Source of the DNA: an uncultured Prevotellaceae bacterium
GTDB lineage: Bacteria; Bacteroidota; Bacteroidia; Bacteroidales; Bacteroidaceae
NCBI GenBank assembly: GCA_900315565.1
Contig: OMZS01000028.1
Location: forward strand, 1-57,709
Direction: 5' to 3'
Length of the DNA: 57,709 bases
Program-made: the position numbers and the translations under genes
Notes under the pieces: generated by a model
What the model saw: only the letters and a program-made list of their open reading frames with translations
Database searches by the model: none
What the model was told of the DNA's origin: nothing
Shown: in pieces, positions 1-57,709 of the stretch
Layout: each line of letters begins with the position of its first letter
How positions within the stretch are numbered: the stretch's first letter is position 1

Positions 1-519
1 GGTACAAAAAATATTCCAGAAATCGGCATAAAACAGGGACTATTTTAGTGCAAAAACAAACAATTTTAATACGCCTGACTTTTTAAAGTGGACTCAATAC
101 TTAAGTTTCGCAAGCTTCGCTTGCAGGGAGTTAACAGGAGTTAGCGGCAGTTAACGAGCCTGGCTCGAGAAGTTAACTGACAATAGTCCATGAAATGAGA
201 GCTTATGTCCGTTAACTCCAGAGGTCGAAGACCTCTTAACTTCCAATAACTACAGATAACTTCTAACATGCGAAAGTTGAAAATAGTTGTTGTTGATGAT
301 TAGGAGGCAAAGGTAACAGATTATTTTGAAACAAACAAACAACCATTTGACATTCTTTCGCTTTTTTGTGTGTTAATGTTTTAAAAAAGAACAAAAGTGT
401 CAACTTTAATCACTATTTTTGCAATATTAATGCTCGGGAACGGAAAAACGAAGTTCCCTTCTCAGGGCTAAGAGAAAAACGCAATGATTGTTTCACACTT
501 AACCTATTACATCCAAACA
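1..519. other. Non-coding left edge with small hairpins and GTTAAC motifs
   Basis: No gene is convincing here. Positions about 107-245 hold several small inverted repeats, including GCAAGC/GCTTGC with loop TTC near 111-125 and AGAGGTC/GACCTCT with loop GAA near 222-238. The word GTTAAC occurs at least four times between about 128 and 218. A good leftward promoter lies at 308-339, so the hairpins would sit in the 5' leader of a gene to the left of this window. The short frame at 366-605 overlaps the lipoprotein gene in another frame and looks spurious. Confidence 0.5.
308..339 (-). promoter_or_regulatory. Bacteroidota-type promoter reading leftward
   Basis: On the minus strand TACCTTTG (308-315) is preceded by TTTG (336-339) with a 20-nt spacer. 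This matches the known Bacteroidetes -33 TTTG / -7 TAnnTTTG consensus. It would drive a transcript out of the left end of the window. Confidence 0.55.
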
Positions 520-1638
520 ATGAAAAAGAATTATTTCGTGCTTATTGTTTTTGCTGTACTGCTGGTGGCATGCGGCAATTCGGGCAAACAGGCTGCCAAT
601 GGTAGCGACGAACCGGTCTTTTCTAAAAAATCGGACGACGGCCAGGCGGCGCAGAATGAAATGGAGATAGCCGACATCGTCAAGCAATGGCAGGGCAAAA
701 CCATCACCCTGAAAACTCCCGAGAAGGAACCGGGCATTGAGAAACTGGTGGAAGCTTTCAACAGTCAGTGGCCAACGCTGGCCAGCTCGGGCGAAAAGAA
801 GGTGGATGCGGCCAACGGCTATATGACTAGCTTTGTGGAAGGACAGATTCTGGAGGCCTGCTTCTGGAAACTTGCCAACGGACACCGGCTGTTTGCCGTC
901 AGTTTCGACCAGCCTGATGAGCCTGTCATCAGCGCTGTGATGTTCTACGACTACGACCCTGCCAAGGGTACGCTTACGCCCACCAAGAACGGCGTGCTCG
1001 ACTTTAAACCCATCTTTGAGGGCAGCATGCATTCTTTTAAACTGCCCCAGAAAGGCAAGGACATTATAGTGGATGAGTATATACCCGGATGGGACAAAGC
1101 CATTTATCACATCTACAAGTTTGACGGCAAAACCCACAACTTAGCCGGCTCGCGCATTCAGGATTACGACCAAATGTTCAAAAAGTACAAAGACTACGAC
1201 GACATGTATAAATCGGAAGACGCCACGTTTGCCAAGTTTGCCCTTGTTGATATCGACGAGGATGGCAATCCAGAGCTCTGGTTCAGAAGTGCCAAAGGTG
1301 GAGACGGTGCCTTCTATGCCATCAACGGCGGAAATGTTTCGCTCCTTATCACTGAGAACTACCATTCTGTCCTGGCCTTCTATAAAGGCGCCATTCAGCA
1401 GTCGGGTGGTTGCGGAACTGGTTGTCACATGGCCGAGTTTGTTACCCTGAAAGACAGCCGGTTTGGATCGCGAGTAAATTGGTACACTCAGTACAGCATG
1501 GATGGCGAGGATGTGGTGGAAGAGGAATATACCAAGGAGGGAAAACCCATGACAAAAGCCGAAGGCGAAAAATTTGTCAAATCGTTGGGTAAAGATATCG
1601 ACCCGAACCCCGTCTGGCATCCGCTGCTGGCAGATTGA
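520..1638 (+). CDS. Putative outer-membrane lipoprotein of unknown function
   Basis: A 372-residue protein. The frame is open from 484, but the start at 520 is chosen because it gives a typical lipoprotein signal peptide: MKKN, a hydrophobic stretch, then lipobox LLVAC with the acylated Cys at residue 18. The mature part begins with a polar, low-complexity linker. Near residue 244 there is DIDEDGNPELW, an Asp-rich motif like the Ca-binding repeats of FG-GAP/VCBS-type domains. Near residue 305 a GGCGTGC motif has two close cysteines. I do not recognise a specific family. It stands alone and converges on the helicase gene, separated by a strong hairpin. A surface-exposed or periplasmic-facing role is inferred from the signal only. 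Confidence 0.75.
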   Translation: MKKNYFVLIVFAVLLVACGNSGKQAANGSDEPVFSKKSDDGQAAQNEMEIADIVKQWQGKTITLKTPEKEPGIEKLVEAFNSQWPTLASSGEKKVDAANGYMTSFVEGQILEACFWKLANGHRLFAVSFDQPDEPVISAVMFYDYDPAKGTLTPTKNGVLDFKPIFEGSMHSFKLPQKGKDIIVDEYIPGWDKAIYHIYKFDGKTHNLAGSRIQDYDQMFKKYKDYDDMYKSEDATFAKFALVDIDEDGNPELWFRSAKGGDGAFYAINGGNVSLLITENYHSVLAFYKGAIQQSGGCGTGCHMAEFVTLKDSRFGSRVNWYTQYSMDGEDVVEEEYTKEGKPMTKAEGEKFVKSLGKDIDPNPVWHPLLAD

Positions 1639-1672
1639 CGTTTGTTCTTACCTCATCAAAAGTGTATGAATC

Positions 1673-1720
1673 AACAAAGGTTGGCATAAGCATTCCGCAT
1701 TGCTTATGCCAACCTTTGTT
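1673..1720. terminator. Bidirectional terminator hairpin
   Basis: A perfect 20-bp inverted repeat (1673-1692 with 1701-1720) with an 8-nt loop. The right arm ends in a T-rich run on the plus strand and the left arm has A-rich bases for the minus strand. It lies between the converging lipoprotein and helicase genes and can serve both. Confidence 0.85.
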
Positions 1721-1740
1721 TTGGTGGTTCTTTAGTTCAG

Positions 1741-3516
1741 TTATTTCTTCTTCAGGCGTTTGAGTCTTCGCTTGGCCTCGGGATGCTCGGGACACAGGTG
1801 GAGGGCTTTCTCGTAGTTGGCAATGGCGGCGTCGCTCATGTTTTCGGCTTCGCACTCTTTGCCGAGAATGACATATTCGGTGGCCAGCCGGCGCAGAAAA
1901 TCCCGTTGCTGTTTCTGTTCGTCGCGCAGGCGGGCTATTTCGTTTGCCTGAAGGTTGATGATGTTGAGTTTGCGGCGGATGAGTCTTTTGACTGCGGGTT
2001 TCTCAATGTCGTAGCGGCTGTGGATGGCCAGGAAGAAGTGCTTGAGAAATGCGTCCATGTCGCCGCGGTCGAAGGCCTGAACGGCATCGTAGTATTGTTT
2101 GTCCGCTTTGCTTTCGCTCAGTGCGGCCGAAATCATGTTGTTGTCGTTGTAGTGTCGGGCAAACTGTTGCACTTCTGCGCGCACGAAGATGTCGTTGCGG
2201 CGGATGGGTTCCTTGAGGCTGATGCCCTGTAGCGAGGTGCAGCGCGAGAGTGCCACGTAGGTTTGTCCGCCGGCAAAGGCACCGCCGGTGAAGTCGATGT
2301 TCACTTGCTGAAAGGTGAGCCCTTGGCTTTTATGCACGGTAATGGCCCATGCCAGTCGCAGGGGAAACTGTATATAGACACCTATTTCTTCTTCCTCTAT
2401 TTTCTGTTCCTGTTCGTTGAAGGTGTAGCGCATATTGCTCCACCGCTCGCGCTGCACCTCAAACTCATGTCCGTTTTCATCAATGACGTAGATGGTGCCT
2501 TCCTCCTCGTCGATGGCCTCGATGGTGCCCAGTGTGCCGTTGACCCAACGGCGTTCCATGTCGTTTTTGATGAAGATGACCTGTGCGCCGGGCTTCACAT
2601 AGAGTTCCATGGGTGTAGGCATGTTGCTTTCAGGAAACTCGTCGATGATTTCTCCCATGAAGAGCGTGGCTTCGCCGGGCAGTTGGTCGAGGTGCTGCTG
2701 GTTGATGAAGTCCACGGTGTCGCGGCGTGTAGAGAGCGTGATGGCCAGCTTAGAGCCACTAAGGTCGAGTGGTGCTCCCACGCGGGCATTGAGCTGTTGC
2801 AGGTCTGTTGCTGCGATGCTGCTGGTGCGGATGCGGTCGAGCAGACCGATGAACATGGGGTCGTTTTGCCGATACACTTTGCGCAGTTCGATGCTTACCA
2901 ACTGCATTTCGCGGAACACACGGGCATGGAAAAAGAAGTGTGAGGGATAGAAGGGGCGCAGCAACTGACGTTCTTCTTCGCGTATGACGGGTTCCAGCTG
3001 GTAGATGTCGCCCACGAGCAGCAGCTGTTTGCCTCCGAAGGGAACGCGCATGTTGCGGGTGTAAATGCGCAGCACACGGTCGATGAAGTCGATGATGTCG
3101 GCGCGCACCATGGAAATCTCGTCGATAATAATGAGTTCCACCTCGCGAATGAGCTTGCGCTTTTCGTTGTTGTATTTCAGTGTTTCCTTGATGTTGCGAA
3201 CGGAGTAGCGCGTGTCGTTGGGCAGCAGCGGGTGAAAAGGCAGTTTGAAAAAACTATGCAGGGTGGAGCCTCCGGCATTGATGGCGGCAATGCCAGTTGG
3301 CGCTAGCACCACGTATTTCTTTTTGGTGTTTTGACAGATGTAACGCAAAAAAGTAGATTTACCCGTCCCTGCTTTTCCGGTCAGGAAAAGCGAGCGACGG
3401 GTAAACTGTATGAGTTGTAGTGCGTTCTGAAACTCGGGGTTTGAAAGGTCGATGTTGTCTTGCAAACTGCTGTTGATATGAGTATGAGGATTGTAATCCC
3501 TTATGACAAATTGCAA
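1741..3516 (-). CDS. Pif1-like AAA/SF1 helicase with C-terminal TPR
   Basis: A 591-residue protein of the Pif1/RecD-like superfamily 1 group. Walker A is GKAGTGKS at residues 47-54, followed by an APTGIAA motif near 72 that is typical of Pif1. Walker B is IIIDE at 129-133, with a Gln-rich motif LLLVGDIYQLEPV shortly after. Near residue 400 there is HKSQGLTF, the conserved motif of helicase domain 2. The last 40 residues read as one TPR unit (AIANYEKALHLCPEHPEAKRR). Pif1 family enzymes unwind DNA 5' to 3' and act on structured DNA. The TPR tail suggests a protein partner, which is inference. It follows mrcA by 33 bp on the same strand, so the two are probably co-transcribed. Confidence 0.88.
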   Translation of the reverse strand: MQFVIRDYNPHTHINSSLQDNIDLSNPEFQNALQLIQFTRRSLFLTGKAGTGKSTFLRYICQNTKKKYVVLAPTGIAAINAGGSTLHSFFKLPFHPLLPNDTRYSVRNIKETLKYNNEKRKLIREVELIIIDEISMVRADIIDFIDRVLRIYTRNMRVPFGGKQLLLVGDIYQLEPVIREEERQLLRPFYPSHFFFHARVFREMQLVSIELRKVYRQNDPMFIGLLDRIRTSSIAATDLQQLNARVGAPLDLSGSKLAITLSTRRDTVDFINQQHLDQLPGEATLFMGEIIDEFPESNMPTPMELYVKPGAQVIFIKNDMERRWVNGTLGTIEAIDEEEGTIYVIDENGHEFEVQRERWSNMRYTFNEQEQKIEEEEIGVYIQFPLRLAWAITVHKSQGLTFQQVNIDFTGGAFAGGQTYVALSRCTSLQGISLKEPIRRNDIFVRAEVQQFARHYNDNNMISAALSESKADKQYYDAVQAFDRGDMDAFLKHFFLAIHSRYDIEKPAVKRLIRRKLNIINLQANEIARLRDEQKQQRDFLRRLATEYVILGKECEAENMSDAAIANYEKALHLCPEHPEAKRRLKRLKKK

Positions 3517-3549
3517 ACTATTTTCAGCAACTAAGCACTTGTCGGAATG

Positions 3550-6012
3550 CTACATGTTTTCGGGGTCGAGAATGATTTCTACATCTTCTTCCGATCCGCC
3601 CGACGGTGCCTCCTGAGTGGGCTGAGAAAGCGGCACTCCGTTTTCATCGAGAACAATTTCCTGTTCGTAGATGTAAGTGCTGTCGATGTCGGCAGTGTCT
3701 TTGCGTTGCGAGGGGGTGTAGCCCGAGCAGGTGTACATGTTCTGTGTAATGTCGGGGTCTTTGGGCTTGTCGAAACGAACGCGGTAATGTTTGAAGGCAG
3801 GGTCGCGCAGCACAGCTTCGAGGAAATAACCGCAAATGGGAAGTGCCGTGCGGCTGCCCTGACCAAGTGCGCCTGTACGGAAGTGTATGCAGCGGTATTC
3901 GCCGCCTACCCATGCACCGCAGACAAGACGTGGGCTGACACCCACAAACCAAGCGTCGGAATGATTGTTCGAAGTGCCAGTCTTGCCTCCAAACTCGGTG
4001 TCGCCATAGTTGCCCACATAGCCCCACAAAGACTGTGATGTGCCACCTGGCTCGCGCATGCCGCCCTGTAACATCTGCTGCATGAGGAAGGCACTCTTGT
4101 AGGGAATCACCTGCTGGCTGTCGCTAGGACCAAGATAAACTTCTTCGCCGTCCTTGTCAAGGATCTTAGTGACGAGCACCGGCTCGTGGTGCATGCCATT
4201 GTTGGCTACGGTGCAATAGGCGTTGACAAGCTCCAGCAGATTCACGTCAGAAGAACCCAGAGCCAGCGAGGGGGTTTCGTCGAGCGGGCTCTTAATGCCC
4301 ATCTCCATGGCGGTGCGGGCGATGTTGCTGATGCCCATTTCCTGGCCCAGGCGCACGGCAATGGAGTTGATGCTCTTGGCAAAAGCACTCTTCAGCGGCA
4401 TGGAGTCGCCCGAGAAATAGCCGTTGGCATTGCCGGGTGTCCATGTAACTTCCTCTTGCTTGATTTTGTCGAACACCTGCATGCTGATGTACTCGTCGCG
4501 GCGGTTGTCGCAGGGAGTAAGGCCTTGGTTCATGGCCTCGGTATAGACAAAGAGTTTGAAGGTAGAGCCGGGCTGGCGCATGGCTGTCACCTTATCGTAT
4601 TTCCAGGAGTTGAAATCAATGTCGCCCACCCAAGCGCGTACGGCTCCAGTCTGGGGTTCCATGGCCACAAACGAGCAGTGCATGAAGTGAACCATGTAAC
4701 GAATGGAGTCCATGGTTGACATTTCGCGCTCAATGGTGCCTTGCTCGTAGTCGAACAGCTTCACTTTGTGCGGACGGTTTAAGTGGGCAATAATCGAGTC
4801 GGGGTCGTTGGGAAAACGAGCCAGCAGCGACTTGTACACGGGCAATTTCTGGGCAATGCCCTCGATGAAACCGGGAATGACCTTGTGGTTCTCGTCTTGC
4901 CAGGGAGCCTCGTTGCCCCAGTGACTGTCGAAGTTTTTCTGCACTTGCCGCATTTGTCTGACAGCAGCCTGCTCAGCATATTTCTGCATGCGGGTGTCGA
5001 TGGTGGTGTAGATTTTCAGACCACTGCTGTAAAGGTCGTAACCATTCTCCTGACACCAGTCTTGCAGATAATCGGCAACGGCCTCGCGGAAATACTTTGC
5101 CTGGCCGTCGTAGTTGGTCTCTACGCTATAGTCTAGTTTGATGGGAATCTTCGAGAGCGAGTCACACTCGGCTTGCGTCAGGTCGCCTTTGCTCACCATG
5201 TTGGCCAGCACCACATTGCGGCGCTTCAGACTGTTCTCGGGGTGGGAGATGGGGTTGTAGAAAGTGGTGGCCTTGAGCATACCCACGAGTACGGCTGCTT
5301 GTTCGGTGGTCAGGTCTTTTGGGGTGGTGTTGAAGTAAGTCTTACAGGCGGTTTTGATGCCAAAAGCGTTGGAGCCAAAATCAACGGTGTTGGCATACAT
5401 GGTGAGAATTTCTTCTTTCGAGTAGATGGTTTCCAACTTGCAGGCAATAATCCACTCCTTGGTTTTCACAATCAGCATTTTCAGCCCAGGAATATTGCCC
5501 AGCAGTCCCGGAGAATTGTTGGTACGCATCTTATACATGTTCTTGGCGAGCTGCTGAGTGATGGTTGATGCTCCGCGGGCGTCCTGACGCAGCAGAGCGT
5601 CTTTGGCTGCGCCGAACATACCGATGGGGTCAATTCCGATGTGCTTGTAGAAACGCTCGTCCTCGGTGTCGATGAGTGCATTCCAGAAGTTGGGGTTCAC
5701 CTCGTTATAGGTCACTGGAGTGCGATTCTCGTTGAAGTATTTACCAATGAGTTTGTTGTCGGCACTATAGATTTCGGATGCTTGACTGATTTGAGGCTCC
5801 AGTCCTGACATGTAGCCGGGCGACTTACCGAAGAGCCACAAAAAATTAATGTCCACCGCACCCAGGTATAGAATAAAGGCAACGATGGCTGTCAGCAAGG
5901 CAGACAAAGTTTTCACATACCATTTGCGGCCACGATACAGCGATTTGTACCATTTCCAGAAACTTTTTATATAATGCCAGCAGGCAATAAAGGGTCTGTT
6001 GATAATCGACAT
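3550..6012 (-). CDS. mrcA: Penicillin-binding protein 1A, bifunctional glycosyltransferase/transpeptidase
   Basis: An 820-residue class A PBP that polymerises and cross-links peptidoglycan at the outer face of the inner membrane. A single membrane segment lies at about residues 37-52. The GT51 domain follows, with the catalytic Glu117 in EDERFYKHIGID and the motif GASTITQQLAKN near 160. The transpeptidase domain has the SxxK motif at S483-K486 (GSTFK), SxN at 547-549 (SIN) and KTG at 677-679 (KTGTSNN). All catalytic motifs are intact and the length is usual for the family. The C-terminal 60 residues are acidic and low in complexity. It lies upstream of the Pif1-like gene and 48 bp downstream of miaA. 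Confidence 0.95.
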   Translation of the reverse strand: MSIINRPFIACWHYIKSFWKWYKSLYRGRKWYVKTLSALLTAIVAFILYLGAVDINFLWLFGKSPGYMSGLEPQISQASEIYSADNKLIGKYFNENRTPVTYNEVNPNFWNALIDTEDERFYKHIGIDPIGMFGAAKDALLRQDARGASTITQQLAKNMYKMRTNNSPGLLGNIPGLKMLIVKTKEWIIACKLETIYSKEEILTMYANTVDFGSNAFGIKTACKTYFNTTPKDLTTEQAAVLVGMLKATTFYNPISHPENSLKRRNVVLANMVSKGDLTQAECDSLSKIPIKLDYSVETNYDGQAKYFREAVADYLQDWCQENGYDLYSSGLKIYTTIDTRMQKYAEQAAVRQMRQVQKNFDSHWGNEAPWQDENHKVIPGFIEGIAQKLPVYKSLLARFPNDPDSIIAHLNRPHKVKLFDYEQGTIEREMSTMDSIRYMVHFMHCSFVAMEPQTGAVRAWVGDIDFNSWKYDKVTAMRQPGSTFKLFVYTEAMNQGLTPCDNRRDEYISMQVFDKIKQEEVTWTPGNANGYFSGDSMPLKSAFAKSINSIAVRLGQEMGISNIARTAMEMGIKSPLDETPSLALGSSDVNLLELVNAYCTVANNGMHHEPVLVTKILDKDGEEVYLGPSDSQQVIPYKSAFLMQQMLQGGMREPGGTSQSLWGYVGNYGDTEFGGKTGTSNNHSDAWFVGVSPRLVCGAWVGGEYRCIHFRTGALGQGSRTALPICGYFLEAVLRDPAFKHYRVRFDKPKDPDITQNMYTCSGYTPSQRKDTADIDSTYIYEQEIVLDENGVPLSQPTQEAPSGGSEEDVEIILDPENM

Positions 6013-6060
6013 AGGTTTAAGAAATTGATTCGGAGTACAAAAGTAATTAAAAAAGTAGGA

Positions 6061-7029
6061 TTAAACGAGAGATTCAATATATTTTATAATTTTTTCGCTT
6101 GCTGTTTGCATGTCGTTGCCCATTTTGCTCATGTCGAACCAGTGGATTTGCTCGTCGCGCTTGAACCATGTGAGTTGTTTGCGACAGTAGCGACGGGTGT
6201 TCGATTGTATTTTGAAAATTGCTTCGTCAAGTGTTGTCTTGCCCTCGAAATGTTCAAACAGCTCTTTGTAACCAACGGTGTTCAGCGCATTCAGATGCCG
6301 CAGCGGAAAAACACTTCGGGCTTCTTCCACAAGCCCGTCGGCAATCATCTTTAGGACACGCTGGTTGATGCGCTCATAGAGTTCTTCACGAGGGCGCGTC
6401 AGACCGATTTTTACGATGCGAAAAGGGCGGTTGGTGTTTGTTTCGCCATTTGATTCGCTAGCATGGAGCCTTTCTTTCTTTCGGAACGATGTGTAGGTTT
6501 GGCCGGTCATGTGACAGATTTCGAGCGCATGCACAACGCGGCGGGGATTGTTTCTGTCAACAATGGCCCAATGCTCGGGGTCGAGTTGTCTGAGTTCCTC
6601 CACCAGTGCGGGCAAACCTTCGTCTGCCAGCCGCTGTTTCATCAGCCTGCGTGTAGATTCGTCAACGGTGGGAATGTCGTCGATACCATTGCAAACTGCA
6701 TCAATATACATCATCGAGCCGCCGCTCATCAGGACCAGATGGCGTGGGTTTTGCTCATCGGCAAACAGCTGCTGAAACAGTTTCATGGCATCTTCTTCAA
6801 ATTTCGATGCGCTGTAATAATCGGTCAAGTGCAGATTGCCAACAAAATAGTGTTTTACATGTTTTTGCTGTTCGGCTGTCGGTGCGGCAGTGCCGATAGG
6901 AATCTCGGCAAACAGCTGTCGCGAGTCGGCATTAACGATAGGTATATGAAAATAGTCGGCAAGACGGAGACAAAGTTCCGTCTTGCCGACACCTGTTGGA
7001 CCTAATATGACAATGAGCGTATTGCTCAT
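6061..7029 (-). CDS. miaA: tRNA dimethylallyltransferase
   Basis: A 322-residue enzyme that transfers a dimethylallyl group to N6 of A37 in tRNAs reading UNN codons. The P-loop GPTGVGKT is at residues 10-17. NADSRQLF near 34 matches the family motif that contacts the tRNA and substrate. The [22 protein letters not shown] region near 81-102 and [15 protein letters not shown] near 280 are also characteristic. The length is normal. It is the last gene of the HD-lpxD-lpxC/fabZ-lpxA string, an arrangement I know from Bacteroidales. Confidence 0.95.
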
Positions 7030-7083
7030 AAATATATTGTAGCGATAGTTAATGTCTGTTGCTGTTGATGACTGACCAGAAGA

Positions 7084-7854
7084 CTAGCGGATGATGCCTC
7101 GCTTCGAGTTTTCAACAAAACTGATGATGTTGTTAATTTCCTCACATTCAGGAAGGTTTTTGCGTATCTCCTCAATGCCTTCTTTAAGCACACCTTTTGA
7201 GTAAAGCAGCCTGTAAGCCTCGTGAATAAGTTGAATCTTCTCGTTGCTGAAACCGCGCCGGCGCAGACCGATGATGTTCACTCCGGCATAGCGCACAGGC
7301 TCCTTCCCAGCAATGACGTAGGGCGGAATGTCCTGACTGGTGCGTGTGCCACCCTGGAACATGATGTAGCTGCCCACGCGGCAGAACTGGTGAAACAGGC
7401 AAGTGGCCGAGATGATGGCAAAATCATCTACCACAACCTCACCCGCAAACTTTGTAGAGTTGCCAATGATGCAGCCGTTGCCAATGACACAATCGTGAGC
7501 GACGTGCATGTTTTCCATCAGCAGATTGCCATTGCCCACGATGGTGGAACCTTTCGAGGCCGTTCCGCGGCTGATGGTAACATTTTCACGGATGCTGTTG
7601 TTATCGCCAATCTGGCAGATGGTTTCCTCACCCTGAAATTTCAGGTCCTGCGGCTTGGTAGAGATACTGGCACCCGGGAAAATTTCGTTGTTCGAGCCAA
7701 TACGTGCTCCATAGTTGATGGTCACACTGTTCTGGAGAACATTATTGTCGCCCATTACCGTGTTCTTATCAATATAGCAGAAAGGCCCAATGATGTTGTT
7801 GTCGCCGAGCTTTGCTTCGGGATGTACGTAGGCTAAGGGGCTGATTTGATTCAT
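7084..7854 (-). CDS. lpxA: UDP-N-acetylglucosamine acyltransferase
   Basis: A 256-residue left-handed beta-helix protein with hexapeptide repeats through residues 1-190. It carries out the first step of lipid A synthesis, transfer of a 3-hydroxyacyl chain from ACP to UDP-GlcNAc. HVAHDCVIGN near residue 118 contains the catalytic His region of LpxA. The C-terminal helical part (LRRRGFSNEKIQLIHEAYRLLY) is the usual LpxA end. The size matches the family. It sits between lpxC-fabZ (77 bp upstream) and miaA. Confidence 0.96.
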   Translation of the reverse strand: MNQISPLAYVHPEAKLGDNNIIGPFCYIDKNTVMGDNNVLQNSVTINYGARIGSNNEIFPGASISTKPQDLKFQGEETICQIGDNNSIRENVTISRGTASKGSTIVGNGNLLMENMHVAHDCVIGNGCIIGNSTKFAGEVVVDDFAIISATCLFHQFCRVGSYIMFQGGTRTSQDIPPYVIAGKEPVRYAGVNIIGLRRRGFSNEKIQLIHEAYRLLYSKGVLKEGIEEIRKNLPECEEINNIISFVENSKRGIIR

Positions 7855-7930
7855 CTTATCGTTTTCTTGTTTGACAATTATTTTAATCTGATAATTGGTT
7901 CATCTGAGCCAATCTGATTATCTCGACACC

Positions 7931-9316
7931 TTATTTGTTCTTCACGATTTGAGCCGTGAAGGTGGCTTCGGCCACCACATGGTCGCCCACAAAGATGTAT
8001 CCCTTCATGGAACTGACACCATGGCGCACGGGAGCCAGCAAATCGACCTTGAAGATGAGCGTGTCGCCAGGAACTACCTTTTGACGGAATTTCACACCGT
8101 CAATCTTCATGAAATAGGTTGACCAGCGTTCGGGTTCTTCCAACGTGTTGAGCACTAAAAGACCACCACATTGGGCCATGGCCTCAATTTGCAGCACGCC
8201 GGGCATGACTGGTTCCTGCGGGAAATGGCCCGTAAAGAAAGGCTCGTTCGAAGTGACGTTTTTCACACCTACAATGCTGGTGGCACCCAGCGAAATAACT
8301 TTGTCAACCAGCTGCATGGGATAGCGATGGGGAAGCAATTCGCGAATGCGATTGTTGTCCATCACCGGCTCTTCGTTGGGGTCGTATATGGGAGCCTGAA
8401 TCTCGTGCTTGCGAATCTCACGGCGCATCTGGCGGGCAAACTTGTTGTTGATGGTGTGTCCCGGACGGGTGGCAATGATGCGGCCTTTAATGGGTTTGCC
8501 GATGAGGGCCATGTCACCAATGATGTCGAGCAGTTTGTGGCGTGTGCATTCGTTTTCCCACACCAAAGGCTTGTGCTGAATATAACCGAGTTCATTAGCA
8601 TCGCGGTGCTCCACCTTCAGCATGTCGGCCAGCATGTCGAGACGCTCCTGAGTAGTTTGCCGTTCGTAGATGACGATGGCGTTGTCCATGTCACCACCCT
8701 TAATGAGGTTGGCTTGCAGAAGAGGCTCAATATCGCGGACAAAGACGAAGGTGCGCGCCGGAGCAATTTCGGTGGCAAACTTTTCCACCTTGTCGAGTGA
8801 TGCAAACTGGCTGTTGATGAATTTCGACTCAAACGAGCACATGGTGGTCAGAGAGAACTCATCGTCGGGCAGGATAGTAATGCATGAGCCCGATTTCTCG
8901 TCTTTCACCTCAATTTTCTTGCGAATGATATACCAGTCTTTCGGTGCATTTAGCTCCTCGATACCAATTTCTTTGATTTTGTCAACATACATTTTGGCAC
9001 TGCCGTCGAGAATAGGAAACTCGGGGCCATTCACCTGTATCAGACAGTTCTCGATGCCCAGCGCATAGAGTGCTGCCAGTCCGTGCTCTACTGTAGATAC
9101 TCGCACCTCGCCGCTGCCCAGCACTGTGCCGCGTTGTGTGTCAACCACATTTTCTGCAATTGCATCAATCACGGGCATGCCTTCAAGATCGATGCGCTGT
9201 ATTTTGTAACCAGTGTTCTCAGCGGCAGGATTGAACGTGACAGTCAGACTCAGTCCTGTGTGAAGTCCTTTGCCACAAAGCGAGAAACTGCCTTTTAGTG
9301 TCTTTTGTTTTAACAT
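7931..9316 (-). CDS. lpxC/fabZ: LpxC deacetylase / FabZ dehydratase fusion
   Basis: A 461-residue bifunctional protein. Residues 1 to about 305 are LpxC, the zinc deacetylase of the committed lipid A step, with metal ligands H78 (TVEHGLAAL), H260 and D264 (HKLLDIIGD) and a catalytic-region His near 287. Residues about 318-461 are FabZ, (3R)-hydroxyacyl-ACP dehydratase, with LLPHRYP near 330, the catalytic His364 (HFPQEPVMPG) and Glu378 (IEAMAQ). The fusion is typical of Bacteroidetes and links lipid A and fatty-acid chain supply. Both active sites look complete. It lies 94 bp after lpxD. Confidence 0.97.
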   Translation of the reverse strand: MLKQKTLKGSFSLCGKGLHTGLSLTVTFNPAAENTGYKIQRIDLEGMPVIDAIAENVVDTQRGTVLGSGEVRVSTVEHGLAALYALGIENCLIQVNGPEFPILDGSAKMYVDKIKEIGIEELNAPKDWYIIRKKIEVKDEKSGSCITILPDDEFSLTTMCSFESKFINSQFASLDKVEKFATEIAPARTFVFVRDIEPLLQANLIKGGDMDNAIVIYERQTTQERLDMLADMLKVEHRDANELGYIQHKPLVWENECTRHKLLDIIGDMALIGKPIKGRIIATRPGHTINNKFARQMRREIRKHEIQAPIYDPNEEPVMDNNRIRELLPHRYPMQLVDKVISLGATSIVGVKNVTSNEPFFTGHFPQEPVMPGVLQIEAMAQCGGLLVLNTLEEPERWSTYFMKIDGVKFRQKVVPGDTLIFKVDLLAPVRHGVSSMKGYIFVGDHVVAEATFTAQIVKNK

Positions 9317-9410
9317 ATATGGTTTTGATTTTCAATTTCAATGATTAAACACAGATTTTTCCAAGCATCCCCAAAAAACATCCGTGTCAATATCTGTGCA
9401 ACTCCGATGC

Positions 9411-10460
9411 TCAACTCCGGTGCTCGAGTTCGGCGCTCAATTTCTCAATCTGCCGTTGCAGGTCTTTTATCTGCTGAAACATTTCGGGCAAATGGCGGAA
9501 CACGGCAGCCGATTTCATGAATCCCTTGGCATCCCATGCAGGCGAGCCGATAATGGTTTGTCCACTGGTCTTGATGCTGTTGGTAATGCCGGCCTGAGCA
9601 CCCACAGTGGTGCGGTCGGTGATAGCGATGTGACCAGCCATTCCTACTTGGCCGCCGAACATGCACCATTGGCCAATTTTTGTGCTGCCAGCAATGCCAC
9701 ATTGAGCAGCCATCACGGTGTTGCTGCCAATCTCTACGTTGTGGGCCACTTGAATGAGATTGTCGAGTTTCACGCCCTTGTGAACAACGGTGGCTCCCAT
9801 GGTCGAACGGTCGATACAGGTGTTGGCACCTATCTCCACATTGTCCTCAATCACCACAATGCCTATCTGGGGAATCTTATCGTAGCCCTCGCTGTTGGGC
9901 GCAAAGCCAAAACCGTCGCTACCAATCACAGCACCTGCGTGAATGGTGACATTGTTGCCAATGCGGCAACCCTGATAAACCGTTACGTTGGGGTAAATCA
10001 CCGCGTTGCTGCCCACCTTTACACCGTCGCCAATCACGGCGTGCGGATAAATTTGCGTTCCTTCGGCAATCTCTGCGCCTTCGCCGATGCAGGCCAACGG
10101 CCCCACGTAGCAGTTTTCACCGATCTTGGCAGTAGCGGCCACCGATGCCAGCGGGTCGATGCCAGTCTTGCGGGGCTTCATCGACTCATAGAATTGCAAA
10201 AGCTGAGCTACACTCTCATAGGCGTTGGGCACACGAATGAGCGTAGTGCTGACAGGTTTCTCGAGCGTCAGGTCGTTGTTAACAATCACGATGCTCGACT
10301 TTGTTTCGTAAAGATAGTGGGTGTATTTAGGGTTCGACAGGAAGGAAATGGCGCCTGGCTGTCCTTCTTCGATTTTTGCGAAGGTATGAACAGTGGTATT
10401 CTCGTTTCCTTCAACGCTGCCTTGAATGAGTTCTGCAATCTGTTTTGCACTAAATTCCAT
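9411..10460 (-). CDS. lpxD: UDP-3-O-(3-hydroxyacyl)glucosamine N-acyltransferase
   Basis: A 349-residue enzyme of the third lipid A step. The N-terminal about 100 residues form the uridine-binding domain, followed by about 10 coils of hexapeptide repeats from residue 108 to 310. [21 protein letters not shown] near 168 is the signature around the active site. The C-terminal helix ([21 protein letters not shown]) is a short coiled coil. It begins 51 bp after the HD-domain gene, and its own -7 box lies in that gap. Length is usual for the family. Confidence 0.96.
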
Positions 10461-10492
10461 GTCTGAAAAACTTTTTATATGATATTAGTTTG

Positions 10493-10500
10493 CAAATATA
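10493..10500 (-). promoter_or_regulatory. Internal -7 promoter box before lpxD
   Basis: TATATTTG on the minus strand fits TAnnTTTG and lies 32 nt before the lpxD start. No clear -33 TTTG is visible. It could give lpxD-lpxC/fabZ-lpxA-miaA a promoter of their own in addition to that of the HD gene. Confidence 0.4.
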
Positions 10501-10511
10501 ACACATTTTTT

Positions 10512-11732
10512 TCAGAAACGATGATAACAGAGGTAATATTTACGTATTTTTTTAGATAAAAGGCTCACATTTAATATTTCTGAAGCCTCGGCTATATCTT
10601 TTATGGTGCCATCTTTGTATAAAATGGCGATGTGGTCGTCGTCAATATTATACATGTCTTTCTCTATCGTGTTGATGCTGGTCAGATAGTGAGCGTCTGC
10701 AATGTCAATGCCAGCCTTGCGTGCTATATCCTGATGCAGCAACTCTTTTTGCTCCTCACCGATGGGCTCGTCGTGAATTTCTACTTTGAATATTCTTCGT
10801 GTGATGAGGTCGGTGGCCAGAAGCGAAAGTATTTTATCGTCGGATGTTGTCCACATTTTCATAGCACTCCAGATGTCGTTGTCGTCGAGTAGCTCGTAGT
10901 GGCGCAGGGCCTCGTCGTGCGACATGAACCATTGGCGGTCAACATCGTTGTAAAGGAAATAATGCAATGGAGGCGGGGCGAACAGTTGTTTGCCTTCGTG
11001 TGCAAGTTGTTTGGCGCGCAACAGGGCATTCACCAGCACCTTCTCGCTGGCCACTGCCGTTTTGTGCAGATAAACTTGCCAGTACATCAGACGGCGCGAC
11101 GTCAGGTAGTTTTCTATGGAGTAGATGCCTTTTTGCTCAACTACCAGCTGGTCGTCCACCACATTGAGCATCTTGATGATTCGGGCGGAGCCGATGTTCC
11201 CCTCGGTCACACCAGTAAAAAACGAGTCGCGCCGCAGGTAGTCCAACCGGTCCATGTCGAGCTGCGAACTGATGAGCTGATGGAGGAAACGTTTGGGATA
11301 CTCATCTTTGAAAATCTTCAATGCCAGGTTCAGCGCACCGTTCATCTCGTTGTTGATTTGTTCCATCATCATGAGCGATATGTCCTCGTGGGCAATGCCG
11401 TGGATGAGTGTGTCCTCAAGCACATGCGAGAACGGTCCATGCCCTATGTCGTGCATCAGGATGGCAGCCTGTATTGCTTCGGCCTCGCTGTCGAAGATGA
11501 AAATGCCCTTCTGAAGCAACGACACGATGGCCTCGCTCATCAGATGGAAAGCACCAAGCGAATGCTGAAAACGAGTATGCTGAGCGCCAGGATACACAAA
11601 CGAGGCCAGACCCAGTTGTTTGATGCGCGTCAGTCGTTGCATCAGCGGATGCTTTACAATGTCGAGCAGCAATCCGCGAGGCACTTTTATAAACCCGAAT
11701 ACGGGGTCAATGATTGTCTTGTTATCGACCAT
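10512..11732 (-). CDS. HD-domain phosphohydrolase (dGTPase-like/YdhJ-type)
   Basis: A 406-residue HD superfamily protein. The metal-binding motif appears as HTRFQHSLGAF near residue 51 and HDIGHGPFSH near residue 93, followed by a conserved Asp in LDMDRLDYLRRDSF near 156. These are the hallmarks of the SAMHD1/dNTPase-like branch, so a nucleotide phosphohydrolase role is likely but the substrate is unknown. In Bacteroidales this gene commonly precedes lpxD, as here. A promoter box lies about 29 nt upstream of the start. Confidence 0.88.
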   Translation of the reverse strand: MVDNKTIIDPVFGFIKVPRGLLLDIVKHPLMQRLTRIKQLGLASFVYPGAQHTRFQHSLGAFHLMSEAIVSLLQKGIFIFDSEAEAIQAAILMHDIGHGPFSHVLEDTLIHGIAHEDISLMMMEQINNEMNGALNLALKIFKDEYPKRFLHQLISSQLDMDRLDYLRRDSFFTGVTEGNIGSARIIKMLNVVDDQLVVEQKGIYSIENYLTSRRLMYWQVYLHKTAVASEKVLVNALLRAKQLAHEGKQLFAPPPLHYFLYNDVDRQWFMSHDEALRHYELLDDNDIWSAMKMWTTSDDKILSLLATDLITRRIFKVEIHDEPIGEEQKELLHQDIARKAGIDIADAHYLTSINTIEKDMYNIDDDHIAILYKDGTIKDIAEASEILNVSLLSKKIRKYYLCYHRF

Positions 11733-11760
11733 TCTTTATGATTGTTTCTGTATTTTTTTG

Positions 11761-11768
11761 CAAAGTTA
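11761..11768 (-). promoter_or_regulatory. -7 promoter box for the HD/lpxD/lpxC string
   Basis: TAACTTTG on the minus strand fits TAnnTTTG, 29 nt before the HD gene start. A TTG is near 11783-11785, but the spacing is short. Confidence 0.45.
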
Positions 11769-11833
11769 CTAAAAAGATGAGACAATAAAGATGAAAGACG
11801 GAAAAACTGAGCGATATAGTGCAAAAATGTCTA

Positions 11834-11892
11834 TATAGTCTTGCCCTGGAAAACGTTTCTTTATGATCAACGCTTTCCAGGGCAAGACTATA
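11834..11892. terminator. Long hairpin downstream of pyrF
   Basis: A 24-bp inverted repeat (11834-11857 with 11869-11892) interrupted by one G-T pair, with an 11-nt loop. It lies just after the pyrF stop on the minus strand and before the promoter of the HD gene. It is a probable terminator of the long phoH-pyrF series. The T-tract is weak, so it could also act mainly to protect the mRNA 3' end. Confidence 0.7.
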
Positions 11893-11920
11893 GTTTGAAT
11901 TTCAATGAAAAACACGCAAT

Positions 11921-12745
11921 TTACCGTGCGCTCTTCAGTAGTTCGGCCATTTGTTGTTGCAGTTCGCGGGCTTTGTTGCCGGCTATTTCAGCGAAGTTTT
12001 CATCGCTCGAGGCATAGATGATACCACGCGAGGAGTTGACCAGCAGACCGCAATCGGCAGTCATTCCGTAGCGGCACACTTCCTCGAGGCTACCGCCTTG
12101 GGCACCCACACCCGGCACAAGGAGGAAATGGTCGGGGGCAATGCGGCGTATGTCCTCGAACATGCGTCCTTGAGTGGCACCCACCACATACATCATATTC
12201 TGGGTGGTGCCCCATTGCTGCGACTGTCGGATGACGCGTTCGAAAAGCCGTTCACCCTGTGCATCGGCAGTTAGCTGGAAGTCGTGCGAGCCTTTATTGC
12301 TGGTGAGGGCGAGCACAATGACCCATTTGCCGTCGTATTCAAGAAAAGGCGTTACAGAGTCCTCGCCCATATAAGGAGCCACGGTGAGTGCGTCAACGTC
12401 GTACTCCTGAAAGAATGTGCGTGCATACAATTTCGAGGTGTTTCCAATGTCGCCTCGTTTGGCGTCGGCTATAATGAAGTGGTGTGGATGGTTCTGCTTG
12501 ATGTACTTCACGGTTTTGGCGAAGGCGGTCATTCCGGGAATGCCGAAAGCCTCGTAGAAAGCCAGATTGGGTTTGTAGGCCACGCAATAGGGGGCAGTAG
12601 CATCGATAATGGCACGGTTAAACTCAAAAAGCGGGTCGTGCATGTCGAGCAGGTGCACGGGCAACCGTTTGGCATCGGTGTCGAGTCCTACACAGAGAAA
12701 AGACTTCTTACCGAATATTTGTTCTACTAACTGTTGACGGTTCAT
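11921..12745 (-). CDS. pyrF: Orotidine 5'-phosphate decarboxylase
   Basis: A 274-residue enzyme for the last step of UMP synthesis. The catalytic motif [15 protein letters not shown] (near residue 94) holds the conserved Asp-Lys-Asp set. The size and the start [15 protein letters not shown] put it in the longer type-2 OMP decarboxylase group found in Bacteroidetes, not the 230-residue E. coli form. It ends the long minus-strand series and lies 88 bp after prfA. Confidence 0.95.
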
Positions 12746-12833
12746 AAGTATATTTTTGGGAGTTATGAGACTAATGGGAGTTATGAGAGAAATAAGGCTA
12801 ATGGGAGAGATTGATGGAAAAAAGAGTTCTCGA

Positions 12834-13943
12834 TTAGAGTTCAGCTTCCTTCATGCGCTCGGCATTTTCGGCCACGGTGAGCGCGTCGATCATGGGCTGG
12901 ATGTTGCCCCCGAGGAATCCCTGTAGGTCGTGCGTTGTGAAGCCGATACGGTGGTCGGTGACGCGTCCCTGCGGGAAATTGTAAGTACGAATTTTTGCCG
13001 AGCGGTCGCCCGTTGACACAAGGCTCTTGCGGCGCGAGGCAATGTCGTCAACGTATTTCTGGTGCTCTTTATCATAGATAAAAGTGTAAAGGCGCGAGAG
13101 GGCGCGCTCCTTGTTCTTGGGCTGGTCGCGTGTCTCGGTACATTCAATAAGAATTTCTTCGGTTTCGCCCGTGTTGGGATTTTTCCACATGTAGCGCAGA
13201 CGGACGCCCGATTCCACTTTGTTCACATTTTGTCCGCCGGCACCGCTAGAGCGGAAAGTGTCCCATTTTATTTCGCCCTCGTTGATGTTCACCTCAAATT
13301 TGTCAGCTTCGGGCAGTACGGCCACGGTTGCAGCAGAGGTCTGCATACGTCCGTTCGACTCGGTAACGGGTACGCGCTGCACACGGTGAACGCCACTTTC
13401 GTATTTCAGTGTGCCATACACATCGGCTCCGCTCACGGCAAAATCGATTTCCTTGTATCCGCCAACGGTACCTTCGTTAAAGTCGGTAATGCTGAGCTGC
13501 CAGCCTTTCGACTCGCAGAAGTTCTTATACATCTTAAACAAGTCGCCGGCAAAAAGGCAGGCTTCGTCGCCGCCCGTTCCGGCACGAATTTCCATCTGCA
13601 CGTTCTTGGCGTCTTCAGGGTCTTTGGGAATGAGTGCTATTTTTATTTCTTCCTCCAACTTGGGTTGGAGTTCCTCGTTCATGGCCAGCTCTTCGCGAGC
13701 CATTTCCTTCATTTCGGGGTCGTCCTCGTTGGCCAGAATGTCCTTGGCCTCCTTGATGCCGCTAAGACAAGCTATGTAACGCTTACGAGCGTCCATGATG
13801 TCGCCCAGGTCTTTGTATTCTTTGGTGAGTTTTACAAAGCGTTTTTGGTCGGCAATCACGTTGGGGTCGGTGATGAGGGTTGAAACTTCTTCGAAGCGGG
13901 CTTCCAGCCCTTCAAGTTTTTGTAATATACTGTTGTTGTCCAT
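12834..13943 (-). CDS. prfA: Peptide chain release factor 1
   Basis: A 369-residue class I release factor recognising UAA and UAG. The N-terminal half is helical. The anticodon-like PVT motif appears in [14 protein letters not shown] near residue 192, and the GGQ motif that triggers peptidyl-tRNA hydrolysis is in [17 protein letters not shown] near 238. Length and motifs are normal. It follows the small zinc-finger lipoprotein gene by 57 bp in the same orientation. Confidence 0.97.
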
Positions 13944-14000
13944 TTCTTTGTTTGTCTTTACTCAGTTAACGGGGGAACCGGGTGTAATGATGATAGTGGT

Positions 14001-14291
14001 TTATTGGGTCGTAAGTTTGCCTGTTCCGTTGCAGGTGGCGCAGTTGTATTTGCCGTCGGCGGTTTTTCCTATGCCGTAACAGTCGGGGCATTTGCCTTGC
14101 TCAATGAGTTTCTGTCGTTCGCTGGCCTTTTCTTTTGCCTCTCGTCGGTTTGGTGTCGTCGGTGAGTTTGGCTTTTTGCTTATTTCATAATTGAGGGGAT
14201 CTTCTACCAGTAACTCGGTAAGCGTGCGGCACGAGCAGAGTGTCATTGACATAAGTGCCACGAGGAGGAAAGGTAAAAATGTTCTATTCAT
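14001..14291 (-). CDS. Small lipoprotein with a DnaJ-type CxxCxGxG zinc motif
   Basis: A 96-residue protein. The start at 14291 is chosen because it gives a signal peptide MNRTFLPFLLVALMSMTLCSC ending in a lipobox near residue 20, and because its ATG overlaps the purM stop (ATGAATAG), a typical translational coupling. The C-terminal part holds CPDCYGIGKT and CATCNGTGKL, one pair of the cysteine repeats found in the DnaJ zinc-finger domain. No J domain is present. The middle is charged and probably disordered. A zinc-binding or redox role at the outer membrane is possible but not demonstrated. Confidence 0.75.
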   Translation of the reverse strand: MNRTFLPFLLVALMSMTLCSCRTLTELLVEDPLNYEISKKPNSPTTPNRREAKEKASERQKLIEQGKCPDCYGIGKTADGKYNCATCNGTGKLTTQ

Positions 14292-15471
14292 AATCAAACT
14301 GTCCAAACTCACTTGTAATGGTGAGGCTCTTACGACCTTCTTCGATATGGCCCACCACCTGAGCGTCGATGTTGAACGAGCGGCTGATGGCAATCACCTG
14401 TTCGGCTACCTCGGGACGGACATAAATCTCCATGCGGTGCCCCATGTTGAACACCTGGTACATTTCGCGCCAGTCGGTTTGCGAGCATTCGTGAATGGCA
14501 TGGAACAGCGGTGGAACAGCAAACATGTTGTCCTTGACGACGCGGCAGTTGTCGTTGACAAAGTGGAGCACTTTGGTTTGAGCACCGCCCGTGCAGTGTA
14601 CCATGCCGTGAATTTCGGGTCGCAACTCGTCGAGCACGCGCTTTATGACAGGAGCGTAAGTGCGGGTAGGGGAGAGAACTAACCCGCCCATGGTGAGGGC
14701 AGAAGCTGCGCCTGAAGTTTCCAGTGGAGCTTCGTCGGTCAGTTTGTACTTGCCGCTATAGACAAGTTCCTGCGGCACGGCGTGGTCGAAACTCTCGGGG
14801 TATTTCTCTGCCAGATATTTGGCGAACACATCGTGGCGTGCCGATGTGAGTCCATTGCTGCCCATGCCGCCGTTGTAACGGCTCTCGTAGGTGGCTTGTC
14901 CGGTTGACGAGAGTCCCACAATCACGTCGCCCGGACGGATGTTGGCATTGTCGATAACATCCTTGCGCCTCATGCGGCAAGTGACGGTAGAATCTACGAT
15001 GATGGTGCGTACCAGGTCGCCCACATCGGCAGTCTCACCGCCAGTGGGCCAAATGCCGATGCCCATTTCACGAAGCTCGCTGAGCAGTTGGTCTGTGCCG
15101 TTGATAATGGCCGAAATCACCTCGCCGGGAATCAGCATCTTGTTGCGCCCGATGGTAGAACTCACCAGAATGTTATCGACGGCGCCAACACAGAGAAGGT
15201 CGTCGGTGTTCATCACGATGGCATCCTGAGCAATGCCTTTCCACACGGAGAGGTCGCCCGTTTCGCGCCAGTACATGTAGGCCAACGACGATTTAGTGCC
15301 GGCCCCGTCGGCATGCATAATATTGCAGTACTCCGGGTCACCGCCGAGAATGTCGGGAATGATTTTGCAGAATGCTTGTGGGTAAATGCCTTTGTCGATG
15401 TTCTTGATGGCGTTGTGAACATCTTCCTTGGCGGCACTCACGCCGCGCATCATATATCGGTTGTTGTTCAT
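14284..15471 (-). CDS. purM: Phosphoribosylformylglycinamidine cyclo-ligase (AIR synthetase)
   Basis: A 395-residue member of the PurM/SelD/ThiL ATP-binding superfamily, which closes the imidazole ring to give AIR in purine synthesis. HADGAGTKSSLAYMYWRETGD (residues about 53-73), IAQDAIVMNTDDLLCVGA and PTGGETADVGDLV (near 141) are the conserved ATP and substrate motifs. It is about 50 residues longer than the E. coli enzyme; the longer form is common in Bacteroidetes. Its stop codon overlaps the next start by 8 bp. It is in one series with purC, which also serves purine synthesis. Confidence 0.92.
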   Translation of the reverse strand: MNNNRYMMRGVSAAKEDVHNAIKNIDKGIYPQAFCKIIPDILGGDPEYCNIMHADGAGTKSSLAYMYWRETGDLSVWKGIAQDAIVMNTDDLLCVGAVDNILVSSTIGRNKMLIPGEVISAIINGTDQLLSELREMGIGIWPTGGETADVGDLVRTIIVDSTVTCRMRRKDVIDNANIRPGDVIVGLSSTGQATYESRYNGGMGSNGLTSARHDVFAKYLAEKYPESFDHAVPQELVYSGKYKLTDEAPLETSGAASALTMGGLVLSPTRTYAPVIKRVLDELRPEIHGMVHCTGGAQTKVLHFVNDNCRVVKDNMFAVPPLFHAIHECSQTDWREMYQVFNMGHRMEIYVRPEVAEQVIAISRSFNIDAQVVGHIEEGRKSLTITSEFGQFDYE

Positions 15472-15574
15472 TCTTTATTATTTCTTTGAACTGAGCGTTT
15501 TTTAGTACTGAGCCTTGTGCTCTTGCTTTGAGTCTTACGTTTATTATGGAGAAATGATGATTGTCTGTTTCTTT

Positions 15575-16315
15575 TTATTCATTCCAGAACTCCCACGAAG
15601 CAAAAGCCTGAAGCAGCAGCATTTCGAGTCCGTTCTTTACGTTTGCGCCGAATTCGGCTCCGCGGCGCATGAACATGGTCTCGTCGGGATTGTAAATCAG
15701 ATCGTAGAGAATGTTGTGACTGTCCATGGCCTCGTAGGGCAGCTGCGGGCATTCTTCGGTATGCGGATACATTCCCACGGGCGTACAGTTGACAATGACG
15801 TTGTACTCCTGCACCACTTCGGGCGTAATTTTGTCGTACTGAATGGTGTCGGGCCGTTCGTAGCGGCTTACATACACCGTTTCAAGCCCCAACGAGCGCA
15901 GTCCGTAGTTGATGGCCTTCGATGCGCCGCCAGTGCCAAGAATGAGCGCTTTCTTGTGATACTTCTCCAGCATCGACTCTATGCTTTTGGTAAACCCGAT
16001 GACATCGCTGTTGAAACCTTTCAGCTCAACATCATTTCCCTTGTGGGTGACGCGAATCACATTGACAGCGCCAATAGCACGTGCTTCGGGGCTGACATTG
16101 TCGAGATACGGAATCACCTTTTCTTTATAGGGAATGGTCACATTGAGGCCTTTCAACTCAGGGTTGGAGGCCAGCACTTCGGGCAAGGCTTCGATGGTGG
16201 GTATCTCGAAGTTGATGTACTGGGCGTCGATGCCTTCGTTGGCAAATTTCTCGTTGAAATAACTAATCGAGAACGAGTGGCCTAAAGGGTAGCCTATGAG
16301 TCCGTATTTGTCCAT
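15575..16315 (-). CDS. aroE: Shikimate dehydrogenase
   Basis: A 246-residue NADP-dependent enzyme reducing 3-dehydroshikimate to shikimate. The N-terminal substrate domain begins LIGYPLGHSFS (residues 5-15). NVTIPYKEKV near 57 has the catalytic Lys. The nucleotide-binding loop is GTGGASKAI near 121. It is slightly shorter than the E. coli enzyme, as is usual in this phylum. It lies 55 bp after menG/ubiE in the long minus-strand series. Confidence 0.94.
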   Translation of the reverse strand: MDKYGLIGYPLGHSFSISYFNEKFANEGIDAQYINFEIPTIEALPEVLASNPELKGLNVTIPYKEKVIPYLDNVSPEARAIGAVNVIRVTHKGNDVELKGFNSDVIGFTKSIESMLEKYHKKALILGTGGASKAINYGLRSLGLETVYVSRYERPDTIQYDKITPEVVQEYNVIVNCTPVGMYPHTEECPQLPYEAMDSHNILYDLIYNPDETMFMRRGAEFGANVKNGLEMLLLQAFASWEFWNE

Positions 16316-16370
16316 AATTCCAAATGATGCTATCTGAGGTTTACAATACTATTTCTGTTTCTGGTGCCTG

Positions 16371-17102
16371 CTACTTCGTGGCAAAGTACATGGTGCAGAT
16401 GCCAAAGGTGAGGCGCCGGAACGATGTCTGTCGGAACCCTGCCTTCTTGAAAGCCTCCACCATGGTTTCGCCTTGCGGAAACGCTTCAATGGTTTTGGTG
16501 AGGTAGGAGTAGGCACTGGGGTCTTTCGATACGAGCCGGCCATAGACGGGCAGCACCGTGTGGGAGTAAATTCTGAACAGCTGTTTCATGGGGAAACTGA
16601 CGGGTGTGGTCAGTTCAACAATGCTCAGATGTCCGCCGGGCTTTATCACCCGGCACATTTCGGCAAGTCCCTTGTCGAGGTCAGAGAAATTTCTGATGCC
16701 AAAAGCAGCTGTCACAGCGTCGAAGGTGTTGTCGGCAAATGTTAGCTTTGTGCAGTCCTCACGGGCAAAACTGATGATGCTGTCAAGTCCCTTTGCGGCT
16801 ACTTTCTGCATACCTATTTGCATCATGCCTTCGCTGATGTCTGCCCCGATGATTTTTTGGGGCCTTAGCATGTCGGCGGCAAGAATGGCAAAGTCGCCTG
16901 TCCCTGTGGCAATGTCGAGCATTGTTTGCGGCCGGTAGGGGGCAAGCTGCCTGATGGCTTTGCGCCGCCAGCCTTTGTCAATATCCCACGAGAGCCGGTG
17001 ATTCAGCTTGTCGTAAGCGGGGGCGATGTTGTCGAACATCTGTTCCACCTGCGAAGCCTTCTCGCCGTTGTTGTAGGGCTTTATCTTTTCTTGCTGGTAC
17101 AT
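16371..17102 (-). CDS. menG: Demethylmenaquinone methyltransferase
   Basis: A 243-residue class I SAM methyltransferase of the UbiE/MenG family. [25 protein letters not shown] (near 23-47) and the SAM-binding motif [12 protein letters not shown] (near 62) are diagnostic, as is [16 protein letters not shown] near 131. In this phylum the quinone is menaquinone, so the menaquinone step is the likely one. The product is the electron acceptor for the Nqr complex encoded at the other end of the window, though the two loci are not linked. Confidence 0.93.
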
Positions 17103-17158
17103 GAGGAGATGTAAAGAATTAAAGATTAAAGATTTATATTTATCTCTTATTTTCTTCT

Positions 17159-17190
17159 CCCTCCCTTGGGAGGGTTGGGGTGGGTTCCCC
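17159..17190. repeat. CCCTCCCTTGGGAGGG dispersed palindrome, copy 1
   Basis: A small palindrome (CCCTCCC/GGGAGGG) followed by GTTGGGGTGGGTTC. Related copies occur at 41519-41556 (inverted) and 44073-44115. It lies in the 96-bp gap between purC and menG. Confidence 0.6.
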
Positions 17191-17198
17191 GTTCTCCT

Positions 17199-18146
17199 TT
17201 ATCTTTTTGCCAGCCATTGGCTGACGTTTTTCTCTATGCGACTGGCAATGTCCTCGGTGGTCTCGGCTTTGTCGAAGTGCTCGCCGGTGATGTGCTCGTA
17301 AAGCTCGATGTAGCGGTCGCTGACGCTCTCGGCATACTCGTCGGTGATTTCGGGCATCACTTGTCCGGGCTCGTTCATGAAGTTGTGCTCAATGAGCCAC
17401 TGGCGAACAAACTCTTTCGACAGTTGCCGTTGTGGTTCGCCCTTTGCCAGTTTCTCCTCGTAGCCGTCGGCATAGAAGTAACGGCTCGAGTCGGGCGTAT
17501 GAATCTCGTCGATGAGATATACCTTGCCGTCGCGCTTGCCAAACTCGTATTTTGTGTCAACCAGAATAAGACCCTGACGGGCGGCAATTTCCTGCCCACG
17601 TGCAAAAATGCGGCGCGTGTAGTCTTCCATCACGGCGTAATCTTCGGCCGAGACAATGCCCTGACTGATGATTTCCTCTTTCGAGATGTTCATGTCGTGC
17701 CCTTCGTCGGCCTTGGTGGTGGGGGTGATGATGGGCTCAGGGAAACGTTCGTTCTCGCGCATGCCGTCGGGCAGACGCACACCGCACAGTTCGCGGCATC
17801 CCTTTTTGTATTCGCGCCATGCCGAGCCGGTTAGTATGCTGCGGATAATCATCTCAACGCGGAAACCCTCACACTTCAGTCCGACAGTTACCATGGGGTC
17901 GGGCGTAGCCAGTTTCCAGTTGGGGCAGATGTCGGTGGTGGTGTCGAGAAACTTGGCGGCTATCTGGTTGAGCACTTGTCCCTTGAACGGGATGCCTTTT
18001 GGCAGCACCACGTCGAATGCTGAAATGCGGTCGGTGGCAACCATTACCAGCAGGTCGTCGTTGATGTTATACACATCGCGCACCTTTCCATGGTACACGC
18101 TCTTTTGTCCTTCAAAGTTGAAGTCAGTTCTCGTCAATGCTTTCAT
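17199..18146 (-). CDS. purC: SAICAR synthase
   Basis: A 315-residue phosphoribosylaminoimidazole-succinocarboxamide synthase. The P-loop-like motif [26 protein letters not shown] (residues about 20-45) and the substrate motif [10 protein letters not shown] (near 206) are conserved. It is the long form of the enzyme, about 300 residues, with an extra C-terminal part. Its start lies inside the 3' end of phoH (23-bp overlap), which suggests translational coupling. Confidence 0.95.
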
Positions 18147-19110
18147 TGTTCTGATACTGTTTTATGTCTTTTCTGTTTTTGTCGTATTGTTCGTAGGCGT
18201 TCACGATGCGCGTCACCAGCTTGTGGCGCACAATGTCGCTCTTGTCCATTTCAACGAAGGCGATGCCCTCGATGCCGTTCAGCAGGTCGTAAGCCTCGCG
18301 CAGACCGCTGCGCTGCCCCTTGGGCAAGTCTATCTGCGTCAGGTCGCCCGTGATAATCATCTTTGTGTTCCACCCCATGCGAGTGAGGAACATGCGAATC
18401 TGCGCAGCCGTAGTGTTTTGTGCCTCGTCGAGAATCACCACCGCGTCGCTCAGCGTACGTCCGCGCATAAATGCCAGGGGGGCTATCTGAATGATTCGCT
18501 TCTCCATCATGTCCTGCAGCTTTACGGCAGGAATCATGTCTTCCAGTGCGTCGTAGAGTGGCTGCAGGTAGGGGTCAATCTTGTCCTTCATGTCGCCGGG
18601 TAGGAATCCCAACTTTTCGCCCGCCTCTACGGCAGGTCGCGAGAGTATGATGCGCTTGGCCTGCTTCTCCTTCAGCGCCCTCACGGCCAAGGCTATGCTT
18701 AGGTAGGTCTTGCCCGTACCAGCCGGGCCAATGGCAAACACCATGTCGTTCTGTTCGAAAGCTTCTACTAGTTTTTGCTGGTTTTTGCTGCGGCTCTTGA
18801 TGGGACGCCCGCTAATGCTGTAGGCTATCACTCCTTTTACGCCGTCGAGCTTGGTCTGGCGGCCCTTCACGATGTCGAGGATGTCCTCCTCGGTTATCGA
18901 GTTATACTTCAGCACATGCAGGCGCATTCGCTCTACGCTCTCTTCCAGCTGTGCCATCTGCTCCTCGTCGCCCAATACGCGCAGCACGTTGTCGCGCGCC
19001 ACAATGCGCAACTTGGGGTAGAGCGCCTTCACCATCTGCAAATGCGAATTGCCCACTCCGTAGAAAACGAGCGGGTCTATATCTTCTAAAACAATATGTT
19101 TCTCAATCAA
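18124..19110 (-). CDS. phoH: PhoH-like ATPase
   Basis: A 328-residue PhoH family protein. An N-terminal KH-like region precedes the ATPase domain. Walker A is GPAGTGKT near residue 133, and Walker B is [10 protein letters not shown] near 226, followed by GDLTQIDLP near 260. The family binds nucleotides and has been linked to RNA metabolism, but its exact job is not settled. It is the first gene of the long series down to pyrF and has a good promoter 28 nt upstream. Confidence 0.93.
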
Positions 19111-19135
19111 AATTCCTGTTATTAATCAATTCAGG

Positions 19136-19375
19136 TGCAAAGTTACGATTAAGTGAGCAAAAAACAAAATGAAAAAGCCGATTTTTCATTTTGTTTTTTC
19201 GAACGCCAGTAAGTTGGGCGCAGCCAGAGTTACGGTTAAGTGAGCAAAAAACAAAATGAAAAGCCCGATTTTTATTTTGTTTTTTCGAACGTCGGCAAGT
19301 TAGGCGCAGCAAGAGTTTGCGATGAAGTGCGAGAAAAAGGAAATGAGAAAATGATTTTTTTGATTTTTTCTGTGG
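19136..19375. repeat. Three tandem copies of an 87-bp promoter/hairpin unit
   Basis: Copies start near 19136, 19223 and 19309, with periods of 87 and 86 bp. Copies 1 and 2 are very similar and the third is strongly degenerate. Each contains a TTACG-type word, a GTGAGC-like word and an A-rich/T-rich inverted repeat. In copy 1 this is an 18-bp perfect stem (19159-19176 with 19182-19199) with a GCCGA loop. The unit fills the whole spacer between the divergent phoH and GH106 genes. Confidence 0.8.
19138..19168 (-). promoter_or_regulatory. phoH operon promoter
   Basis: TAACTTTG (19138-19145, minus strand) with TTTG at 19165-19168 and a 19-nt spacer, a close match to the Bacteroidetes consensus. 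The -33 box lies inside the left arm of the copy-1 hairpin. In copy 2 the -7 box has changed to TAACTCTG and is probably dead. Confidence 0.65.
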
Positions 19376-19394
19376 CGTTGTGCGCTGTTTTTGC

Positions 19395-19402
19395 TATTTT
19401 TG
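19395..19402 (+). promoter_or_regulatory. -7 box for the GH106-like gene
   Basis: TATTTTTG fits TAnnTTTG and lies 48 nt before the GH106-like start. No convincing -33 box at the expected distance. Confidence 0.4.
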
Positions 19403-19450
19403 CACTCGTTAATCACCAAGTGTCTATATTATATATAAGGAGAATCGATT

Positions 19451-22039
19451 ATGAGAAAAAGAGTGATGATGGTATTTTTTGTTTTCGTATGGGTATTCAC
19501 GCTGAATGCCCAGAATTCTCCTTCGACCGTGGTGGAGACGTCGCCCCCCTCGATGCTTAGTGCCAAACCTGGCACACGCTGGTGGTGGCACGGATCGGCA
19601 GTGGACCGCGAAAACCTGCAGTGGAGCCTCGATCAGTATGCGCAGGCTGGCATTGGCACCGTTGAAATCACACCAATTTTTGGCGTGCAGGGCAATGAGA
19701 AAAACGACCGCCCGTTTCTTTCGCCCGAATGGATGCAGTCGTTGCGCGACGTTGAGGACATTGCTGCCAAGAAACACATTCAGGTGGACATGAATTGTGG
19801 CACGGGCTGGCCGTTTGGCGGCCCCGAGGTTCCGCTTGAAGAGGCTGCCTGCAAGCTCATCCTGATTGACACCGTGGTGACCACGCGTGTGGCCAAGGAC
19901 TTGGTGCTCGAAGTGCCCGAAAAAGAGAAACCCCACTCCCGACTGCTGGTTCAGCGCGATTTTCCGGTGAACAAGCGCGACTACCGGCGGGTGATAGCCC
20001 TCTACGAGAGCCGCACCCTGCAGAAGGTGAAACGGGCTGCTCCCGGAGGTGAAGGCTACGTCATCGACCATTTCGACTCAACGGCCGTGGCTCACTATCT
20101 CGACCGTTTCGAGCGTGCTTTCGCCCAAACCAACACCCCATATCCCAACACATTCTTCAACGACAGCTATGAGGTGTACGATGCCGACTGGACTCCCTCG
20201 CTGCTCGACGAGTTTTTCCGCCGCTGCGGCTACCGGCTTGAAAACCATCTGCCAGCGTTGGCCAACGGCAATCCCAAAGTGCTCACCGACTATCGCGAGA
20301 CACTGGCCGAATTGCTGCTCAACAATTTCACCCGCCAGTGGGTGGCGTGGAGCCACAAACACGGCGTGCAGGTGCGCAACCAGGCTCACGGGTCGCCCGC
20401 CAATCTGATTGACGTTTATGCTGCCGTTGACGTGCCCGAAATCGAAGGATACGGACTCTCTGATTTCGGAATCAAGGGATTGCGCACCGACTCTGGCATG
20501 ACCATCAAAAATTTCTCCGACCTCTCGATGCTCAAATATGCTTCGAGTGCTTCTCACATTACGGGTAAGCCGCTCACCAGCAGCGAAACTTTCACCTGGC
20601 TCACCGAGCATTTCCGCACCTCGTTGTCACAGATGAAACCCGACATGGACCTGATGTTCTGCGCCGGAGTCAACCGCATGTTTTTCCACGGCACTTGCTA
20701 CAGCCCCAAGGACGAGCCGTGGCCGGGCCGGCAGTTTTATGCCGCCATCGACATGTCGCCCACCAATACCATTTGGCGTGATGCGCCAAACCTGATGAAA
20801 TACATCGAGCGTTGTCAGAACTACTTGCAATGGGGCAAACCCGACAACGATTTCCTGGTTTATCTGCCCGTGCGCAACATGTGGGCCGACAATCCTCGCG
20901 AGAGGCTGATGATGTTCGATATTCACACCATGGACAAGAAGGCGCCCGACTTTATTCGTGCCATCCTTGCCATCGATAGCCTCGGATTCGACTGCGACTA
21001 TATCTCCGACCAGTTTCTGCTCACCACCACCTACGACGGCCATTTCCTGCGAACAGCAGCAGGCACGGCCTATAAGGCACTCGTCATTCCTGGCGACTGC
21101 ATCATGCCCAAGCATGTGCGGCAGCACATCGACGAGTTGGGCCGGCGCGGAGCCAACATCATCAAGAGCATCACTCAGGCCGACTTGGTAAGTGCAGCCA
21201 AGCCCGAGACCATAAAAAGCGAACTACATCTCCACATGATTCGGAGAAGCAACCCCGTGGGCTACCATTATTTCATAGCTAACCTTACGCCCAACGATGT
21301 GGACGAATGGGCCATGCTGGCCAACGATTTCAAAGATGCTTTTTGGTACGACCCCATGACGGGCAAAAAATACGCAGTAGAAACCGACGGCAAATGGATA
21401 AAAGTAATGCTTCGTTCGGGTGAGTCGCTCATTTTGCAGACTTTAGATCAGCCCAAACCCGAGGGCGACAAAGCCAGCAGTGGAAGTGGGCTGAAACAGC
21501 GTCCCCGACTTCCGAACCTGACGGGCGGAAACACCATCACGCTCAACAAAGGCTGGAAACTGCACTTCGAAAACTCGGAGCCTGCCATCAAGAAGACCTA
21601 TAAACTCGACCAGCTCCGCACTTGGGAAACACTCGACCGAAAAACCCGAACCCTCATGGGCACAGGAGTTTACCAGTGCAATTTCGAGGTCAATCAATAC
21701 CAACTCAACGACAGCCATACGTGGCAGATAGACCTTGGAGACGTGCGCGAGAGTGCCCGCGTCAGCATCAATGGCCACGACATTGGTTGTGCATGGGCTG
21801 TTCCTTACGTGCTTTGGTTCGACAAGTCGGTGCTTCACGAGGGCATCAATACCATTAGCATCGCTGTCACCAATCTGCCTGCCAACCACATTGCCGAGCT
21901 CGACCGCAAAGGCGTGAAATGGCGTAAGATGAAAGAAATAAACATGGTTGACATCAACTACAAAAACACTTCTTTCGCCAACTGGAAACCCATGCCGAGC
22001 GGACTCAACAGCACCGTGCGAATCATCCGAGTGAATTAA
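19451..22039 (+). CDS. GH106-like alpha-L-rhamnosidase, secreted
   Basis: An 862-residue protein with a cleavable signal peptide (residues 1-20, ending LNAQ). The body starts KPGTRWWWHGSAVDRENLQWSLDQYAQAGIGTVEITPIFG, a segment typical of the glycoside hydrolase family 106 catalytic barrel. The sequence DMNCGTGWPFGGPEV near 116 is also characteristic. The C-terminal part (about 700-860) looks like a beta-sandwich carbohydrate-binding domain. GH106 enzymes remove terminal alpha-L-rhamnose from plant glycans such as rhamnogalacturonan. This would fit the altronate/KDG genes further right, since both handle pectin-derived sugars. No SusC/SusD pair is nearby, so it is not in a typical polysaccharide utilisation locus. 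Confidence 0.82.
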   Translation: MRKRVMMVFFVFVWVFTLNAQNSPSTVVETSPPSMLSAKPGTRWWWHGSAVDRENLQWSLDQYAQAGIGTVEITPIFGVQGNEKNDRPFLSPEWMQSLRDVEDIAAKKHIQVDMNCGTGWPFGGPEVPLEEAACKLILIDTVVTTRVAKDLVLEVPEKEKPHSRLLVQRDFPVNKRDYRRVIALYESRTLQKVKRAAPGGEGYVIDHFDSTAVAHYLDRFERAFAQTNTPYPNTFFNDSYEVYDADWTPSLLDEFFRRCGYRLENHLPALANGNPKVLTDYRETLAELLLNNFTRQWVAWSHKHGVQVRNQAHGSPANLIDVYAAVDVPEIEGYGLSDFGIKGLRTDSGMTIKNFSDLSMLKYASSASHITGKPLTSSETFTWLTEHFRTSLSQMKPDMDLMFCAGVNRMFFHGTCYSPKDEPWPGRQFYAAIDMSPTNTIWRDAPNLMKYIERCQNYLQWGKPDNDFLVYLPVRNMWADNPRERLMMFDIHTMDKKAPDFIRAILAIDSLGFDCDYISDQFLLTTTYDGHFLRTAAGTAYKALVIPGDCIMPKHVRQHIDELGRRGANIIKSITQADLVSAAKPETIKSELHLHMIRRSNPVGYHYFIANLTPNDVDEWAMLANDFKDAFWYDPMTGKKYAVETDGKWIKVMLRSGESLILQTLDQPKPEGDKASSGSGLKQRPRLPNLTGGNTITLNKGWKLHFENSEPAIKKTYKLDQLRTWETLDRKTRTLMGTGVYQCNFEVNQYQLNDSHTWQIDLGDVRESARVSINGHDIGCAWAVPYVLWFDKSVLHEGINTISIAVTNLPANHIAELDRKGVKWRKMKEINMVDINYKNTSFANWKPMPSGLNSTVRIIRVN

Positions 22040-22096
22040 ACGGGTTTTGTTACCCTTTTCTTGGGGGTTAAGATTTTGTTCGAAAGCATTGCGAAA

Positions 22097-22230
22097 ACAA
22101 CTCACGGCATTGCAGCAAAATTTTCTAGAGAATTTTGCTGCAACGCCGTGAGTTATTTTTTTATCGTCGCGTTTTACGGAAATATTACCGTGAGTTATTT
22201 TTTTTCGTCGTGAGTTACGAAAATATTACC
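22097..22230. repeat. CGTCGTGAGTTA / TCTAGA repeat family, copy 1
   Basis: Contains AAAATTTTCTAGAGAATTTT, then CGCCGTGAGTTATTTTTT, ACGGAAATATTACCGTGAG, and TCGTCGTGAGTTACG. The same words recur at 30176-30280 and 56928-57010. All three places are between genes. Confidence 0.65.
22099..22154. terminator. Long terminator-like hairpin after the GH106-like gene
   Basis: A 24-bp stem (22099-22122 with 22131-22154) with one G-T pair and an 8-nt loop containing TCTAGA. It is followed by a T-run on the plus strand. Its arms share the CGTGAGTT and AAAATT words with the repeat family at 30176 and 56915, so it may be a member of that family used as a terminator. Confidence 0.75.
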
Positions 22231-22326
22231 GTGAGATAATTCTGTGTTTTTACCGTTTTCAGAAAAATCTTTTACGGGTAAACAGAAAATCACTTCCTTT
22301 TCATTCAGAAAGTCAATTTTTTGCAT

Positions 22327-22334
22327 TACCTTTG
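22327..22334 (+). promoter_or_regulatory. -7 promoter box for the DUF5715 gene
   Basis: TACCTTTG preceded by TTGCAT fits TAnnTTTG. It lies about 184 nt before the start codon, which leaves a long, structured leader. The region at the -33 distance is T-rich without an exact TTTG. Confidence 0.5.
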
Positions 22335-22339
22335 CAGCA

Positions 22340-22500
22340 TCTCTGTAGGAGGTCACGTGGCTCACGTGACAACAGTGCCGCAAACGACGTAGTCAATGCG
22401 TCGTTAACGAAGCGCCAACAGTGTTGCCAACGACGGACAACTGCGCTACCAGCGACGTTGGCCACGTCGCCTCTTACTGAAAATTGAATTATAACTGTAG
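22340..22500 (+). ncRNA. Structured 5' leader with consecutive hairpins
   Basis: At least three perfect stems follow one another: GTCACGTG/CACGTGAC (22352-22359 with 22363-22370), AACGACG/CGTCGTT (22383-22389 with 22399-22405) and GCGACGT/ACGTCGC (22452-22458 with 22464-22470). A weaker one forms around 22414-22428. CGACGT occurs at both 22385 and 22453, and each copy can pair with ACGTCG at 22464, so alternative folds are possible. It does not match a riboswitch class I know. Candidate regulatory leader of the DUF5715 gene. Confidence 0.45.
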
Positions 22501-22517
22501 TTTAGAGAAGTATTGTA

Positions 22518-23345
22518 TTGGTGAAAATAACAAAAAAGCTATATTTGCAGTCGTTTGCAGCCATTGTGGTGCTCTTGGCTTTGGTGCGGTGCGTGTTTCC
22601 GTCGGTTGCTGAGCCGCGCATGCAGACTGTCAGCGATGCCAACCCTTCAGAAGCAAGTGTTGCCGATCCCGACAGCCTGATCTTGGCAAGGGCCGACAGC
22701 GTAAACCGTGCAAAGCAGCAGGCGGCTCCCGTCAAACTGCCATCTGCGGCAGAACAACCACGTACGTCCAGCACTACAAAGCACCCCATACGTAGTGTGG
22801 CCAGTTATGCCGATGCCTTCCCCGACATGCAGGATGTGCAGATTCAGGCTGCCAACAAGTTTGGCGTGAGTCCGGTGCAGAACCGAGCAGAGGCTGAGCG
22901 CCGGAAAATGGAACTGGTATATGTGGGTGCAAACCCTTATTTCTTTGTCGAGCCGCTACGCAGCAGCATCCCTTATCTGGTGCCCCGCGCTTCGGTGCTG
23001 CTGCAGGACATTGGGCGCAACTTTTTCGACAGCTTGCAAATCAAGGGTGTGCCGCTCAACAAAATTATTGTCACCAGCGTGCTCCGAAGCAAAGACGACG
23101 TCAACCGATTGCGTGGTTTTAATGGCAATGCCACTGAAAACTCGTGCCACCTCTACGGCACTACTTTCGACATTTGCTACAACCGTTACAAAACCGTTGC
23201 GCCACCCGACCAGCCCCGCCGCGCTGTGCAAAACGACACGCTCAAGTGGGTGCTCAGCGAAGTGCTGCGCGACCTGCGTCAGCAAGGCCGGTGCTACGTG
23301 AAATACGAAGTGAAGCAGGGCTGTTTCCATATCACTACGCGCTAA
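22518..23345 (+). CDS. DUF5715 family protein, M15/hedgehog-like peptidase fold
   Basis: A 275-residue protein with an N-terminal hydrophobic segment (about residues 8-25) that is a signal anchor or signal peptide. The start has TTG at 22518 and GTG at 22521 with no suitable ATG, so it relies on a non-ATG codon. The C-terminal domain has SVLRSKDDVNRLRGFNGNATENSCHLYGTTFDI. Here H211 and D218 are spaced as in the SxHxxGxAxD zinc site of M15 DD-peptidases. A second His at 271 in CFHITT would be the third ligand. It may therefore cleave peptidoglycan peptides in the periplasm. The family is of unknown function and this role is inferred from the motif. Confidence 0.75.
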   Translation: MVKITKKLYLQSFAAIVVLLALVRCVFPSVAEPRMQTVSDANPSEASVADPDSLILARADSVNRAKQQAAPVKLPSAAEQPRTSSTTKHPIRSVASYADAFPDMQDVQIQAANKFGVSPVQNRAEAERRKMELVYVGANPYFFVEPLRSSIPYLVPRASVLLQDIGRNFFDSLQIKGVPLNKIIVTSVLRSKDDVNRLRGFNGNATENSCHLYGTTFDICYNRYKTVAPPDQPRRAVQNDTLKWVLSEVLRDLRQQGRCYVKYEVKQGCFHITTR

Positions 23346-23410
23346 GCTTGGGCTTTAACTCCGATTCTGAAATGTAGAAACCTGAAGTCAACCACATTTG
23401 TTATTTTATC

Positions 23411-23728
23411 ATGGCTTGTAATACAGACTTTGTGCAATACGTTGCCGACCAATGTGCCGGTGCCGGCGAGATTACTTTGAAGAAAATGTTTGGCGAATAT
23501 GCCATCTATTGCAACGGCAAAATCTTCGGCCTCATCTGCGATGATATGTTCTTTCTGAAGCCCACAAAAGCAGGGCGTTCTTTGCTTCGCAAGGAGGAAC
23601 TGCGCCCACCCTACGAAGGTGCCAAAGATTATTTCTACATTGCAGACCTTGACGACCGCGACTATTTGTCTAGTCTCGTTCGTGAATCGTGCAATGAGCT
23701 GCCTATGCCCAAACCAAAGAAAAAGTGA
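23411..23728 (+). CDS. TfoX N-terminal domain protein
   Basis: A 105-residue protein with the TfoX_N signature ITLKKMFGEYAIYCNGKIFGLICDDMFFLKPT (residues about 20-52). It has no C-terminal TfoX domain, so it is the short, single-domain form. TfoX is a competence regulator in Gammaproteobacteria, but the lone N-terminal domain is widespread and its role is unknown. It ends in a Lys-rich tail. It is 65 bp after the DUF5715 gene and closed by a strong terminator. Confidence 0.85.
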   Translation: MACNTDFVQYVADQCAGAGEITLKKMFGEYAIYCNGKIFGLICDDMFFLKPTKAGRSLLRKEELRPPYEGAKDYFYIADLDDRDYLSSLVRESCNELPMPKPKKK

Positions 23729-23774
23729 CCTATACGCCTAAAGTTAAGGCATGCTGTTTACGACTTAGAGCACA

Positions 23775-23816
23775 AAAAACTGCCAGAACATCCTTTGCAA
23801 TGTTCTGGCAGTTTTT
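23775..23816. terminator. Bidirectional terminator
   Basis: A perfect 17-bp stem (23775-23791 with 23800-23816), 8-nt loop, A-run on the left and T-run on the right. It separates the converging TfoX-like and zinc-ribbon genes. Confidence 0.9.
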
Positions 23817-23902
23817 CTTGTAATTGTACTATTTGTTGGCTTTGAAGTGAATTATTGCAAAAACATGCAAACGGCATACGATTGCCTGTGTTTTTGGAAG
23901 CA

Positions 23903-25423
23903 CTAATTCTTTTTCGTTTCTGTCTTTTTAGGAGTCTCAGTCTTCTTTGCGGCTGCAGAACCAGATGAAGATGTACTGGGCTTCGATGTAGTTGCAGCTG
24001 GTTTCGATGTAGTTGCAGCCGGTTTTTGAGTTGTTGCAGCCGGCTTTTGAGTTGTTGCAGCTGGCTTTGAGGGTGATGCCGCCGGTTTCGAAGTCGATGT
24101 TGTTGTCGCCGGTTTCGAAGCTGTTGCTGCTGGCTTTGCTGAAGAAGTTGCAGGCTTAGCTGGCGAAGAAGAGGCCGTAGCTGGTTTCGATTCGCTGCCC
24201 GACGGGGCGGTTTCTGCGGGCTGCTCTACGATGCGCGTCATGTTGAACCCAGAAATCTTACCTTCGGGCGATACGGTGGCGCGAATACGGTAGCGGTTTT
24301 TCTCCTGTTTTCCGTCGCGCTCCACATTCTGTCCGGCAGAGAAATTCACACTGAACTCGTATGCACCAGTCTCCGAGGATTTCTTGTTGATGCTGAAGTC
24401 GTTGTTGAGCGAAAAAATCATACGGCTCATGTCGTCGCGATAAATCTGGTGAAGGAAGTTCACAACGTCGCCCGAATTGGCGTTTTCTTTGCCGAGGAAG
24501 TTTTTCAGTATAGAGGTGACGGTGGTAAGCAGCGAACTCTCGTCCTTGGAGTTGATGCTTTGGAAATACTTTTTGAAAAGCCCCTTCACCATGTCGATGT
24601 CGTCTTGGGTAACGACAGTGGCCACCAGACGGTCGTAGATTTGCTTGGCCTCGCTGAAGTGCTCGCCGTCAGCATGGCGGTCGATGTATTCTTTGAATGC
24701 TTCCAGGCTGTTCTGGTTCTGAGCCACGGTCCAGTCGAGCGAGTCAATCTTATGAAGCGCCTCAATGCGGTGGGTGCTGTTGGGGTGAACGCGCAGATAG
24801 TCCTCGATGGCAGCACGTGAACCGCTCACGACGGCGTTGGCCCAGTCGCGGTTGCCCTGCTTGATGGCTTCGAGGTGGGCAGCAATCGAGTCGCGGTGCT
24901 CGCCGGGAGCCTGGGTAAAGTTGTCGAGATAGGTTTGCAGCACCAGCGGGTCGTTGCTCTGCATGGCAAACTCGTATTCTTCGCGCTCTTTGCTGTTGTT
25001 GGCCTGCTGGTAGAAGTAGAAGCAGATGGCACAGATGATGAGTGCGATGACAAACGAGATGATGAGCGGAGCGTGGCTTTTGCGCGGCGAGCCGTCGATG
25101 GGTGGGGGAGTGGTGCGCCCGGTGCGTCCACGGCCAATGGGCGTTTCTGTTTGTCGTGAAGACGACGTAGATGCCATTTGCGCTGGTGTCGGTACAGGTA
25201 TCTGAACGCGCTGCTGCTGTGGCATTGGCGCTTCGGTTTGCGGCGGCTGGTAAGCGTCGTTATGACGGTGGCAGTTGGGACAGGTCTCCTCGTCCTTGAA
25301 ATAAACGTTAAAGCAGTCGGGGCATTTCACCACCTTGCCTGCTATTTCAACCCCACAGTTGGGGCAGGTGGGTGCTTTGTCGCTAATCTGACGACCGCAC
25401 TCGGGACATTTGATGATTGCCAT
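23903..25423 (-). CDS. Zinc-ribbon membrane protein with a Pro/Ala/Lys-rich repeat tail
   Basis: A 506-residue protein. The N-terminus has two zinc ribbons: CPECGRQISDKAPTCPNCG (about 5-23) and CPDCFNVYFKDEETCPNC (about 34-51). A Pro/Gln-rich linker leads to a single membrane segment near residues 118-138 (LIISFVIALIICAICFYFY). The next 250 residues are soluble, helical and TPR-like in the first part. The last 90 residues are a low-complexity tail of KPAATTQ/KPAATTS repeats. The ribbons would face the cytoplasm and the rest the periplasm. I do not recognise a function. The tail resembles cell-wall-spanning linkers. Confidence 0.75.
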   Translation of the reverse strand: MAIIKCPECGRQISDKAPTCPNCGVEIAGKVVKCPDCFNVYFKDEETCPNCHRHNDAYQPPQTEAPMPQQQRVQIPVPTPAQMASTSSSRQTETPIGRGRTGRTTPPPIDGSPRKSHAPLIISFVIALIICAICFYFYQQANNSKEREEYEFAMQSNDPLVLQTYLDNFTQAPGEHRDSIAAHLEAIKQGNRDWANAVVSGSRAAIEDYLRVHPNSTHRIEALHKIDSLDWTVAQNQNSLEAFKEYIDRHADGEHFSEAKQIYDRLVATVVTQDDIDMVKGLFKKYFQSINSKDESSLLTTVTSILKNFLGKENANSGDVVNFLHQIYRDDMSRMIFSLNNDFSINKKSSETGAYEFSVNFSAGQNVERDGKQEKNRYRIRATVSPEGKISGFNMTRIVEQPAETAPSGSESKPATASSSPAKPATSSAKPAATASKPATTTSTSKPAASPSKPAATTQKPAATTQKPAATTSKPAATTSKPSTSSSGSAAAKKTETPKKTETKKN

Positions 25424-25518
25424 AGATATATTTTACAATTTTACGATTTACAATTATACAATATTGCGATTTAACTATTTCGGATATTTACGAATAAACT
25501 CCTGCTTTCAGATTCCTC

Positions 25519-26214
25519 TTAGTGTCTTCTGTATTTGAGTTCTCGCAGACTGTGGTTGCCCATGAAGCGACTTTTGTCCACGTATGTGTTTATGCCGTTG
25601 ATGCGCCCTTTGGCTGTGTATTGCCATGCCAAGTAATCGCGCTCGTCGATGAGCGTCGGCGGGTCGTCGGTGTATTGTGCTATCATGAGTTTGTAGTCGT
25701 CAACTTTGTAGGCCAAGTTAACGTTGTAGAAGTTTCGGCCCGTGTAGAGCAGGGGCTTTTGTTTGTAGGCTTTTTCCACGAGGTCGAGAAATTTGAACAG
25801 CGAGTCACAGAAAGCTTCCGTACTCAGCCCGCTTTTTGTTTCGATGTCGATCATGGGAATGAGGTCTTGGTCGCCGGGGCGGCACTGAGCTTTGAAGTTT
25901 TCCAACTGGCGGCGCTGGTCGGTCAAGGGACGATAGAAGTGGTACGAACCCACTTTCAGTCCATGTTTGTGGGCCAGACGGATGTTCTCCACGTAGGTGT
26001 GGTCGATGTTGTCTCCGCCCTCGGTAGCTTTCAGATAGACGTACGCCATCTTGCTGTTGTCACCCACCGCATCCCAGAACACACGGCCCTGATAGTGGCT
26101 CAGGTCGATGCCGTGAATATGGGCGCAAGTGTCCTCGCAATTCACCAAGGTGTATTGCGCGTTGATTTCCAAAAGTGTAAATATACTGATAATAATGCCT
26201 ATGATTCGTTTCAT
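25519..26214 (-). CDS. GH25 family lysozyme, secreted
   Basis: A 231-residue protein with a signal peptide (1-19). The GH25 fold is shown by GIDLSHYQGRV with Asp37, KATEGGDNID near 62, GSYHFYRP near 89 and the catalytic pair in MIDIET (D123, E125). It hydrolyses the glycan backbone of peptidoglycan (muramidase). The start is fixed by the signal peptide, which leaves only 5 nt between the start and an upstream TACCTTTG box, so the transcript may be leaderless. Its targets could be its own cell wall or that of competitors. Confidence 0.9.
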   Translation of the reverse strand: MKRIIGIIISIFTLLEINAQYTLVNCEDTCAHIHGIDLSHYQGRVFWDAVGDNSKMAYVYLKATEGGDNIDHTYVENIRLAHKHGLKVGSYHFYRPLTDQRRQLENFKAQCRPGDQDLIPMIDIETKSGLSTEAFCDSLFKFLDLVEKAYKQKPLLYTGRNFYNVNLAYKVDDYKLMIAQYTDDPPTLIDERDYLAWQYTAKGRINGINTYVDKSRFMGNHSLRELKYRRH

Positions 26215-26219
26215 AGGTG

Positions 26220-26227
26220 CAAAGGTA
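26220..26227 (-). promoter_or_regulatory. -7 box directly before the GH25 start
   Basis: TACCTTTG on the minus strand, 5 nt from the ATG at 26214. Transcription would start at or next to the start codon. The same arrangement is seen for the HPPK-like gene at 41040. Confidence 0.5.
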
Positions 26228-26319
26228 CGATAAAAAATGAAAGATGAAAAATTAAAGATTAAAAATTATAACAAGTATAGTGTTTTTTTTGATTTTTAGG
26301 GTGTTGGGCGCTTGGGTCT

Positions 26320-26360
26320 TTGTTAATGCATAATGAATAATGCATAATGAATAATCAAAT
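26320..26360. repeat. Short tandem repeat ATGCATAATGAATA
   Basis: About two copies of a 14-15 bp unit followed by GTTAACTGTCAACTGTTAAC, a small palindromic word. It fills the gap between the GH25 gene and the gene at 26403-27224. No coding or clear regulatory signal. Confidence 0.5.
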
Positions 26361-26402
26361 AGCGGAACCGTTAACTGTCAACTGTTAACCGTAAAAAATC
26401 TT

Positions 26403-27224
26403 CTATTCTTCGATTTCGGAGAGTGATTTTACAAAATTGTTGAAGAAATTGCTGGTGGTTTCCACGGGGTAATAGGCAAAATAGCGCATGCTGCGGCGGA
26501 GATTGCGTCGCAAGACCTTTGAGTTGTTCTGCACAAACCCCGTGCTCAGTTGTCGGAAATGCCATTCCTCGGCCGTGTCCTTGGCGGTGTGGCTCAGCGT
26601 GCGCAGTGTGAGTTTATAGGCTGCCGGCTCTTCGTGTTGCACAAAGGGCAGTTCGCTCTGCTCGAAGTTGAAGACTGCCATGAGAATGCTGCCCTCCAGT
26701 TGGGCCATGCGCTGCATGCCCAATTTGGCGAGCCAATTGTCGAGTTTAACGAAGTCCACGCGGTCGCCTTTGGTGCGCAGGAAACGACCCAACTCGATGA
26801 TGCCGTGCAGATTGATGCCGCTGCTGAGAATATGGTTGACATTGTAGATGATGATGTTGAGTAGCTGCATGGTTTCGCCCGAACAGTCGATGCTGTGGCG
26901 CTCGGTGCTCATCATCTTCTTCAGCCTGCGGTTCAGAAAGAAGTTCGACAGCTCGAAAGTAGCCATGGGTGAGTTGATAATGGTGCGTTTCTCGCTGTTT
27001 TGTGCGGCCTGCTGCCATTGTTCCATCAGTCCGTTGGGCAATTCAAGGTTTGGGTCGTCGGCATGGTTGCCGAGTCCCTTGAGCGTGGTGGGTGCCACGT
27101 CTTGGGCTTCTACCATCTGGAAAACCCTTTTCCACTTGAAAGCCGACATGGGCTCAATGGCGTCGGTGTCGTTGTAGGCGCCAGAGCGAAGCAGTCGGAA
27201 GAAATTGCGCTGTATGATGTCCAT
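26403..27224 (-). CDS. Nucleotidyltransferase-like protein without a visible active site
   Basis: A 273-residue protein. The N-terminal MDIIQRNFFRLLRSGAYND and a region near 125-180 (HGIIELGRFLRTKGDRVDFVKLDNWLAKLGMQRM) resemble the flanking parts of the NTP_transf_5 (PF14907) family. Members of that family are about 350 residues long and carry a DxD-type catalytic motif. I see no such motif here, and the protein is shorter, so the catalytic part seems lost. The call is by resemblance only and an unrelated helical protein is possible. It shares orientation with the GH25 gene but is 188 bp away. Confidence 0.4.
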   Translation of the reverse strand: MDIIQRNFFRLLRSGAYNDTDAIEPMSAFKWKRVFQMVEAQDVAPTTLKGLGNHADDPNLELPNGLMEQWQQAAQNSEKRTIINSPMATFELSNFFLNRRLKKMMSTERHSIDCSGETMQLLNIIIYNVNHILSSGINLHGIIELGRFLRTKGDRVDFVKLDNWLAKLGMQRMAQLEGSILMAVFNFEQSELPFVQHEEPAAYKLTLRTLSHTAKDTAEEWHFRQLSTGFVQNNSKVLRRNLRRSMRYFAYYPVETTSNFFNNFVKSLSEIEE

Positions 27225-27288
27225 GGAAGCAGTATTGTGATATACAGGGAGTGAGTTTTATCGTGCTGAAACCACTATTCGTGACTTG

Positions 27289-28575
27289 CTACGAGTAGCG
27301 GCGCGGATAGCGCAGCAGAATGGCGAGCGTGGCAGCAATGCCGATGGCCATGGGGTAGTAGAGATAGGGCAGAATCTGCATGGGATTGAGATGGGCCAGT
27401 CCGGCAGCGAGCAACATCTGCACGCCGTAGGGAATCAGTCCTTGTATGGTGCAGGAAAAGGTGTCCAATATGCTGGCAGCCTTCTTGTTGTCCACGCCGT
27501 AGCGGTCGCCAATCTTTTTGGCGATGCCGCCCACGGTGAGTATAGCAATGGTGTTGTTGGCCGTGCAGAGATTGACGAGGCTCACCAGCCCGGCAATGGC
27601 CAGTTCGGCTCCGCGCTTGCCGTTGACGTGTGTTGTCAGGCGGTTGATGATGTAGTCGATGCCGCCGTTCTCGCGTATCAGCTCGAGCATTCCGCCCGCC
27701 AGCATGGCCACAATAATCAGTTCGCCCATGCCTTTCACACCGTCGCCCATGGCTCCCAGCCATCCAAACAGGTCGTAGGAGCCATCGGCCAACCCAATAA
27801 TGCCACAGAGCACGATGCCCAGCACGAGCACCGCCATGACATTCATGCCCAGCACGGCAGCAACGAGCACCACCACATAGGGCAACACCTTGAGATAGGC
27901 TACGGGCTGGGTGGCAGTGGTAGTATGCACGTCGGCACCCATCACGGCATAGACAATCAGAATAACCAATGCTGCCGGCATCACGATGAAGGCGTTGACC
28001 CTAAACTTGTCGCTCATGCGGCAACCCTGTGTGCTGGTGGCCACAACGGTGGTGTCGCTGATGAACGACAGATTGTCGCCGAAGTAGGCTCCGCCCACGA
28101 TGATGGCTGTAACCAAGGGCAGATTGCCGCCCGTCTGCTGAGCAATGCCCACGGCTATAGGCACCAGTGCCACCACGGTGCCCACGCTGGTGCCGATGGA
28201 GAGACTGATGAAGCAGGCGGCCAGAAACAGCCCCGGCAATAAAAGACTGGAAGGCAGCACATTGAGAGCAAGGTTGACGGTGGCGTCGATGCTGCCCATA
28301 GTTTTGGCCGAGGCTGCGAAGGCCCCGGCCAAAACATATATCCACAGCATGAGCAGCAAATTGCCCGAACTGGCTCCGCGGCTGAAAACCTCAACCCGTT
28401 TCTGCAGCGACAGCCCATAGGTGATAACCACGGCATAGATGCTGGCAATCATAAAGATGACCGTGATGGGCACCTTGTAGAAATCGCCGGCAACCACCGA
28501 TAGCACCACGTAGAGCAGCATGAACACTACGAGCGGTGAGAGAGCGAGAAGGCCTTTTTTGTTGCTCATTACCAA
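27289..28575 (-). CDS. NhaC-type Na+/H+ antiporter family protein
   Basis: A 428-residue integral membrane protein with about 11 hydrophobic segments. The signature GGAYFGDNLSFISDTTVVAT (near residues 161-180) and the preceding SVGTVVALVPIAVG are those of the NhaC/Na+:H+ antiporter superfamily. Some members of this superfamily carry organic acids, so the substrate is not certain. It is 54 bp downstream of uxaA in the same direction and could be co-transcribed with it. A role in importing a sugar acid would be inference. Confidence 0.85.
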   Translation of the reverse strand: MVMSNKKGLLALSPLVVFMLLYVVLSVVAGDFYKVPITVIFMIASIYAVVITYGLSLQKRVEVFSRGASSGNLLLMLWIYVLAGAFAASAKTMGSIDATVNLALNVLPSSLLLPGLFLAACFISLSIGTSVGTVVALVPIAVGIAQQTGGNLPLVTAIIVGGAYFGDNLSFISDTTVVATSTQGCRMSDKFRVNAFIVMPAALVILIVYAVMGADVHTTTATQPVAYLKVLPYVVVLVAAVLGMNVMAVLVLGIVLCGIIGLADGSYDLFGWLGAMGDGVKGMGELIIVAMLAGGMLELIRENGGIDYIINRLTTHVNGKRGAELAIAGLVSLVNLCTANNTIAILTVGGIAKKIGDRYGVDNKKAASILDTFSCTIQGLIPYGVQMLLAAGLAHLNPMQILPYLYYPMAIGIAATLAILLRYPRRYS

Positions 28576-28629
28576 ATGGGATTTATAACACTTATGGGAC
28601 CTACGGGACTTATAGGTCTTACAGGGTGA

Positions 28630-30126
28630 CTACAGCGTCACACCATTTTTGAAGATGGAGATTTCGCGATAGCCGTTCACCTCGTTGCGGGTAGGCTCGC
28701 CGTTGGCCACTGCGATAATCTTGTCGATGAAACGTGCCACAAGGTCTTTCATCGTTGTGCCCTCCACCAATTCGCCCGCATTGAAGTCAATCCAGTTGGG
28801 CTTGTTGCGGAAGAGGTTGCTGTTGGTGGAAATCTTCATCGTGGGGATGAAGGTGCCGAAGGGCGTTCCACGGCCTGTGGTGAACAGTACTATCTGGCAG
28901 CCGGCCGAAGCCAGTGCCGTGGCGGCCACGAGGTCGTTGCCGGGAGCCGAGAGCAGGTTCAGACCGTTGGCCTGCAGACGGTCGCCATATTCCAGCACAC
29001 CGCTGACGGGTGCTCGTCCGCACTTCTGGGTGCATCCCAAGGCTTTGTCCTCCAGGGTGCTGATGCCGCCGGCCTTGTTGCCTGGGCTGGGGTTTTCGCC
29101 CACAGGTTCGCCGTGGCTGAGGAAATACTCTTTGAAATTGTTGATGAGGCTCACGGTCTGGTTGAACAGTTCGGGTGTTTCGCAACGGTTCATCAGAATG
29201 GTTTCTGCTCCAAACATTTCGGGCACCTCGGTCAGTATGCTCGTGCCGCCCTGTGCCACCAGCCAGTCGCTAAACTCTCCCACGAGCGGGTTGGCAGTGA
29301 TGCCGCTGAAACCGTCGCTGCCTCCACACTTCAGGCCCACGCGCAGTTGGCTGAGCGGACATTCCTGACGCTGGTCCTCGCGGGCGATGGCGTAAAGCTC
29401 ACGCAGAATGCGCATTCCTTCCTCCACTTCGTCGCCCTCTACCTTCTGCGTCACCAGCAGACGGATTCGCTGACGGTCGTAGTCGCCCAAAAGTTGCATG
29501 AAGTCGTCGGGCTGATTGTTTTCGCAACCCAGACCCAGCACGAGCACGGCCCCGGCATTGGGGTGCAGCACAATGTCGCGCAGCACTTTGCGGGTGTTCT
29601 CGTGGTCGCCTGAAAGCTGCGAGCAGCCGAAATTGTGGTGCCAGGCATGCACGGCGTCGATGCCGTCAAGTGCGGTTTCTTTTTCCAGTTGTGCGGCCAG
29701 CCGCTCGGCAATGCCATTGACGCAGCCCACGGTGGGCACAATCCACACCTCGTTGCGAATGCCCACCTCGCCATTGCTGCGAACGTAGCCGCGGAAGGTG
29801 CGGCCCTCGTTGGCAATGTTGAGGCTCTCGCCAACAGGATGGTATTCGTAGGAAAGTGTTCCTGCGAGATTGGTTTTCAAATTGTTCTCGTTCACCCACT
29901 GTCCGGCTTTCAGGTCTTCGCGGGCATGGCCGATGGGGTAGCCATACTTGATGATGTCCTCGCCCTGCTTGCGGTCGTCGATGAGCACCTTGTGTCCGGC
30001 AGGTGTGTCTTGAAGCAGTGTGATGCTTTTGCCGTCGATGTCGATGGTTTCACCTTGCTTCATGGGTCGCAAACAAACCACAACCGAGTCGGCGGGGTTG
30101 ATTTTCAGAAATGCTTGTTGTGTCAT
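28630..30126 (-). CDS. uxaA: Altronate dehydratase
   Basis: A 498-residue enzyme turning D-altronate into 2-keto-3-deoxygluconate (KDG). Residues 1 to about 95 form the SAF domain, with a His in GHKVLIDD near 44. The C-terminal catalytic domain has GWIVPTVGCVN-like sequence near 128, FGCSQLSGDHENT near 166 and LKCGGSDGFSGITANPLVG near 269, with conserved Cys residues of this iron-dependent family. The product feeds kdgK and kdgA, encoded divergently 1.5 kb away. The earlier steps of galacturonate breakdown (uxaC, uxaB) are not in the window. Galactarate dehydratase is the alternative within the family, but the size and neighbours favour altronate. Confidence 0.9.
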   Translation of the reverse strand: MTQQAFLKINPADSVVVCLRPMKQGETIDIDGKSITLLQDTPAGHKVLIDDRKQGEDIIKYGYPIGHAREDLKAGQWVNENNLKTNLAGTLSYEYHPVGESLNIANEGRTFRGYVRSNGEVGIRNEVWIVPTVGCVNGIAERLAAQLEKETALDGIDAVHAWHHNFGCSQLSGDHENTRKVLRDIVLHPNAGAVLVLGLGCENNQPDDFMQLLGDYDRQRIRLLVTQKVEGDEVEEGMRILRELYAIAREDQRQECPLSQLRVGLKCGGSDGFSGITANPLVGEFSDWLVAQGGTSILTEVPEMFGAETILMNRCETPELFNQTVSLINNFKEYFLSHGEPVGENPSPGNKAGGISTLEDKALGCTQKCGRAPVSGVLEYGDRLQANGLNLLSAPGNDLVAATALASAGCQIVLFTTGRGTPFGTFIPTMKISTNSNLFRNKPNWIDFNAGELVEGTTMKDLVARFIDKIIAVANGEPTRNEVNGYREISIFKNGVTL

Positions 30127-30175
30127 AGTGTTTTTGTTTCTTAAGTTATTTGTTTGTTTTCTTGGATTGTTTTTC

Positions 30176-30280
30176 TATCGTCGTGAGTTACGTCAAAATT
30201 TTCTAGAGAATAATTTCGTATCGTCGTGAGTTACGCCAAAATTTTCTAGAGAATAATTTCGTATCGTCGTGAGTTATTTT
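30176..30280. repeat. CGTCGTGAGTTA / TCTAGA repeat family, copy 2 (tandem)
   Basis: Two and a half copies of a 43-bp unit starting at 30176, 30219 and 30262. Each unit contains ATCGTCGTGAGTTACG and AAAATTTTCTAGAGAATAATTTCG. It fills the spacer between the LacI gene and uxaA, hence in the leader of uxaA or the 3' end of the lacI transcript. Confidence 0.75.
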
Positions 30281-30308
30281 TGTTTCATCGACGATGCCTA
30301 TCGCCGCA

Positions 30309-31370
30309 TCAGGAGTAGCGGCGATAGAAATCGACATTCTCTTTGCTGAGCAGTTCAATGGGCATGTAGTTGATGGGGTTCACTTTCTTTCGTAGCACAA
30401 TGGCCTGGAAAAGTGTATCCACACACTCGTAGCCCTGCATGAAGGCGTGCTGGGCAATGAGAAACGAAATGCTGCCCTCGCGCAGGCATTTGGCGTTCTT
30501 GGCCACCATGTCGTAGCCCATGATTTGAATGTTGCGGCGGTTGGTGCGCAGCAGGAACTCGCCCACGAGGTGGGCCTTTGAGTTGAGGGTGATGCAATGG
30601 TGCGTGTCGGGGTGCGAGTCGAAGTAGCGTTGCAGAATTTTATCGTACTCTTTCTTGTTGGAGTCGAGGGGCAAATCTACCTCGTTGATGGCCACGCTGG
30701 GATAATGGTCATGCATGTAGTGGCGGAATCCCACTTCGCGGTTGTCCTGCTGCTTGCTGGCCACCTTGCCGTTTTTCATCTGTTTCATCAGCATGATTTC
30801 TTTTTCGTTGCTGGCAATGAGCATGAGCATCTTGGCCGCGAAATAGCCGCTTGAGAACGAGTCCTGACCGTAGAACGACAGGGGGCGCAGGTCGGGCATG
30901 TAGCTGTCGAGCAGAATAAACGGGATGTTGCGCTCGTGCAGCTGGTCGGTGAACTGGCGTGTCACCTCCAAATCAGAGGGAACCACAACCACTCCGGCCG
31001 GATTCTGCGCCAGACACTCCTCGTAGGTGGCCACAAAGGTTTCGGTGTCGAACCGCTTGTAGTACATAATGCGCACGTCGATGTGGAAGTCGCGCCGTGT
31101 TTCGCAGGCTTTCAGCGCACCCTGCTCAATTTCCTCCCAATAGGCCTCTGAGGCGTGCTTGGGCATAATAATATAAAAGGTATAGGATTTGTTGTAGGCC
31201 AGCGCACTGGCATACATGTTGGGCTGGTAATTGATTTCCTTGAGCACCTTTTCCACCTTCTCGCGGGCGGTTTTCGATACGTTGGGGCGATTGTGCAACA
31301 CACGGTCAACAGTGCCCACCGAAACGCCTGAACGCTCGGCGATGTCTTTGATTCTGATTTTCTCGGTCAT
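30309..31370 (-). CDS. LacI-family transcriptional regulator
   Basis: A 353-residue regulator. The N-terminal helix-turn-helix is IRIKDIAERSGVSVGTVDRVLHNRPNVSKTAREKVEKVLKEINYQPN (residues about 4-50), with the hinge helix after it. Residues 60-353 form a periplasmic-binding-protein-like sensor domain (peripla_BP_4 type). It lies between uxaA and kdgK-kdgA and very likely controls both, sensing a sugar acid such as KDG or altronate. A palindrome with a central CG at 31481-31494 is a candidate operator and overlaps the expected -33 region of its own promoter. Confidence 0.92.
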   Translation of the reverse strand: MTEKIRIKDIAERSGVSVGTVDRVLHNRPNVSKTAREKVEKVLKEINYQPNMYASALAYNKSYTFYIIMPKHASEAYWEEIEQGALKACETRRDFHIDVRIMYYKRFDTETFVATYEECLAQNPAGVVVVPSDLEVTRQFTDQLHERNIPFILLDSYMPDLRPLSFYGQDSFSSGYFAAKMLMLIASNEKEIMLMKQMKNGKVASKQQDNREVGFRHYMHDHYPSVAINEVDLPLDSNKKEYDKILQRYFDSHPDTHHCITLNSKAHLVGEFLLRTNRRNIQIMGYDMVAKNAKCLREGSISFLIAQHAFMQGYECVDTLFQAIVLRKKVNPINYMPIELLSKENVDFYRRYS

Positions 31371-31454
31371 GATTAGTCACTACATGGTTGAAAAGCCGTT
31401 TCTGATTTCCTTGAAAAGGGAAAAACTCAGAGGCTGTTTTCTGTTTGATTGCTG

Positions 31455-31462
31455 CAAAAATA
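31455..31462 (-). promoter_or_regulatory. -7 box of the LacI regulator gene
   Basis: TATTTTTG on the minus strand fits TAnnTTTG, 84 nt before the start. The -33 region would fall on the palindrome at 31481-31494. Confidence 0.4.
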
Positions 31463-31480
31463 GCAATAAAAAACGAATTG

Positions 31481-31494
31481 TGTGTACGTACACA
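31481..31494. promoter_or_regulatory. Candidate LacI-family operator
   Basis: TGTGTACGTACACA is a perfect 14-bp palindrome with a central CG, the usual form of LacI-family operators. It lies between the divergent lacI-type gene and kdgK, about 60 bp upstream of the kdgK -7 box. Confidence 0.5.
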
Positions 31495-31557
31495 GTTAAA
31501 ATTTCGCAAAAACAGCATTTTTTCCTCGTTTTATTTCATAATTCCCGAAAATAGTGC

Positions 31558-31565
31558 TAATTTTG
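31558..31565 (+). promoter_or_regulatory. -7 box of kdgK-kdgA
   Basis: TAATTTTG fits TAnnTTTG, 68 nt before the kdgK start. TTTC lies at the -33 distance. Confidence 0.45.
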
Positions 31566-31633
31566 TGCTCGTAAACAAAAAAACAAACAAAATTAATCTT
31601 TAAACATTCAGACATTTAAACAACAAAACAACA

Positions 31634-32656
31634 ATGGCAAAGATTGTAACATTAGGCGAGATTATGCTGCGCCTGTCGCCCCAGGGCAACGACCGTTTTA
31701 TTCAGAGTGAGTCATTCCGCATCATCCCCGGCGGTGGTGAGGCCAATGTAGCCGTGAGTGTGGCCAATTATGGTCATGAGGCTTATTTCGTTTCGAAACT
31801 GCCAAAGCACGAGATTGGTCAGATTGCTGTCAACGCACTGCGCCGTTATGGTGTGAACACCGACTACATTGCCCGTGGCGGCAACCGTGTGGGTCTCTAC
31901 TATGCCGAGACGGGTGCTTCGATGCGCCCCTCGAAAGTTATCTACGACCGTGCCCATAGTTCTATAGCCGAGGCCGATCCCAGCGATTTCGACTTCGATG
32001 CCATCATGGAAGGCGCCGCATGGTTCCACTGGAGTGGCATTACGCCTGCCATCAGCGACAAGGCTGCCGAACTTACCCGTTTGGCTTGCGAGGCTGCCAA
32101 GCGTCACGGCGTAACGGTGAGCGTGGACCTCAACTTCCGCAAGAAGCTGTGGACTTCTGAGAAGGCCATCAGCATCATGCGCCCGCTGATGAAGTATGTG
32201 GATGTTTGCATCGGCAACGAAGAGGACGCAGAGCTTTGCCTTGGCTTCAAACCCGACGCAGACGTTGAGGGCGGACAAACCGATGCCGCTGGTTACGAGG
32301 GCATTTTCCGTCAGATGAAGCAGGAATTCGGATTCAAATATGTGGTTTCTACCCTTCGTGAGTCTTACAGTGCCACTTTCAACGGTTGGAAAGCGCTCAT
32401 CTTCGACGGCAAGGAGTTCTATCAGTCGAAGCGCTATGAAATTAATCCCATCATCGACCGTGTGGGTGGCGGCGACTCGTTCTCGGGCGGTTTGATTCAT
32501 GGTCTGCTCACCAAGGAAACTCAGGGCGAGGCTCTTGAGTTTGCTGTAGCTGCCAGCGCTCTGAAGCACACCATCAACGGCGACTTCAACCTGGTGTCGG
32601 TTGACGAAGTGGAAAGTCTTGCTGGCGGCAATGCCAATGGACGCGTTCAACGATAG
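31634..32656 (+). CDS. kdgK: 2-dehydro-3-deoxygluconokinase
   Basis: A 340-residue PfkB-family sugar kinase phosphorylating KDG to KDPG. It begins KIVTLGEIMLRLSPQG, and PGGGEANVAVSVANYG near 36 is the substrate-side PfkB signature. The second signature is DRVGGGDSFSGGL near 275, with the catalytic Asp in GGGDSF. The length is normal. It is followed after 48 bp by kdgA, making the classic KDG-to-pyruvate pair. Confidence 0.93.
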   Translation: MAKIVTLGEIMLRLSPQGNDRFIQSESFRIIPGGGEANVAVSVANYGHEAYFVSKLPKHEIGQIAVNALRRYGVNTDYIARGGNRVGLYYAETGASMRPSKVIYDRAHSSIAEADPSDFDFDAIMEGAAWFHWSGITPAISDKAAELTRLACEAAKRHGVTVSVDLNFRKKLWTSEKAISIMRPLMKYVDVCIGNEEDAELCLGFKPDADVEGGQTDAAGYEGIFRQMKQEFGFKYVVSTLRESYSATFNGWKALIFDGKEFYQSKRYEINPIIDRVGGGDSFSGGLIHGLLTKETQGEALEFAVAASALKHTINGDFNLVSVDEVESLAGGNANGRVQR

Positions 32657-32704
32657 TTTGATTTGACCAATTAATTGTAAATTGTAAAATAGTATAATTA
32701 ATCT

Positions 32705-33373
32705 ATGGCAAAATTTGATAAGATAGCCGTACTTAAGAAAATCGGCGACACGGGCATGGTTCCTGTGTTCTACAATAAAGACCTTGAAATTTGCAAGAAT
32801 GTGGTGAAAGCCTGCTACGAGGGTGGTGTCCGCGCCTTTGAGTTCACCAATCGTGGCGACTTTGCCCAGGAAGTGTTTGGCGAGCTGGTGAAATGGGCCG
32901 ACAAAGAGTGCCCCGAACTGGCGTTGGGCATTGGCTCGGTGGTCGATGCTCCCACAGCAGCCATGTATATCCAGCTGGGAGCCTGCTTCGTGGTAGGTCC
33001 GCTGTTCAATCCCGACATTGCGCCCGTTTGCAACCGTCGTCTGGTGCCCTATTGCCCCGGCTGCGGCACTGTCAGCGAAATTGGTAAGGCACAAGAGTTG
33101 GGTTGCGACCTGACAAAACTGTTCCCCGGCGACGTTTATGGTCCCAACATGGTGAAAGGCCTCAAGGCACCCATGCCCTGGTCGAAAATCATGGTGACTG
33201 GTGGCGTGGCTCCCGAGGAAGACAACCTGAAGGCTTGGTTTAAGGCTGGCGTTTATTGTGTTGGCATGGGCTCGAAGCTGTTCCCCAAGGACAAAGTGGC
33301 TGCCGGCGACTGGCAGTACGTCACCGACAAGTGCAAAGAAGCACTTGGCTACGTAGCCAAGGCACGTGCCTAA
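32705..33373 (+). CDS. kdgA: 2-dehydro-3-deoxyphosphogluconate aldolase
   Basis: A 222-residue class I aldolase cleaving KDPG into pyruvate and glyceraldehyde-3-phosphate. [10 protein letters not shown] near residue 44 holds the catalytic Glu region. [28 protein letters not shown] (near 118-145) contains the Schiff-base Lys region, and [13 protein letters not shown] the phosphate site. It completes the route started by uxaA and kdgK. The transcript probably ends in the branched structure at 33423-33533. Confidence 0.92.
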
Positions 33374-33422
33374 TCACTCGCCTGTAATTGTCTTAACACG
33401 CCTTCAACTGTAGGCGTGAATA

Positions 33423-33533
33423 CCAGAACATGAAAAACGAAAGAATGAGAAACCCTGTCTGTTCACTCCATGCGTGTGAAGCCTTTCAGCAGTTGAAAGG
33501 GGCTCTCGTTCTTTCGTTTTTTCGTTGTTCTGG
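33423..33533 (+). terminator. Branched hairpin structure after kdgA, overlapping the kinase start
   Basis: An outer stem pairs 33423-33430 with 33526-33533 (8 bp), and a main stem pairs 33433-33449 with 33505-33521 (17 bp, one G-T pair). Between the arms are two small hairpins: 33462-33466 with 33476-33480, and 33482-33488 with 33494-33500. The right arm contains a T-run. It can act as terminator of kdgK-kdgA, although it is unusually elaborate and covers the first ATG of the following gene. Confidence 0.6.
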
Positions 33534-36500
33534 TTTTTGTTTTTTGTGCTCAAAGTTTGTCAGTAAGTATGCGGCTTCCCCGCTGTTGCTGTTGCTTTCG
33601 GTAGTGCTGTTTGGCGCTTGTTCGAAGACAGACGAGAAGCTGGTCGATCAGTTGAACGACACGTCCTATAGATTTCATTATCAGAATCTTGACTCCACGC
33701 TGATTTATGCCAACAAAGCTTTCGAACTGTCGGCCGGCTATGCGGCCGGACAGGCCGAGGCCATGAACAACCAGGCTTTCGTCCACATCATGCGCATGGA
33801 GTACGACAAGGCCGACAGTATTCTCAGCCAGCTGCAACAAACCACCAACAACCAGATAGAACTCTACGTGGCCGGGGTGCAGCAAATGCGCCTTTGCCAG
33901 CGACAATCCAAGAACAAAGACTTCTATGAGCAGCGCGAGAAGGTGCGGTCGCGCCAGCGGCGCATAGAGGAAGAGCGCACCATGCTCACCGAGCGCGAGA
34001 ACCGGCGGCTGCTTTATGCCAATAGCGAATATGGAATTGTGCTTTCCACCTATTATTATTATATGGGACTTGAGCAACAGAGCATCGATGCTATCTTTGC
34101 CCTCGACGCTGACGAGCTGGAAAACGACACCACCCAGTTTCTGGCTTATCTTTACAACGTGGGAGCAGGAGGCATACTGACCAAAGGCACACAAGAGGAA
34201 ATCAGCCAAAAGGAGTTCGACTACTTGTTGCGCTGTTTCATCTTGGCCAATCAGGCCAACAGCCCTTTCTGGAAGGCCAACTCGATGCAAGCCATCAGCG
34301 AGCATCTGGTAGAGCCGCAGCAACGCCAGCTGCTCATTGCCGACAATCTGCCCGCCATGAAGTTTATCAATGCCGACAACATGCCCGACTCGTTGTTGGC
34401 AGGTTATCTGGCTCAGAAGTCGCTCGACATTTTCCAGCAGTTCGGCGATGTTTATCAGACGGCGGGCGCCTACCGTACCCTGGCGTCTTGCTACATGGCC
34501 ATCAACGATTACAACTCGGCGCTGATCTGTCTGAACAAAGCACTCCAAAACAATCCGGCCATTGAGCAGGCTCCCGACCTCGTGGCCAGCATCCGCGAGC
34601 AGCTCAGCGTGGCCTATTCGGCCATCGACGACAAGCCCAATAGCGACTACAACCGCAATCTCTATCTCGACATGCAGGAACTCACCCGGCAGGACCGCCA
34701 GCTGGAAGCGCGTGCCGACCAGTTGGAACGTTCGTCGCGTCAGCTCAACCTGATGATTCTGGCTGTGCTGCTGATGATAGCTGCGGTGGCCATTCTGTTG
34801 TATTTGTTCGACCTGCTCAGGCGGCGCAACGAAAAGCAGCACTCCATAGAACAGCTGCTGCAACCGCTGAACGAATGGAAAGCCCGAAACGACAAGCAAC
34901 TTGAGGCCATCAATGAGCATTGCGAGGAGGTGAACGAGGCGCGTGCTGTGAGCCAAATTCACATTGCCACCAACAAAAAAAGAAACCTTGAAAACCGCGC
35001 CAAAATTTTCCTCGTCAACAGCATCATGCCTTTCATCGACCGCATGATTCACGAAGTAAGAAAACTGGAGGCAGGCAACGAAACCGACGAAAAGCGCAGC
35101 GAGCGCTATGAGTATATATCGGAACTTACCGAGCGAATCAACGACTACAACGATGTGCTGACACAATGGATTCAGCTGCGACAAGGCGAGCTGAGCCTGC
35201 ACATAGAGAGTTTTGCCCTGCAGTCGTTGTTCGACACCGTGCAGAAAAGCCGCATGGCATTTCAGCTGAAAGGCATTGCGCTCGACGTGAAGCCAACCCA
35301 GGCGGTGGTGAAGGCTGACCGTATTCTGACGCTCTTTATGATTAACACCATGGCCGACAATGCCCGCAAATTCACCCCCGACGGTGGCCGTGTGGAGGTG
35401 TTTGCCGAAGAAGCTGACCACTATGTGGAAATCAGCGTGAGCGACACCGGGCGTGGCATGAGTGCCGACGAGCTGGCCAATGTCTTCAAGCATCAGGTGA
35501 TTGTTGACAACAACACAGGTGCAACTTCGTCGGTTCAGCCTTCTCACGGTTTTGGCCTGATGAACTGCAAGGGAATCATTGAGAAATACCGCAAAGTGAG
35601 TCAGATATTCAGCGTTTGCGACATTGCCGCCGAGAGCGAGCCGGGCAAGGGCAGCCGATTCTATTTCAGGTTGCCCAAGGGCTTAGCCAAGGTTTTCGCG
35701 GGGCTCATGCTGTTGGCTGCCACATTGACAACAGGCAATGCCTATGCGGCTACCCCGTTGACACAGCTACAGAAAAAGGCGGCTCAGTTTGCCGACAGTG
35801 CCTACTACTGTAATATCGACGGCAATTATCGGCGCACATTGCAGTATGCCGACAGCGTAAGAAAATACATGAACGAATCCTATCGCCAACAGGTCAGAGG
35901 CGGCACCGACACGCTTGTGCGCCAAGGCGACGTTTCGGTTGAGCTGCCCGAGGTGCGCTGGCTGCACGACAGTGTGAAGGTGAACTACCATGTGATTCTC
36001 GACATCCGAAACGAGAGCGCCGTTGCCGCCCTTGCCCTGCACGACTGGCCGCTCTACCGTTTCAACAACAAGGTATATACGCAGCTGTTCAAAGAATGCT
36101 CAGCCGACAATAGCCTGGGCGAGTACTGTAGGGTGATGCAGAAGTCGGAAACCAACAAGCTGGTGGCTGTGTCCATACTGGTGCTGCTGCTCATTCTGCT
36201 GTTCCCCGCCTACTACATGCTCTACTACCGTCATCGGCTCTACTACCGTTTCTGCCTCGACCGCGTTCAGCGCATCAACGGCATACTTCTCACCGATTCG
36301 GAGCCCGAGGAAAAACTGCAACGCATACGCCCGCTCGTCTCAGAGAAATATCCCGAGCAGCTGCTTCGAGTGGTGGAGCAAATCAGGCAAACGCTCAGCG
36401 AATCGGTGGCCACGAAAAACATGCGGCACACCAATCTGGAGCTGGCCGAAGACGAGTACAGGCGGGCTGAATACGAAAACGAGAAACTACATATCAGCAA

Positions 36501-37086
36501 CAGTGTGCTCGACAACTGCCTGAGCACACTGAAGCACGAAACCATGTATTACCCCTCGCGCATCCGCCAGCTGATAGACGGCACCGACCAAAATCTCAAC
36601 GCCATCAGCGAACTGGCAACCTACTACAAGGAGCTCTATTCGCTGCTGAGCGAGCAGGCAACACGGCAGGTAGATGCCGTGAAATTCGATTGCAAGCCTG
36701 TGCCTGTCAGCGCGATGTTGCTGCCGCGCGACCAAGTGAATGACGTTTCGCTGGCCGTGCTTGGCGATAGCGACATGCTGCAACTGCTGTTCGACATTCT
36801 GCGCCAGCAGTCGGGCGAGAAAATGCTGCATGTAGATGTCGCAGAAAAGGGCGACTATTATGTGCAATTCACGGTAGCCATGCCCCACATGGTGCTGAGC
36901 GATGACGACTGCCAGCACCTGTTCACTCCCACGATGGACAACGTGCCCTACATGTTGTGCCGCCAGATTGTGCGCGACCATAGCCAGCTGACAGCCCGGC
37001 GAGGGTGTGGCATAGTGGCGCAGCCCCGCACCGAAGGAGGCACCAGCATCGTGGTGACGCTGACAAAGGCGCGCAGCCTGGCATAA
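33430..37086 (+). CDS. Tandem hybrid histidine kinase-like protein (DUF5112/DUF5113 type)
   Basis: An open frame of 1218 residues. Both ATG candidates (33430, 33445) lie in a hairpin, and a lipobox-like signal (LLLLLSVVLFGAC) only ends at residue 64, so the true start is probably downstream, possibly TTG at 33544. Residues 65-420 are helical, TPR-like sensor. TM at 441-460. First kinase module: coiled region, then HATPase with N644 (MADNARKF), DTGRG 672-676 and HGFGL 706-710. The position equivalent to the phospho-acceptor His is M533. Residues 754-773 look like a second signal peptide or TM. A second sensor follows, TM at 911-933, an H box with H1036 (LKHETMYYP) and a degenerate ATPase region to 1218. 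It pairs with the response regulator 37 bp downstream. Confidence 0.8.
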   Translation: MKNERMRNPVCSLHACEAFQQLKGALVLSFFRCSGFCFLCSKFVSKYAASPLLLLLSVVLFGACSKTDEKLVDQLNDTSYRFHYQNLDSTLIYANKAFELSAGYAAGQAEAMNNQAFVHIMRMEYDKADSILSQLQQTTNNQIELYVAGVQQMRLCQRQSKNKDFYEQREKVRSRQRRIEEERTMLTERENRRLLYANSEYGIVLSTYYYYMGLEQQSIDAIFALDADELENDTTQFLAYLYNVGAGGILTKGTQEEISQKEFDYLLRCFILANQANSPFWKANSMQAISEHLVEPQQRQLLIADNLPAMKFINADNMPDSLLAGYLAQKSLDIFQQFGDVYQTAGAYRTLASCYMAINDYNSALICLNKALQNNPAIEQAPDLVASIREQLSVAYSAIDDKPNSDYNRNLYLDMQELTRQDRQLEARADQLERSSRQLNLMILAVLLMIAAVAILLYLFDLLRRRNEKQHSIEQLLQPLNEWKARNDKQLEAINEHCEEVNEARAVSQIHIATNKKRNLENRAKIFLVNSIMPFIDRMIHEVRKLEAGNETDEKRSERYEYISELTERINDYNDVLTQWIQLRQGELSLHIESFALQSLFDTVQKSRMAFQLKGIALDVKPTQAVVKADRILTLFMINTMADNARKFTPDGGRVEVFAEEADHYVEISVSDTGRGMSADELANVFKHQVIVDNNTGATSSVQPSHGFGLMNCKGIIEKYRKVSQIFSVCDIAAESEPGKGSRFYFRLPKGLAKVFAGLMLLAATLTTGNAYAATPLTQLQKKAAQFADSAYYCNIDGNYRRTLQYADSVRKYMNESYRQQVRGGTDTLVRQGDVSVELPEVRWLHDSVKVNYHVILDIRNESAVAALALHDWPLYRFNNKVYTQLFKECSADNSLGEYCRVMQKSETNKLVAVSILVLLLILLFPAYYMLYYRHRLYYRFCLDRVQRINGILLTDSEPEEKLQRIRPLVSEKYPEQLLRVVEQIRQTLSESVATKNMRHTNLELAEDEYRRAEYENEKLHISNSVLDNCLSTLKHETMYYPSRIRQLIDGTDQNLNAISELATYYKELYSLLSEQATRQVDAVKFDCKPVPVSAMLLPRDQVNDVSLAVLGDSDMLQLLFDILRQQSGEKMLHVDVAEKGDYYVQFTVAMPHMVLSDDDCQHLFTPTMDNVPYMLCRQIVRDHSQLTARRGCGIVAQPRTEGGTSIVVTLTKARSLA

Positions 37087-37123
37087 ACCTATAACCGATA
37101 GAAAAACTAACGAAAGCGACAAT

Positions 37124-37846
37124 ATGGAAAATTTCAAAGTGATTGTGGTCGAAGATGTGCCCCTGGAACTGAAGGGCACCCTCGGCATTATTAAAAACGA
37201 CATTCCCGAAGCCGAAATCATCGGCACCGCCGACAGCGAGCCTGCTTACTGGCGGCTGTTGAAGCAGCAGAAACCCGACATGGTGCTGCTCGACTTGGGT
37301 TTGGGCGGCAGCACCACCATTGGTGTGGAGATATGCCGCCAGACAAAAGAAATGCACCCCGAAATCAAGGTGCTGATTTTCACCGGCGAGATTCTCAACG
37401 AGAAACTCTGGGTGGATGTGCTCGACGCTGGCTGCGACGGCATTATTCTTAAGAGTGGCGAACTGCTTACACGGGGCGACGTGGCCAGCGTGATGGACGG
37501 CAAGCGGCTGGTGTTCAATCAGCCCATACTCGAGAAAGTGGTGGAGCGATTCAAGCGCAGCGTCAATTCGCAGCTCATGCGACAGGAGGCTCTCGTGAAT
37601 TACGAGATTGATGAGTACGACGAGCGTTTCCTGCGCCACCTGGCCCTGGGCTATACCAAGGAGCAAATCACCAATTTGCGTGGCATGCCCTTCGGTGTGA
37701 AGAGTTTGGAGAAACGCCAGAATGAATTGGTGCAGAAACTCTTTCCCAACGGTAATGGCGGAATAGGAATTAACGCCACCCGGCTGGTGGTACGCGCTTG
37801 CGAACTGCGCATTCTCGACATCGACAACCTGCAGGCTGACGAATAA
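37124..37846 (+). CDS. Response regulator with receiver and LuxR-like HTH
   Basis: A 240-residue regulator. The receiver domain covers residues 1-125, with the acid pair E10-D11 and phospho-acceptor D57 (MVLLDLGLGG). A Lys in GIILKSGE near 107 is the conserved signalling Lys. Residues about 165-210 (RFLRHLALGYTKEQITNLRGMPFGVKSLEKRQNELVQKLF) look like a LuxR/GerE helix-turn-helix, as in DUF5932-type proteins of this phylum. It is the obvious partner of the large kinase, with which it forms an operon. Its targets are unknown; the AbgT-like gene after it is a candidate. Confidence 0.88.
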   Translation: MENFKVIVVEDVPLELKGTLGIIKNDIPEAEIIGTADSEPAYWRLLKQQKPDMVLLDLGLGGSTTIGVEICRQTKEMHPEIKVLIFTGEILNEKLWVDVLDAGCDGIILKSGELLTRGDVASVMDGKRLVFNQPILEKVVERFKRSVNSQLMRQEALVNYEIDEYDERFLRHLALGYTKEQITNLRGMPFGVKSLEKRQNELVQKLFPNGNGGIGINATRLVVRACELRILDIDNLQADE

Positions 37847-37894
37847 GCGCGGCAAGATGTTTCTCTGGCAAGAAAACAAAACAAGTAACAACCC

Positions 37895-38542
37895 ATGAAA
37901 AAAGAGTGGCTCCATCGCGTATGCGGATGGCTTGGAGCATTGCTGCTGGTGTTGCAGGTGATGCTGTTTTTGGTGTCGTGGCTGGTGGCGGCCGTGATGC
38001 CGGGAGCATCTGTTCACTCGCTTCTGGCAGGCGACGGTGTGCGATGGTTTGTAGGCCGTTTTGTAGAAAATGTATCCACGCCGCTGTTGGTGTGGCTGTT
38101 GCTTTCGGCCTTTGCCTGGGGCGTGCTGAAGCGAAGCGGCCTGTTGCCCACCCTGAAACAGCTCTTTGGCAACAGCACCCACTCTGCGTCGGCACACCGG
38201 CATCTGCCTTTCCGCGAGCGCTACGGGCTGAGCATTGTGCTCATTGAGTTGGTGGTGGCCGTGTTGGCGGTGGTACTACTCACGGCCATTCCTCATGCTG
38301 CGCTGCTCAGCGCCACGGGCCATCTGTTTCCGAGCAGTTTCAGCCGTGGACTAGTTCCCATGGTGTGTTTCTTCGTCAGCGTCATGGCTGCCAGTTTCGG
38401 ACTGGCCACTGGGCGTTTCCGCCGCTGGGCCGATGTTTTCGGTGCCCTCAGTAGCGGTGTTGCCGACTGGCTGCCCTTGTGGCTGCTCTATGTGCTGGCC
38501 GTTCAGCTCTGGAGCTCGGTTTGTTTTGTTTTTTTTAGTTAG
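37895..38542 (+). CDS. Half-length AbgT-like membrane protein
   Basis: A 215-residue protein with about 5 hydrophobic segments. Residues 12-95 (LGALLLVLQVMLFLVSWLVAAVMPGASVHSLLAGDGVRWFVGRFVENVSTPLLVWLLL) resemble the N-terminal part of AbgT p-aminobenzoyl-glutamate transporters, including SLLxxxGxRW and a KRSGLL motif. Full AbgT proteins have about 500 residues, so this is either a short paralogue or a distinct small membrane protein. It follows the response regulator by 48 bp and is likely part of the operon. Its last 192 bp overlap the TPR gene on the other strand. Confidence 0.6.
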   Translation: MKKEWLHRVCGWLGALLLVLQVMLFLVSWLVAAVMPGASVHSLLAGDGVRWFVGRFVENVSTPLLVWLLLSAFAWGVLKRSGLLPTLKQLFGNSTHSASAHRHLPFRERYGLSIVLIELVVAVLAVVLLTAIPHAALLSATGHLFPSSFSRGLVPMVCFFVSVMAASFGLATGRFRRWADVFGALSSGVADWLPLWLLYVLAVQLWSSVCFVFFS

Positions 38543-39196
38543 TTTCAGCAATAGGCGCATGAGTTGTTCTATTTGCTGTTGGCGTTCTTGCCTCACCTCT
38601 ATTTCCACCTGTTTCTCACACCCGCTTATCATTTTCCGTAGTTGTGCGATGCGGGCCTGCAGGTCGGGCGTGTTGCGATAGCGCTCGTAGTGCTCCAGCG
38701 CTTGCTCGAAATTGTCTTTTGCCGCTTTCCATTTTTCGGCAAACATATTGCAGAAGCCGATGCGATAGTACGCGTCGGCTTTCTCTGTGTTGTAGCATAC
38801 ACCGAGCATCATTTGGTAGAGGGTGTCGGCCTGCTCGTATTGTTGCAGGTTGAAGTGGCTTTCTGCCGCGGCATAGTAGTAGATGGAGCGTTCGTGCGGG
38901 GCATAGCCGCCAATGTTGGGTATTACCTCGTCGAGCAGTTTGCAAGCCTGCTCGTAGTTCCACTCATAGTAGTGGCAAAGCCCCATATAGGCGTGAATGC
39001 GGTTGTTGAGCGCGTATTTCTTGTCGAATTTCTGAAAGATGATGAGCGCCTCGTGATATTTGCTGCTGTTGAAATACTCCATGGCTCGCCCGAAGAGCTC
39101 GTCCTCGGACATGCCCTCGGTTTGCGCCACTGTGTTGTTGACTCCTGCCAACACTAGCGCCATTGCCATGACAATATTTCTTATAAAGCTGCTCAT
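38351..39196 (-). CDS. TPR protein, secreted, with a polar tail
   Basis: A 281-residue protein with a signal peptide (1-24, ending TVAQ). At least four TPR-like units cover residues 27-175 (for instance FGRAMEYFNSSKYHEALIIFQKF and EQADTLYQMMLG). A basic, coiled-coil-like segment near 185-215 is followed by a Gly/Glu/Gln-rich tail of about 65 residues. The tail is encoded opposite the 3' end of the AbgT-like gene (192-bp tail-to-tail overlap), so it may be a recent extension. Just upstream of the start is a 9-bp repeat. The role is unknown, probably periplasmic protein-protein contacts. Confidence 0.75.
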   Translation of the reverse strand: MSSFIRNIVMAMALVLAGVNNTVAQTEGMSEDELFGRAMEYFNSSKYHEALIIFQKFDKKYALNNRIHAYMGLCHYYEWNYEQACKLLDEVIPNIGGYAPHERSIYYYAAAESHFNLQQYEQADTLYQMMLGVCYNTEKADAYYRIGFCNMFAEKWKAAKDNFEQALEHYERYRNTPDLQARIAQLRKMISGCEKQVEIEVRQERQQQIEQLMRLLLKLTKKNKTNRAPELNGQHIEQPQGQPVGNTATEGTENIGPAAETPSGQSETGSHDADEETHHGN

Positions 39197-39200
39197 TTAC

Positions 39201-39270
39201 TTCAAGGAGTTCAAGGAGTTCAAGGAGTTCAAGGAGTTCAAGGAGTTCAAGAAGTTACAAGGAGTTCAAG
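39201..39270. repeat. 9-bp tandem repeat directly upstream of the TPR gene
   Basis: Five to six units of TTCAAGGAG, then degenerate units. On the minus strand this reads CTTGAACTC repeated, ending 4 nt before the ATG at 39196. Copies of the same word are found at 43018-43200. A change in copy number would alter the leader or promoter spacing. Confidence 0.8.
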
Positions 39271-39282
39271 ACAATAGCTAAA

Positions 39283-39318
39283 TCATTTATCATTTATCAT
39301 TTATCATTTATCATTTAG
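39283..39318. repeat. 7-bp tandem repeat CATTTAT
   Basis: About 4.5 copies of CATTTAT between the M64 peptidase stop and the TPR gene's upstream region. No other signal. Confidence 0.7.
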
Positions 39319-39325
39319 CGAAGCG

Positions 39326-40612
39326 TCATTCCTTGGTGTAGAAATCCACGAGTCGTCTGATGGCCTGCTGGCACACGGCGCAGAACTCAGGATTCTCGTT
39401 GGTGCGCATGCGGCAGTCCTGCACTCCGCGATAAACGCCCTTTGTCTGATAGCCGGCACCCTCGAACAGGCCTACGCGTGTCTGAATGGTTTTCGCATCC
39501 TTGCTCTCAGGCGTGGGCAGGGGCGTGCCTTTCTTAATCAGGTTTTCCCATTTCCCGTTGAAATCCACGCGAGTGGTGAGGTTTGGTTCCCAGGGTTCCA
39601 CGTCGGTGGGATACATGTCCAGATTCTCGTTGTCGTAGGCATACTCGTCGCCAAGTCCGGCAAAACTATGGCCAAACTCATGCACCACCACGGGGCGGAA
39701 CTTCGCGTGGTGCGTCATGCTGAGGTTGTACGAGTTCAGTATGCCTCCGCCGCCATAGCGGTCGGTGTTCACCAGCACAATGATGTGCTCGTAGGGAATG
39801 CCTGCCAGCACGTCGTGCAGGTCTTTCAGATGCAGCGTGGTCAGGTAGCGGTTCATGTAGAACGTGTCGAAGTGCGAGTGTAGCACGGTGTTCTTCCAGA
39901 TGCCTTTGTTGGGCTCGCTGGTGCCGCTCTCGGCCGATGGCGACTCTACTGCCACCACTTGGAAGCGGTCGCGCAGGCTCTTGAACGGCTCGTGGGCGAA
40001 CATGGCCTCGTGGGCCGTTGCCACGTCGTCGCGAAACGTTTGCATTTCGTCTTTGGTGTATCCTTCGGCCACGTAGGCTATTTTGATGGCGTGCATCGAG
40101 TCGGCAGCCTGTTGCACCGTGCGGTAGGGCATGATGTCGTGCTCGCCGATGTGTCGAATCAGTATGTCGGTGGGCACCACGGTGTGGGTGAGGGTAGCCG
40201 TCACTTCGCGACGGTTGTTGCGCAACTCCACGGTGACATCTACCGTGTCGCGGGGCATGGGTACCAGGAAAACGTTCTCAAACGCCTTGGTAATGTCGTT
40301 TGCCTCGGGATTGGTAATCCACTCTTGGAAAAGCGTTGAGAACGAGTTGCGGTAAATCACCTGCTGGCTCTTCCGGTCGCGCACCGTCAGCTGTCCGTTG
40401 CCTTCCATGGGCAGCTCTGCCAGTCTGATGCGCTTGCCGTACCAGTGCGGGCTTACGTTCAGCTGGTCAACGCTGATGTGCTGCTCTTTTGCGTTGCCCG
40501 CAAAGATATAGTCCAGTCGCAGCGTCTGGTCTTGAAAGAATTCCGCAAAGTTTTGCGCACTTGCATGGCCGCACAAGGCCATCACAACGAAGCATAATAA
40601 TAGTCGTTTCAT
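39326..40612 (-). CDS. M64 family metallopeptidase (IgA peptidase M64-like), secreted
   Basis: A 428-residue protein. The start at 40612 is chosen because it gives a clean signal peptide (MKRLLLCFVVMALCGHASAQ); the frame is open to 40651. The N-terminal about 120 residues form a beta-rich domain found in this family. The zinc site is HEFGHSFAGLGDEY, with H311, E312 and H315, followed by PWEPNLTTRVDF, which are diagnostic for PF09471. The family founder cleaves IgA in Clostridium ramosum. For Bacteroidetes members the substrates are mostly unknown. It is upstream of the TPR gene and 50 bp downstream of the HPPK-like gene. Confidence 0.92.
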   Translation of the reverse strand: MKRLLLCFVVMALCGHASAQNFAEFFQDQTLRLDYIFAGNAKEQHISVDQLNVSPHWYGKRIRLAELPMEGNGQLTVRDRKSQQVIYRNSFSTLFQEWITNPEANDITKAFENVFLVPMPRDTVDVTVELRNNRREVTATLTHTVVPTDILIRHIGEHDIMPYRTVQQAADSMHAIKIAYVAEGYTKDEMQTFRDDVATAHEAMFAHEPFKSLRDRFQVVAVESPSAESGTSEPNKGIWKNTVLHSHFDTFYMNRYLTTLHLKDLHDVLAGIPYEHIIVLVNTDRYGGGGILNSYNLSMTHHAKFRPVVVHEFGHSFAGLGDEYAYDNENLDMYPTDVEPWEPNLTTRVDFNGKWENLIKKGTPLPTPESKDAKTIQTRVGLFEGAGYQTKGVYRGVQDCRMRTNENPEFCAVCQQAIRRLVDFYTKE

Positions 40613-40662
40613 AGGTGTAGAATTTATACGTTTTATAGTTGTTGTTATCATTAGGGTTATGA

Positions 40663-41040
40663 TTATGGCTCAGAAAGCTCCCGGTATAGCGTTTGTATGT
40701 AAGGCCGTTGCCAGTCGTCGAGTTTGTAGCGCCGGCTGCCCAGTAGCAGCAAGTCGATGTCGAGCCAGATAATGTTCTTTTCTCGCAGTTCTGGCGAGTC
40801 GCCGCAGAGCCGTTCGGTGTGTTTCAATACAGAGCGCAGCTCGATGGCAGAGAGCGAGGTCGTACCTTCGGCCAAAGCATTGCAGAAAGGAGACGACACG
40901 ATGCCCACAGGTTCCGTAGTCAGTATGCGGCTCATGCGCAGCCCGCCCAGCTGCCGGGCCAGCAACTCGTAAGCCTTTCGGATGACGGCCTCTCCACCCG
41001 CATTGGTTCCCAGAGCCAAAATCATGTTGCGTTGTTTCAT
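40663..41040 (-). CDS. folK: Short, divergent HPPK-like protein
   Basis: A 125-residue protein resembling 6-hydroxymethyl-7,8-dihydropterin pyrophosphokinase. It has ALGTNAGGE near the start, TEPVGIVSSPFCNALAEGTT near 41-60 and WLDIDLLLLG near 92, holding the two Mg-binding Asp residues. The usual length is about 155. The basic RWGPRTLDLD context is replaced by REKNIIWLDID, and the C-terminal HPR..R.FVL segment is missing. It may be a shortened but working form found in this phylum, or a changed function. A -7 box lies 5 nt before the start. Confidence 0.7.
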   Translation of the reverse strand: MKQRNMILALGTNAGGEAVIRKAYELLARQLGGLRMSRILTTEPVGIVSSPFCNALAEGTTSLSAIELRSVLKHTERLCGDSPELREKNIIWLDIDLLLLGSRRYKLDDWQRPYIQTLYRELSEP

Positions 41041-41045
41041 ATGTT

Positions 41046-41053
41046 CAAAGATA
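41046..41053 (-). promoter_or_regulatory. -7 box directly before the HPPK-like gene
   Basis: TATCTTTG on the minus strand, 5 nt from the ATG at 41040. A second TATCTTTG lies at 41117-41124. If the first one is used, the mRNA is leaderless unless translation starts at Met6. Confidence 0.4.
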
Positions 41054-41518
41054 CGTTTAAATGGTTCAACGTTTGCTTAATGAAAGACCGTTGCGCACGG
41101 GTGCTTTTTCTATTTGCAAAGATACAAAAGGTTCCTGAGGGCTGCAATAGTACCGAGGGTGTTTTTTTGACCTTTGGCGAAAATTTATGAAAAATGTTTA
41201 CAACGGATTTTTAGGGGGATTGTAACTGTCTCACGCAGAGGCGAATATTCTCACGCAGAGGCGCAAAGAAGTTTTTGAGAACGCAGAGAGAAAAGTCTCA
41301 CACAGAGGAACAGAGGGAACAGAGAATAGCGGCCCCTGGCCGCAAAAGAGGGAAACGGAGGGGACGGAGAGCGACCTACGGTCGCTGACTCCCTAAACTC
41401 TGAAAACCTCCTTCACTCTGAAAAGATCCTCCTAAACCTCCAAATGCCTCCGCGCCTCTGCGGTGAGAATATTCACCTCTCTGTGAGAGTTACAGACCCC
41501 ACCCCCCTTAAAGATACT

Positions 41519-41556
41519 GACCCCACCCCCAACCCCTCCCCTACAAGGGAGGGGAG
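41519..41556. repeat. CCCTCCC dispersed palindrome, copy 2 (inverted)
   Basis: CCCCACCCCCAACCCCTCCC, then TACAAGGGAGGGG, the reverse complement of the pattern at 17159 and 44073. Confidence 0.6.
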
Positions 41557-41723
41557 CGGCTGGCGCATCGGGAGGTAAAAATAGGCGCGCCGAAAGGTAA
41601 AAATAGGCGCATCGAAAGATGAAAATTTTGCGTCGAAAGATGAAAAATTCTGCTCCGACGATATTTATACGCACAAAATAAACAGAAAATAAACAGAAAA
41701 TGGACAGGAAAAAAGAGCGCGGT

Positions 41724-41765
41724 TCAAAGTACACAAGTACACAAGTACACAAGTACACATTTTAG
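41724..41765. repeat. 42-bp repeat with GTACACAA units, left copy
   Basis: Identical over 42 bp to 42191-42232, in the same orientation. The unit AGTACACA is repeated four times. An inverted, slightly changed copy is at 41842-41874, so 41724-41874 forms a large inverted repeat with an AT-rich centre. Confidence 0.85.
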
Positions 41766-41841
41766 AAATCACAAAAATTTTAATATATATATATAATATA
41801 TATATTAATTAATTTTGAGTGGTAAACTTTTATAGGCTAAA

Positions 41842-41874
41842 TTGTGTACATGTGTACTTGTGTACTTGTGTACT
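41842..41874. repeat. Inverted GTACTTGT repeat arm
   Basis: GTGTACATGTGTACTTGTG and onward is the reverse complement of the repeat at 41724, with one base different in the overlapping part. Confidence 0.8.
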
Positions 41875-42190
41875 CTGTCAGTTCAAATATCGGTTGTAAC
41901 TAACTTTAAATGAGATAGATAGAAAAATCTAAGTAAAATTTTTATAGAAAATAGGGAGGAATTTATTGATGATAAATAACTCGGAAAATATGGAGCCAAA
42001 AGCATTTTAAGTTATTCATTCTCAGTTTTTTACAGAGCCCTGCAGAACCTTGAGCCACAGAGCATGAAGACTTTTGGCGTTCTTGAGGCCGTAAATCACG
42101 CTCGGCATGACAAAATACGAGGACGGCTGCTGCGCCCTGAATCGACGGCAGAATGTTTCAAAGACTATCGGTTGGCTAACACGAAATAGC

Positions 42191-42232
42191 TCAAAGTACA
42201 CAAGTACACAAGTACACAAGTACACATTTTAG
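42191..42232. repeat. 42-bp repeat with GTACACAA units, right copy
   Basis: Exact direct repeat of 41724-41765. The two copies bracket a 425-bp segment, which is compatible with an inserted or duplicated element, though no transposase gene is present. Confidence 0.85.
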
Positions 42233-42501
42233 CCCCTGAATTAACGCAATTTTAACATTTCTACGTACACGCTCCCCGTCGTCAACGGCGGTACATTGGC
42301 GTAATTTGAGTAAGAATGAATGTGGGGAGGTGTTTGTTAGGCCTGGCAGGCATACAAAGAGTTTTGTGAATAGTTGTAGATAAAAGCGAATGGCGAACAG
42401 CATGGAACAAATGATACGGTCTTCATGTTGGGCAGACTGCAATCTGTGCTGTTTTAATGTTATTTAATATTTCAAAAACGTCTTCATCTTGTTTTTCTGT
42501 G

Positions 42502-42509
42502 TATATTTG
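42502..42509 (+). promoter_or_regulatory. -7 box of the PH-domain gene
   Basis: TATATTTG fits TAnnTTTG and lies 30 nt before the ATG at 42540. Confidence 0.5.
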
Positions 42510-42539
42510 CATCAACGAAAACGAAAAACGATAAAGAAA

Positions 42540-43010
42540 ATGGGATACATTGAACAGAATCTTATGGAAGGTGAGCAGATTATTACCAGGGCTCAGCTTC
42601 ACTACATTGTGTATTGGAAACCCGCCTTGATGATTCTTGCGGCTCTCCTTTTGTTTGTGTTTCAGATTTCGCCTGAGGTTTACACCTATCAGGGCTATCT
42701 GGCTGCCATTTTGCTGGTGATAGCTTTCATCAGCATTCTGGTGATTCATGGCAACCGTAAGTATATTCTTACCAATAGGCGGCTCATTGAGAAGGTGGGT
42801 ATCATTCGCCGTGAGTCGCGCGAGATTTTGCTTCGCAAGTGCGAAGGTGTGCAGCTGAGCCAAAGCATCATGGGGCGCATCTTTGACTATGGCACGGTAG
42901 TAGTCTCTACCACTGGTGAGGCTGAAAACGAGTACCGATATATTCAGTCGCCCGTGCGTTTCCAGACTTTGATTAACCAGCAAATAGACCATCTTCGCGA
43001 CGATTCTTGA
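42540..43010 (+). CDS. Bacterial PH-domain (YdbT-like) membrane protein
   Basis: A 156-residue protein. The start at 42540 (MGYIEQNLMEGEQIITRAQLHYIVY) is chosen because it follows the promoter box and gives the usual family start; the frame is open to 42489. Two membrane segments lie at about residues 31-45 and 53-72. The remainder (YILTNRRLIEKVGIIRRESREILLRKCEGVQLSQSIMGRIFDYGTVVVSTTGE) is the bPH_2 domain (PF03703). The family is membrane-associated and of unclear role; a similar protein is a common, single-gene unit in this phylum. Confidence 0.88.
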   Translation: MGYIEQNLMEGEQIITRAQLHYIVYWKPALMILAALLLFVFQISPEVYTYQGYLAAILLVIAFISILVIHGNRKYILTNRRLIEKVGIIRRESREILLRKCEGVQLSQSIMGRIFDYGTVVVSTTGEAENEYRYIQSPVRFQTLINQQIDHLRDDS

Positions 43011-43017
43011 TTTCGTT

Positions 43018-43210
43018 GCAAGGAGTTCAAGGAGTAGCAAGGAGTTCAAGACAAATGCTTTATTTCTGTTTTCCTCTTCAGGAAGATGCCTCAGAGCGAA
43101 AACTATTGTCTTGAACTCCTTGAACTCCTTGAACTTCTTGAACTACATAAGCCAAGACTATTGTCTTGAACTCCTTGTAACTATTTGAACTCCTTGAACT
43201 ACAAAATCCA
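43018..43210. repeat. GGAGTTCAA repeats in both orientations
   Basis: CAAGGAGTTCAAGACAA at 43038-43054 is the exact inverse of 43106-43122, with a 51-nt loop. Further copies follow on the other strand to 43200. The same word is tandemly repeated at 39201. It lies between the PH-domain gene and deoD, which converge, and may act as a terminator. Confidence 0.75.
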
Positions 43211-43244
43211 GAGAGCTAGAGCGATGCGTTAATACGCTCACGTT

Positions 43245-43952
43245 TTAGATGAGCGAGAAGGCTACGTCCATCATTTGGGTGAACGTGGTTTGCCGTTGTT
43301 CGGCGGTGGTTACTTCGCCCGTGAGCAGATTGTCGGAAATGGTGCAGATGCCCAGTGCGCGGTTGCCCGAACGGGCGGCGTTCATGTAGAGGGCTGCAAT
43401 CTCCATTTCAACAGCCAGAACGCCCATGTTCATCCACTTGTCGTTGTGGGCATCTTCGGCATAGAAGACGTCAGACGAGAACACATTTCCCACTTTGTAC
43501 TTGTAACCCATTTTGTCGCAAGCATCGGCAGCTGCGCGCAGCAGGTCGAAGTTGGCGATGGGAGCATAGGTGCCGGGCAGCTCGTATTGGCTGACATAGT
43601 TTGAGTTGGTGCAGGCACCCATGGCAATAACCAGTTCGCCCAGATGCAGGTCGGGGTGCATGGAGCCCGCCGAACCCACGCGGATGATGGTCTTTACGCC
43701 GTAGAAATTGAAAAGTTCGTAGGTGTAGATGCCAATAGAGGGCATTCCCATGCCGTGGCCCATCACGCTGACGCGCTTGCCCTGGCGGGTGCCGGTGAAT
43801 CCGAGCATGCCTCGCACGTTGTTGAACTGAACTTGGTTTTCCAGAAATCTCTCTGCCATGAACTTGGCGCGCAAGGGGTCGCCAGCCATGATGACGGTCT
43901 CGGCTATATCGCCGTAGTTTGCCCCAATGTGTGGGGTGGGTGTTTTTGCCAT
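43245..43952 (-). CDS. deoD: Purine-nucleoside phosphorylase
   Basis: A 235-residue hexameric-type PNP, which splits purine nucleosides with phosphate. It has [24 protein letters not shown] (residues about 6-29), [19 protein letters not shown] near 56 and RVGSAGSM near 90, the standard DeoD motifs, and the substrate region EMEIAALY near 182. Normal length. It is preceded by the acyltransferase gene with a 166-bp gap holding a repeat, so it may have its own promoter. Confidence 0.95.
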
Positions 43953-44027
43953 AATAGTGATTTTTAAGGGGTTCGTTATATGCTCGTTTGAATTGTTTTA
44001 TGTCTTCAGATGCAGAGGGAACCAACC

Positions 44028-44072
44028 CTCGGTTCCCTCTGTTCCTCTGTGTGAGATTCTCTCTGCGTGCAT
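44028..44072. repeat. CACAGAGGAACAGAGGG dispersed repeat
   Basis: The reverse complement contains ACGCAGAGAGAATCTCACACAG followed by AGGAACAGAGGGAAC, closely matching 41279-41320. It lies next to a CCCTCCC palindrome at 44073-44115. Confidence 0.6.
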
Positions 44073-44115
44073 CCTCCCTCCCTTGGGGAGGGACCGAGGG
44101 TGGGTTCACCACGTC
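44073..44115. repeat. CCCTCCCTTGGGGAGGG dispersed palindrome, copy 3
   Basis: CCTCCCTCCCTTGGGGAGGG, then ACCGAGGGTGGGTTC; same design as at 17159 and, inverted, at 41519. Confidence 0.6.
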
Positions 44116-44117
44116 TC

Positions 44118-45020
44118 TTAAAGCGATGCTACAGCCAGACTATAGAGCTTGCAGGCTTTGCTGTCGCTTCGTGAGGGCAGCACCACGGGGGCAATGGCCC
44201 CTGAAAGGATGCCTGCCGTGTCGGCCTTGCAGAACAGAGTGATGGTCTTGTAGAAAGTGTTGCCCGACTCGATATCGGGGAATATCAGCGCATCGGCCTC
44301 GCCGGCCACTTGCGAGTGGATGCCTTTGGTGACGGCACTCTCGCGGCAGCACGAAACCTTTACGTCGAGCGGCCCCTCAACGATGCAACTGCCAAACTCA
44401 CCCTCCTGGGCTGCCTTCACAATGTCGAGATAGCCCACGGTGTGGGGGAAGAACTTTTCGTTCACTTTTTCCGAGCAATGAATGAGCGAGAGTCGCGGTT
44501 CGCTGATGCCCAGTGAGCGGCAGAGCGTGAGCGCCACGCGCACTTGCTCGGTGCGTTGCTCTTGGGTGGGGTAGGGAATGACGGCAGCGTCGGCAAACAC
44601 CAGCATTTTATGATAGGTGGGGATTTTGGCTACGGTGAGGTGGGTGAGTATTTGTCCACGAGGCAGTATGCCTGTCTCACGATTGAGTACGGCATGGAGC
44701 AGATTGTCGGTGTTGATGAGGCCTTTCATCAGAATGTCGGCTTTGCCTTCGCGCACCAGAGCCACCGCCTGGCGGGCAGCATCGTCGCGGTCGTCGGTTT
44801 CCACAAAACTGATATGCTCGCCGAATGCCATCAGTTCTGTATTGGCCTTGGCGGCTTGGGTGGCTCCTACAAACACGGCATTGATGAATCCTGACTCAAG
44901 AGCATCAACGATGGCCTCTTGGCTCGACTCGTCCTCGCCCCATACCACGGCTACTGTCTTGCGTTGGTTGCGCTCACGGAGGTGGGCTATGAGTTGTTCA
45001 AAATTCTTGATTGTTTCCAT
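44118..45020 (-). CDS. ptb: Phosphate acyltransferase (Ptb/Pta family)
   Basis: A 300-residue member of the PTA_PTB family (PF01515), which swaps CoA for phosphate on acyl groups. ADILMKGLINTDNLLHAVLNRETGILPRGQILTHLTV (about 94-130) and the end segment ESGNTFYKTITLFCKADTAGILSGAIAPVVLPSRSDS (about 250-287) are characteristic; the size and sequence are closer to phosphate butyryltransferase than to phosphate acetyltransferase. A butyrate kinase gene usually adjoins ptb, but none is found in the window. It may serve branched-chain or other short acyl-CoA. A -7 box lies 37 nt upstream. Confidence 0.88.
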   Translation of the reverse strand: METIKNFEQLIAHLRERNQRKTVAVVWGEDESSQEAIVDALESGFINAVFVGATQAAKANTELMAFGEHISFVETDDRDDAARQAVALVREGKADILMKGLINTDNLLHAVLNRETGILPRGQILTHLTVAKIPTYHKMLVFADAAVIPYPTQEQRTEQVRVALTLCRSLGISEPRLSLIHCSEKVNEKFFPHTVGYLDIVKAAQEGEFGSCIVEGPLDVKVSCCRESAVTKGIHSQVAGEADALIFPDIESGNTFYKTITLFCKADTAGILSGAIAPVVLPSRSDSKACKLYSLAVASL

Positions 45021-45057
45021 TTGTTCTTTAGTTGTATTTTTAAAAGTTTAGCCGACG

Positions 45058-45065
45058 CAAAGTTA
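45058..45065 (-). promoter_or_regulatory. -7 box of the ptb-like gene
   Basis: TAACTTTG on the minus strand, 37 nt before the start. No -33 box is clear. Confidence 0.45.
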
Positions 45066-45233
45066 GTCTTTTTATTCCATACTTCCATGCGAAAAACGTA
45101 AAAAAACATTATTTTTCGCTGATGGAAGAGAAATCTTCATGTTTTTTGGAAGATGGATTCACAGAAAATAATTAACTTAGCACGGTGAATTCATTTTCAA
45201 ACATCAATCAATCCAACAAAAAATCAATCCAAC

Positions 45234-46241
45234 ATGACAACAACTGCAACTAGCGACATGCGCGTGGGTATAGTGGGGGCTGGATGGATAGCCGAAAAGG
45301 CTGCCATTACCCTCAAGGGGCTTAAAGGAGCAACTGCTCTGGCCATTGGCTCACGCTCGAAAGAAAAGGCCGAGGCCTTTGCCAACACTTGGGGACTGCC
45401 CCGTGCCTATGGCTCTTATTCTGAACTCATTGACGACCCCGACGTTGACCTCGTTTATGTGGCCACGCCCCATTCGCACCACTACAACGTGACACGCGAA
45501 GCCATATTGAAAGGTAAACCATGTCTTGTAGAAAAAGCCTTCATGGCCAATCATGCCCAGAGCCAGGCCATTGTGAGGCTGGCGCGCGAGCGCAAGGTGT
45601 TTTTGGCTGAGGCCATTTGGACACGCTATCAGCCCGTTGTGCCCCTGATAAGAACTATGATTGCCGAGGGGCGCATAGGCGAGCCGCGGCTCATCACCGC
45701 CACCCTGGGCTACAGTATGGGCGACAAGCCTCGCATTATGCGTGCCGACCTCTGTGGCGGAGCCCTGCTCGACCTGGGCGTCTATGCCATCAATTTTGTA
45801 AGTATGTTTTGCGACGCTCCCTTCGTTGACATTACGTCGCAGTGTGTCAAGTCGGCCACGGGCATGGACCTCACCAACGCCATCACTATCACTTTGGCAA
45901 ATGGCGTGCTGGCCAATGTGCAGTCGTCGGCCAGCTGCGTAGGCGACAACATCGGTGTGATTGCCGGTACGGAGGGTAACATCATCATCGACAACATCAA
46001 TAATCCGCAGACGGTTACTCTCAATGGTCCTGACCGCACCTTCGTCAGTAAGGTGGCTGTGCCACGGCAAATCACGGGCTACGAGTATCAGTTCGTAGCC
46101 TGCAAGGAAGCCATGGCCGAGGGACTGCTCGAACCTCCACAGATGCCTCTTGACGAAACACTCCGCATCATGCGTGTGATGGACGGTCTCCGACAAAAAT
46201 GGGGCGTTCACTATCCGATGGACGACATGGAGTATGAATAG
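45234..46241 (+). CDS. Gfo/Idh/MocA family oxidoreductase
   Basis: A 335-residue NAD(P)-dependent enzyme. The Rossmann fingerprint is MRVGIVGAGWIAEKA near residue 9. VEKAFMANHAQSQ near 99 corresponds to the EKP catalytic motif, here EKA, so the usual Pro is replaced. GGALLDLGVYAINF near 178 is the conserved C-terminal domain motif. Met9 is an alternative start. Substrates of this family are sugars, sugar acids and inositols and cannot be assigned here. It ends 1 bp before the stop of tamB on the other strand. Confidence 0.9.
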   Translation: MTTTATSDMRVGIVGAGWIAEKAAITLKGLKGATALAIGSRSKEKAEAFANTWGLPRAYGSYSELIDDPDVDLVYVATPHSHHYNVTREAILKGKPCLVEKAFMANHAQSQAIVRLARERKVFLAEAIWTRYQPVVPLIRTMIAEGRIGEPRLITATLGYSMGDKPRIMRADLCGGALLDLGVYAINFVSMFCDAPFVDITSQCVKSATGMDLTNAITITLANGVLANVQSSASCVGDNIGVIAGTEGNIIIDNINNPQTVTLNGPDRTFVSKVAVPRQITGYEYQFVACKEAMAEGLLEPPQMPLDETLRIMRVMDGLRQKWGVHYPMDDMEYE

Positions 46242-46242
46242 T

Positions 46243-49200
46243 TTATCGCTGGTTGCGTCGTTTGGCTCGCTTCCGGCTGTGCCCGAAAAGATCCTTCAGC
46301 CCGTTGAAGTCCTTTTTCATGATGAGGCCAATGCCTTGGGTGTTAAGGCTGCTGCGGGTGAAATATCGGTCGTTGGTTTGGTTATAGACTTTGATGGCCA
46401 TGTTTCCGCTGGGGAATAGCAAGTACCTGATGTCGAAGTCGCCGATGAATGTGGTTGTAGCACTGGCAGCATTGTCGCGGTAGCCGAATTGTCCGTTAAT
46501 GAGCAGGCGGTTGTTGAGCAGGCTGCCAGAGAGCAAACCCTCGTATTCGGCATTGTAGAAGCCTTCGGTACCTGTAGAGATGTTGGCACCGAAATTCCAA
46601 TTACTGCTACGGAACATGCTGCTGAGCACATTGTTGATTTGCTGGCTGATGGTGCCGCTGAGTATGCTTTGCATGGCCAAACTTGCCTGGCTCTGTTGCT
46701 CACCATTTCTGCCGGCATTGTTGGTCTGCTCGGTGTAGAACCGCCCGATGCCGAGCAGATAAATCACCTGCATGTTCATTTCTTCCTGGCTGTTGATGAT
46801 GTTTTTCACCATTTGCTTGGCATCGCTGCTGACGTTAGGCACATCGAGGTCGAAATCCACTTTCGGGTCGCTAGGATGGCCCGTGATATTCATGATGCAG
46901 TCAACGCGGGTGTTGTTGTTGCTGAAGCTGTTACCAATGTTGAGGTCGGAAAGGGGCACAGCGTTGACGGTGTAAAGGGCCTTCAGGTCGAGGGTAGCGT
47001 TGAATGGGTCGCCTCCGAAAACAATGGTTCCCCCCTGCTGGAAGATGAAGTCTTTTTTGATGACGTTCTGTATGGTTAGATTGTAGCTTCCTCGGTCAAC
47101 GAGATAGGTTCCGAACATGTCGAAACTGCCTTTGTTAAAATAGGTGGCACGGATGGTTCCCGAACCGTTGAGGGCGATTTTGTCGTTGGTGGTGTGGTCC
47201 ATGAGCAGCCGCAGGGTGGCATCGGGGGTGCAGTTGATGAGGAAGTTTAGACGCAGGTCGGAGGGTATTTCTTCAACTACGGGCAATGTGTTCTGCTGAC
47301 TGGTTTCGGCCTGCAGGCGCGAGGGGGTTACATCGCGCCACTCAATGAACTCCTGGCTTCCGATGGCATCGGGTGCAGAGGCATTATACTCGATAAACGA
47401 ACCTTTCTCGGGGGTGGCATTGACATCAATGACCACTTCTCCGTCTTTGCCGCGAAGGGTGCAGTCGCCGGTGGCCCAGACGGTGCCAAAGAATGTGTCT
47501 TCGCCGTACTCTCTGAAATCGTATGCTAAGAGGTTTTGAGCCGTTACCCGCACATCGTAGCTGAGGTCAGAAAGATGGTCGTGGTGGAGTCGCCCGTTGA
47601 TGATTCCAATGTGGTTGTCGCGGTCGCGGATGGTATCGTTGCTAAAGACAATGTTGTTCTCTATCAGTCGCACCGTGTCGTTGGCAAGCCAGTATTTGGT
47701 GTTGAGGCTGCTGATTTCCAGGGTGCCGTTGGCCACGGCCTCGCCTGTAAGGTTGAGCTCGCTCAGCGCTCCCCACAGCCGCAGATTGCCTGTGCCTCGC
47801 AGGTCGGTGTTGCGCATAAAACTGTCGCAGAAATACTCTACGAATTCCAGCCGGCTGTTGTGCGGCTCAATGGCCAGGTCAATTTTGTCGTTTTCGGGCG
47901 AAATGTATCCTTTGATGAGCGTGCGCGACAGGGGGCCATCGTTGGCCACGGCATCAATGTCGATCATTTCTTTTTTGTCATCGTAGCTCACTTTTGCCGT
48001 AAGTGTTCCCATGTTGCCATACATGAAGGTGAATTTGTTGACCGTGAGCTGTGCGTTGGCCGAAGGACTTCCAAACACAGCGCGCACGGAAGCATGGCCA
48101 GAGGCTTTGCCGCCAAACTCCACGGCATGGAAGTTCACCAGGTTGGTGATGTAGTTTACATCGATATCCTGTAAATCCACAGATATGGAGTCGTTAGGAT
48201 TTTTTGTAGCACGTCCGCTGACTGTGAGGTGCTGCTTGTTGTGCTCCACCGAGAAGTGGTCAATGCTCAGATATTCCGAGTTGTAGAGTATTTCCGAAGG
48301 CATAACATGCCAGATGGTGTCGCTCACTTGAAACTCCGAGGGGTGGATGTTGACATGTGCGGTAGCCTTGCCGAGAGGGTTCTTGTAAAAGTCGGCTTCG
48401 GCGTGAACGCTGCCACGGAACACCCGCTGTTGGTTGTTGTCGAAGCTGATGGACGTCAGCAGACGGTTGTTTACTGCATTGGCATCAATATTCCAGCTGA
48501 AACGCTCCCCGTTGTCCATCACCTTCAGCACGTCGGCACGGGCAAAGAGCGTGTCGTTGGGGGTGCGTAACGACAGGCGGGCTTCCTCGTACCGGCTGCC
48601 GTCAATGTAGATGACGGGCACGCTGCACTCAAGGTTGAGCACGTTCTGACGGTCGTTCAAGTGGCCATACAGATAAGCGGGCTCGGTAAGCGTGACGGGC
48701 AAATCGAACAGTTTGTTGAGCCAGTCCGACTGTTTTATGGTGGCACTTAAGGTGAAATTGTTGTCGTTGAAAGAGTAGTTTCGTGCTGAGTGGGGAAGCC
48801 CGGGCAGGGTGGGGAGCTTGGATGCCACGAAGCGGGTGATGCTCTGCGCCAGAGTCTGATAGTCGTAGTTGCCGCGCACAGTCATGTCGGCAAAATCGCT
48901 TACCAGACGTAGTGTGCGTTGGCCTTCTTCTTTGTCGGCAGAAATGTGGAGGTTGTCGAGCACATATTCTTTATCTGGCGATTTCATCGAGAAAACATCC
49001 ACGTCCAGGTCGCCCATAAGCGTGTTCAGACTGGTGCCGTTAAGGTTAGCATCCAGCACCAGTTCAAACACAGCACCCTTCCATTCGTCGGTAAGTTTCA
49101 TGGCCGAAGGATTCAGATGGTGTACTTCGGCTTTTAGTTTGGCGTTAGGGGCGTGAATGTCGGAGTTGAACTGGCCTTCGAGCTTCACTTCGCCATTGGG

Positions 49201-50661
49201 GTCGTTGATGGCCAAAAGACCATTGAACAGGTTGTTTTGGTATTGGCCGTCAATAGTAATGTCGCGATAAGAATACGATTTGTAATCGAACCTCGACACT
49301 TTGCCATTGGCTTTTAATGACAGTTGGTTGCCTTGAGGCAGCAGGCCGTCCACATTGATGTGTGTGGCAATGGTGCCGAAATCGTCGTTGTTAAGAATGC
49401 GGCGCAGATTGATACCTTCGGTTTCTATGCGCCCTGTGAAGCTGTTGCCCCTCAGACCTATGCCAAGGTTGGCATTGCCCGCATCGGTGCGCAAAATGCC
49501 TTTGGTAGAAATATTGTTGCCCGAACCGCCAATCACACCACGGTAGTGAACGTTGCCCAAGCGAGTAATTTCGTCAGGGATTTGGATGCTTTCGCCCTTG
49601 GTATTTTTTGTGACAAAATCAATGGTTTCGCCGCTCAGATTCAGCCGCTCGATAGTGGCGTTCCAGTGGGGATGGCTCCAGTTGTTGAGCCACCCGTTAG
49701 CAAGCAGTTCCATGTCATTGTCTTCCGAATGAATGTGCAGGTGGCTCACTCGCATGGTGGTGCTGGTGCCCGAGAAGGTTGTGTTCAGGAAAATGGGATT
49801 CTTGAAGTGTACTAACGATGGGAGAAAACTTCTTAAGTCGTACGGAGTTATGCTTGTGTCGTGAATGTTTCCGTTGAACTTGATGGTGGGTTTTGCTATT
49901 TGCCCGTCAATCATGTTGTAGGTGGCTTCCAATGTGTCGATAAGCAGGGTGCTGCCAGGCATCTGCAAGTTGAAGTCGCGAAGCAGTGTGTGGCTATGGT
50001 CGGCATCCACTTTAAACGAAAGATGGCGAAGGTCAAAGCCTGACTGTTCCTGGAGTGAAATTTTCTTTACATTAAGATGGAGTGTCGAGTCGGTCAGCTG
50101 TTTGAGCATCAGGTGGGCACTGATGTTCTTTACGTTCAAATGGTTGAGGTTTAGCTGGCGCGTAGTGGTGGGAATGTCGTGACGGTCGAAACGTACAGCA
50201 CCATTGCGAATGATAACCGAGTTGATGCGCAGGTCGAGCGGTGTGTGGCTTGTTGTGTCTTTCGATGCGAGGGAGTCGAGTACAAACTGAAAATTGGGCT
50301 TGCTCTCTTCGTTAGCCTGATAGAAGTTTCCGTCGAAACCAAACAACTGTGCTGATGAAATGGCTATTTTTCCTTGAAGTATAGGAATTAACTCGATGTT
50401 GGCTGCCAGGCGCGAAGCATGAAGCATGCGTTTGCCCGCCTGGTCGTAGATGTCCACGTCGTCGATGATGATGCGGTTGAAGAAACCCAGATCTACTCTT
50501 CCCACGCTGACCTGAGTCCCAAGTTTCTCACCCAGAGCCTCGCTAACTTTTGAGCCAATAGCCGACTGTACTGCGGGTACATGGAGCAGCACAATAACAA
50601 GAAGATAAAGAGCCATCAGACTCCATATCGTCCAGGTGATGATTCGTCTAAGCGTTTTCAA
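46243..50661 (-). CDS. tamB: TamB-like translocation/assembly module protein
   Basis: A 1472-residue inner-membrane-anchored protein with one TM at about residues 7-27 and a very long beta-rich periplasmic part, ending in the TamB (DUF490) domain. The conserved C-terminal features are YNLTIQNVIKKDFIFQQGGTIVFGGDPFNATLDLKALYTVNA (near 1215-1256) and SGTISQQINNVLSSMF near 1350. In Proteobacteria TamB works with TamA in outer membrane protein or lipid transport; in Bacteroidetes it is thought to move lipids between membranes. It stands alone, read toward the oxidoreductase gene, and shares a divergent spacer with nqrA. Confidence 0.93.
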   Translation of the reverse strand: MKTLRRIITWTIWSLMALYLLVIVLLHVPAVQSAIGSKVSEALGEKLGTQVSVGRVDLGFFNRIIIDDVDIYDQAGKRMLHASRLAANIELIPILQGKIAISSAQLFGFDGNFYQANEESKPNFQFVLDSLASKDTTSHTPLDLRINSVIIRNGAVRFDRHDIPTTTRQLNLNHLNVKNISAHLMLKQLTDSTLHLNVKKISLQEQSGFDLRHLSFKVDADHSHTLLRDFNLQMPGSTLLIDTLEATYNMIDGQIAKPTIKFNGNIHDTSITPYDLRSFLPSLVHFKNPIFLNTTFSGTSTTMRVSHLHIHSEDNDMELLANGWLNNWSHPHWNATIERLNLSGETIDFVTKNTKGESIQIPDEITRLGNVHYRGVIGGSGNNISTKGILRTDAGNANLGIGLRGNSFTGRIETEGINLRRILNNDDFGTIATHINVDGLLPQGNQLSLKANGKVSRFDYKSYSYRDITIDGQYQNNLFNGLLAINDPNGEVKLEGQFNSDIHAPNAKLKAEVHHLNPSAMKLTDEWKGAVFELVLDANLNGTSLNTLMGDLDVDVFSMKSPDKEYVLDNLHISADKEEGQRTLRLVSDFADMTVRGNYDYQTLAQSITRFVASKLPTLPGLPHSARNYSFNDNNFTLSATIKQSDWLNKLFDLPVTLTEPAYLYGHLNDRQNVLNLECSVPVIYIDGSRYEEARLSLRTPNDTLFARADVLKVMDNGERFSWNIDANAVNNRLLTSISFDNNQQRVFRGSVHAEADFYKNPLGKATAHVNIHPSEFQVSDTIWHVMPSEILYNSEYLSIDHFSVEHNKQHLTVSGRATKNPNDSISVDLQDIDVNYITNLVNFHAVEFGGKASGHASVRAVFGSPSANAQLTVNKFTFMYGNMGTLTAKVSYDDKKEMIDIDAVANDGPLSRTLIKGYISPENDKIDLAIEPHNSRLEFVEYFCDSFMRNTDLRGTGNLRLWGALSELNLTGEAVANGTLEISSLNTKYWLANDTVRLIENNIVFSNDTIRDRDNHIGIINGRLHHDHLSDLSYDVRVTAQNLLAYDFREYGEDTFFGTVWATGDCTLRGKDGEVVIDVNATPEKGSFIEYNASAPDAIGSQEFIEWRDVTPSRLQAETSQQNTLPVVEEIPSDLRLNFLINCTPDATLRLLMDHTTNDKIALNGSGTIRATYFNKGSFDMFGTYLVDRGSYNLTIQNVIKKDFIFQQGGTIVFGGDPFNATLDLKALYTVNAVPLSDLNIGNSFSNNNTRVDCIMNITGHPSDPKVDFDLDVPNVSSDAKQMVKNIINSQEEMNMQVIYLLGIGRFYTEQTNNAGRNGEQQSQASLAMQSILSGTISQQINNVLSSMFRSSNWNFGANISTGTEGFYNAEYEGLLSGSLLNNRLLINGQFGYRDNAASATTTFIGDFDIRYLLFPSGNMAIKVYNQTNDRYFTRSSLNTQGIGLIMKKDFNGLKDLFGHSRKRAKRRNQR

Positions 50662-50709
50662 ATGTTACTTAGAGATAGCAATTATTTTGAATCCAAACGA
50701 ATTTTTGCG

Positions 50710-50717
50710 CAAAAATA
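50710..50717 (-). promoter_or_regulatory. -7 box of tamB
   Basis: TATTTTTG on the minus strand fits TAnnTTTG, 48 nt before the start. Confidence 0.45.
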
Positions 50718-50782
50718 CATCAAAAAGTCGTTATAAAGGAACATTTCGTCTGATTTTTCTTTAAAATGTGTTTATTTTTTTG

Positions 50783-50790
50783 TAATTTTG
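50783..50790 (+). promoter_or_regulatory. -7 box of the nqr operon
   Basis: TAATTTTG fits TAnnTTTG, 42 nt before the nqrA ATG at 50833. It lies in a T-rich stretch. Confidence 0.5.
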
Positions 50791-50832
50791 CCCACATTAT
50801 TCCGAATAATATTTTTTTTAAGCATAGTTTTT

Positions 50833-52182
50833 ATGGCAAATGTAATTAAATTGCGTAAGGGCTTGGACATTCACCTGCAAGGCAGAGCCAAGGAAGAGAA
50901 GCTTACGTTGAAGCCAAAGGACGAGATTGGACTCGTTCCCGAAGGTTTTACGGGCGTTACTCCCAAGGTGGTCGTCAAAGAGGGTGACATTGTCAAAGCC
51001 GGGGATGCTTTGTTTGTCAACAAGCAGTTTCCCGATGTGAAGTTTGCCTCGCCCGTGAGCGGCCAAGTAACGGCCGTGGTTCGAGGTGAACGGCGTAAAG
51101 TGCTTTGCGTCAAAGTAAAACGTGATGCTCAGCAGCAGTTTGTGGATTTCGGAAAGAAGGATGTGCAAAAGCTGACTGGCGAGGCTGTTAAGGGCGCGCT
51201 TCTCGAAGCAGGCCTTTTTGGCTTCATCAACCAGCTGCCTTATGCCATCTCTACTAACCCGGAAACTTCGCCCAAAGCTATTTTTGTGAGTGCTCTGCGC
51301 GACATGCCGTTGGCTGCCGACTTTGAGTTCGAACTGAAAGGCAACGAAGCCGATTTTCAAACGGGCTTGACGGCATTGTCGAAAATAGCGAAAACCTATC
51401 TTGGTATTGGTGCCGCTCAGCAGGCTGCTGCTCTGACGGGTGCCAAGGATGTTGAGGTGAACGTGTTTGACGGAAAGTGCCCTGCTGGCAACGTGGGCGT
51501 TCAGGTGAACCATCTTGACCCTGTGAACAAGGGTGAGGTGGTCTGGACTGTTGACCCGAGTGCTGTTATTTTCTTTGGGCGCCTGTTCAACACCGGGCGC
51601 GTTGATTTGCGCCGTACCATAGCCGTGACAGGCAGCGAGGTGCAGAACCCCGCTTATGCCGAGGTGCTGGTGGGCGAACAGATTGGCACGCTGCTTGAGG
51701 GCCAGCTCAAAGGCGATAAGAAGGTGCGTATCATCAACGGTAACGTGCTGACCGGACGGCCTGCCTCTGCCGATGACTATGTAGGTGCTCATGTGAGCGA
51801 AATTACCGTGATTCCCGAAGGCGACGACGCCAATGAGATGCTGGGTTGGATTATGCCTCGTCCCAGCCAGTTCTCTGTGAACCGCAGCTATTTCTCATGG
51901 CTTCAGGGCAAGAAGGAGTATGCTCTCGATGCCCGTGTGAAAGGTGGCGAGCGTCACATGATTATGAGTGGCGAATACGACAAAGTGCTGCCTATGGACA
52001 TTTACGGCGAGTATCTCATTAAGGCTATTATTGCTGGCGACATCGACAAGATGGAGCAGCTTGGCATCTATGAGGTGGCTCCCGAGGATTTTGCCTTGGC
52101 AGAGTTCGTGGATAGCTCTAAGCTCGAATTGCAACGTATTGTGCGCGAGGGTCTTGACATGCTCCGCAAAGAGAATGCGTAA
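50833..52182 (+). CDS. nqrA: Na+-translocating NADH:quinone reductase subunit A
   Basis: A 449-residue peripheral subunit that takes part in quinone binding. The start at 50833 (MANVIKLRKGLDIHLQGRAKEE) is chosen because it matches the family's usual beginning; the frame is open to 50788. The biotinyl/lipoyl-like N-terminal region (VVKEGDIVKAGDALFVNKQFPDVKFASPVSGQV) and the later NRSYFSWLQGKKEYALDARVKGGERHMIMSGEYDKVLPMDI are diagnostic. It opens the six-gene nqr operon. Confidence 0.96.
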   Translation: MANVIKLRKGLDIHLQGRAKEEKLTLKPKDEIGLVPEGFTGVTPKVVVKEGDIVKAGDALFVNKQFPDVKFASPVSGQVTAVVRGERRKVLCVKVKRDAQQQFVDFGKKDVQKLTGEAVKGALLEAGLFGFINQLPYAISTNPETSPKAIFVSALRDMPLAADFEFELKGNEADFQTGLTALSKIAKTYLGIGAAQQAAALTGAKDVEVNVFDGKCPAGNVGVQVNHLDPVNKGEVVWTVDPSAVIFFGRLFNTGRVDLRRTIAVTGSEVQNPAYAEVLVGEQIGTLLEGQLKGDKKVRIINGNVLTGRPASADDYVGAHVSEITVIPEGDDANEMLGWIMPRPSQFSVNRSYFSWLQGKKEYALDARVKGGERHMIMSGEYDKVLPMDIYGEYLIKAIIAGDIDKMEQLGIYEVAPEDFALAEFVDSSKLELQRIVREGLDMLRKENA

Positions 52183-52230
52183 TGATGTAAAAATTGTCTG
52201 AATAGTAAAAAATAGTCGAATAATTATTCT

Positions 52231-53391
52231 ATGAGCGCATTAAGAAATTATCTGGACAAGATAAAGCCCAACTTCGAGGAGGGGGGCAAGCTTCATGCAT
52301 TCCGTAGCGTGTTTGACGGTTTTGAGACTTTCCTGTACGTGCCCAACACGACGGCGAAAAGCGGAACCAACATTCACGACGCGATTGACTCGAAGCGCAT
52401 TATGAGTATGGTGGTCATTGCATTGATGCCTGCCATGCTGTTCGGTATGTACAATGTGGGCTACCAGAACTATCTGGCTGCAGGAACTCTTGAGCAGGCT
52501 AGTTTCTGGAGCATCTTCTTCTACGGATTCCTGGCTGTGCTGCCCAAAATCCTTGTTTCCTATATTGTTGGTCTTGGCATTGAGTTTATTTGGGCTCAGT
52601 GGAAAGGCGAGGAGATTCAGGAAGGCTATCTTGTGAGTGGTATCATCATTCCGCTCATCATTCCCATTGGCTGCCCGTTGTGGATGCTCGCCTTGGCTTG
52701 TGCCTTTGCGGTGATTTTTGCTAAGGAAATCTTCGGTGGTACGGGCATGAACATTTTCAATGTAGCCATTGCTGCACGTATGTTCCTTTTCTTCTCTTAT
52801 CCTTCGAAGATGACCGGTGACAACATTTGGGTTTCCACCGATTCTATTTTCGGCCTTGGCAACACGCTCCCCGACGCTTTCACGGCAGCAACGCCTCTCG
52901 GACAAGTAGGGCAGGGGGCTGAGGTTACAGCTTCGCTTTGCGATATGATAACGGGTTTCATTCCCGGTTCTATTGGCGAGACCTCGGTGATTGCCATTGC
53001 CATTGGAGCTGTTATTCTGCTTTGGACGGGCATTGCTTCGTGGCGAACCATGCTGAGTGTTTTCGTTGGCGGTGCCTTGATGGCATGTCTGTTTGAGTCA
53101 ACGGGTGCTTCGCCCCTTCATTGGTACGAGCACATCGTGCTGGGTGGATTCTGCTTTGGTGCCGTGTTTATGGCTACCGACCCTGTTACCTCATGCCGCA
53201 CAAATACGGGTATGTATATTTACGGCTTCCTCATTGGTGCCATGGCTGTCATCATTCGCGTGATGAACCCGGGCTATCCCGAGGGAATGATGCTTGCCAT
53301 CTTCTTTGGTAATATGTTTGCTGCCACCATCGACCACTTTGTGGTGGAGCGCAATATCTCGAAACGTTTAAAGAGAGGAGGTACAAAATGA
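52231..53391 (+). CDS. nqrB: Na+-translocating NADH:quinone reductase subunit B
   Basis: A 386-residue membrane subunit with about 9-10 TM segments. It carries a covalent FMN on a Thr in the SGAT-type motif; here the corresponding segment is DAFTAATPLGQ near residue 221, so the motif reads TAAT with the acceptor Thr kept. It forms the Na+ path with the other subunits. Its stop overlaps the nqrC start by 4 bp (ATGA). Confidence 0.96.
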   Translation: MSALRNYLDKIKPNFEEGGKLHAFRSVFDGFETFLYVPNTTAKSGTNIHDAIDSKRIMSMVVIALMPAMLFGMYNVGYQNYLAAGTLEQASFWSIFFYGFLAVLPKILVSYIVGLGIEFIWAQWKGEEIQEGYLVSGIIIPLIIPIGCPLWMLALACAFAVIFAKEIFGGTGMNIFNVAIAARMFLFFSYPSKMTGDNIWVSTDSIFGLGNTLPDAFTAATPLGQVGQGAEVTASLCDMITGFIPGSIGETSVIAIAIGAVILLWTGIASWRTMLSVFVGGALMACLFESTGASPLHWYEHIVLGGFCFGAVFMATDPVTSCRTNTGMYIYGFLIGAMAVIIRVMNPGYPEGMMLAIFFGNMFAATIDHFVVERNISKRLKRGGTK

Positions 53392-54221
53392 AATTGAACA
53401 CCAATTCGAATTCGTACATTATTATATATAGTGCGATTCTCGTTGTCGTTGTAGCCTTCCTGCTGGCATTCGTCTATCAGGCCTTGAAGCCGATGCAGGA
53501 TGCGAACGTGGCCCTTGATGTTAAAAAGCAGATTCTTTACTCGCTGAACATCCGCGACCTCGATGGCGCTGAGGCTGAAGCCAAGTATGCCGAAGTGGTG
53601 AAGGAAGAAGCCGAGAAGGACGGGCAGAAGTACTACCTGTGTGAGATCGACGGTGAGGATATCCTCGTAGTCGCCCTGAAGGGAATGGGTCTCTGGGGTG
53701 GTATCAGCGGTTATGTCTCCATCCACGGTGATGAATCGCCGACCGTCTATGGTGCCTACTTCAATCATGAGAGTGAGACGGCTGGCCTTGGTGCTGAGAT
53801 TAAGGATTCTCAGGCCTGGCAGGAGAAGTTTATCGGCAAGAAAGTCTTCGTCGATGGTACTCAGGATGTGGCTATCTCTATTGTGAAGAAGGTGGAAGAC
53901 CCCACGACACAGGTTGACTGTGTGACGGGTGCCACACTGACTTCTAATGGTGTGAATGATATGATTAAGACTGGTCTGAAGGATGCCGGAAAGAATGGCG
54001 TCGAACTCTTTGTGAAGATGATGTGCACGCCTGACTCTGAGAAAGACTGCTGCAAGGATGCTGCCAAAGATTGCTGCAAAGAAAAAGCTAATGACTGCTG
54101 TCAGGCTGCTGAGAAGGACTGCAGCAAGGAGAATTGCAAAGAGAACTGCAAGGGCGATTGTACTGACTGCAGCAAAGACAACAGCAAGGACTGCTGCAAA
54201 CATAATAATAAGGAGGAGTAA
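53388..54221 (+). CDS. nqrC: Na+-translocating NADH:quinone reductase subunit C with a Cys-rich repeat tail
   Basis: A 277-residue subunit. One TM segment lies at about residues 11-31, and the rest is periplasmic. The FMN-binding domain ends near residue 212, with the covalent FMN site TGAT at 180-183 (acceptor Thr183) and NGVNDMIKTGL. From 213 on there is a tail absent from the usual NqrC: MMC-type start, then seven consecutive 8-residue units at 219-274 (KDCCKDAA, KDCCKEKA, NDCCQAAE, KDCSKENC, KENCKGDC, TDCSKDNS, KDCCKHNN) and KEE. It has 14 Cys in 65 residues, with Lys, Asp and Glu between them. The tail is in frame, and nqrD begins 3 bp later, so it is not a frameshift. Confidence 0.93.
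   Translation: MKLNTNSNSYIIIYSAILVVVVAFLLAFVYQALKPMQDANVALDVKKQILYSLNIRDLDGAEAEAKYAEVVKEEAEKDGQKYYLCEIDGEDILVVALKGMGLWGGISGYVSIHGDESPTVYGAYFNHESETAGLGAEIKDSQAWQEKFIGKKVFVDGTQDVAISIVKKVEDPTTQVDCVTGATLTSNGVNDMIKTGLKDAGKNGVELFVKMMCTPDSEKDCCKDAAKDCCKEKANDCCQAAEKDCSKENCKENCKGDCTDCSKDNSKDCCKHNNKEE
54042..54209 (+). repeat. 24-bp repeats coding for the NqrC Cys-rich tail
   Basis: Seven 24-bp units encode the octads of the NqrC tail. The DNA shares words like GACTGCTGCAAG. The units have drifted in sequence, so this is not a recent expansion. Confidence 0.75.
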
Positions 54222-54224
54222 ATT

Positions 54225-54848
54225 ATGGCACTATTCAGTAAACAAAACAAAGAGGCTCTCACCAATCCGTTGAACCTCGACCATCCCATTCTTATTCAAG
54301 TATTGGGTATTTGTTCGGCACTTGCCGTCACTTCGCAGCTGAAGCCTGCCATTGTGATGGGACTGGCCGTGACGGTAATCACATCATTTGCCAATGTCAT
54401 CATCTCTGTGCTTCGCAACACTATTCCCAACCGCATCCGTATCGTGGTGCAGCTGGTGGTGGTTGCTGCCCTTGTTACCATCGTGTCGCAGATTCTGAAG
54501 GCCTTTGCCTACGACGTGAGCGTACAGCTGTCAGTCTATGTGGGCCTGATTATCACCAACTGCATTCTCATGGGACGCCTCGAGGCGTTTGCCATGCAGA
54601 ACAAGCCCTGGCCGTCGTTCCTCGATGGTATTGGCAACGGCCTTGGTTACGCCATGATTTTGGTCATCGTTGGTGCTTTCCGCGAGTTCTTCGGACGCGG
54701 CTCTCTGCTCGGTTTCCAAATCATTCCTCAGTCGGTGTATGATTTTGGCTATCAGAACAACGGTATGATGACCATGCCTGCCATGGCGCTCATTCTGGTT
54801 GGATGTGTCATTTGGGTTCATCGTGCTTACTTTTATAAGGAGAAATAA
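54225..54848 (+). CDS. nqrD: Na+-translocating NADH:quinone reductase subunit D
   Basis: A 207-residue integral membrane subunit with six TM segments, homologous to RnfE. NPLNLDHPILIQVLGICSALAVT near the start and LIITNCILMGRLEAFAMQNKP near 110, including the conserved Cys near 113 that takes part in the intramembrane iron centre formed with NqrE. It lies 3 bp after nqrC and 3 bp before nqrE. Confidence 0.96.
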   Translation: MALFSKQNKEALTNPLNLDHPILIQVLGICSALAVTSQLKPAIVMGLAVTVITSFANVIISVLRNTIPNRIRIVVQLVVVAALVTIVSQILKAFAYDVSVQLSVYVGLIITNCILMGRLEAFAMQNKPWPSFLDGIGNGLGYAMILVIVGAFREFFGRGSLLGFQIIPQSVYDFGYQNNGMMTMPAMALILVGCVIWVHRAYFYKEK

Positions 54849-54851
54849 GTT

Positions 54852-55478
54852 ATGGAACACGCAATAAGTTTATTCTTTAGGTCGATTTTTGTCGACAACA
54901 TGATTTTCGCCTTCTTCCTCGGCATGTGTTCCTACCTTGCCGTGTCGAAGACCGTGAAAACATCCTTGGGCCTGGGCTTGGCCGTCACGTTCGTTCTGTT
55001 TGTCACCGTTCCCGTTGACTATTTGTTACAGACCAAGGTGCTTGGCCCCGACTGTCTCATCGAGGGTGTTGACCTCTCGTATCTGAGTTTCATTCTCTTC
55101 ATCGCCGTTATTGCCGGAATTGTGCAGTTGGTGGAGATGATCGTAGAAAAATACAGCCCCTCGCTCTATGCCGCTCTGGGCATCTTCCTTCCGCTCATTG
55201 CCGTTAACTGTGCCATCATGGGTGCTTCGCTCTTCATGCAGCAGCGCATACTGCTCGACCCCACCAACACACAGGCTATCACATCTGTATGGGATGCTAT
55301 GGTCTATGCAGTAGGTTCGGGCATCGGATGGACGCTGGCCATTGTATCTCTGGGTGCTATTCGCGAAAAAATGCAGTATTGCGACGTTCCCAAGCCCTTG
55401 CAGGGACTGGGCATCACGTTCATTACTGTAGGACTGATGGCCATGGCCATGATGTGTTTCAGCGGCCTGAATATTTAG
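54852..55478 (+). CDS. nqrE: Na+-translocating NADH:quinone reductase subunit E
   Basis: A 208-residue integral membrane subunit with six TM segments, homologous to Rnf[26 protein letters not shown] near 12-36 holds one conserved Cys, and [17 protein letters not shown] near 113-129 another. Together with NqrD they bind an iron centre in the membrane. Overlap of function with RnfA is excluded by the complete nqr context. Confidence 0.96.
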
Positions 55479-55509
55479 TTTTTCATTATTAATACTTTTA
55501 ATTTGAAAA

Positions 55510-56775
55510 ATGGGACAGTTTATTTTATATAGCATATTAGTGTTTCTGATTACGATTCTTGTACTCGTAGTCGTTCTGCTCGTAGCCAAGAAGTATCTCA
55601 GCCCGAGCGGAAATGTGAACATCGAAATCAACGGCGACCGGACCATCAACGTGCCTCAGGGAAACAACCTGATGTCAACACTCAACGAGAACGGCATCTT
55701 CCTTCCCTCTGCTTGCGGCGGAAAGGCATCGTGTGGACAATGCAAGGTGCAGGTGCTCGAGGGTGGGGGAGAAATCCTCGACTCAGAGAAGCCCCACTTC
55801 ACCCGCAAGGAAATCAAGAACCATTGGCGACTGGGATGCCAGTGCAAGGTGAAAGGCGATCTGAAAATCCATGTCAACGAGTCTATCCTTGGTGTCAAGG
55901 AATACGAGTGTACCGTCATCTCCAACAAGAACGTGGCCACCTTTATCAAGGAATTCAAGGTGCAGTTGCCTAAGGGCGAGCACATGGACTTCATCCCTGG
56001 CTCTTACGCTCAGATTAAGATTCCTGCCTTCACCATGGATTATGACAAGGACATCGACAAGAGCCTTATTGGCGACGAGTATCTGCCCAGTTGGGAGAAG
56101 TTCGGCCTGTTCCCCCTCAAGTGCGTCAATCCCGAGCCCACCATCCGTGCTTACTCCATGGCCAACTATCCGGCCGAAGGCGACGTGTTCATGCTGACCG
56201 TGCGTATTGCAACGCCTCCGTTTAAGCCCGACCGCAGCGGATTCATGGATGTCAATCCGGGTATTGCCTCCAGTTATATCTTCTCGCTCAAGCCGGGCGA
56301 CAAGGTGATAATGAGTGGCCCGTTTGGCGACTTCCATCCGCATTTCGACTCCAAGCGCGAAATGATATGGGTTGGCGGTGGTGCCGGTATGGCTCCCCTG
56401 CGTGCACAAATTATGCACATGACCAAGACTCTCCACACTACCGACCGCGAAATGCACTATTTCTACGGTGCACGTGCGCTCAACGAGGTCTTCTATCTCG
56501 ACGACTTCCTCGGACTGGAGAAAGAATTCCCCAACTTCCACTTCCACCTCGCGCTCGACCGCCCCGATCCCGCAGCCGACGCAGCTGGAGTGAAATACAC
56601 CCCGGGATTCGTACATCAGGTCATGTTCAACACCTATCTTAAAGACCATGAGGCTCCCGAAGACGTGGAGTACTACATGTGCGGCCCCGGCCCCATGTCA
56701 AATGCAGTTGTTCAGATGCTCGACTCGCTTGGCGTAGAGCCCGAATCAATTATGTACGACAACTTCGGAGGATAA
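55510..56775 (+). CDS. nqrF: Na+-translocating NADH:quinone reductase subunit F
   Basis: A 421-residue subunit that oxidises NADH. One TM segment lies at about residues 5-26. The 2Fe-2S ferredoxin domain has C69, C75, C78 and C110 (ACGGKASCGQC ... LGCQC). The FAD site is RAYSMANYPAEG near 216, and the NADH site WVGGGAGMAPLRAQI near 288 and CGPGPM near 395. All cofactor motifs are intact. It ends the operon, which is closed by the terminator at 56822. Confidence 0.97.
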   Translation: MGQFILYSILVFLITILVLVVVLLVAKKYLSPSGNVNIEINGDRTINVPQGNNLMSTLNENGIFLPSACGGKASCGQCKVQVLEGGGEILDSEKPHFTRKEIKNHWRLGCQCKVKGDLKIHVNESILGVKEYECTVISNKNVATFIKEFKVQLPKGEHMDFIPGSYAQIKIPAFTMDYDKDIDKSLIGDEYLPSWEKFGLFPLKCVNPEPTIRAYSMANYPAEGDVFMLTVRIATPPFKPDRSGFMDVNPGIASSYIFSLKPGDKVIMSGPFGDFHPHFDSKREMIWVGGGAGMAPLRAQIMHMTKTLHTTDREMHYFYGARALNEVFYLDDFLGLEKEFPNFHFHLALDRPDPAADAAGVKYTPGFVHQVMFNTYLKDHEAPEDVEYYMCGPGPMSNAVVQMLDSLGVEPESIMYDNFGG

Positions 56776-56821
56776 GCAGAATTCTTCCCCTCATTATTTT
56801 CTGGGTCTTATTAGTTCAAAC

Positions 56822-56868
56822 AAAAAAGCATCGTGCAGCAATCATCATTTGTTGCACGATGCTTTTTT
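56822..56868 (+). terminator. nqr operon terminator
   Basis: A 20-bp stem (56822-56841 with 56849-56868) with one G-T pair and a 7-nt loop, followed by T-run TTTTTTT. It lies 46 bp after nqrF. Confidence 0.92.
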
Positions 56869-56927
56869 TACGTTTTTCCACATCTTCTCTCCTTATCTAT
56901 CAACTCTCCCAAAATTATCTAGATAAT

Positions 56928-57010
56928 TTTATCATAACGTCGTGAAATATTTTTTTATCTCACGACGTTATAATTTTATCTCACGACAAAACTTATTTAT
57001 CTCACGACTT
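56928..57010. repeat. CGTCGTGAGTTA / TCTAGA repeat family, copy 3
   Basis: Contains the perfect palindrome AAAATTATCTAGATAATTTT, then a 12-bp stem ATAACGTCGTGA/TCACGACGTTAT with a T-rich loop, and two further TATCTCACGAC words. Same vocabulary as 22097 and 30176. Confidence 0.75.
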
Positions 57011-57365
57011 AGCAGATTCCTTTTACGAAGTTGAAGCCTCAGTCAAATAAAGCTCTGCGTAGGCAGTGGCATCGCCACTGCTAAAGTCCTACACGATATC
57101 ATTATTATATTCCGATTCTTTTCTTATTCGTTCATACAAGAACAGAATTTCTTGGCGTATGTTTCTTGAGTTTTTTGTTTATATAATAATGTTCACCCAT
57201 ACGCGTATTATAATTATGGTGTTTGTCTTCCCCATTTTTATTTTTTTTCTTTTCTGGTTTCATGCAATAAACATTAAATAACAAGTTTGTTGTTGCTTTT
57301 TTTCTCATTTTTCGTCAAGAAAGTCGAAAAATTTGTTATTCTTTTGAAATTAGTTGCTGAAAAAT
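57011..57365. other. Intergenic stretch with one hairpin
   Basis: Positions 57063-57070 and 57074-57081 form an 8-bp perfect hairpin (GCAGTGGC/GCCACTGC, loop ATC). The open frame 57066-57281 is short, AT-rich and without any signal, so I do not call it a gene. Nothing else is seen. Confidence 0.5.
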
Positions 57366-57397
57366 TTGGTTGTTGTTGGTTTTTGTATTACCTTTGC
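57366..57397 (+). promoter_or_regulatory. Strong Bacteroidota-type promoter
   Basis: TTTG at 57366-57369, a 20-nt spacer and TACCTTTG at 57390-57397. It matches the consensus completely and drives rightward transcription out of the window. Confidence 0.7.
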
Positions 57398-57709
57398 ATC
57401 CGCTTTCGCCTCCTAGCGGGGGCGTTTGCTTGCTAGGACATCGATCTTTGATAGGATTACATAAGACAGAAGAGAAGTAGTACAAGAAGCTATGCGCCGT
57501 TGCGCCTTTCCGTTTCCTGCCGGGGCTTTTGCCCTTTCAGTTGTTTTCGGGGGTAGCATGGCGGCGCAGAGGTAGAGATACGAACCGTCAATTTGACAGG
57601 GGCGGGCTGCAAGCCGACGGCCCCATGTATGACTTTGACTTGATAATACGGAGTTCATGTCCTGTGCCTGACAAGACAATGCCCGCCTGCGGCGTGTGCA
57701 TCCGCGGTA
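57398..57709 (+). other. Possible leader of an rRNA operon at the right edge
   Basis: After the strong promoter comes a GC-rich start, then CATCGATCTTTGATAGG and AGTAGTACAAGAAGC, words that resemble the TCTTTGA anti-termination-like region of Bacteroidetes 16S leaders. No 16S sequence is reached before the end. No open frame in this part has coding character. This is an inference from resemblance; a long structured leader of another highly expressed gene is also possible. Confidence 0.4.

Follow-up and report, generated by a model that had tools for sequence, protein, structure and literature searches.

Recurrent cysteine-rich tails on the NqrC subunit of Na+-NQR, candidate soft-metal-binding appendages in one family of Bacteroidales

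The nqr operon and the C-terminus of NqrC

Examination of the window, that is the whole analysed stretch of 57,709 nucleotides from an uncultured Prevotellaceae bacterium, reveals a complete nqrABCDEF operon with all six genes on the plus strand. Its features are as follows:

50788..52182, plus strand: nqrA, listed from a TTG (the real start is possibly internal)
52231..53391, plus strand: nqrB
53388..54221, plus strand: nqrC with Cys-rich tail, 277 aa (Pfam FMN_bind, TIGR01938, PDB NqrC chains)
53409..53543, plus strand: N-terminal helix of NqrC, residues 8-52 (AlphaFold model)
53688..53981, plus strand: FMN-binding domain of NqrC, residues 101-198 (Pfam PF04205)
53934..53936, plus strand: codon of Thr183 in the TGAT motif, predicted covalent FMN site (T183 invariant in the alignment)
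54024..54026, plus strand: codon of NqrC Cys213, present in most close relatives
54042..54209, plus strand: seven octads with 13 Cys (sequence and AlphaFold pLDDT)
54210..54221, plus strand: KEE end and stop, with AAGGAGGAG directly before the nqrD start and the octads upstream (alignment with five close relatives)
54225..54848, plus strand: nqrD
54852..55478, plus strand: nqrE
55510..56775, plus strand: nqrF

The product of the third gene belongs to the NqrC subunits of Na+-NQR, as is indicated by its FMN_bind domain (Pfam, E 1.6e-14), TGAT Thr, N-terminal helix and location in a six-gene nqr operon; it also scores 151.7 bits with the TIGR01938 nqrC profile (cut-off 144) and matches NqrC chains among PDB sequences. 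It resembles the NqrC proteins of P. bryantii and Vibrio cholerae in operon place, transmembrane helix, FMN domain and TGAT Thr. The Thr equivalent to T183 is known in Vibrio NqrC and predicted in the P. bryantii protein, and the FMN domain lies on the periplasmic side (both from the available part of PMC10739449). In the AlphaFold model the block pLDDT values are 94-97 over residues 11-60, where the helix is expected to hold a single membrane span, and 76-95 over residues 101-200; from residue 211 onward they drop from 58 to 38, and the tail is predicted to be disordered. At 210 aa, according to the available part of PMC6560451, P. bryantii NqrC leaves no room for such a tail.

A preliminary description of this locus, made from the sequence, had pointed to an in-frame extension after the FMN domain, and the 65 residues (213-277) with 14 Cys coded by 54024-54218 bear this out. 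Its placement of the tail outside the cytoplasm is likewise to be expected from the periplasmic FMN domain of NqrC (PMC10739449, available part). The tail begins with C213, continues through seven octads with 13 Cys (KDCCKDAA, KDCCKEKA, NDCCQAAE, KDCSKENC, KENCKGDC, TDCSKDNS and KDCCKHNN) and ends in KEE and the stop; it contains one CxxC (CTDC) and a single His. The seven 8-residue units recognized earlier are thus present, but CC occurs in only four of the seven and the proposed pattern KDCCKxxA fits only units 1 and 2. The 8-residue Cys period is above chance, with 7 lag-8 Cys matches, a value reached by a fraction of 0.0008 of 20,000 shuffles; CC pairing in the window tail is not above chance given its Cys content (shuffle fraction 0.25). 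Since the octads, which have 62% of their bases in common on average, differ at all three codon positions (56/49/88 differences), codon drift within the window tail alone is weak evidence for selection. The tail has no match in Pfam, NCBIfam or PDB sequences, and a tail-only query recovered few other proteins, several of the matches being Arg-rich or non-coding-looking (L235, L238, L265).

Five of the closest relatives (G018, G160, G222, G244 and G356; 90-93% identical) have short acidic tails with one Cys, and G239, 83% identical and also ranked among the closest relatives, has a Cys tail. C213 is already found in most close relatives, as MMC or MQC, and is therefore older than the octads. 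When five tailless relatives are aligned, the extra DNA, a net 144 nt or six octads as compared to relatives of 229 aa, falls between the C213 region and the near-identical nqrD junction GGAGGAGTAAAYTATGGC, from which L057 deviates by one base (GAT before the stop). The tail leaves both the frame and the start of nqrD intact. Since the nearest relatives lack it, the tail is dispensable.

Distribution of Cys-rich tails

In the genus, NqrC was found in 337 of 398 genomes searched, and tails were read in 135 of the 337, mostly the most similar ones. With 80 further loci from named records (many of identical sequence) and one order-level locus, the genus set comprised 216 loci or 162 distinct proteins, one of which (L130) is unscorable (N). 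Taking five or more Cys in the tail as the threshold, 19 of the 161 scored distinct proteins have a Cys tail, each with at least two CC. The units are diverse, including KDCCKDSAEVCC, KDCCKDMKEDCC, DCCKEGK, SCCAEKTD, KKEGCCQAD and GGNCHSMEE. In composition the 19 tails are 18.8% C, 16.7% K, 2.9% H and 0.3% R, as compared to 3.1% C and 0.2% H in the other tails of the genus. On the tree of the genus NqrC cores at least 11 changes are needed, 6 of them forced by strong branches.

In the family, 263 of 301 genomes searched had NqrC, and the loci read were the best 29 besides the window and 20 picked for long open frames or matches, the latter not being a fair sample. Tails with five or more Cys emerged in six further genera (g34, g38, g44, g45, g48 and g54). 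They include nine HEGC units (L337), KHEGCGQ (L340), ECCKADCG (L315), CPKEDCPMAG (L342), a unit CADCTKECKDGKK common to L419 and L430, and metallothionein-like tails with as many as 35 Cys (L344) and 29 Cys (L427). A sample of one genome per genus in the family (27, of which 26 were read) yielded one tail with five Cys and one with four. Ten of 20 further genomes of g34 and 4 of 10 of g48 have tails with five or more Cys, these genera having been examined since tails were already seen there and some of the genomes overlapping the 20 length-picked loci. Outside the family no Cys tail was detected among the 15 loci read (of 17) at the order level or the 18 read (of 23) at the phylum level.

The comparison of related NqrC proteins that the preliminary description had proposed hence recovers recurrent Cys-rich tails, with unlike repeats in place of the octad. 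The conservation of the octad claimed there does not hold, as the closest relatives lack a Cys tail and other tails have units of other lengths; the recurring trait is accordingly richness in Cys, often with His, rather than the octad. A joint tree of 264 distinct NqrC proteins contains 39 with Cys tails, 224 without and the unscored L130 (39 of 263 scored); 21 loci were left out of it (12 duplicates, 8 without an open reading frame under the search pattern and 1 cut). On the joint core tree no fewer than 24 gain or loss events are required (17 of them forced by strong branches); this count is to be taken as a guide only in view of the many weak and some long branches. Together these comparisons show that Cys-rich NqrC tails have been gained or lost repeatedly in this family, in unlike forms and with at least 24 changes. 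A single ancestral tail that was later lost was considered, and both the unlike units and the trees speak against it.

Beyond NqrC, the same genome encodes a secreted glutathione peroxidase (GPx; L431:2249-2983 on contig C26, minus strand; GSHPx, 1.3e-40), which bears the Cys-repeat tail KKCCKKGEGKKCCKNNESKKGCKKDEDKKCC and whose C-terminal end reads KKCCKKGEGKKCCKNNESKKGCKKDEDKKCCKKGEAAKCGETK. The adjoining gene codes for a SlyD-like protein with an FKBP_C domain and the tail CGCDECGDSCGDGCGHNHHEGCGCGHCH. NqrC and GPx are the two proteins of this genome found with Cys-repeat tails. In a survey of 437 kb (13%) of the genome, in stretches chosen partly for holding these or similar matches, the NqrC tail was the densest Cys window (11 Cys in 45) of 707 open reading frames of at least 100 aa, shadow frames included; the GPx tail ranked second with 9 Cys and was followed by the SlyD-like gene with 8, tied with five non-coding-looking frames. 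Other members of the genus have Cys repeats on secreted proteins, namely GPx in G369, a DUF4890 protein in G187 and an LRR protein in G267. G369 combines a Cys-tailed GPx with an NqrC that has no Cys tail, and the two tails are hence not strictly coupled.

Several further observations were made around these proteins. In L266 and L267, secreted proteins of the DUF4890 and LRR types from other genomes of the genus, the repeats are internal and of the CCKEAKGCDKQ and KKHEGC-like types. Among 30 related loci the position of the GPx tail is in many cases taken by a fused nitroreductase-like domain, in one by a flavin-reductase-like and in two by a phosphatase-like domain (labels assigned by eye). 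Contig C26 also encodes a secreted protein (L140:1357-1953) with a Cys/His-rich mature N-terminus, CSQHEKCDKKEHCEKDCCKQ, and only a sub-threshold Pfam match. Two tandem arrays of the window (22146-22235 and 30172-30276) contain CGTGAGTTA, which has 6 matches where 0.24 would be expected by chance; its recurrence near L140 gives it the appearance of a dispersed intergenic repeat.

Signs of selection on the cysteines

The main null explanation for these tails is the neutral growth of an in-frame minisatellite without function, for which the absence of a tail in the closest relatives may be taken to speak. The preliminary description had argued for selection from conservation of the octad; the octad is not conserved, and the signs of selection that we did obtain concern Cys itself and come from the reading frame, close pairs of tails, a paralogue and what unlike tails have in common, namely Cys and often His. 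Across the 19 genus tails (1021 residues) the coding frame contains 81 CC dipeptides and the other five frames contain 0, 1, 8, 0 and 9, a near-confinement to the coding frame that speaks against neutral growth. Likewise, over seven close pairs Cys columns changed in 5 of 83 cases versus 64 of 316 for other columns (6% versus 20%, odds ratio 4.0, p=0.0017), the seven being chosen pairs of which no single one is significant (best p 0.051 and 0.063). The pair L118/L122 retains each of its six Cys, with 15 of 31 other residues changed. The sum leaves out two overlapping pairs with no Cys change (L413/L415 and L413/L416) and more distant gapped pairs with 0 to 4 changed Cys codons (L093/L051 2/14, L005/L052 1/11, L005/L055 4/14, L112/L164 3/15 and L053/L111 0/6).

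RnfG, which is related to NqrC, has a like topology and also bears covalent FMN (PMC4014512, available part), served as the paralogue control. From 30 genomes searched, 29 loci were taken and 28 read, 24 of these 28 genomes having a Cys-tailed NqrC; none of the 28 RnfG proteins has a Cys tail and none of their tails holds more than one Cys, a further result at odds with neutral growth.

Other features of the tails speak for the null. Whole units have been gained or lost in frame (8 residues in L051, 13 residues in L430), and the non-coding-looking minisatellite L265 reads as Cys repeats. L234 has a tail of KDASAKEK-like 8-residue repeats with Ser and without Cys, and offers itself for comparison as a case of neutral growth. 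In L048/L051, a pair outside the sum, the trend is opposite, with 3 of 14 Cys codons and 3 of 62 others changed, Cys thus being kept no better than other residues. The tails of this pair are near-identical (62 of 76 aligned codons) and their cores strongly different (90 of 188 codons identical), which suggests that the tail segment has recombined between species; exchange of such segments among lineages is probable.

Possible functions of the tail

Metallothioneins consist of about 20% Cys, are rich in Lys, are almost free of aromatics and Arg, and carry Cys pairs. The NqrC tails resemble them in their high content of Cys and Lys, near-absence of aromatics and Arg, CC (in some cases CxC) pairs and disorder as predicted from composition and pLDDT, but differ in being fused to a membrane redox subunit, in their unlike units and in not forming one homologous family. 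No Pfam match, to a metallothionein family or otherwise, was obtained with the window, L427, L337 and L315 tails, and L427 recovered from PDB sequences only a designed cystine knot (E 0.15). A second parallel is provided by SlyD, in which, as in NqrC, a variable unstructured terminal tail is attached to a folded enzyme. According to the available part of PMC7055735, E. coli SlyD, whose C-terminal tail varies from one SlyD to another, can take up as many as seven Ni(II), and the tail of H. pylori SlyD binds Ni and Zn. Some NqrC tails contain HEGC like the SlyD tail, and, as noted above, a SlyD-like gene adjoins the Cys-tailed GPx. Unlike in SlyD, the NqrC tail is expected to be periplasmic, in many cases has Cys only and is carried by a respiratory pump; Pfam detects no FKBP domain in NqrC, in contrast to the GPx-adjoining protein.

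Disordered Cys accompanied by Lys, Asp, Glu and at times His, on several periplasmic proteins and in unlike forms, favours a generic soft-metal ligand. Had the tail served one specific contact or a redox relay, a single motif should have been retained. We propose that the NqrC tail is probably a convergently gained, disordered, soft-metal-binding appendage of the metallothionein/SlyD kind on the periplasmic side of Na+-NQR. Metal binding, one of the functions raised in the preliminary description, is the best of those listed there, which also include oxidant scavenging, thiol buffering and tethering. For the tail thiols, Cu(I), Zn(II), Fe(II) or the like are the candidate ions; these might then be held beside the pump and beside the Cys-tailed secreted GPx, and in this way redox enzymes might be protected from soft metals or a small metal store might be kept. 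Pump protection or a metal reserve would be the likely use. At micromolar concentration Ag+ is a specific inhibitor of NQR, in P. bryantii among others (PMC6560451, available part); this inhibition was, however, measured on a species whose short NqrC has no room for a tail of this kind, and the Ag+ site may lie elsewhere in NQR. The recurrence of metallothionein-like tails on a core respiratory complex would indicate that selection acts at the periplasmic Na+-NQR face in gut anaerobes, with soft-metal protection or storage as the plain explanation and the variety of tails as a natural design series. The similar tail on the secreted GPx suggests that the protection of periplasmic redox enzymes is a more general practice.

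Alternatively, the tail could be a metal-dependent switch, tether or delivery arm, in which metal folds or cross-links the tail and so alters the docking of NqrC on NqrB or NqrD/E, or is passed on to a different secreted protein. The NqrC FMN domain has been modelled facing either NqrB or NqrD/E (PMC10739449, available part), and HypB gives up its nickel more readily under the action of the SlyD tail (PMC7055735, available part), both of which would suit such a role; we nevertheless consider it unlikely, as tails so unlike one another are hard to reconcile with one specific contact.

A thiol-disulphide relay, in which the NqrC FMN would reduce vicinal Cys pairs of the tail and these in turn periplasmic thiol proteins such as the Cys-tailed GPx, appears rather unlikely to us. 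It would agree with NqrC and GPx, the Cys-tailed proteins of this genome, both being redox proteins and with the one CxxC of the window tail. However, such a relay has no need for the enrichment in His, for HEGC or CHSMEE repeats or for 29-35 Cys; RnfG, with the topology and covalent FMN of NqrC (available part of PMC4014512), lacks a Cys tail in 28 genomes; and Cys repeats also occur on the DUF4890 and LRR proteins. Nor does the tail show the conserved CxxC within a fold that marks a thioredoxin-like relay: its single CTDC lies in a predicted-disordered region and is absent from the other tails compared in the genus.

Returning to the soft-metal-binding appendage, a rather improbable extension would have the tail load soft or iron/copper ions beside the exposed FMN, the pump thereby trapping periplasmic metal and reducing it by one electron; if true, the Na+-NQR of gut Bacteroidota would repeatedly have become a metal-handling surface that links respiration to metal supply or detoxification. 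Neutral slippage is a distinctly improbable account of the tails, disfavoured by the frame test, the constancy of Cys in pairs, the core trees with at least 24 gains or losses involving Cys in unlike units, and the empty RnfG control.

A search of the literature on NqrC, metallothioneins and Cys-rich proteins of Bacteroidetes/Prevotella, with subscription journals mostly outside its coverage, returned no mention of Cys-rich NqrC tails. The available parts of PMC10739449, PMC6560451, PMC8516057 and PMC4014512 do not mention one either, and the passage available from PMC11334425 deals with another protein.

A separate elaboration of NqrC is seen at its other end. Some NqrC proteins of the order begin with a rubredoxin-like domain of the rubrerythrin type (RUBY_RBDX, 8e-16 to 5e-15 in L409, L411 and L419), and a similar N-terminus was recognized by eye in those of L027, L030, L371, L401, L417 and L428. 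This domain is expected to be cytoplasmic, where it would constitute an extra metal site on NqrC.
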